DNA of 24,144 nt from a virus. Of this stretch, positions 1 through 24,144 are shown piece after piece; the first letter of the stretch is position 1; every line of letters starts with the position of its first letter. The notes under the pieces are model-generated. The model did not search any database and was not told the origin of the DNA. It saw nothing but the letters and a program-made list of their open reading frames with translations. The stretch spans positions 1 to 24,144 of IMG/VR virus record IMGVR_UViG_3300046673_000071, one strand, 5' to 3'. The translations under genes were made by a program, and so were the position numbers.

Positions 1-44
1 TCTGCAAGTCTGTTCTCAATGTCAATTTCTTCTTCGTCCATCAT
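1..44 (-). CDS. Partial minus-strand phage gene, 5' end only
   Basis: The N-terminus of a leftward gene that runs off the window edge. The start is ATG (complement of 42-44) and a good ribosome site, AAGGAG, lies six bases upstream (complement of 51-56). The visible product begins MMDEEEIDIENRLA, which is strongly acidic; no function can be assigned from 14 residues. It is the first gene downstream of the minus-strand promoter at 488-515, so the roughly 435-nt leader with the two modules at 62-322 lies in its 5' untranslated region. Its position beyond a divergent promoter pair suggests an early or regulatory gene, but that is inference. Confidence 0.6.
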   Translation of the reverse strand, partial: MMDEEEIDIENRLA

Positions 45-61
45 ATAAGTCTCCTTTAATC

Positions 62-212
62 TGGTGGGTAGGGCAATTAAGTGTTACCACGCTCTTAATC
101 CGCAAGGCAGTTTCCACCTCTCATCGCACCTCACCAAGCTGCTGTAGATAGGGGTGTGCATGCCGAGTCCTATCCTTCTCTGCGTGTCCATTTCCACGCC
201 GCCTACCCACCA
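62..212 (-). ncRNA. Multibranched RNA-like module L1 in the minus-strand leader
   Basis: An 11-bp perfect inverted repeat (TGGTGGGTAGG at 62-72, CCTACCCACCA at 202-212) closes a region of about 130 nt. Inside are further complementary arms: 76-81 with 94-99 (ATTAAG/CTTAAT), 147-152 with 169-174 (GATAGG/CCTATC) and 182-186 with 195-199 (GCGTG/CACGC). This gives a cloverleaf-like fold. The same closing stem and flanks recur at 240-320 around an unrelated interior. A 30-codon ORF on the minus strand (121-213) starts inside the stem, but its Shine-Dalgarno spacing is only three bases. The orientation is inferred from the minus-strand promoter. I do not recognise a known RNA family. Confidence 0.4.
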
Positions 213-239
213 TTTACTCCTGTTTATTTTCCGCTAATC

Positions 240-322
240 TGGTGGGTAGGGCAGGAATTCGATGACCTGCACCTACGCTAACTAGTATGCTTGGTCGTGC
301 TATTTACACCACCTACCCACTA
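240..322 (-). ncRNA. tRNA-sized RNA-like module L2, same ends as L1
   Basis: A closing stem GTGGGTAGG (242-250) / CCTACCCAC (312-320) surrounds an interior unlike L1. On the minus strand it reads as about 79 nt starting GGGTAGG and ending CCTACCC-A-CCA. It has a T-arm-like hairpin (GCAGG/CCTGC, 251-255 with 266-270) containing TCGAAT, and a short D-arm-like hairpin whose fourth pair is G-U only on the minus strand. No proper anticodon stem can be drawn and the T-like loop is 10 nt, so this is tRNA-like rather than a tRNA. The flanks (AAATAAACAGGAG upstream and GATTA downstream on the minus strand) match L1, so the two are tandem diverged copies. Confidence 0.4.
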
Positions 323-487
323 TTTCCTCCTGTTTATTTTCCTACGCCGCCGGTTCTCCCGATGCTGTCACTCTGTATGTGGCCGGTATTTACCGAGCGC
401 ATTAAGCATAAGGTGACTACTGTCGCTGAGTCCAGCCTCTATATCGCTACCTCATTAGAGGTTGTGATCGACTCTAAATTTTGTTCT

Positions 488-515
488 ATAATATCACAAA
501 AAAAACAAATTGCAA
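488..515 (-). promoter_or_regulatory. Leftward sigma70-type promoter
   Basis: Read on the minus strand: -35 TTGCAA (510-515), 16-bp spacer, -10 TATTAT (488-493). It would start transcription near 481 and drive the leader modules L2 and L1 and the gene starting at 44. Its -35 is overlapped by TGCTTGCA, the same octamer found over the -35 of the rightward promoter. Confidence 0.6.
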
Positions 516-579
516 GCATTATTTTTCAATTCTGAAACATTTTATTTTTCCAAGAGGATAAGAAAAGATTTTGCTTGCA
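511..579. promoter_or_regulatory. Paired inverted operator candidates, TGCTTGCA
   Basis: TGCAAGCA at 511-518 and its exact reverse complement TGCTTGCA at 572-579 each overlap the -35 of one of two divergent promoters, in the same orientation relative to each. This fits a shared operator for a repressor, possibly the 55-residue helix-turn-helix protein next door. Binding is inference. The bases between them are AT-rich and show no gene. Confidence 0.4.
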
Positions 580-602
580 TTTTATTTCAGTTTTGATATA
601 AT
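575..602 (+). promoter_or_regulatory. Rightward sigma70 promoter for a leaderless mRNA
   Basis: -35 TTGCAT (575-580), 16-bp spacer, perfect -10 TATAAT (597-602). The expected start site, about seven bases after the -10, is the A of the ATG at 609. The mRNA would therefore be leaderless, and no Shine-Dalgarno sequence lies upstream. Lambda cI is a known leaderless precedent. Confidence 0.7.
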
Positions 603-608
603 ACCACT

Positions 609-776
609 ATGCGAGAGAAATATCTAAAGAAATTAAGGCAGGACGTTAAACTCCATTCTAAAGCCGAAGTAGCGAAAAATATAGGAATAACCTATATTTC
701 CTTGTGGAGAATACTTGACGGCACAAACACCGGCGGCACAAAGATTTGGGATAAAATCTACGCCTACTACAAATAG
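609..776 (+). CDS. Small helix-turn-helix regulator (55 aa), leaderless
   Basis: A 55-residue basic protein beginning MREKYLKKLRQDV. Residues 18-40 (KAEVAKNIGITYISLWRILD) have the pattern of a Cro/cI-like helix-turn-helix: a small residue and Ala in the first helix, Gly-Ile at the turn, then a recognition helix ending before DGTNTGG. It is the first rightward gene after the divergent promoter pair. The ATG sits at the predicted transcription start and there is no ribosome site, so translation is probably leaderless. The likely role is control of both promoters through TGCTTGCA. The family assignment is by pattern only. It could equally be an anti-repressor or Cro-type switch protein. Confidence 0.7.
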   Translation: MREKYLKKLRQDVKLHSKAEVAKNIGITYISLWRILDGTNTGGTKIWDKIYAYYK

Positions 777-792
777 CTGGACAGGAGGGAGG

Positions 793-1056
793 ATGAGTAT
801 TGAAACCGGATTAGTAATAGTGTTGTTGATATGGCTGGTGGTTAATACTCTCGCGTTGAATGACCTCTTTAAACGAATGGAAGGAGGATGTAAAATGACT
901 ACCAGAATTATTATCGTAAATGAAGGGCCAGACAACGTAGAAGTTCAGGCCACTGGAAAACCGATGTCAACATTAAAGAAGGGACAACACCAAGGTGAGT
1001 ACGTTTTTGAAGGTCAAGATGTCAACATTAAAGAAGTGAAGGAAACAAAAGAATAA
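793..1056 (+). CDS. Small membrane protein with an internal in-frame start
   Basis: An 88-residue protein starting at ATG 793 behind GGAGGGAGG. Residues 6-25 (GLVIVLLIWLVVNTLALNDL) form one membrane segment, followed by a short basic and then an acidic soluble part. A second, better-spaced ribosome site (AAGGAGG) precedes an in-frame ATG at 895, which would give a 53-residue soluble form beginning MTTRIIIVNEGPDNVEV. The gene may therefore make two products, or it may be two genes fused by loss of a stop. No family is recognised. Confidence 0.6.
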   Translation: MSIETGLVIVLLIWLVVNTLALNDLFKRMEGGCKMTTRIIIVNEGPDNVEVQATGKPMSTLKKGQHQGEYVFEGQDVNIKEVKETKE

Positions 1057-1162
1057 GGGCACATAGTGGTCGTGGCATCAGGTAATAGATATTAACCGGT
1101 AGTATTTCGATAATGATCTCAGCAAATAGATGCTTAAATCGCCCATATCAACCACTTTGCCC
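1057..1162 (+). other. Intergenic inverted repeat, possible structured RNA
   Basis: GGGCA (1057-1061) and AGTGG (1065-1069) pair with CCACT (1152-1156) and TGCCC (1158-1162), a 10-bp stem with a small internal loop closing about 80 nt. It starts directly at the stop codon of the upstream gene. There is no U-run, so it is not a terminator. It may be an RNA element or processing site. No family is recognised, and the remaining bases to 1212 show no gene. Confidence 0.3.
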
Positions 1163-1212
1163 GAGTCGCAATCCCTTCGTAAGTCAGGTCAGTTCTCATA
1201 GAGGTTTTGAAA

Positions 1213-1392
1213 ATGGATAAAGAGCAGGTTTTAAGAGAATTAAATATAAATGAATGGGATACTCACAATACAATCATGTTGCCAGCGATAAGAGAAAAGT
1301 TGTTACTGGCAGCAATTCTCAATCAGGGGATTGATACAGCTAGTAAGATATTGGCAAGGTACAAAGAATTGGCTGATATATTAAAAATATAA
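1213..1392 (+). CDS. Hypothetical helical protein (59 aa)
   Basis: ATG at 1213, eight bases after AGAGG. An in-frame TTG at 1207 sits too close to the ribosome site. The product begins MDKEQVLRELNINEWDTHNT and is predominantly helical by composition, with Leu/Ala-rich stretches (REKLLLAAILNQ) and no Cys or membrane segment. It is not recognised. It is followed directly by two hairpins, the second resembling a terminator, so it may close a short early operon. Confidence 0.6.
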   Translation: MDKEQVLRELNINEWDTHNTIMLPAIREKLLLAAILNQGIDTASKILARYKELADILKI

Positions 1393-1417
1393 CGCTAAGC
1401 TCAGCGTGAGCGTAGCG
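1393..1417 (+). other. Strong hairpin after the 59-aa gene
   Basis: CGCTA/TAGCG (1393-1397 with 1413-1417) and GCTC/GAGC stack across one A-G mismatch with a five-base loop. It lies between a stop codon and the following terminator-like hairpin. There is no U-run, so it may be an mRNA-stabilising or processing element. Confidence 0.4.
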
Positions 1418-1426
1418 ATCGGCTGC

Positions 1427-1451
1427 ATTGCCCTTGTTGGGCAATTTTGTT
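1427..1451 (+). terminator. Probable intrinsic terminator
   Basis: ATTGCCC (1427-1433), loop TTGTT and GGGCAAT (1439-1445) form a 7-bp stem followed by TTTTGTT. The U-run is interrupted, so termination may be partial. The next gene starts at 1453, immediately after. Confidence 0.55.
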
Positions 1452-1452
1452 A

Positions 1453-1734
1453 ATGAATAATATAGAAAAAATAATAAAAGAAATAAAGAAAGAGTTTAAT
1501 ACAAATAGTGCTTCTTGCCGTTACTATTCGGAAGATGATTCGTATTTTATTTTGCTTAACGATAAAGATCTTTTTGAAAGCGATAAATTTCAAGAATATA
1601 TTTTTACAAAAAAAACCGAATCATGGAATGAAGGAATATTTAATATTCATTTTGATTATGAAGAACAAGTGATTGCAGCTGATAATTTTGCCTATGTATC
1701 GGCCGCTTATGAAGGTGTTGACGAAGATGATTAA
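1453..1734 (+). CDS. Acidic hypothetical protein (93 aa)
   Basis: The likely start is ATG 1453 (MNNIEKIIKEIKKEF). A TTG six bases earlier is inside the terminator hairpin. No ribosome site is visible because the terminator occupies that position, so translation may depend on read-through or be weak. The protein has a basic N-terminal helix and then an acidic, aromatic-rich body (SCRYYSEDDSYFILL) ending in GVDEDD. The acidic character might suggest a DNA-mimic inhibitor, but no family is recognised and that is speculation. Confidence 0.5.
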   Translation: MNNIEKIIKEIKKEFNTNSASCRYYSEDDSYFILLNDKDLFESDKFQEYIFTKKTESWNEGIFNIHFDYEEQVIAADNFAYVSAAYEGVDEDD

Positions 1735-1861
1735 AATGAAACCAGGGACAGCGTGGAAGGTCGTAAAGTTTTTATCAGGTTTCCAGATTAGAATAGGAAT
1801 TCCTGTTAAAATAACGACAAAGATTATAAAGCGATTTATCAAGTGGGAGCCGATAAGGTAA
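1727..1861 (+). CDS. Small basic hypothetical protein (44 aa)
   Basis: Starts inside the end of the acidic gene: ATG 1727, nine bases after AAGGTG, with an alternative ATG at 1736. The product begins MIKMKPGTAWKVVKF and is very basic, with the repeated Ile/Lys pattern IPVKITTKIIKRFIK, so it could be an amphipathic or nucleic-acid-binding peptide. It is not recognised. The overlap suggests translational coupling. About 75 nt of untranslated sequence follow before the next gene. Confidence 0.35.
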   Translation: MIKMKPGTAWKVVKFLSGFQIRIGIPVKITTKIIKRFIKWEPIR

Positions 1862-1936
1862 GCCCAACAGAGCAATAAGTGGAATTTGGTGCTGATTACT
1901 TAATTAAAATGCTACGTTGAGTTTTAAGGAGTTTTG

Positions 1937-2011
1937 ATGTCTAAAGACGCTTGGGTAATGGCACTTTTGTTGATCCTTATTTTGTGGGCTGTTATTGAGA
2001 GGGTGTTTTGA
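1937..2011 (+). CDS. Single-pass membrane micropeptide (24 aa)
   Basis: ATG 1937 follows AAGGAG with five-base spacing. The 24-residue product MSKDAWVMALLLILILWAVI plus ERVF is one short hydrophobic helix. The stop TGA overlaps the TTG start of the HNH gene in the arrangement TTGA, which implies coupled translation. The function is unknown. Confidence 0.5.
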   Translation: MSKDAWVMALLLILILWAVIERVF

Positions 2012-2394
2012 GGGGATTAAGTGATTCTAATTTATTAAGGTTGCGGCGCGAAGTCGTCCTTAAACTTTTCGGGAATTGCTGTTTCTTCTGCGGCCTGCCA
2101 AAAGGACAAGTCGAAATTGAAGATCATCATATTGTGAAACGTAAGATGTTTTTACTCCGCTATGATTGGCGCAATGGGCTCCCAGTTTGTAAATATGGTT
2201 GTCACCAAAACTCCGAAACTCCTTTCGGAAAACATAGAATAGACGAATATCTAGTTAAAAATAATTTTCTTAAATACCTACAAGAGAGATCGGGTAACTG
2301 TAAAGATTTTCTTGTGAAACTCGGTCTAACTAAAACGGCTTATAAAAGCATTATGTATGACGAATTACAGGCCAAGCTGAAGGATCTGGAGTAG
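2008..2394 (+). CDS. Free-standing HNH endonuclease (128 aa)
   Basis: A small HNH nuclease. CCFFCGLP supplies the first zinc Cys pair, EDHHIVKR carries the catalytic His pair of the H-N motif, NGLPVCKYGCHQ gives the central Asn and second Cys/His set, and TPFGKHRIDEYL follows. The start is a TTG overlapping the previous stop, with GAGAGGGTG as ribosome site. Such genes are usually free-standing homing or nicking enzymes in phages. The basic C-terminus (KLGLTKTAYKSI) may contact DNA. The family is clear; the target is unknown. Confidence 0.75.
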   Translation: MRGLSDSNLLRLRREVVLKLFGNCCFFCGLPKGQVEIEDHHIVKRKMFLLRYDWRNGLPVCKYGCHQNSETPFGKHRIDEYLVKNNFLKYLQERSGNCKDFLVKLGLTKTAYKSIMYDELQAKLKDLE

Positions 2395-2410
2395 ATATAA
2401 GGAAAACATT

Positions 2411-2572
2411 ATGAGTCTAACATTACCAACATGGGACAAAGTAAGTGACAAAATAGATCATAGCGAAAAACTAAATCCGCTTGAACAGTTTATTTATGAT
2501 AATGAACCAGCAGAAGATGACGAACAATGGCGGGAATCGTTGGAACTTGCAATAGAATACGTTACGCAATAG
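2411..2572 (+). CDS. Acidic hypothetical phage protein (53 aa)
   Basis: ATG 2411 behind AAGGAAAA. The product runs MSLTLPTWDKVSDKIDHSEK and continues as an acidic helical protein ending SLELAIEYVTQ, with a Glu/Asp-rich stretch in the middle (NEPAEDDEQW). Its size and style match the many uncharacterised early phage proteins, and no domain is recognised. A promoter for the next unit begins 33 nt after its stop. Confidence 0.6.
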   Translation: MSLTLPTWDKVSDKIDHSEKLNPLEQFIYDNEPAEDDEQWRESLELAIEYVTQ

Positions 2573-2604
2573 AGCGACCTGAAATACCCCCGTGTAAATA
2601 ACTC

Positions 2605-2633
2605 TTGATTTATATATCTAGTTAGGGTATAAG
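2605..2633 (+). promoter_or_regulatory. Promoter A of the leader-ORF unit
   Basis: -35 TTGATT (2605-2610), 17-bp spacer, -10 TATAAG (2628-2633). The sequence CTCTTGATTTATATAT around the -35 is identical in promoter B at 4310. The predicted transcript starts at about 2640, immediately before the Shine-Dalgarno-containing pairing strand at 2642. Confidence 0.65.
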
Positions 2634-2641
2634 ACATCTCA

Positions 2642-2747
2642 GGCGTAAGGTAAAAAATGTTAACTATTACAATTAAAGCCATTAAGAGAGCCGTTCAGAA
2701 GTCTGGGCATCCTTGCCCACCTTACGCCACTGGACGGTTCTTTTTTT
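2642..2747 (+). promoter_or_regulatory. Leader unit A: SD-sequestering pseudoknot plus terminator
   Basis: Three pairings lie between promoter A and the methyltransferase gene. Strand a, GGCGTAAGGT (2642-2651), holds the ribosome site of the small ORF and pairs perfectly with ACCTTACGCC (2719-2728) inside that ORF. Strand b, GAGCCGTTC (2688-2696), pairs with GGACGGTTC (2732-2740), followed by seven T (2741-2747), an intrinsic terminator. Hairpin c is TGGGCA/TGCCCA with loop TCCT (2704-2719). Pairings a and b cross, giving a pseudoknot. All three are kept in unit B with different sequences. An attenuator coupled to leader translation is inferred. Confidence 0.65.
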
Positions 2748-2788
2748 GGCGAATGAGGATAAATGAACGATCTTGTAACAATAGATAG
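2657..2788 (+). CDS. Leader-type small protein A (43 aa), read through a terminator
   Basis: ATG 2657, six to seven bases after AAGG. Residues 9-21 (IKRAVQKSGHPCP) align without gaps to residues 9-21 of the small protein at 4364 (IKGSIEKAGYPCP), so both the ORF and its start are supported by a paralogue. The terminator stem and its seven T are translated (the T-run gives FFF). The frame continues 26 nt into the methyltransferase gene, so translation of the two is probably coupled. It may be a true leader peptide whose translation decides read-through, a small regulator, or both. It is not a family I recognise. Confidence 0.6.
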   Translation: MLTITIKAIKRAVQKSGHPCPPYATGRFFFWRMRINERSCNNR

Positions 2789-3701
2789 TTATTGCCAATT
2801 AGAAAAAACAAGCCTTAGATTTAAAAGGGAAGTTTCTAAAGATGAATGGATGCACGTTTTTAAATCATTAAAAATGGTTGAGGGATGTGTCCAGTTCTGG
2901 CTTGGCGACTGTTTGGCATACCGGCAACAAAAATGGGGTATGTATGATGATGTTGCGGAAGAAGTCGGAATTGATAAAGGCACATTAAGTAATTTAAAAG
3001 CTGTAGCAGAACGCGTAGAAAAGCCATTACGTAATGGCAATTTGTCTTTTTCTCATCATCAACAAGTAGCATATCTTCCATCCGACAAGCAAGAAACCTT
3101 CTTAAAAAAAGCCGTTGATGAAAAATTAAGTGTGCGTGAATTAAGAAACGAAATTAAAAAAGATAATCGCCCGATTAATGAAAATCTACCTAAGGGAAAG
3201 TATCAGGTGATTTATGCCGATCCTGCCTGGCAATACAATGACACTTGCGAAAACGGTGCTATACAGAGTCGCGGGGTTGATGATGTATATTTACAAACAA
3301 TGTCTATTGAGGAAATATGTGCTCTTTCTGTTAACGATCTTTCCGACATTAACTCTGTTTTATTTATATGGGTTACGTCACCTTTTTTGGAAGAGGTTTT
3401 TACGGTTATAAATGCTTGGGGTTTTAAATATAAAACCTCTTTTGTCTGGGATAAGATTAAACATAATATGGGGCATTATAATTCCGTAAGACACGAATTT
3501 TTATTAATAGCTACAAAAGGTTCTTGTACGCCCGACAATCTTAAACTCTTTGATAGTGTTCAGAGTATTGAAAAAACGGAACATTCCAAAAAACCAGAGG
3601 AGTTTTACAATATAATAGAAACACTGTACTCTGGGAAAAAAATAGAATTGTTTGCAAGGAATAAAAGGGATGGATGGGATTATTGGGGTAATGAAAAATG
3701 A
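2763..3701 (+). CDS. MT-A70 adenine-N6 DNA methyltransferase with N-terminal HTH region
   Basis: A 312-residue protein predicted to methylate adenine N6 in DNA using S-adenosylmethionine. The N-terminal half resembles ParB/KorB-like DNA-binding regions, with a helix-turn-helix pattern at about residues 61-85 (YDDVAEEVGIDKGTLSNLK). The C-terminal half is MT-A70: YADPAWQYND at about residue 150 is the catalytic motif, with DPAW instead of the usual DPPW, followed by LFIWVTSP and RHEFLLIATKG typical of the fold, and KKPEEFYNIIE. ATG 2763 follows GAGGAT. It sits behind leader unit A and overlaps the nuclease gene by ATGA, so the pair may act together in modification and restriction or in self-protection. 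Confidence 0.85.
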   Translation: MNDLVTIDSYCQLEKTSLRFKREVSKDEWMHVFKSLKMVEGCVQFWLGDCLAYRQQKWGMYDDVAEEVGIDKGTLSNLKAVAERVEKPLRNGNLSFSHHQQVAYLPSDKQETFLKKAVDEKLSVRELRNEIKKDNRPINENLPKGKYQVIYADPAWQYNDTCENGAIQSRGVDDVYLQTMSIEEICALSVNDLSDINSVLFIWVTSPFLEEVFTVINAWGFKYKTSFVWDKIKHNMGHYNSVRHEFLLIATKGSCTPDNLKLFDSVQSIEKTEHSKKPEEFYNIIETLYSGKKIELFARNKRDGWDYWGNEK

Positions 3702-4144
3702 ATGCCTATTATCAAGAGAAACTTAAACAAGGGTTATATTATCAGGATTTTGTAATTGAGGAACTTTATAAAATAGGATTGCCTTTGATATCGTATTCCT
3801 CTAAAGAATTTCAGGTCTTAATTGGTGAAAACAAGGCTGGACTAGAAATAAAAAATGATAATAATTATAAAAAGACTGGTAATTTATATATAGAAACAGC
3901 AGAAAAATCCACCGAAGCAAAACTCAATTATTATCCTTCCGGCATCTTTCGTAATGACAACACGTGGCTTTATCTTATCGGAGACATGGAACGAATATTT
4001 ATCTTAAGTAAAAAACAATTAATTTTATTATCTAAATCTAATAAATATAAAACAGTTCAAATTGCCACTTCGCAAGGATTTCTTTTACCCGTAAACGAAG
4101 CGGAAAAACATTACGCTATTAAAATTATCGAGTGTAAAAAATGA
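3698..4144 (+). CDS. PD-(D/E)XK-like endonuclease (148 aa)
   Basis: The start ATG overlaps the methyltransferase stop (ATGA), so the two are co-translated. The segment AGLEIKNDNNYKKTGNLYIE followed by TAEK fits a PD-(D/E)XK nuclease core: an acidic residue and Lys in E-I-K, then a conserved TGNLYIE strand. An upstream acidic helix (QDFVIEELYKIG) would complete the fold. The rest (SGIFRNDNTWLYLIGD, RIFILSKKQL) is beta-rich. Phage proteins with this TGNLYIE pattern are usually annotated as restriction-endonuclease-like. Its coupling to a methyltransferase suggests a small restriction-modification-like pair or host-DNA degradation. The family is by motif; the substrate is unknown. Confidence 0.6.
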   Translation: MNAYYQEKLKQGLYYQDFVIEELYKIGLPLISYSSKEFQVLIGENKAGLEIKNDNNYKKTGNLYIETAEKSTEAKLNYYPSGIFRNDNTWLYLIGDMERIFILSKKQLILLSKSNKYKTVQIATSQGFLLPVNEAEKHYAIKIIECKK

Positions 4145-4263
4145 GCAAAGAAACTTTCTATTTTCCACATGACTACGATTCTACAAGCGATCCCAAAATG
4201 CAGGCGTTCATCGGAATAGCTGGACAGACTTATTTTGATGCGCGCCCAAACCGTAAAGAATAA
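4141..4263 (+). pseudogene. Truncated DUF4373-like replication-initiation fragment
   Basis: A 40-codon ORF coupled by ATGA to the nuclease gene. KETFYFPHDYDSTSDPKMQA matches the N-terminus of DUF4373 (Lin1244/Lin1753-like) phage replication proteins, which begin with a YFPHD-type motif followed by D-x-K and normally continue for 200 or more residues. Here the frame breaks off after GIAGQTYFDARPNRKE. The following bases code for a possible detached helix (WKEYWLKELE) before promoter B. The most likely explanation is replacement of an old replication gene by the primase cassette that follows. A short functional domain is less likely. Confidence 0.5.
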
Positions 4264-4309
4264 CCAACAATGGAAAGAATATTGGCTGAAGGAACTTGAA
4301 TAATATCTC

Positions 4310-4338
4310 TTGATTTATATATAAAAAGAGAGTAGGAT
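4310..4338 (+). promoter_or_regulatory. Promoter B of the leader-ORF unit
   Basis: -35 TTGATT (4310-4315), 17-bp spacer, -10 TAGGAT (4333-4338). The 16 bases CTCTTGATTTATATAT match promoter A exactly while the -10 differs. The predicted start is near 4345, just before the pairing strand at 4349. Confidence 0.55.
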
Positions 4339-4348
4339 GTATTTTGGC

Positions 4349-4452
4349 TGGGGAGTCATCTAAATGGAAAAATCAAAAGGACAGCGCATTAAAGGGTCGA
4401 TAGAGAAAGCAGGGTATCCATGCCCGGCTCCCCACTTTATCGGCCTTTTTTT
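4349..4452 (+). promoter_or_regulatory. Leader unit B: SD-sequestering pseudoknot plus terminator
   Basis: Same order of pairings as unit A but with different bases. Strand a, TGGGGAG (4349-4355), contains the ribosome site and pairs with CTCCCCA (4428-4434). Strand b, GGTCGATAGAG (4395-4405), pairs over 11 bp with CTTTATCGGCC (4435-4445), followed by seven T (4446-4452). Hairpin c is GGGTA/TGCCC with loop TCCA (4412-4425). Keeping crossed pairings with changed sequence is covariation support for the pseudoknot. It lies between promoter B and the primase gene and so probably controls replication gene expression. Confidence 0.65.
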
Positions 4453-4465
4453 GCGCGAAAAATAG
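4364..4465 (+). CDS. Leader-type small protein B (33 aa), read through a terminator
   Basis: ATG 4364 lies eight bases after GGGGAG. Residues 9-21 (IKGSIEKAGYPCP) match small protein A position for position. The terminator U-run is coded as part of GLFLREK. The TAG stop ends two bases before the primase ATG at 4468, and the primase has no strong ribosome site of its own, so primase translation probably depends on ribosomes finishing this ORF. It is basic at the N-terminus, with a conserved G-[HY]-P-C-P core. It could be a regulatory leader peptide or a small functional protein; the family is unknown. Confidence 0.6.
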   Translation: MEKSKGQRIKGSIEKAGYPCPAPHFIGLFLREK

Positions 4466-4467
4466 AT

Positions 4468-6117
4468 ATGGGTAACGTATTGTTAGAAACCGCGTTAGAA
4501 TATTGCGATCTGGGATTTTCGGTCATACCTATCTGGGAAGGGCAAAAAAAACCCACTAAAATAAAAGAGTGGACTCCCTACCAGACAAAAAGAGCCGATA
4601 AAAACCAGATCACGCAATGGTGGACAAAATGGCCTAATGCTAACATTGGCCTTGTCACGGGAAAAGTATCAAATCTATTTGTTGCTGATCTTGACAGATA
4701 TAAGAAAAACTTTGATGATGAAATAGCATTACAATTCTTTCCTGACTCCCTTGTAACCGCAACATCACTTTCTCCCCAAAAAGGAGAGCACCTTTACTTT
4801 TCATATCCCGATAACTTCGACATAGGCGGTAGATCACATGGAGACATATCAATAGATTTTCGCTCAGAAGGTAATTACATTATTGCACCACCATCCATCA
4901 ACGGAAACGGAACCGCTTATCAATGGGTCAACTCAATTTTTGATACGCCGCTTGCCGCCGTCCCGACGCAATATCTTTTATATATAAATAAATACATATA
5001 TAGAGATGTAGACAATTCTAAAAATAATAGTCTACAAAGTCAACAAACGTCTACAAGTGACTACAACATGTTTCGGCAAGGAAATAGAGATCAAGACATT
5101 TTTCACATTGCAAATCAACTGGTAATTTCACGGACACCGGAACAAGAGATAAGACAAGTAGTCAGTATTCTTGCAAAAAACTGTAATCCACCTTTCCCAG
5201 AAAACGAAATTGAAACAAAAATTATGTCTGCTTTGAAGTTCGGAGAAAAGCGAGATCACACTTTAGCACAAGAAATTAAGGATTGGCTTTGTCCACAAAG
5301 CGGCACAATAAATCTACAAAGTGTCTATAATCATCTACAACTGACTACAAGACAGGATAAAAAGAACGCTTCTATCATTTTAAAGAGACTTTCTGAAGGG
5401 GAAGATCGTATTTTAGATAAAGAGCCGGGGGTTGTGGGGAATTATAAAATAATAAATAAAAGTTTAAAGAGGATTAACCTTGCAGACACGTCAGATTTAA
5501 TAGGAGACCTCCCGATTGATTTTCCCTTGGGAATAGAAAAGTTTATAAAGCCGATGCCGGGATGTGTTTATGTTATAGCTGGGGAAACAGACAGCGGAAA
5601 AAGTGCCTACTTAATAAATTTTGCCAAGAAAAATGTAGATCGCTATAAAGTTCATTATTTTAGCACAGAAATGGGAAAGGCTGAATTTTTAGATAGGACA
5701 ACCGATTTTTGGCCTGAAGCACCGACACACCCACATTTTAATTTTTACGAACATTACGAAGATTTCGAACAGGTTTTATTTCCTAATGATATTAATATTA
5801 TAGACTATCTTGAATTGTTCGAAGATTTTTATAGGATGGCTGGTCATATTAAGAAAATTGGAATGGCGTTGAAAAACGGTATTGCCTTTATTGCTTTACA
5901 GAAACCAAAAGGCAGAGATGAGGGTGAAGGCGGAGAAAGAACTAAGAATTTACCCAGATTATATTTATCTTTAAAACCTAACAATATAAAAATAACTAAA
6001 GCAAAGAATTGGAGAAACTCTAAAATTAATCCCAATAAATTAGAACAGGATTTCAAGTTGATTAATGGACTGAAGTTTATTGGTTCAGAAAAATGGGAAA
6101 GGAGAGATGACGAATGA
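4468..6117 (+). CDS. Bifunctional primase-polymerase / RecA-like ATPase (549 aa)
   Basis: A replication protein joining a primase-polymerase domain to an ATPase. N-terminus: GFSVIPI, KKP, WWTKWPNANIGLVTG, then VADLD with catalytic D74 and D76, GEHLYF, and FRSEGNYIIAPPS, the hallmarks of the Prim-Pol family. Residues of about 205-275 (FRQGNRDQDIFHIANQ onward) resemble the primase C-terminal PriCT region. A Walker A, GETDSGKS, starts at residue 372 and a Walker B-like INIID ends near 446, giving a DnaB/RecA-like motor. The start at 4468 follows the leader-peptide stop by two bases; longer readings would begin inside the hairpin of unit B. The 4-nt overlap with the next gene implies co-translation. 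Confidence 0.85.
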   Translation: MGNVLLETALEYCDLGFSVIPIWEGQKKPTKIKEWTPYQTKRADKNQITQWWTKWPNANIGLVTGKVSNLFVADLDRYKKNFDDEIALQFFPDSLVTATSLSPQKGEHLYFSYPDNFDIGGRSHGDISIDFRSEGNYIIAPPSINGNGTAYQWVNSIFDTPLAAVPTQYLLYINKYIYRDVDNSKNNSLQSQQTSTSDYNMFRQGNRDQDIFHIANQLVISRTPEQEIRQVVSILAKNCNPPFPENEIETKIMSALKFGEKRDHTLAQEIKDWLCPQSGTINLQSVYNHLQLTTRQDKKNASIILKRLSEGEDRILDKEPGVVGNYKIINKSLKRINLADTSDLIGDLPIDFPLGIEKFIKPMPGCVYVIAGETDSGKSAYLINFAKKNVDRYKVHYFSTEMGKAEFLDRTTDFWPEAPTHPHFNFYEHYEDFEQVLFPNDINIIDYLELFEDFYRMAGHIKKIGMALKNGIAFIALQKPKGRDEGEGGERTKNLPRLYLSLKPNNIKITKAKNWRNSKINPNKLEQDFKLINGLKFIGSEKWERRDDE

Positions 6118-6575
6118 TTATATATTTTATAGAAGAAGAAATGCCGGAAGGTAAAACACGAGCCATAAAAATAGGGCAAACAAGTAACATAGCAAATCGG
6201 TTGGTGTCATTACAAAACGGAAATGCAAGGAAATTAAACATAATCCATACTTTTGAGGTTGAGGATGAAAAAGCAAATCAAGTGGAACAACACCTTCATC
6301 ATTGTTTTAGAAATAGAAGAATGAAAGGAGAATGGTTTGCCGCTTGTCCATATCTTTATGACTATATTAAAACCATTAAAGAAAAAGGATATTGGACTGA
6401 TTTTGATGGTGCTTTAAAAGAAGAAACAGAGGCTTACAAATTTAATGAGTTATATAATCAGATCTTTAAATTTATTTCCGAAACTAAGGTTTATGGCGAT
6501 ATTAGATGTATTAAAGCATTAGCTAATGATCTTGAGGAATTATTAAGTTATGTCAAAACAGGGCGCACGAATTAA
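6114..6575 (+). CDS. T5orf172-type GIY-YIG-like protein (153 aa)
   Basis: IYFIEEE, then AIKIGQTSNIANRLVSLQNG, LNIIHTFEV, EQHLHHCFRNRRMKGEWF and a C-terminal helical region. This order matches the T5orf172 / MUG113 branch of the GIY-YIG nuclease superfamily (Y-x-I start, IKIG.T..I..RL..LQ, H..F...R..GEWF). The GIY-YIG pair is reduced to YFIE and IKIG, as is usual in this branch. Possible roles are nicking, DNA processing or mobile-element activity. Its ATGA overlap with the primase puts it in the replication operon. The nuclease activity is inferred from the family. Confidence 0.75.
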   Translation: MIIYFIEEEMPEGKTRAIKIGQTSNIANRLVSLQNGNARKLNIIHTFEVEDEKANQVEQHLHHCFRNRRMKGEWFAACPYLYDYIKTIKEKGYWTDFDGALKEETEAYKFNELYNQIFKFISETKVYGDIRCIKALANDLEELLSYVKTGRTN

Positions 6576-6792
6576 GGCGGTTTGGAAGGGGATGTTTAAT
6601 TATAATAGGGAACTTTATATTCTTTATTGTAATGCTTATTCAAAACGTCAAGCGTGGGTATGTTTCTGTCATAGATTGGCTGATAAACACGGAGTGCGCC
6701 CCCAAGTTGTTATGAATTATTTTAACGGGCAAAGGGACAATTACGAAATAACTATTGAAACCGAATATAAGGAGATAGAAGAAAATGGATAG
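6550..6792 (+). CDS. Hypothetical protein (80 aa)
   Basis: Overlaps the previous gene by 26 nt. The product starts MSKQGARIKAVWKGMFNYNR and is rich in aromatic and basic residues (ELYILYCNAYSKRQAW, CFCHRLADKHGV), followed by PQVVMNYFNGQRDNYEITIE. The middle could be a small helix-turn-helix, because KRQAWVCFCHRLADKHGVRP has a helix-turn-helix-like rhythm. I do not recognise a family. The following gene starts inside its last codons (8-nt overlap). Confidence 0.6.
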   Translation: MSKQGARIKAVWKGMFNYNRELYILYCNAYSKRQAWVCFCHRLADKHGVRPQVVMNYFNGQRDNYEITIETEYKEIEENG

Positions 6793-7068
6793 CATAAGAA
6801 CTGGCAATAAAAACGGGGTTTTGTTGGAGGAATATAAAGGGACGTAATCGAAGCATTAAGAGCGGGTGATGATAAACTTTTCCCGGTTTGGGCGAAGTAT
6901 CAAAAAGGACGCGATGAATTTCAAGATAAAAGCTGGCCGGTTAAAGTTGTGTTAGGAGATAAGGACGCCGCCATAGACGCATTGAAAAGATTATTACTTG
7001 AGCTTGATCCGTCTTTGGGTAAAAAGCGAATGTCCCTGTTGACGATGTTCCGTGGTGAAGGTGTATGA
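6785..7068 (+). pseudogene. Small phage gene split by a frameshift
   Basis: Frame 1 starts at ATG 6785 (MDSIRTGNKNGVLLEEYKGT) and stops at 6845-6847. In the -1 frame, coding continues without a start codon (DVIEALRAGDDKLFPVWAKY onward) to TGA 7066-7068, which overlaps the next gene by ATGA. The second part has normal coding character and keeps the operon overlap, so one gene of about 94 residues was probably broken near AAAGGGACG. Causes could be a true frameshift, a sequencing error or programmed slippage; the heptamer is not in the classical -1 register. No family is recognised. Confidence 0.5.
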
Positions 7069-7313
7069 GCGAATGTAATTGTAATTGGTGTAAAAGATAT
7101 AAGCAATTTAAGAGAGTTATAGAGAACCCAAAGCTAACTCCCTTTGAGCGAAAGTTTATCGACAAGCTATTTGATGATTTAAATCACGTTGAGGCAGATT
7201 TGAATTATAAAGAATGTATCCTTGAGGGAGATTGGCCATCAGCGGTCGAGCAACTAGAACTTGCATTAGAGAGAGCAAAAAACAAAAGAGCAGCAGACCG
7301 TAATGGACTTTAA
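7065..7313 (+). CDS. Cys-containing hypothetical protein (82 aa)
   Basis: Begins MSECNCNWCKRYKQFKRVIE. The three Cys (C-N-C-N-W-C) could hold a metal but no second Cys/His cluster follows, so a standard zinc finger is unlikely unless it dimerises. The rest is helical and charged (FIDKLFDDLNHVEADLN) and ends with a basic tail. The start overlaps the stop of the broken gene upstream, and 29 nt follow before the next start. Short proteins of this style are frequent in phage early operons; the function is unknown. Confidence 0.65.
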   Translation: MSECNCNWCKRYKQFKRVIENPKLTPFERKFIDKLFDDLNHVEADLNYKECILEGDWPSAVEQLELALERAKNKRAADRNGL

Positions 7314-7345
7314 ATGACTAAATCACAGGAAGGAGGGGAAACGTT

Positions 7346-7612
7346 ATGAGTAAAGAGCTGGAAAAAATATCAAATAAAGACCTTGTAAGGCACTTAATGT
7401 CAGAATCTTGGGTATCGGGTAGCAACGATACTGATTATGACTCTATATATGAGCCAGTCTTGCTACTCCGCCTTGAACAAGGGGAGGAGGCGATTGAGTT
7501 AGTGGAGAAATTAATCAAAGACAGGCCACAGAATAGCAGAAACGAACGAATTGAGTTATTAAATTGTTCGCTGGATAAGTACGAAAACTACAAGGAAGGT
7601 CGTAAGCTATGA
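7346..7612 (+). CDS. Acidic helical hypothetical protein (88 aa)
   Basis: A very strong ribosome site (AAGGAGG) precedes ATG 7346. The product is an acidic, all-helical protein (MSKELEKISNKDLVRHLMSE and later EEAIELVEKLIKDRP). No Cys, membrane segment or known motif is visible. It overlaps the following gene by 4 nt. It belongs to the run of small early genes between the replication and packaging sets. Confidence 0.65.
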   Translation: MSKELEKISNKDLVRHLMSESWVSGSNDTDYDSIYEPVLLLRLEQGEEAIELVEKLIKDRPQNSRNERIELLNCSLDKYENYKEGRKL

Positions 7613-7812
7613 GTGTAACTTATAAAATAACTCAGGTAGTTAAAACAGCCTATAAAAAGAGAATGGAAGTGATATACGAAAGTCCTGTTGAACGCATGGC
7701 AATGACCGAATACATGCGGTTAATTGTAGAAAACCCTGATGAATATTTTGAGTTATTAGAGACATCATATACGGAAAACGCCTTAGAGTGGACAGGTAAA
7801 ACTGACGGTTAA
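7609..7812 (+). CDS. Hypothetical protein (67 aa)
   Basis: The start overlaps the previous stop (ATGA). The product begins MSVTYKITQVVKTAYKKRME: a basic N-terminal strand/helix, then an acidic C-terminal half (VENPDEYFELLETSYTENAL). No recognised domain. The overlap and size suggest co-translation with the 88-aa protein, and the two could form a complex, but this is only inferred from their arrangement. Confidence 0.6.
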   Translation: MSVTYKITQVVKTAYKKRMEVIYESPVERMAMTEYMRLIVENPDEYFELLETSYTENALEWTGKTDG

Positions 7813-7827
7813 TTTTAGGGGACAGAA

Positions 7828-8022
7828 ATGAACAAATCAGGCAAGAGCGCAGGCGATGACAGACTGCCGATGGAGAAGTTAAACCGCAGTAAGGTAGAGG
7901 GGTTTACTAAGTATTTCAAGCAAAGGTATTTATATTTCTATGATATATTCGGAGTGCCCTTCTCCGTTGAAGCGGCAAAGCGGGAATTTAAGAAAGTGGA
8001 AGAACTGTTTTGGAATGGGTAA
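7828..8022 (+). CDS. Hypothetical protein (64 aa)
   Basis: ATG 7828 after AGGGGACA. The product begins MNKSGKSAGDDRLPMEKLNR and continues with an aromatic-rich helix (YFKQRYLYFYDIFG) and a basic amphipathic helix. No domain is recognised. It is followed by a 41-nt gap with an AT-rich stretch and AGGAG before the zinc-ribbon gene. Confidence 0.55.
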   Translation: MNKSGKSAGDDRLPMEKLNRSKVEGFTKYFKQRYLYFYDIFGVPFSVEAAKREFKKVEELFWNG

Positions 8023-8063
8023 AAAAAGTTTGCAATTTAATTTTTTAGGAGTAAAATAAATTT

Positions 8064-8414
8064 ATGTCAGTAATAATTACAGTGATAGGATATCGCTGCT
8101 ACCGATGTAATCACGAATGGGTACCGGCGAAGCTAATTCATGCGCCATGCAAAGACCCCGCAATGCCGATCTGCTGCCCAAAATGTAAGAGTCCGTTTTG
8201 GGCTCGCCCCCGCGTACAAGACATTATCAAAATAATTCATTCAGGAATATTCTCTTCATTACCGAGTTTAATGCCTTTAACTCTCTTTGTGAAGTCTCAC
8301 GTTAAAGCTGGGGCTGATACGGCGAAGATCCTGGATATAATTTACAGCATACCAAAGCCGCCGCCGGTGAATATAAAATTATGGCTGGAGGAAAAGTTTG
8401 AGAAGGAGTCTTGA
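8064..8414 (+). CDS. Zinc-ribbon protein (116 aa)
   Basis: An N-terminal zinc ribbon: YRCYRCNHEWVP (first CxxC) and CCPKCKSPFWARPR (second CxxC, residues about 33-48). This arrangement is common in small phage and bacterial zinc-ribbon proteins that bind nucleic acid or act as partners of other proteins. The remainder is a hydrophobic, Pro-containing helical region without a clear membrane topology. The AGGAG site is about 12 bases from ATG 8064, which is rather long. Part of a three-gene zinc-binding cluster just upstream of the terminase genes. Confidence 0.65.
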   Translation: MSVIITVIGYRCYRCNHEWVPAKLIHAPCKDPAMPICCPKCKSPFWARPRVQDIIKIIHSGIFSSLPSLMPLTLFVKSHVKAGADTAKILDIIYSIPKPPPVNIKLWLEEKFEKES

Positions 8415-8415
8415 T

Positions 8416-9063
8416 ATGTACACTAAATTTCAAACAATGGAAGAGATTAAAGAATACTTCAACCACGAAAAAATAACCTGCCTTTTATGTTACAGAGAAT
8501 TCAGGGGATTATATACACATATAGTAAGGGTCCATAAAATGAGCCCTTTTGATTATAAAATTAAATATGGCATACCTTTAGGAATGGGGCTAGTTGGGGC
8601 AGAGACAAAAACGCTTATGCAGAAAAACGGTAATAATATTTATAATATGTATAAAGAGAAAGTTATTTATACTTTAAAAAAAGCGATAAAGAAATCAAGG
8701 TATGCGAATAAAACCCCTTTGTTTGGTTTAATGCCTGCGTTAAAAAAACAGCACGAAGAAACAGGTAGGCGCTGCGGGAAAAGACTTGGAAATTTTATGA
8801 AGAATAAAAAAGGGGAAACAACTCATACGGCGTGCGCTGGTTGTGGAGATGATATTATAGTAAAAGCAATAGCGCTTTTTGTAAAAAGAAAATTATACTG
8901 TAAAAAATGCAGGGCTGATAGAGAAAAAAATTGGCGGACAACTTCTCCAAAAAGGAAAGAATATCAGAAGGCAAGAAATTTTATGAAGTTCAAAAATGAT
9001 TATTCTCTTATGGATGCGTATAGAGAAAAATATAAAAATGTAGGAACCGGCAAGGAGGCATGA
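8416..9063 (+). CDS. Ros/MucR-like zinc-finger regulator (216 aa)
   Basis: ATG 8416 follows AAGGAG. The segment ITCLLCYREFRGLYTHIVRV ending in HKMSPFDYKIKYGIPLGMGL matches the Ros/MucR zinc-finger pattern: C-x2-C, a finger helix ending with two His, then a Y..K/R..G..P motif. A second Cys cluster, CAGCGDD and YCKKCRADREK, near residues 137-175 forms another zinc module. The tail is very basic (NWRTTSPKRKEYQKARNF), so DNA binding is likely. In phages such proteins lie near terminase or HNH genes and may be late-gene regulators or nuclease-derived. The function is inferred. Confidence 0.6.
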   Translation: MYTKFQTMEEIKEYFNHEKITCLLCYREFRGLYTHIVRVHKMSPFDYKIKYGIPLGMGLVGAETKTLMQKNGNNIYNMYKEKVIYTLKKAIKKSRYANKTPLFGLMPALKKQHEETGRRCGKRLGNFMKNKKGETTHTACAGCGDDIIVKAIALFVKRKLYCKKCRADREKNWRTTSPKRKEYQKARNFMKFKNDYSLMDAYREKYKNVGTGKEA

Positions 9064-9302
9064 TGTATAAAGAAGGAGGCCAATGTCCATTATGTGGGCA
9101 GGATGGATTGCGTAGAAAGGTAGTAACAGAGACCTTTGAATATAAGGGGAACAAATTACATTATCCTAATTATGTTATTTATGAATGTCCGTCGTGCAAT
9201 GAAGCAGTTGTTGATAAACAATCAATGAAGGAATCAGGGCGTGCTATTCGTGATTTTTATCGACAAGTTGACGGACTACTAAGTGCAGCATGGGCGCCTT
9301 AA
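9060..9302 (+). CDS. MqsA/YgiT-type zinc-finger protein (80 aa)
   Basis: Residues 9-12 CPLC and later YECPSCNEAVVD form a four-Cys zinc module. The surrounding pattern (ETFEYKGNKLHYPNYVIYEC, then IRDFYRQVDGLL) matches MqsA/YgiT-type N-terminal zinc domains. In MqsA antitoxins this domain is followed by a helix-turn-helix that is absent here, and no toxin gene is adjacent, so it is not a standard toxin-antitoxin pair. The start overlaps the preceding stop. It lies just before the small terminase gene. Confidence 0.6.
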   Translation: MMYKEGGQCPLCGQDGLRRKVVTETFEYKGNKLHYPNYVIYECPSCNEAVVDKQSMKESGRAIRDFYRQVDGLLSAAWAP

Positions 9303-9926
9303 ATGACCAAAGCAGTAAAGAAATCACAAAATCAACAAAAAGGAAAATCCAAGAGAAAAGCTAAATCTTCCGCCATAAATGGGTTAAAAGGTGGTCGTCC
9401 CGTTTTATTTAAAACAGTGCGTGAGCTTCAAGAGAAAATTGATGAATATTTTGATTCCTGTTGGATTGACAAGGTTGTTGAAGTTACTGATAAAGAAGGC
9501 AATGTTACGGCGACTAATAGTCGGTACCAGAATCAGCCATATACTATGATGGGGTTAGCCTTAACTCTTAATATGAGCAGAGAAACTTTATGTCAGTATA
9601 GTAAAAAAGATAGGTTTTCGGACGCTATAAAAAAGGCGCGGCGAAAAGTTGAAATGAATGTTGAGGAATATTTATTAGCAGGTAAGAACGCGGGCGGTCC
9701 TATCTTTTGGCTAAAGAATAATGCAGAGACGCCTTATCGTGATAAACATGAGGTTGAGCAGTACGGCCCTAATGGCCAGCCTTTGGAGGGTAATACGGTT
9801 AATATCAATATCACACCCATGGAGCTGGCGGTAAAGATCGCCTATGCTCTACGGCACCGAGACGATAAACAAGATCTGAAACAAATAGAAGTGACTGCTG
9901 GGGAAAATGAAACACAACGAGATTAG
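9303..9926 (+). CDS. terS: Terminase small subunit (207 aa)
   Basis: DNA-recognition subunit of the packaging motor. A basic N-terminal tail (KGKSKRKAKSS) is followed by GGRPVLF, an oligomerising helical region, and a helix-turn-helix at residues of about 80-100 (YTMMGLALTLNMSRETLCQY). Then AGKNAGGPIFWLKNNAETPY, a conserved segment of these small terminases, comes before a C-terminal tail. It starts one codon after the MqsA-like gene and overlaps the large terminase gene by 20 nt, which supports the assignment. It binds the packaging site and loads the large subunit. Confidence 0.85.
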   Translation: MTKAVKKSQNQQKGKSKRKAKSSAINGLKGGRPVLFKTVRELQEKIDEYFDSCWIDKVVEVTDKEGNVTATNSRYQNQPYTMMGLALTLNMSRETLCQYSKKDRFSDAIKKARRKVEMNVEEYLLAGKNAGGPIFWLKNNAETPYRDKHEVEQYGPNGQPLEGNTVNINITPMELAVKIAYALRHRDDKQDLKQIEVTAGENETQRD

Positions 9927-11442
9927 TGCTTTAACTAGATTAATAAACCAATTACCGGAAGCAGAGAGGCAAAGCCTAGCTAAGACGGTGGTTCCCAACC
10001 TCCCGATATGGACGCCACTTCCCGGGCCGCAAGAGGACGCCTATAATTGCAAGGCGGATATTCTTTATTACGGCGGCGCTGCCGGCGGCGGAAAGACGGA
10101 TTTGCTTCTTGGAGTGGCTTTAAACCAATCATGGAAGTCAATAATCTTCCGGCGCCAAGCAACGCAACTTTTAGGTATTCAAAACAGGCTTTTGGATGAT
10201 ATTCTTAAATCCCGTAAAAGCTGGAACGGACAGGACGATATATTACGATTTCCAGATACCAGGCAGATTGAGTTTGGGAGCTGTAATGTTATTGGGGATG
10301 AAATAAAATATCAGGGGCGCCCGCATGACTTTATCGGATTTGATGAAATTCCTCATTTTGCTGAATCACAATTCAGGTTTCTTATTGGGTGGTTGCGTAC
10401 CACGATACAAGGTTTGAGGTGCAGGGTAATATGTTCTGGCAATCCTCCAACAGACCCGGAAGGAGAATGGATTGTTAAGTATTGGGCTCCATGGCTAGAT
10501 CCTATTCATCCTTTCCCGGCGGAACCCGGAGAATTGCGCTGGTACGCGATGATTGACAGCGTAGATACACCGGTCGAAAGCGGCAGCCCGTTTTTTCACA
10601 AAGGCGAGCTAATTAAACCTCAAAGCAGAACCTTTATCCCCTCCCGTGTTGAAGATAATCCTTTCTTAATGTCAACGGGCTATCAGGCACAACTTCAATC
10701 CCTGCCCGAACCGCTACGCTCTCAAATGCTAAAGGGAGATTTCAGCGCCGGGAAGTCTGATAATGTGTTTCAGGTTATCCCTACTGGCTGGGTAGAGCAG
10801 GCGATGGCTAGGTGGAAACCGGAAGGTCAGACCGGTCCCATGGATTCCCTTGGCGTTGACGTGGCGCGCGGCGGTGCTGATAAGACGCAATTAGCTCCCA
10901 GGTACGGCACATGGTTTGATCATGTTAAATCCTTTCCTGGGTCAGACACGCCAAATGGACAGATTGTCGCTGGATTGATTGTCGCGGAGCTTCGGGACGC
11001 GGCGCCTATTCATATCGATATTGGTGGCGTAGGCGGCAGCCCTTACGACTTTTTAAAAGAGAATGGCGTGCAGGTCGAGGGAATTAACAACGCCGAAACA
11101 GACCGGTCAAAGGACCAGTTTGATAAGGCAAGCGGCCAGATGAAGTTTCGCAACAACAGATCGTTTTTGATGTGGCGCTTTCGTGAGGCATTGGAGCCGG
11201 TGAAGGGTGAGAACTTGGCATTGCCGCCGGATAGTGAGTTAAAAGCCGACTTATGCGCGCCGCGGTGGAAGCTGACGGCCAGCGGTATCCTGATTGAAAG
11301 CAAGGACGAGATAAAGAAACGGATCGGCCGGAGCCCGGATAAAGGCGACGCAGTTATTCTGGCGTCTATTGCCACGGTCAAGTTAAAACAACAGCACAAA
11401 AAGGATTTCCGCCGGAGCGGTGGAACTTGGAGGAGCAGATAA
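9907..11442 (+). CDS. terL: Terminase large subunit (511 aa)
   Basis: ATPase-nuclease that packages DNA into the prohead. The Walker A motif GGAAGGGKTD begins at residue 56 and the Walker B FIGFDE ends at 147 with the catalytic Glu. A coupling motif SGNPP follows. The RNase H-like nuclease domain has an acidic residue at D318 in LGVDVARGG, HIDIGGVGGSPYDFL and a final KGDAVIL. The length is usual for the family. The start lies inside the small-subunit gene. It packages into the shell formed by the portal and the intron-bearing capsid gene further right. Confidence 0.95.
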   Translation: MKHNEISALTRLINQLPEAERQSLAKTVVPNLPIWTPLPGPQEDAYNCKADILYYGGAAGGGKTDLLLGVALNQSWKSIIFRRQATQLLGIQNRLLDDILKSRKSWNGQDDILRFPDTRQIEFGSCNVIGDEIKYQGRPHDFIGFDEIPHFAESQFRFLIGWLRTTIQGLRCRVICSGNPPTDPEGEWIVKYWAPWLDPIHPFPAEPGELRWYAMIDSVDTPVESGSPFFHKGELIKPQSRTFIPSRVEDNPFLMSTGYQAQLQSLPEPLRSQMLKGDFSAGKSDNVFQVIPTGWVEQAMARWKPEGQTGPMDSLGVDVARGGADKTQLAPRYGTWFDHVKSFPGSDTPNGQIVAGLIVAELRDAAPIHIDIGGVGGSPYDFLKENGVQVEGINNAETDRSKDQFDKASGQMKFRNNRSFLMWRFREALEPVKGENLALPPDSELKADLCAPRWKLTASGILIESKDEIKKRIGRSPDKGDAVILASIATVKLKQQHKKDFRRSGGTWRSR

Positions 11443-11561
11443 TGAAACGGATATTTGCATTATTATTGTTGATTGTGGTACTAACGGCGGCAGGAGATAT
11501 AACGATTTGCCATACAGATTGCGACGATGAAGGCAAGCACTGCACGACAATTTGCTTTTAG
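11442..11561 (+). CDS. Short secreted Cys-rich peptide (39 aa)
   Basis: The ATG overlaps the terminase stop (TAATG) with GGAGG upstream. The N-terminus MKRIFALLLLIVVLTAAG is a signal peptide or membrane anchor. The mature part (CHTDCDDEGKHCTTIC) has four Cys in 16 residues, suggesting disulfide bonds or metal binding outside the cytoplasm. There is no lipobox Cys directly after the hydrophobic core. The function is unknown; small exported phage peptides often act in lysis timing or superinfection exclusion. Confidence 0.55.
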   Translation: MKRIFALLLLIVVLTAAGDITICHTDCDDEGKHCTTICF

Positions 11562-11570
11562 GAGGTCAAG

Positions 11571-11837
11571 ATGAGTTCAATAAGAAAGCGTTATAGAATA
11601 ACACCTGAAGAGGAAGATAAGATTACGAAGATTGTGGAAGCTGAATTCAGGGGCATGTTTGAAGCCACAGTAAAACAAAACGCCGTCACGCTTACAGAGA
11701 GGATATTGGCTACTGACGTGAATTCGGACGATACATTCACTATCGACTATCGCCAGTTAATCTCCGCTGGAGTCTTACTTTCCAAGATTGGGAACATTTG
11801 CACCGTAAGACATATCGTGAAAAAGAGGAAGAAATGA
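11571..11837 (+). CDS. Hypothetical protein (88 aa)
   Basis: A perfect AGGAGGT ribosome site precedes ATG 11571. The product begins MSSIRKRYRITPEEEDKITK with a helical, charged N-terminal half, and ends with a very basic tail (RHIVKKRKK). A Leu/Ile-rich middle (QLISAGVLLSKIGNI) may pack as a helix. No domain is recognised. The 4-nt overlap with the next gene implies coupling. Confidence 0.65.
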   Translation: MSSIRKRYRITPEEEDKITKIVEAEFRGMFEATVKQNAVTLTERILATDVNSDDTFTIDYRQLISAGVLLSKIGNICTVRHIVKKRKK

Positions 11838-12061
11838 AAATAGCGGGCGTACTGTTTGACGGAGCCTTGAAGAGCGACGACGGGAAAGAGAAGGTCTTTT
11901 TCGGCTTTTACTTTAAGAATGACAACGACGAGTATGAGCAGACCGGCTTCACCACTTCTATTGGCCAGCCTGCGGACAAATTCTTAAAGAACCTCAGACT
12001 ATTTGCCGAGAAGGTTGAAAAGGACTTCATAGCGAAAGGGTATATCAAGGTGGGACAATGA
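11834..12061 (+). CDS. Hypothetical protein (75 aa)
   Basis: The true start is ATG 11834 behind GAGGAAG, overlapping the previous stop (ATGA). A longer in-frame reading would intrude into the upstream gene. The product is a small beta-rich acidic protein (MKIAGVLFDGALKSDDGKEK, then VFFGFYFKNDNDEYEQTGF) with a helical C-terminus. The function is unknown. The next gene again overlaps by 4 nt. Confidence 0.6.
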   Translation: MKIAGVLFDGALKSDDGKEKVFFGFYFKNDNDEYEQTGFTTSIGQPADKFLKNLRLFAEKVEKDFIAKGYIKVGQ

Positions 12062-12237
12062 ACGATATCCGAACGCCACCGGCGACTGACGCTTACCGGA
12101 AAAACTTTGACAGGATATTTAAGAAAGAAGCGCCTTGTTTTTTTAATGAAAATCCGGGGATGTTTATCGTAAAGGCAATAGAAAGAAGCATTAAAAACAA
12201 TAAAAAACGGAGGACTCATGGACAGAATCAGCGTTAA
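12058..12237 (+). CDS. Small basic hypothetical protein (59 aa)
   Basis: Begins MNDIRTPPATDAYRKNFDRI and continues with EAPCFFNENPGMFIVKAIER and a basic tail (NNKKRRTHGQNQR). The start overlaps the previous stop by ATGA, and its last 20 nt overlap the start of the KTSC gene. The MND(I)RTPPATDAYRKNFD opening is one I associate with short uncharacterised phage proteins; no function is known to me. Confidence 0.55.
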   Translation: MNDIRTPPATDAYRKNFDRIFKKEAPCFFNENPGMFIVKAIERSIKNNKKRRTHGQNQR

Positions 12238-12451
12238 ATCGTCGAACATAAAATCAGTAGGGTATGACAACGAGGCTAAGGCATTGGAAATTGAGTATAA
12301 GAACGGAGGCCTTTATCAATACCTGGACGTACCAGCAAAGACAGTGGCCGAGCTCCACGCGGCGGAGTCCATGGGCAGCTACCTGCACAAGACCATTAAA
12401 CCGAATCACGTCTGTAAGAAAGTTGGGGAGGTGAAGAAAGACGATGATTAA
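12218..12451 (+). CDS. KTSC-domain protein (77 aa)
   Basis: A small KTSC-domain protein: VKSSNIKSVGYDNEAKALEI, then EYKNGGLYQYLDVPAKTVAE and a Gly-Ser-Tyr-Leu-His segment (ESMGSYLHKTIK). This S-I-x-x-V-G-Y-D ... L-E-V/I-x-F/Y-x-x-G ... Y-x-Y-x-x-V-P order is the family pattern. The domain is named after the lysyl-tRNA synthetase context in which it was first seen and is probably nucleic-acid binding. CGGAGGA precedes ATG 12218. Confidence 0.75.
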   Translation: MDRISVKSSNIKSVGYDNEAKALEIEYKNGGLYQYLDVPAKTVAELHAAESMGSYLHKTIKPNHVCKKVGEVKKDDD

Positions 12452-13088
12452 TTACATACCGAAGCTAACATATCGCTTGGGCGGTATGAAACTTATTGGC
12501 CGTGCTGATGGTATTGAAGAGTGGACGCCTGGAATGTATGTCTATAGAGAATCGTATTTAAAGCATTCCTTTTTCATTGAAGATAACGCTATGTGGAAGT
12601 TTCTTGATCCAAAAGATAACTTAGACCCCCTGATAATTGCTTTAGATATAGAGGACTTTAATAATAGCGTATTAATTCCACACCAGCTTGATTTACATTT
12701 TGCCAAACAGCATAAAGTGAGAATCGGAGAAAAACAATACCGGCCAATTACGTCGGAGGATTTACAAAAAATAGCTTACGAAAGGGCGCATATCTATTTT
12801 GCGGAGAGGTTAAATAAAGCCGAAAGGATAATGTTGTGTGTCGGATATAATTTATCCCATTATTTATGCGAAATCAACATCATAGAAAAGCCGCCTGTTC
12901 CGGTTATAGCAGCACTGCAATTAATGTTGTGGATACATGATAAGTTGGAATTAATTAAAGATATTCCGGTAAATGCAATCCAGCCGGAAAGCACGGTGGC
13001 AGTGGGCGAAGTGGTTATGACGATCGACGGGCAGAAGATTACTAAAGAGCTGACGCTTAACGAAACTGACCTTTTAACTGGAGAGTAA
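12444..13088 (+). CDS. Hypothetical protein (214 aa)
   Basis: Starts within the end of the KTSC gene (8-nt overlap). It begins MINYIPKLTYRLGGMKLIGR with a beta-rich N-terminal half, then helices (LQKIAYERAHIYFAERLNKA; PVIAALQLMLWIHDKLELI) and an acidic end (TLNETDLLTGE). No catalytic motif or known domain is visible. It lies between the KTSC gene and a glycosyltransferase whose start overlaps its stop, so it could serve in the same modification step; this is from context only. Confidence 0.6.
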   Translation: MINYIPKLTYRLGGMKLIGRADGIEEWTPGMYVYRESYLKHSFFIEDNAMWKFLDPKDNLDPLIIALDIEDFNNSVLIPHQLDLHFAKQHKVRIGEKQYRPITSEDLQKIAYERAHIYFAERLNKAERIMLCVGYNLSHYLCEINIIEKPPVPVIAALQLMLWIHDKLELIKDIPVNAIQPESTVAVGEVVMTIDGQKITKELTLNETDLLTGE

Positions 13089-13879
13089 TGTCTCAAATAA
13101 CCTTTTCCATTCAAACCGGTTACCACCCGGAGCGGATGCCCGGCGTCTTGCAGAACATTGTCGACACCGCCAGCAATCCGGAGGACTTAGAAGTCGTGCT
13201 GGTGACGCACGAGGATGATCCAGACAGCCATCATTTCACCCATCCAAGGCTCAATATCAAGACATTCGTATTCGACGAGAACTACTCTTCGGCCATGAAA
13301 ACAGAGTTCTACCTCAAAGAAACCGAGGGTAATATACTATCGGGTATGAGCGACGACTACATTATCCATACGAAGGGCTGGGATGAAGAATTCAAAAGGA
13401 TGTTTGCTGAATATCCTGATCAAATCCTTTTAGTCGGCATTAACGACCTAATGCAAATGGGCGCACTCTTTACGATTCCTATTATTTCCCGGAGATCGGT
13501 TGAAATCGTCGGTTATCTAGTCCATCCAGCTTATCAGTATTATCGGGTTGACGATCATATTCACCATACTTACGATATCCTGCGCAGACTAGGACATGAC
13601 CGCATTATTTACCGCGAGGACATTATCTTCGAGCACAATCATTACGTTATGGTCAATGGCAAGCGAGCCTATGCAAAAGCCTTTACCGACAATGCGAACC
13701 ATGACGGGTTTTGTTATTGGATGCTGGAGGGTCAGAGGAAGATTGACGCGCTTAAATTGGCTATGGAAATTGATAGTTACGACAATGGGCATACTCCGTT
13801 GCGACACCATGAGCAGGTATACTGCGAGAAGTTAACCGAAATAAACGACGGCCTAACTAACTTCAGGAGGGTGGACTGA
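13088..13879 (+). CDS. Glycosyltransferase-like protein, GT-A fold (263 aa)
   Basis: MSQITFSIQTGYHPERMPGV is a family-2-like opening (beta strand followed by a short loop), then LQNIVDTASNPEDLEVVLVT, SSAMKTEFYLKETEGNILSG and MSDDYIIHTKGWDEEF. The MSDDYI acidic pair fits the metal- and sugar-nucleotide-binding D-x-D, and HTKGWDEEF fits the usual W..E/D after it. It has no membrane segment. Phage-encoded enzymes of this type glycosylate virion proteins or DNA bases or alter the host surface; which one applies here is unknown. It is co-translated with both neighbours. Confidence 0.65.
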   Translation: MSQITFSIQTGYHPERMPGVLQNIVDTASNPEDLEVVLVTHEDDPDSHHFTHPRLNIKTFVFDENYSSAMKTEFYLKETEGNILSGMSDDYIIHTKGWDEEFKRMFAEYPDQILLVGINDLMQMGALFTIPIISRRSVEIVGYLVHPAYQYYRVDDHIHHTYDILRRLGHDRIIYREDIIFEHNHYVMVNGKRAYAKAFTDNANHDGFCYWMLEGQRKIDALKLAMEIDSYDNGHTPLRHHEQVYCEKLTEINDGLTNFRRVD

Positions 13880-14298
13880 TGACAGTTGAAACTTTAAAGA
13901 ATATATTTCTAAAGAAGATTTGCAAAATGTTCGACCTTATGCCTCAAAAAGATCTCCGCTATTTAAAAGGGCAAAATACAAAACTAAAAGAAGAAATTAA
14001 AAGGGCGAAGAAAGAAATGAAAAGGGCAGAGGTTGAAGTTGAGGAAGCTCTTGATAATCGATATAAATTAAAAACGTACCGAAAAAGCGAAGATGTCCTC
14101 CTGCGTTATGAATTATTAGTTAAATATAGTGAAAGCCGTGACGCGTCGCTAACGCGAACTATAGGGAAGCTATTACAAGAAATGGCCGATGCCCACCTTG
14201 CTTATAGTATGTCGATTAGGGATAATAAAGGTATTTCCGAACAGCAAGACACGCCTGTTAAAATGAAAAATGGTTATTATTTATGGGAGAGATTATGA
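13879..14298 (+). CDS. Coiled-coil protein (139 aa)
   Basis: Begins MTVETLKNIFLKKICKMFDL. Residues of about 28-60 (LRYLKGQNTKLKEEIKRAKK, then EMKRAEVEVEEALDNRY) form a strong charged coiled coil. The C-terminal part is helical and ends KMKNGYYLWERL. The ATG overlaps the glycosyltransferase stop. It is probably structural or an adaptor; no family is recognised. Confidence 0.65.
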   Translation: MTVETLKNIFLKKICKMFDLMPQKDLRYLKGQNTKLKEEIKRAKKEMKRAEVEVEEALDNRYKLKTYRKSEDVLLRYELLVKYSESRDASLTRTIGKLLQEMADAHLAYSMSIRDNKGISEQQDTPVKMKNGYYLWERL

Positions 14299-14531
14299 CC
14301 ATCGACCGTTCCAGGCTAATAGGGCGCAAGGAAATTCAGCCGGTGTTTGATCGTCTTTATGGCATTACCACTTGGCCTAGCGTTCTGGCTTATATAAAGC
14401 GTAATAAATTCCCTCTTCACAGAATTGGTACTGGATATGCTGAAAAACCTCTCATTTTCGTCCATGAACTCATAGAATTCGAGCTTAAAAACGGCAGAAA
14501 TATATCTATAAACGACATAATTATCAGTTGA
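14295..14531 (+). CDS. Excisionase/AlpA-like winged-HTH protein (78 aa)
   Basis: MTIDRSRLIGRKEIQPVFDR and then TTWPSVLAYIKRNKFPLHRI have the layout of a MerR/excisionase-type winged helix: I-G-R-K-E-I, a recognition helix with W-P-S-V-x-x-Y-I-K, then a basic wing before a final helix (FVHELIEFELK). Possible roles are control of late genes or DNA packaging, as similar folds occur in small terminase-like proteins. The start ATG 14295 overlaps the preceding stop; an in-frame ATG 12 bases earlier is less likely. About 105 nt without a gene follow. Confidence 0.55.
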   Translation: MTIDRSRLIGRKEIQPVFDRLYGITTWPSVLAYIKRNKFPLHRIGTGYAEKPLIFVHELIEFELKNGRNISINDIIIS

Positions 14532-14636
14532 CAATTCTTTACCATACGTTACCCATCAAAAATTAAATCTTATGTTATTATAAATCCACCTAGTTAAGAA
14601 CTTATTTTGAATGGTTTTCTACTTACGGTGGGTTAG

Positions 14637-16856
14637 TTGGATGAAATAACAAGAGGTGAAACACTCCAAACGGGCGTACCGTCGGCTCTTCTGAAGGACA
14701 AGAAGGCGCCGGATTCGTTTACTTCGTCAAAGACTCACTACCTAGACACAGCTCCCTATCAAGAACGTCTCCGCAAACTGATGAACTGGCGCCGGCAGGC
14801 CCGCGTCGCTCAGTCTGACAACCGTATGGAAATGGCTATTGATGAAGATTTCTATGACGGGATCCAGCTTGAACCGGAAGACCTGCACATCCTCACAGAA
14901 CGAAACCAGCCACCGCTTGTCTTTAACGTAACCAAGAACACAATCAACTGGATGCTGGGGACTGAAAGGCAGGCGCGTATCGACAGTCGTGTACTCCCAA
15001 GGAAAAAAGCCGGAGCGGACACAGCAAAGACTAAAACCAAGCTGATGAAATACACTTCGGACACTTCCAAGGGCGAGTACGAGAAATCCCAGGCTTTTGA
15101 ATCAAGCATAAAAGCTGGATTAGGCTGGCTGGAAAACGGTGTCAGGAGCAACGACGACGAACCTATTTTTATGAGGCAAGAGCGCTGGCGTAATATGTGG
15201 TATGACCATCTTGGCCTTTCTCTTGACGGATCAGACTGGCGTTTCGAAATCCGCGAGAAGTGGGTTGACCTAGATATAGCTATCGGAATGTTTCCTGAAC
15301 GCGAAGACAGACTTAAAGTGGTGGCCGAAGGCGTGAATTCCCTTTATCCCTACCTACCAGACGACGCCGTAATTACCGACGTAGCTTCGGAATTCGACTT
15401 GGAAAGCGACCTTGACGCCCTCTTCGGCGGGAACTACGACGGCATGAGGGAACGCTTGAAATTGGTCGAAACCTGGTACCGAATACCCGATAATGTCAAA
15501 ATACTTAAAATGCGTGACGAAGACACTCCTTATGGTGCTCTTAATGGCGCTATCTTCCGGCCTACCATGGCAGATCATCAATACCTAGTCCGCGGCGGCT
15601 ATTTCACCCTGACCGACGCCAGAATATTAACAGTGCGGCAGGCAATTTGGGCTGGCGGTACTCTCCTTCAGGACGATCTTACGCCGTATAATCATAACAG
15701 ATTCCCTTTCGTTCCGATGTTTTGTTATCGTCGGCAGCGCGACAATATGCCTTACGGCGTCATTCGTGACCTCAGGGATCCTCAAAGCGACCTCAATAAG
15801 AGGCGGTCCCGTGCATTATTCAGACTTACCAGCAATAGAATAATTGCGGAAGAAGGAGCTGTAAATGACAAGAAAGAGGCTTATGAAGAAGTAAATAAGC
15901 CCGATGGATATGTAGAAGTCAAAGCCGGCAAAATGGACAAGTTTAAGATACAGGACGAAAAAGATTTAGCTTCCGCGGATCTTGAAATGTCGAGAGACGA
16001 CGAGAGGTTTATCGAGTCAATATCCGGCGTCACTCCTGAAAACAAAGGCACGGTGCGCAAAGACCTTTCGGGGAAGGCAATCCAAAACATTCAAGAACAA
16101 GGGCATACGACAAGTGCGGTGCCCTTTGATAATTACTACCTAGCCTTACAGTTGGAAGGAGAAACACGGCTGTCACTAATTGAGCAGTTTTACGACGAGG
16201 AAAAGGAATACCGTGTCACCGGAGACGAAAATAAAGACGACTTCGTTAAGATCAACGAGAAGAAAGACGGAAAAATCCTCAACAATATTACCGAAAGCAA
16301 GGCTGATTACATCGTCAGCAAGCAGAGCTTCAAGGATACGCTCAGACAGTCCATGCTGGCTACTTTCATGGAACTGATCACAAACTTCTCGAAGTCCATG
16401 CCGAATGTGGCGCTTGCGCTTCTTGACCTGGCTTTTGAGCTTATGGACGAGTTGTCTGTAAAAGATGAAGTTGTGGCGCGGATCAGGAAGATTAACGGGC
16501 AGCAGGCTCCGGAAGACGAACAAACACCAGAAGAGAAACAAGAAGCCGCTAAACAGAAACAGGCCCAAGAGCAGAAGCAACAGCAAGACCAGCAAATTCA
16601 ACAGGCTCTTATCCAGGCGAAACTGGCGATTGAGCAGAATAAGGCCCTTGGACTGAAAAACAAAGCGGACAAAGATCAAATCGATGGTGCCATGGTAAAA
16701 CTTCAAGGCTTCTTAAATGCGTTGGAAGTGGCCGGAGTATTAAAAGCAAACCCGGCTTTGGCGGCGGCAGCAGACAATATTTTCGCGGAGGCGGCAGCAG
16801 CGCCGATTGAAGGGCAAGAACAGCCGGGCGCTCAAAATACGGTTAATAAACAATGA
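14637..16856 (+). CDS. Portal protein, P22 type (739 aa)
   Basis: Forms the dodecameric ring through which DNA enters the head. NQPPLVFNVTKNTINWMLGT and ERQARIDSRVLPR, followed by WLENGVRSNDDEPIFMRQER and NMWYDHLG, match P22-like portals, as does the 739-residue length. The C-terminus is a Gln/Glu/Lys-rich coiled coil (about residues 635-675) followed by an Ala-rich end, like the helical barrel in this family. The start appears to be TTG 14637 after GGTGGG. The 105-nt upstream gap holds CCACC (14586-14590), which could pair with GGTGG at the ribosome site, but this is weak. The stop overlaps the next start. Confidence 0.9.
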   Translation: MDEITRGETLQTGVPSALLKDKKAPDSFTSSKTHYLDTAPYQERLRKLMNWRRQARVAQSDNRMEMAIDEDFYDGIQLEPEDLHILTERNQPPLVFNVTKNTINWMLGTERQARIDSRVLPRKKAGADTAKTKTKLMKYTSDTSKGEYEKSQAFESSIKAGLGWLENGVRSNDDEPIFMRQERWRNMWYDHLGLSLDGSDWRFEIREKWVDLDIAIGMFPEREDRLKVVAEGVNSLYPYLPDDAVITDVASEFDLESDLDALFGGNYDGMRERLKLVETWYRIPDNVKILKMRDEDTPYGALNGAIFRPTMADHQYLVRGGYFTLTDARILTVRQAIWAGGTLLQDDLTPYNHNRFPFVPMFCYRRQRDNMPYGVIRDLRDPQSDLNKRRSRALFRLTSNRIIAEEGAVNDKKEAYEEVNKPDGYVEVKAGKMDKFKIQDEKDLASADLEMSRDDERFIESISGVTPENKGTVRKDLSGKAIQNIQEQGHTTSAVPFDNYYLALQLEGETRLSLIEQFYDEEKEYRVTGDENKDDFVKINEKKDGKILNNITESKADYIVSKQSFKDTLRQSMLATFMELITNFSKSMPNVALALLDLAFELMDELSVKDEVVARIRKINGQQAPEDEQTPEEKQEAAKQKQAQEQKQQQDQQIQQALIQAKLAIEQNKALGLKNKADKDQIDGAMVKLQGFLNALEVAGVLKANPALAAAADNIFAEAAAAPIEGQEQPGAQNTVNKQ

Positions 16857-16999
16857 CGAAAAGCGAATATAACAAAAAGTGGCGAGAGGCAAACACTGAA
16901 AGAGGCACTAACGAATACAATAATTTAGGGGTTGCTTGCCGAACTTGCAATCATAAAAAACACAATAAAACAGAGGTGGAATTCCGCAATGAGGGGTGA
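16853..16999 (+). CDS. HNH C-terminal-like fragment (48 aa)
   Basis: The ATG overlaps the portal stop. The product (MTKSEYNKKWREANTERGTN, then NLGVACRTCNHKKHNKTEVE) resembles the second half of an HNH nuclease: N-L-x-x-A-C-x-x-C-N-x-x-K is the end of the HNH motif. The first His and first Cys pair are missing, so it is probably a remnant of a homing endonuclease inserted between portal and scaffold genes. A small zinc-binding protein is the alternative. Confidence 0.5.
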   Translation: MTKSEYNKKWREANTERGTNEYNNLGVACRTCNHKKHNKTEVEFRNEG

Positions 17000-17004
17000 T
17001 CATT

Positions 17005-17256
17005 ATGGGGTGGGAAAAGAAAGCAAAGAGAAAAACGGGCAAAATAGAAGTCCCTACTTCACGGGAAGAGGAAGACAAGGAACTGGAAGCACGTCAGGAT
17101 TTAGACGCGGTCATTCGTCACCATGTGGTTCACAGGAATCCGGAAAGACTCAAAGCGGTTCACAAGCTGGCCACACAGAGACTTGAGGATAATAGGGGCA
17201 AACTGGCCGAAACTAAACACGCGATTGCTCTTGGTAAAAAAGGCGGCGATAACTAA
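17005..17256 (+). CDS. Hypothetical helical protein (83 aa)
   Basis: The start is set by GAGGGGTGAT upstream of ATG 17005. The product opens MGWEKKAKRKTGKIEVPTSR and is then helical with many charges (DLDAVIRHHVVHRNPERLKA, later LATQRLEDNRGKLAETKH) and ends basic. No family is recognised. It lies between portal and scaffold-like genes in the head cluster, so it may be a small internal or assembly protein. Confidence 0.6.
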   Translation: MGWEKKAKRKTGKIEVPTSREEEDKELEARQDLDAVIRHHVVHRNPERLKAVHKLATQRLEDNRGKLAETKHAIALGKKGGDN

Positions 17257-17284
17257 CAATTAATCTTTAGGGAGGAATTATAAA

Positions 17285-17665
17285 ATGGCAACTCAGACTT
17301 TCACCGGGACGGGGCAGGCATACGCCCCGCAAGTAGTAAAACCGACGGCAATAGTATCAGACGGCACTTCTTTATGGGTAGCCGGGGATAATGGCAAAAT
17401 TCATAAATATACGATCTCTGGCGGTGCTTATGCCGGCATTGTGGCTTCGGTAACTGAAAAAATCGTCGATATGGCGATTAACGGCACACACCTTTTGGTA
17501 TGCACCGACAAAGGCAGGGTGTATTCCTTTACGCTTTCAACTGCCGCCTCTGAAGGTTTGGCTTTGGATCTGGTAAGCGAAGGGATTACGAATATAGCTG
17601 TTTATTCGGGGGTTGCCTACATCACAACCAACAAAGGCGACGTGTACGCGTATACACTAGGCTAA
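17285..17665 (+). CDS. Three-bladed propeller-like repeat protein (126 aa)
   Basis: Three repeats about 40 residues apart: GTSLWVAGDNGKIHKYTI (from residue 27), GTHLLVCTDKGRVYSFTL (about 67) and GVAYITTNKGDVYAYTLG (109-126). Each has the strand-turn-strand pattern of a PQQ/WD-type beta-propeller blade. Three blades are too few for a closed propeller, so oligomerisation would be needed. AGGGAGGA precedes ATG 17285. Its position between portal and scaffold suggests a virion or decoration protein; this is inference. Confidence 0.6.
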   Translation: MATQTFTGTGQAYAPQVVKPTAIVSDGTSLWVAGDNGKIHKYTISGGAYAGIVASVTEKIVDMAINGTHLLVCTDKGRVYSFTLSTAASEGLALDLVSEGITNIAVYSGVAYITTNKGDVYAYTLG

Positions 17666-17691
17666 ACTTTAAGGATTAGGAGGAAAACAGG

Positions 17692-18813
17692 ATGGTTACG
17701 AAAGCCAAAGAGGAAGAAGTGAAAGTGGATATCGAAATACCTACCAACATTGATGCTCCGCCGGATGGATACTCCGTTGATGAGTGGCAGGATTTGTCCT
17801 ATGAAGAGAAGGCCGGGATTCTGGATAGTATCAAAAATCCGGAAGATGATCCGGAGCCGGAAGAAAAGAAATTGACGCAGGAAGAGAAAGACGCTCTTGC
17901 GGCGATTGCTGAGGAAAACAAAACGGCAGAGGAGAGGGCAGCGGAAGAGAAGGACGCCGAGGATGCCCGGATAGCAGAAAGGGCAAAGACCGAAGGCAAG
18001 ACAGTTGAAGAGATTGCCAAGATTGAAGAGGCGGAGAAGATCGCTGACGCAGCGAACAAGAAAGAAGAAGTCGTGGAAGTAACTGACGACACTCTTTTGA
18101 CTTTCCGGCCGACACTGACAGAAGCGGAAATGCCGAAAGTCCCTGATAAACCGGAGGAAATAGAAGAGGTTATATCGCCGGAAATTCAAGTAAAGTTTAA
18201 AGAGCTTAAAGCGAAATATGACGATGGCGATCTTACGGCGGATGAATACCAGAACGGCAGGGATAAACTAAACCGCCAGATCATAAAGCACACGATGGAC
18301 GTCAACGCCGCCGCAAAGGAAGAGTGGGAAGCGTCTAAGGCTGCGGTGGAAGAGAAAAAGAGCGATTTGCTTTGGAAAAAAGAGCAGATTCACTTTCTCA
18401 ACGCCAAGCCTGAGTATATGTCCTCAAAGGCAGTCGACGCCGCGGCAAAAATTAAGAGCAATGCCCTGTTTGGCGCATTGACGGAAATGGTTAAATCAAT
18501 AACCGGCGATCCCGCAAACTCTAATCTTACGGGTATGCAGGTATTAGTCAAAGCTGACAAAGCGGTAAAGGAGGCTTTTGGAATCAAGCCCGCGGGAAAG
18601 AAAGAGGTTATACCGGATAAAACAAACAAACCGTCGGCAAAGAAACCGGACCTAAAGACTCTGGCGGATGTGCCCGCAGCGGCTACAAACATGGACGGCA
18701 TTGACGATAGTTTTGCGCTGATCGACAAACTGTCAGGAGAAGCATACGAGAACGCTCTGGAAAGGATGCCCGATAAGACACGCCAAGCGTATCTTGACAG
18801 GGCAGACAAGTGA
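17692..18813 (+). CDS. Scaffolding-like acidic protein (373 aa)
   Basis: A long Glu/Ala/Lys-rich protein. The N-terminal half is nearly all charged helix (KLTQEEKDALAAIAEENKTA and AEERAAEEKDAEDARIAERA), and the C-terminal part has a compact segment (LFGALTEMVKSITGDPANSN) and a Pro/Lys linker. Coiled-coil character, acidity and location between portal and major capsid genes are typical of a prohead scaffold. It could alternatively be an internal head protein. AGGAGGAAAA precedes ATG 17692. The stop overlaps the GTG start of the CsrA-like gene (GTGA). Confidence 0.6.
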   Translation: MVTKAKEEEVKVDIEIPTNIDAPPDGYSVDEWQDLSYEEKAGILDSIKNPEDDPEPEEKKLTQEEKDALAAIAEENKTAEERAAEEKDAEDARIAERAKTEGKTVEEIAKIEEAEKIADAANKKEEVVEVTDDTLLTFRPTLTEAEMPKVPDKPEEIEEVISPEIQVKFKELKAKYDDGDLTADEYQNGRDKLNRQIIKHTMDVNAAAKEEWEASKAAVEEKKSDLLWKKEQIHFLNAKPEYMSSKAVDAAAKIKSNALFGALTEMVKSITGDPANSNLTGMQVLVKADKAVKEAFGIKPAGKKEVIPDKTNKPSAKKPDLKTLADVPAAATNMDGIDDSFALIDKLSGEAYENALERMPDKTRQAYLDRADK

Positions 18814-19010
18814 ATAGCGTGGGTTGTTTGATAAAAGTAATCAAGGTTGGCGACGAATTGGTCTTGAAAGTGCCGGCGTCGGACAAGCCTTATGACGTGT
18901 CGGTTTTCCTGACTGAAAAGGCTGGAAGGAACGCGGTGCTCAAAATAACCGCCAACAAGTTTATAGAGATTCAGCATTTTAAGCAGCAAAGTGTAGGGCA
19001 GAAGCCCTAA
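18810..19010 (+). CDS. CsrA-like RNA-binding protein (66 aa)
   Basis: A 66-residue protein with the CsrA layout. IKVIKVGDELVL matches the L..x..V-G-[DE]-x-[IL]-V-[IL] start of CsrA. VSVFLTEKAGRNAVLKITAN and KFIEI match its V.V.....G..V.[LI].I.A.K.[VI].I core. The main difference is a longer loop after VGDELVL. CsrA proteins bind A-N-GGA motifs in leaders and repress or stabilise mRNAs. GGA motifs occur just downstream, in the leader of the intron-bearing capsid gene (CAGGACG at about 19021, GGGAGG at the ribosome site). The start is GTG, coupled to the scaffold stop. Confidence 0.45.
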   Translation: MNSVGCLIKVIKVGDELVLKVPASDKPYDVSVFLTEKAGRNAVLKITANKFIEIQHFKQQSVGQKP

Positions 19011-19060
19011 ATAATTGGCCCAGGACGGTCTTATACTACTCTTAAAGGGAGGTACAAATT

Positions 19061-19257
19061 ATGGGACAGACTATCATTGGTCTGAACGACGCTAAGGCCG
19101 TCAAGAGATACTCCGGAAATCTTGCGGTCGACGTCGGCAGAAAAGGTTATTGGACACGGAAGTTTATGGGCAAGGGCGAAGTCCCGACCAAACCGATCTG
19201 GCAGATAACCGATTTGGAATCGGATGCCGGAGAACAGATCACTTACGATTTATCGAT
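19061..19257 (+). CDS. Capsid exon 1
   Basis: Encodes MGQTIIGLNDAKAVKRYSGN through residue 65 plus two bases of codon 66. It ends in TCGAT; the last T forms the U-G pair at the 5' splice site with GTCG at 19267-19264 inside the P1 hairpin. Without splicing the frame continues 14 codons into the intron (LTSRLAARAALNN) and stops at 19300. Confidence 0.8.
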
Positions 19258-22200
19258 TTTAACGAGTCGCCTTGCTGCGAGAGCAGCATTGAATAACTAA
19301 GAGGATTGAAACTATGCTTCTCTTTTTAGTCTTTTGAGGTCGTCGATAATGGTTAAGTCAGCAGCAGTTGCAAAATATTTTTTCACTTTACAGGATTTGG
19401 AAAGAAATTCCATCACCCGTAAAGCTTCTGGCTTTTTGACGACTAAATACCTAGAAAGGATTGTGAGAAGTTTTAATAAACTTCGCTTTTTCCAAACAAC
19501 AATTCTTTCCGCAGGTCGTGTGCTAAGTTTGTGTAGTACGGTGGGGAGCCGTCGATATTCGACTCCTTGCATTATGAAAAACGTCTCTAATTCATCAATC
19601 ATGCGCTTCGAAACAGATTGGACATCCAATTTAAGCATCACAGTCGTATGCCCAGGCTTGAGACACTTCCCATATATGCAACCTTCTCCATCAATAATTC
19701 CAGCTATCCAAGCTATTTGGCACATTTTAAAGACCTCCATTTACTATGAGTATATACATAGTTTTGGATTAAAAGTCAAGCATATTCTGGAATCCCCTGA
19801 GAGCCTCAATTACTACAACGTAGCTGGCAACGGCAGGCGTGAAAGTGAGAAAAACATTGAGGATTGGGCAACCAGCAGCCGAGCGACCATGAAAATGGCC
19901 GAAGGTTCGACGGTCATCCCGGAAGGGAGTAGGGGCAAGCGTCCCGAAGCACTTAGCATCCAAAACATGGATGATGATATGACCTATTCTTTATCGAAAG
20001 ATAAAGCAGCCCGTTAGGGCGGAGATTAAGTAGCGAATAATCTCGAATACAATGGCAGTTAAATATGCAGCCGGTCGAAGGTGATTCCGAGTTACACGGA
20101 AAAGAGGAAGGCTTGAGTTTTTATACTGATGAAATATATCGTCAGGCTTATGCGCAAGCGTAAGTACAAATTCTAGGTGAATTGCTGGAACGGCCGAAAA
20201 TTATGAATACTACAACGCAAAATGAAAATTTAAACGTGAAAGTCCAAAAAATTCATAAAAAGAGTTGCAATTTGGGAAATATAGGCGTATGTAAAATATA
20301 TAGACCAGATTTTTCAAAGGAGGCTCTTATGGCTAATCAGCAGCCAAGTCTAATAGGGGAAAAAAGAAATTGCAAAAAATGCGGCGAAACCAAACCAATA
20401 AATGATTTTCCTGTTTCTGATGCTAAGCGGGGATATCGTCGGCATATATGCAATATTTGTGAATCACAGCGTAAAAAAGATTATTATGGCGATCACTATA
20501 TGGAAACGAGAGAAAAGCAAAATAAAAATGCTAAACTGAAATATAATAGTGATCTAGAAAGCCATCGTAGTCAAGGGGCAGAATGGGCAAGACATTACCG
20601 TGAAATATATAGAGAAAAAGTATTCAATTTTTACGGTAACAAATGCGCATGTTGCGGAGAAACTGAGCGGGTATTCCTGACAATCGATCATAAAAATAAC
20701 GATGGCTATACCGCTAGAAAAGAAAAACTCCATCCCCGTGATTCAGCAGGTTTCTATCGTTGGTTAGTAAAACATGATTTTCCGGCAGAATTTCAAATTC
20801 TTTGCATGAATTGTAATTTTGGAAAATCAAGAAACAACGGTATTTGCCCCCATGAGAAAGGTTCAACGACTATCTCGAAAGAGAGTACAGCCAAGCGGCT
20901 GGAAGTGCCTAGCTCCCAAGTGGGATGAAGATATAGTCTGGCCTCATGGGAAACCATGAGCAGCCCGAAAGGGCGGTTTGAGAGTAGCGAACTCAAGCGA
21001 ACATAAGCGAATGTTTACGTTGATCAGATGCGCGGTGGCGCCGATTGCGGCGGAAGAATGACGCGTAGTTTCGATTGCGCCGTAGCACAGCAATGTGCTA
21101 TGATAAACGAGGTTAATTGCTGGGAACCCCGACTGGCTTCATAAGCCAAGGGCAATCAGCAGGGAAGCGGTTAAAATGCGGAAAAGAATAACACACGGAA
21201 GAGACATCAACCATCATGAATTCCCTCACGGAGAGTTCAGGGGCTATCGCGCCGGTTGTAGGTGTTTGCCTTGTAAAAGGGCAAAAGCTGACTACAACTT
21301 AAAGCAAAAAGGTGTTGATGTACCGAAATTCAGGAAACTTCTGGGAATTACTCCTGATCATCCTGATTTTCCGCATGGAACAAGAACAGGTTATAAATAT
21401 TGCCATTGCGAGTTATGCAGAAAGGCAAATAATCTGTATAAAGTTCCCTTGAATAATGTCTGGAGAAATAACAACCCAGAAGCAAAAGAAAGTAAAAAGG
21501 CTCTCGATGCGGCTTATAGACAAACGGCCATTGGTCACGCAAATAAAAAGGCCAGCCACGCAAAAAGAAGGTCTTTGAAAAAAGCCCAAAATACTTGCGC
21601 TTCTGCGGATATGAAATTATTGAATTTGATTTATCTACTTTGCCCCGAAGGTTATCATGTTGACCATGTAATGCCTTTAAGCAAAGGCGGAGAGCATCAT
21701 CCTAATAATTTACAATACCTCCCGGCCATTATAAACCTGAAAAAGAGGAATAACGAGAATTTTGATTGTTCATCCTATATCATCAGGTGGCAAGATTTAA
21801 CTGAACCTTCATCGACTAGAGCGGAAGCTCGTACAGCCAAGCGGCTGGAAATGCCTCGAATCCTTAGCGATAAGGATTGTGATATAGTCAGGTCTGCATA
21901 GTAATATGCAGCAGCCCGGAAGGGCGGTTTGAAGTTAGCGACTTCAAGCGAACATAAACGAAAAGAACTCTTCACGATCTGCGCAAGATCGCAAGAGCCA
22001 GGTCTATTGACTGGTGGGCAAGGGTATTTGACGAGATCATTATGATGTATCTCGCCGGCTCGCGCGGAACTAACACCGAATTTGTATTTCCTACGACTTA
22101 TTCGGGGTTTGCCAACAACAACCTTACGTCTCCGGATTCGAATCATATCGTTTACGGCGGCGTGGCAACTTCGAAGGCAAGTTTGGCGGCAACCGACAAG

Positions 22201-22740
22201 ATGTCGACTCTTCCTATCGACCGCGCAGTAGCTTACGCGGAAATGATGGGCGGTGGCGGTCCTGCTTATTCCGAAATCCCGCAGATCCAGAAATGCGAAG
22301 TGGACGGCGAAGAGCTGTTCCTGATGGTCATTGATCCTTACCAGAAATTTGACCTGCGCAGGAATACCACCACGAATGATTGGGCGGATATACAGAAAGC
22401 AATCGCGACCGCGGTTGGCAAAGATACCCCTTTCATCAAAGGTGGAATCGGTATGTGGAACGGAGTTATGCTCCATTCGCATCCAAACATCATCCGGTTT
22501 ACCGATTACGGCACCGGTGCGGTGAGTGCTTCCCGCGCGTTGTTCTGCGGTATGCAGGCAGGTGTTATCGCCTTTGGTTCTCCTGGCCAGGATTTACGTT
22601 TTGGCTGGAATGAAGAGACGCGCGACAATGGTAACAAAGTCATCATCACAACCCACACCATTTGGGGATTCAAGAAAGTTACCTTCAATGGTAACGATTT
22701 TGGCGTGATGGCGATAGACACGGCCGCAACCAGACCGTAA
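19061..22740 (+). CDS. Major capsid protein, N4-gp56 type, split by three group I introns: join(19061-19257,20055-20130,21010-21066,21961-22740)
   Basis: The four exons join without frame errors into 1110 nt (369 residues). The family core runs across the junctions: GEQITYDLSMQLNMQPVEGD, then ELHGKEEGLSFYTDNVYVDQ, MRGGADCGGRMTRKRTLHDL and RKIARARSIDWWARVFDEII. This aligns without length change to N4-gp56 capsids (VEGD, EE-L-S-F, D-Q-x-R, GGRM, R-x-x-D-WW). Junctions fall in codon 66 (after two bases), after codon 91 and after codon 110. AAAGGGAGG precedes ATG 19061. Unspliced RNA would give only a 79-residue product ending at 19300. Junctions come from ribozyme pairings and frame, and each could be off by a base. 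Confidence 0.85.
19312..19725 (-). CDS. LAGLIDADG homing endonuclease, antisense in intron 1 (137 aa)
   Basis: A single-motif LAGLIDADG enzyme, which would act as a homodimer. IAGIIDGEG (residues 7-15) is the motif, with E14 as the expected catalytic acid. Downstream, the saddle-type strands and helices (TTVMLKLDVQSVSKRMIDEL; RPAERIVVWKKRSLLKLL) and a final IIDDLKRLKREA fit the family. The start is ATG at 19725, seven bases after GGAGGT; the ATG at 19740 overlaps that ribosome site and is rejected. It is transcribed against the capsid gene from its own promoter at 19751-19779. It probably cleaves intronless capsid genes. Confidence 0.8.
   Translation of the reverse strand: MCQIAWIAGIIDGEGCIYGKCLKPGHTTVMLKLDVQSVSKRMIDELETFFIMQGVEYRRLPTVLHKLSTRPAERIVVWKKRSLLKLLTILSRYLVVKKPEALRVMEFLSKSCKVKKYFATAADLTIIDDLKRLKREA
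19751..19779 (-). promoter_or_regulatory. Minus-strand sigma70 promoter for the intron-1 endonuclease
   Basis: On the minus strand: TTGACT (19774-19779), 17-bp spacer, TATATA (19751-19756). It lies just upstream of the LAGLIDADG ribosome site. It would give the homing enzyme its own transcript, independent of capsid mRNA and splicing. Confidence 0.6.
20055..20130 (+). CDS. Capsid exon 2 (76 nt)
   Basis: One base of codon 66, then 25 codons (QLNMQPVEGDSELHGKEEGL, SFYTD). It contains the conserved VEGD and EE-L-S-F-Y segment. It ends in ACTGAT, whose CTGAT pairs with GTCAG at 20141-20145. Confidence 0.8.
20131..21009 (+). ncRNA. Group I intron 2 (879 nt)
   Basis: P1: CTGAT-GA ... TC-GTCAG (20126-20145) with a U-G pair at the splice site. 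P2: CTTATGC-GCAA-GCGTAAG (20147-20164). P-like GAATTGCTGG near 20180. R-like GGTTCAACGACTATC (20860-20874) pairs with S-like GATATAGTC (about 20929-20939). The final 50 nt are nearly identical to those of intron 3. It ends in G21009. An intact Q element was not located with confidence, so the P4-P6 fold is unresolved. It encodes an HNH endonuclease. Confidence 0.75.
20329..20928 (+). CDS. HNH homing endonuclease in intron 2 (199 aa)
   Basis: The start is ATG 20329 with AAAGGAGG upstream; longer in-frame readings begin in the ribozyme. The N-terminal zinc ribbon NCKKCGETKPINDF with HICNIC comes first. Then a basic helical region, and an HNH core: KCACCGETERVFLTIDHKNN with IDH as the first His, and FQILCMNCNFGKSRN as the N-H half and second Cys pair. 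The last 25 or so residues (SKESTAKRLEVPSS) are coded by ribozyme core sequence, including R. It probably cleaves intronless capsid genes. Confidence 0.8.
   Translation: MANQQPSLIGEKRNCKKCGETKPINDFPVSDAKRGYRRHICNICESQRKKDYYGDHYMETREKQNKNAKLKYNSDLESHRSQGAEWARHYREIYREKVFNFYGNKCACCGETERVFLTIDHKNNDGYTARKEKLHPRDSAGFYRWLVKHDFPAEFQILCMNCNFGKSRNNGICPHEKGSTTISKESTAKRLEVPSSQVG
21010..21066 (+). CDS. Capsid exon 3 (57 nt)
   Basis: Nineteen codons: NVYVDQMRGGADCGGRMTR. It holds the family D-Q-x-R and GGRM motifs. It ends in ACGCGT; GCGT pairs with GCGC at 21077-21080 with the U-G at the splice site and a UUCG loop at the tip of the extended hairpin. Confidence 0.8.
21067..21960 (+). ncRNA. Group I intron 3 (894 nt)
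   Basis: P1: GCGT-AGT ... ATT-GCGC (21063-21080). P2: TAGCACA-GCAA-TGTGCTA (21083-21100). P-like GTTAATTGCTGGGA (21112-21125) and Q-like GGCAATCAGCAGGG (21151-21164). R-like CATCGACTAGA (21810-21820) and S-like GATATAGTCAG (21881-21891) make P7 GACTA/TAGTC. Ends AACATAAACG with G21960. The 26 nt at 21831-21856 and the last 50 nt match intron 2 closely. The clearest core of the three. Confidence 0.8.
21176..21901 (+). CDS. HNH homing endonuclease with two zinc-finger-like repeats, intron 3 (241 aa)
   Basis: Two similar N-terminal modules: EFPHGEFRGYRAGCRCLPCK and DFPHGTRTGYKYCHCELCRK, each H-G-x-x-x-GY-x4-C-x-C-x2-C, probably DNA-binding. The HNH core follows: GYHVDHVMPLSKGGEHHPNN and LQYLPAIINLKKRN. 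It is unrelated to the intron-2 enzyme except for the C-terminal RTAKRLEMP, which is coded by shared ribozyme sequence. The coding region covers both the R and S elements, so translation and splicing compete. ATG 21176 follows AGGGAAGCGG, a weak ribosome site. Confidence 0.8.
   Translation: MRKRITHGRDINHHEFPHGEFRGYRAGCRCLPCKRAKADYNLKQKGVDVPKFRKLLGITPDHPDFPHGTRTGYKYCHCELCRKANNLYKVPLNNVWRNNNPEAKESKKALDAAYRQTAIGHANKKASHAKRRSLKKAQNTCASADMKLLNLIYLLCPEGYHVDHVMPLSKGGEHHPNNLQYLPAIINLKKRNNENFDCSSYIIRWQDLTEPSSTRAEARTAKRLEMPRILSDKDCDIVRSA
21961..22740 (+). CDS. Capsid exon 4 (260 codons including stop)
   Basis: Begins KRTLHDLRKIARARSIDWWA and contains the rest of the HK97-like or related shell fold (DEIIMMYLAGSRGTNTEF, then PTTYSGFANNNL). 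The C-terminus has IVAF-type segments (CGMQAGVIAFGSPGQDLRFG) and VITTHTIWGFKK typical of the family end. Annotating it as a separate gene from Met 22042 would lose 27 in-frame codons of conserved sequence. Confidence 0.85.
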   Translation, partial: KRTLHDLRKIARARSIDWWARVFDEIIMMYLAGSRGTNTEFVFPTTYSGFANNNLTSPDSNHIVYGGVATSKASLAATDKMSTLPIDRAVAYAEMMGGGGPAYSEIPQIQKCEVDGEELFLMVIDPYQKFDLRRNTTTNDWADIQKAIATAVGKDTPFIKGGIGMWNGVMLHSHPNIIRFTDYGTGAVSASRALFCGMQAGVIAFGSPGQDLRFGWNEETRDNGNKVIITTHTIWGFKKVTFNGNDFGVMAIDTAATRP

Positions 22741-22773
22741 AATAAAATAATACCTTAAAGGAGGTAAAAAGTT

Positions 22774-23337
22774 ATGGCAAACACCCTTAAAATAGCGCCC
22801 GATCTTTACACCAATCCGCCCAAAACGGGGATTCCCGGCGCCAGATACGACGTGCGGTCAATATCCGTATTGACCACAGATTTAATCACCACACAGATTA
22901 TCGCTCTTGGCATTCTGCCAGCCGGCCATAAATTGTGCGGTGCTTTTATTGAATCGACAGCCCTTGACACAAACGGGACTCCGCTTCTCACCCTTACGGT
23001 AGGCGTTCTTAATACCTATCTCAACGAATCGCCTGCCGGCACTTCGGGTATTAAGTTTAACGTGGGGACAAATGTTGCTCAGGTGGCGGCCGATTATAAC
23101 TCCGGCGGACAAACGGACACGACAGCCTACCCTGCGCTGGTATCGAGCCAGAACCTTATCACTGCTTCGACAATCGGTCGCGCAGGCGGCAGAGTGGATA
23201 CCTTCGTACTGGCTTTTGAGAGCAATATCGGAGTCGACGCCAAGTATGACCGTATCATTGCGATTCAGTTCCCGGCAGCTCCCGGAACAGCGGCAGCGGG
23301 AACCCTCACCATGGGGCTGTTAGTAGACGAACCTTAA
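22774..23337 (+). CDS. Beta-rich head-accessory protein (187 aa)
   Basis: A perfect AAAGGAGGT ribosome site precedes ATG 22774. The product (MANTLKIAPDLYTNPPKTGI; RYDVRSISVLTTDLITTQII; LPAGHKLCGAFIESTALD) is beta-rich, with alternating hydrophobic residues and Gly/Thr turns and no catalytic motif. Its position right after the capsid gene and its composition resemble capsid decoration or head-tail accessory proteins. No membrane segment is visible. The role is inferred from context. Confidence 0.6.
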   Translation: MANTLKIAPDLYTNPPKTGIPGARYDVRSISVLTTDLITTQIIALGILPAGHKLCGAFIESTALDTNGTPLLTLTVGVLNTYLNESPAGTSGIKFNVGTNVAQVAADYNSGGQTDTTAYPALVSSQNLITASTIGRAGGRVDTFVLAFESNIGVDAKYDRIIAIQFPAAPGTAAAGTLTMGLLVDEP

Positions 23338-23350
23338 CCATTAAAAGCCG

Positions 23351-23375
23351 TGGGGCGGGCTTATAATTCGCCCCA
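23351..23375 (+). other. GC-rich hairpin after the accessory gene
   Basis: TGGGGCG (23351-23357) / CGCCCCA (23369-23375) with an 11-base AT-rich loop. No U-run follows (AGGATAAAACC), so rather than a full terminator it may slow or protect the mRNA. It lies 14 bases after the stop and 30 before the next start. Confidence 0.45.
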
Positions 23376-23405
23376 GGATAAAACCTTTTAAGGAGGCATA
23401 GGAAA

Positions 23406-23954
23406 ATGCAAGTTCACTGTATGATACGAAGAATTGGACCAACCACGGTAACGCTGGAAAATACGAAATATATTTTCATGCCTGTGCCGGGGACGCAGTA
23501 CCATAAGGAAAAGAAGTATGATTTTAAAAAGGACGCCAACGGAAGATTCACGAAGGAAAAAGTTTGGCGTGAAGTAAGCGTACCGGAAGAATCAACCTCT
23601 GTTTGCGATATTTCCAAGCAGGAGCACGTTGATCATCTTCTTCAACTTTCGATGTATGAAGAGTACGACCAGGAGAAGATTGACCGTGAGCAGAAAGCAG
23701 CAAAAGGGAAGAAAGATCCCATGGCCGGGTTTGGAGTCGAGAAGTATTCCGACGCCGGATATGTCGCGGTAGACCGAAGAAGCAAGGAAACTCTTTACGC
23801 CGGTGAAGACATGTCCTGGGTACCGAAAGGCAGCAAGATCGTACCTTTCAAATCGGAAATGGAGGCTTTCAGTTTCGTAAAAGAGGAAGCCGAGAACACC
23901 CCGGAAGAGGATCTTGAAAAAGTTGTTGATAAGGTGGCCGGGAAAAAGAAATAA
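23406..23954 (+). CDS. Hypothetical head-region protein (182 aa)
   Basis: AAGGAGGCATAGGAAA precedes ATG 23406. The protein begins MQVHCMIRRIGPTTVTLENT with a beta-rich N-terminal half and a middle with KEHVDHLL-type helical charge (QEHVDHLLQLSMYEEYDQEK), then a beta segment GFGVEKYSDAGYVAVDRR and an acidic/basic helical tail (ENTPEEDLEKVVDKVAGKKK). No known domain. Probably head completion or tail-connecting given its place, but unproven. Confidence 0.55.
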   Translation: MQVHCMIRRIGPTTVTLENTKYIFMPVPGTQYHKEKKYDFKKDANGRFTKEKVWREVSVPEESTSVCDISKQEHVDHLLQLSMYEEYDQEKIDREQKAAKGKKDPMAGFGVEKYSDAGYVAVDRRSKETLYAGEDMSWVPKGSKIVPFKSEMEAFSFVKEEAENTPEEDLEKVVDKVAGKKK

Positions 23955-23972
23955 GCTGATTAATTTCAGCTT

Positions 23973-23998
23973 AAAGCCCTCTCTGTGAGGGGGCTTTT
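23973..23998 (+). terminator. Probable intrinsic terminator
   Basis: AAAGCCCTCT / AGGGGGCTTT, a 10-bp stem (one U-G) with loop CTGTG, followed by TTTTGTGG. A small hairpin GCTGA/TCAGC (23955-23970) lies just upstream. The U-run is short, so termination may be partial. Confidence 0.6.
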
Positions 23999-24057
23999 GT
24001 GGTGAGATTAAAGAAACTGTTAAAATAATATAAACCCTTTAACAAAGGAGAAAAACA

Positions 24058-24144
24058 ATGGCTAAGTATTTAGATCACACAAACGTAATAGATGTAGCAT
24101 TAACCGCAATCAAGAACGGAGCAATCAGGATGGTTTTCTGTTCT
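24058..24144 (+). CDS. Partial virion-region gene, N-terminus
   Basis: AAAGGAGAAAAACA precedes ATG 24058. The visible 29 residues, MAKYLDHTNVIDVALTAIKN then GAIRMVFCS, match the opening I associate with a small phage protein found next to capsid genes, in which a helix (L-D-A-A-L-x-Y-I-K-x-N-A) leads to a M-V-V-C-S strand. It runs off the right edge, so the length and function cannot be judged. Confidence 0.6.
   Translation, partial: MAKYLDHTNVIDVALTAIKNGAIRMVFCS

Follow-up and report, generated by a model that had tools for sequence, protein, structure and literature searches.

The leaders that we report here have their closest described counterparts in the following systems. The RepY-RepZ system of IncI/IncB plasmids: here a leader peptide and a pseudoknot control translation of the replication gene, translation of the peptide being coupled to it via an RNA rearrangement, with an antisense RNA taking part. 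The pyrBI attenuator of E. coli: this has its terminator inside the leader open reading frame (ORF), the ORF runs on toward the gene, and termination is the default (PMC4824070). The phage leaders P4 CI RNA/seqA and Gifsy-1 IsrK: these feature a terminated short RNA alongside a read-through mRNA, self-complementary segments and a small ORF coupled to the gene that follows it; the genes that P4 controls in this way, by premature termination via seqA/CI pairing, are its replication genes, and IsrK is both the terminated RNA and the read-through mRNA (PMC4825925). The c4-icd-ant system of P1/P7 (Rfam C4): here the start of a small ORF is targeted by a complementary RNA from the same transcript (NC_005856 annotation).

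Two leaders, units A and B, were found in a tailed-phage fragment of 24,144 bases (IMG/VR record IMGVR_UViG_3300046673_000071), the whole of which is called the window below. They would share the above features of pyrBI, P4/IsrK and C4, and with RepY-RepZ a leader peptide whose translation is coupled to a replication gene by rearrangement of the RNA, and they depart from each system in a distinct way: unlike in pyrBI, the terminator loop pairs with the Shine-Dalgarno sequence (SD) itself, and what follows is a gene for phage replication or for a methylase; unlike RepY-RepZ, they have a built-in intrinsic terminator; unlike C4, they have a terminator loop pairing, which P1/P7 lack; unlike P4, in which our detector finds no order with a complementary arm in the terminator loop, they are accompanied by no lysogeny genes that we could see. 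At the gathering score, Rfam, including its P4/IsrK/C4 group, gave no match in the window or in three further phage loci treated below (L022, L061 and L089); a weak-threshold search of window positions 2500-4600 returned unrelated chance matches only. A metabolite riboswitch is not indicated either: besides the missing Rfam match, there is no conserved aptamer and almost no shared sequence outside the A/B pair. Each leader holds a single unit and the downstream genes encode a methylase and a primase, which does not match a type III toxin-antitoxin (ToxI) system, where tandem pseudoknot repeats precede an endoRNase gene. The literature, as far as it was covered, yielded attenuators, IsrK/P4 and pyrBI, and none with this topology.

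The window and its genes

The window encodes a P22-type portal protein, a ParB/MT-A70 methylase and a Prim-Pol primase, and its terminase has its nearest relatives in phages of Limnohabitans and others. The genes behind the two leaders are:

2763 to 3701, plus strand, ParB-HTH/MT-A70 methyltransferase gene, downstream of unit A (Pfam PF05063, E=3.4e-24; PF17762)
4468 to 6117, plus strand, primase gene (Prim-Pol, with a DnaB-like C-terminal part), downstream of unit B (Pfam PF09250, E=3.8e-33)

The primase start at 4468 is supported by the Prim-Pol domain, which begins at residue 9; no SD precedes this ATG, and the reading frame stays open 5' of it up to an ATG at 4420. Immediately 3' of the MT-A70 gene lies a 148-residue protein (3698-4144; PHROG 13596), and the same pair is found in L089 (43% identity), which marks it as a conserved methylase partner. 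Elsewhere in the window, the major capsid gene (Phage_capsid_3; 19061-22740) is in two pieces, N-terminal (19061-19300) and C-terminal (22042-22740), with HNH-like and other ORFs intervening. This is possibly the outcome of several introns or homing endonuclease insertions; an Rfam intron match was looked for in the capsid region and none was found.

Anatomy of the two leaders

Unit A (2605-2763) lies ahead of the methylase gene and unit B (4310-4468) directly 5' of the primase gene. The earlier note on this DNA had claimed a common architecture, and the order of parts is indeed identical in the two: a promoter, an arm a with the ribosome-binding site, the ATG of a leader peptide, an arm b, an inner hairpin, the arms a' and b', a U-run and the gene.

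Unit A:
2602 to 2633, plus strand, promoter-like sequence: TTGATT (2605-2610), 17 nt, TATAAG (2628-2633)
2642 to 2651, plus strand, arm a (GGCGTAAGGT), containing an AAGG SD
2657 to 2788, plus strand, leader ORF of 43 residues, open through the terminator into the methylase gene
2684 to 2698, plus strand, arm b
2704 to 2719, plus strand, inner hairpin TGGGCA-TCCT-TGCCCA
2719 to 2728, plus strand, arm a' (ACCTTACGCC)
2730 to 2747, plus strand, arm b' and U-run (T at 2741-2747)

Unit B:
4307 to 4338, plus strand, promoter, called by sigma-70 resemblance only: TTGATT (4310-4315), 17 nt, TAGGAT (4333-4338)
4349 to 4357, plus strand, arm a (TGGGGAGTC), containing the GGGGAG SD of the peptide
4364 to 4465, plus strand, leader ORF of 33 residues (MEKSKGQRIKGSIEKAGYPCPAPHFIGLFLREK), ATG at 4364, open through the terminator
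4391 to 4405, plus strand, arm b, the 5' arm of the terminator
4412 to 4425, plus strand, inner hairpin GGGTA-TCCA-TGCCC
4426 to 4434, plus strand, arm a' (GGCTCCCCA), directly adjoining b'
4435 to 4452, plus strand, arm b' (4435-4449) and intrinsic-terminator U-run (T at 4446-4452)

The 16-nt identity of the -35 regions was likewise borne out, CTCTTGATTTATATAT standing at 2602-2617 in A and at 4307-4322 in B, as was the placing of the peptide stop two bases ahead of the primase start (TAG at 4463-4465, ATG at 4468, that is TAG-AT-ATG).

The pairings and their covariation

A purpose-written detector, which scores the order a-b-hairpin-a'-b'-U, gives 73.5 for A and 64.5 for B, the maximum in 2.9 Mb of dinucleotide-shuffled window being 51.5. 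A third detector match in the window (61-225) consists of direct and inverted repeats with neither promoter nor SD and was rejected. This region, near the left contig end, carries TGGTGGGTAGG as a direct repeat in two copies with an inverted copy, CCTACCCACCA, in between (62-72, 202-212, 240-250), and looks like a repeat set rather than a leader.

For a/a', the 5' segment alone was shuffled with the rest fixed: the pairing was equalled in 0 of 20000 trials in A and in 83 of 20000 in B (p=0.004). The two units have thus kept this pairing while rewriting it from GGCGTAAGGT/ACCTTACGCC in A to TGGGGAG(TC)/(GG)CTCCCCA in B, and arm a covers the SD in both despite wholly different letters. The b/b' helix has 15 pairs in each unit once its A/U tail is counted, so that the earlier claim of a lengthening from 9 to 11 bp falls away and that of new bases stands: seven pairs are unchanged, two are changed on one side, six on both sides and none is broken. 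With the 3' arm of B in random order, the full b/b' pairing arose in three of 100000 shuffles. The inner hairpin was said to have changed in the same manner, which overstates the case. Its three G-C pairs and closing A-U pair are identical in A and B, a C-G has become U-G and one end pair is lost; this helix is nearly unchanged and not covaried, and a change with the pairing kept holds for a/a' and b/b' alone.

The order of pairings in A and B exceeds chance. It could still be argued that the units are merely a duplicated stretch in which common ancestry accounts for the likeness and the pairings are fortuitous: there are just two copies in one genome, and terminator-like sequences such as that of the inner hairpin, GGGCATCC-TGCCC, are common elsewhere. 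We hold this to be very improbable in view of the six of 15 b/b' pairs changed on both sides and kept, the a/a' pairing that is wholly new in B, the shuffle results and the independent leaders L022 and L061.

The leader peptide

The two peptides align without offset from their start codons onward, and the shared core at residues 9-21, I-K-x2-[VI]-x-K-[SA]-G-[HY]-P-C-P, was confirmed. Over the aligned stretch of 13 codons (ATT to CCA), A and B differ at 14 bases, distributed 6/0/8 over codon positions 1/2/3; the absence of any change at position 2 has P=6e-4 and makes coding selection on this stretch likely. The ATG-to-b distance is nine codons in both. Beyond P-C-P the frame shifts relative to b', the a' of B being two bases shorter than that of A, and hence the C-terminal halves are not codon-for-codon homologous. 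Neither peptide has a run of codons for a single amino acid before the terminator, as the trp/his type of attenuator would. Neither matches a PHROG or NCBIfam family, and tblastn gave no convincing match among 50,697 phage records. A search of viral contigs for the peptide motif joined to a U-run, much as the earlier note had suggested, gave nine matches, all of them ordinary GGGCATCC-type hairpins; G-H-P-C-P by itself is therefore partly a by-product of the hairpin.

A promoter of its own, an SD, a conserved peptide core and a terminator are also what an ordinary small gene would possess, and the units could be duplicated promoter-peptide-terminator cassettes in which the protein is what matters and the terminator overlaps its 3' end. 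This we consider quite improbable. Neither leader ORF (2657-2788 and 4364-4465, both spanning the T-runs) has a stop ahead of the U-run. The terminator precedes the stop codon, so the terminated mRNA would be non-stop and could not give the whole peptide, which read-through RNA alone can supply; this fits an attenuator rather than a small gene followed by a terminator. The small-gene reading also leaves unexplained why the SD should be complementary to the terminator loop, and the lack of a known family or convincing homologue weighs against it.

A proposed attenuation mechanism

The reading that we favour, tentatively and with somewhat less than even confidence, is that A and B form a pair of leader-peptide attenuators, driven by separate promoters and placed before the methylase and primase genes. 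An ORF with a ribosome-binding site spans an intrinsic terminator before the gene, as is expected of a translation-coupled attenuator, and the leader looks like a real element and a candidate on/off switch for phage replication genes. RNA polymerase would make in turn a (with the peptide SD), the ORF, b, the hairpin, a', b' and the U-run. Should a' emerge before any ribosome has loaded, it would pair with a and hide the SD; b' would then pair with b, and transcription would end, making termination the default (OFF) state. An early ribosome close behind the polymerase would instead cover b and a', so that the terminator is blocked and the polymerase enters the gene; the ribosome would halt at the start codon of the gene, or close to it, and hand translation over. 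In B, where TAG-AT-ATG leaves a two-base gap and the primase is without its own SD, such translational coupling of peptide and primase is plausible. The SD would be sealed about 70 nt after its synthesis unless a ribosome is already bound, giving an attenuator with a deadline. Sequence and computation show the anatomy, the pairings, the overlap of a with the SD, the open frames and the recurrence in other phages; termination in vivo, its relief by translation, the coupling, the signal that is read and the direction of control are inferred.

Folding of the growing transcripts of A and B in a pseudoknot-free model is consistent with this order of events: a:a' is the earlier pairing (P about 0.98), and b:b' displaces it once about two-thirds of b' has been made. 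Intrinsic terminators can be suppressed by translating ribosomes, and the terminator within the pyrBI leader gene is a known case; in E. coli, those located in the first 100 bp of a coding sequence usually escape suppression, since the ribosome lags, the exception being polymerase pausing (PMC4824070). As terminators so placed normally work unless the polymerase pauses, the expected default of the leaders is OFF, a point that also counts against relief of termination by translation.

The same topology in other phages

Because sequence searches gave no homologue of either leader, we turned to the topology itself and scanned about 4.2 Mb of DNA from viruses, phages and genomes for it, requiring a suitably spaced promoter. 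The order recurs in L022 and L061, with L089 as a weak third:

L022, 1002 to 884, minus strand, leader with TTGACA-TAGAAT, 14-bp a/a', b, hairpin, a', b' and U6 (topology scan)
L061, about 2566 to 2667, leader with TTGACA-TAGAGT, 13-bp a/a', b/b' and U8 (a/a' equalled in 1 of 20000 shuffles)
L089, 1861 to 1987, leader with a strong promoter and 19-bp b/b' (a/a' alone, p=0.07)

None of the three shows DNA similarity to the window. Combined scores are 87 for L022, 79.5 for L089, 77.5 for A and 67.5 for B, against a maximum of 60 in 3 Mb of shuffled loci; L061 reaches 62.5, but there the scan picked the wrong arm a, and its support is the direct a/a' shuffle test. L089 is a probable member of the set, given that its a/a' alone is not significant. 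Supporting an attenuator, the order stands ahead of the same kinds of genes: the L061 leader lies about 20 nt ahead of a ParB/MT-A70 gene of the same kind as that behind unit A, and the L022 leader lies 366 nt upstream of a zinc-finger primase (PHROG 47, E=4e-18). The L089 leader precedes an operon of an MT-A70 gene, the partner protein akin to window 3698-4144 and a DnaB-type helicase (named from sequence). The gap between leader and primase in L022 (520-880, minus strand) holds repeated ATCGTGCAAT-like motifs, direct and inverted, which resemble origin iterons.

With b as the anchor, the peptide alignment is IKRAVQKSGHPCP (A), IKGSIEKAGYPCP (B), ISKTLVGAGYLAN (L061) and IKTSGGKSLP (L022), and in all four b opens with a lysine codon in frame, which in L061 follows an additional A. 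The L061 peptide, I-S-K-T-L-V-G-A-G-Y, is in register with b and B-like, A-G-Y being in register; that of L022 retains only I-K-T-S-G-G-K-S and is hardly similar, and L089 has only a 9-codon ORF. A motif scan that returned exactly A, B and L061 (3/3) is not independent, the motif having been written after L061 had been seen. Outside the window genome the fold is, as far as these comparisons go, better supported than the peptide. The earlier proposal that a coding and a folding layer are retained together accordingly holds for A against B, by the covariation of the fold and the codon pattern; elsewhere the fold is clear and the peptide partial. The note had named relatives that keep the fold and break the frame as the mark of an element acting by RNA only, and L022 and L089, which keep the fold with little peptide, go part of the way toward that.

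It is indeed possible, if rather unlikely, that the peptide is incidental, that a:a' is an antiterminator anchored at the 5' end or half of a pseudoknot, b:b' being the terminator, and that the choice between them depends on some protein, RNA or elongation rate. The recurrence of the fold in L022 and, weakly, in L089 speaks for such a switch. Four of the leaders (A, B, L022 and L089) have a' directly next to b' and an a-to-b spacer of 30-33 nt, which suffices for a stacked pseudoknot; in the fifth, L061, a' shares several bases with b', which makes the two pairings mutually exclusive, with a:a' the more stable in the model. The spacer of L061 is just 10 nt, and a constant spacer of 30-33 nt was dropped as a defining feature. 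This short spacer and the a/a' value of L089 count against an RNA-only switch, as do the 6/0/8 codon-position pattern and, in both units, the SD inside a, the equal ATG-to-b distance and the ORF open through the terminator. As to the attenuator reading, passage of a ribosome through b' would not be general: the L061 ORF ends inside the hairpin, and the ATG of L022 is at the extreme 5' end, without an SD.

Another alternative, which we regard as improbable, is a trans-acting RNA akin to P4 CI RNA/IsrK. The terminated leader (b-hairpin-a'-b', about 60 nt) would accumulate, and its exposed a' would pair with a of new transcripts and keep the operon off; a and a' would diverge freely because each system is its own target. 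In agreement with this, a lies at the 5' end, the loop of a terminator hairpin holds its complement, replication genes follow, and the pairing letters diverge completely between units; the P4 and IsrK precedents described above point the same way. Against it, the detector finds no such order in P4, P1 (first 50 kb), P22 or lambda. No integrase or resolvase match is seen in the window, L089 (41.8 kb), L061 (43.4 kb) or others, five records that are possibly fragments, which leaves lysogenic immunity without support.

Searches for closer relatives

Leader DNA of A, B, L022, L089 and L061 gave no convincing match among the 50,697 phage records, and close homologues that would permit dN/dS or within-family covariation were not found. 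The promoter 16-mer has 52 matches in 2.9 million viral contigs, none with a leader there, and a specific DNA pattern search gave one match; both results were set aside as chance. Near relatives by primase, terminase and methylase were checked and yielded no leader homologue. Among them, L131 (IMGVR_UViG_3300046697_000030) has a terminase 100% identical to that of the window; its contig stops 2.2 kb upstream of the terminase and hence does not cover the leaders. L265, with a 62% identical methylase, has no unit of the A/B kind. A Bacteroidetes-type promoter block is repeated there (9900-9960 and 11470-11560), flanking this closest methylase relative, with a short ORF (one being MNTEVKFVKICPHRDKSREGCQWVALLPLGFLIFCGGFIL) after each block, a leader arrangement built differently. 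The methylase loci of 1180 bacterial genomes hold no such unit except for a riboswitch-like leader in L327 (minus strand, 3100-3290; TTGACA-TATATG and a terminator). It looks like a manganese-type (yybP-ykoY) riboswitch; the detector thus also responds to riboswitch expression platforms. Detector matches in L178, L166 and L110 lie within coding regions and were rejected as chance.

Implications

The A/B leaders may be a variant of leader attenuation whose topology was not met in the literature covered, and a class defined by topology is a possibility. More tentatively still, and with doubt on our part, they could belong to a widespread, undescribed class of phage early-operon leaders without fixed sequence, in which the 5' arm a pairs into the loop of an intrinsic terminator and a' abuts b', and which would make replication-gene expression a now-or-never decision, via ribosome loading or a terminated RNA acting in trans. 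Such leaders would be invisible to sequence-based RNA searches because topology alone is conserved. If this holds, a translation-gated terminator would stand at the entrance of phage replication and methylase operons and would offer a new handle on the timing of phage replication. It would also be a compact natural design, with SD masking, termination and start-codon hand-over in about 110 nt.
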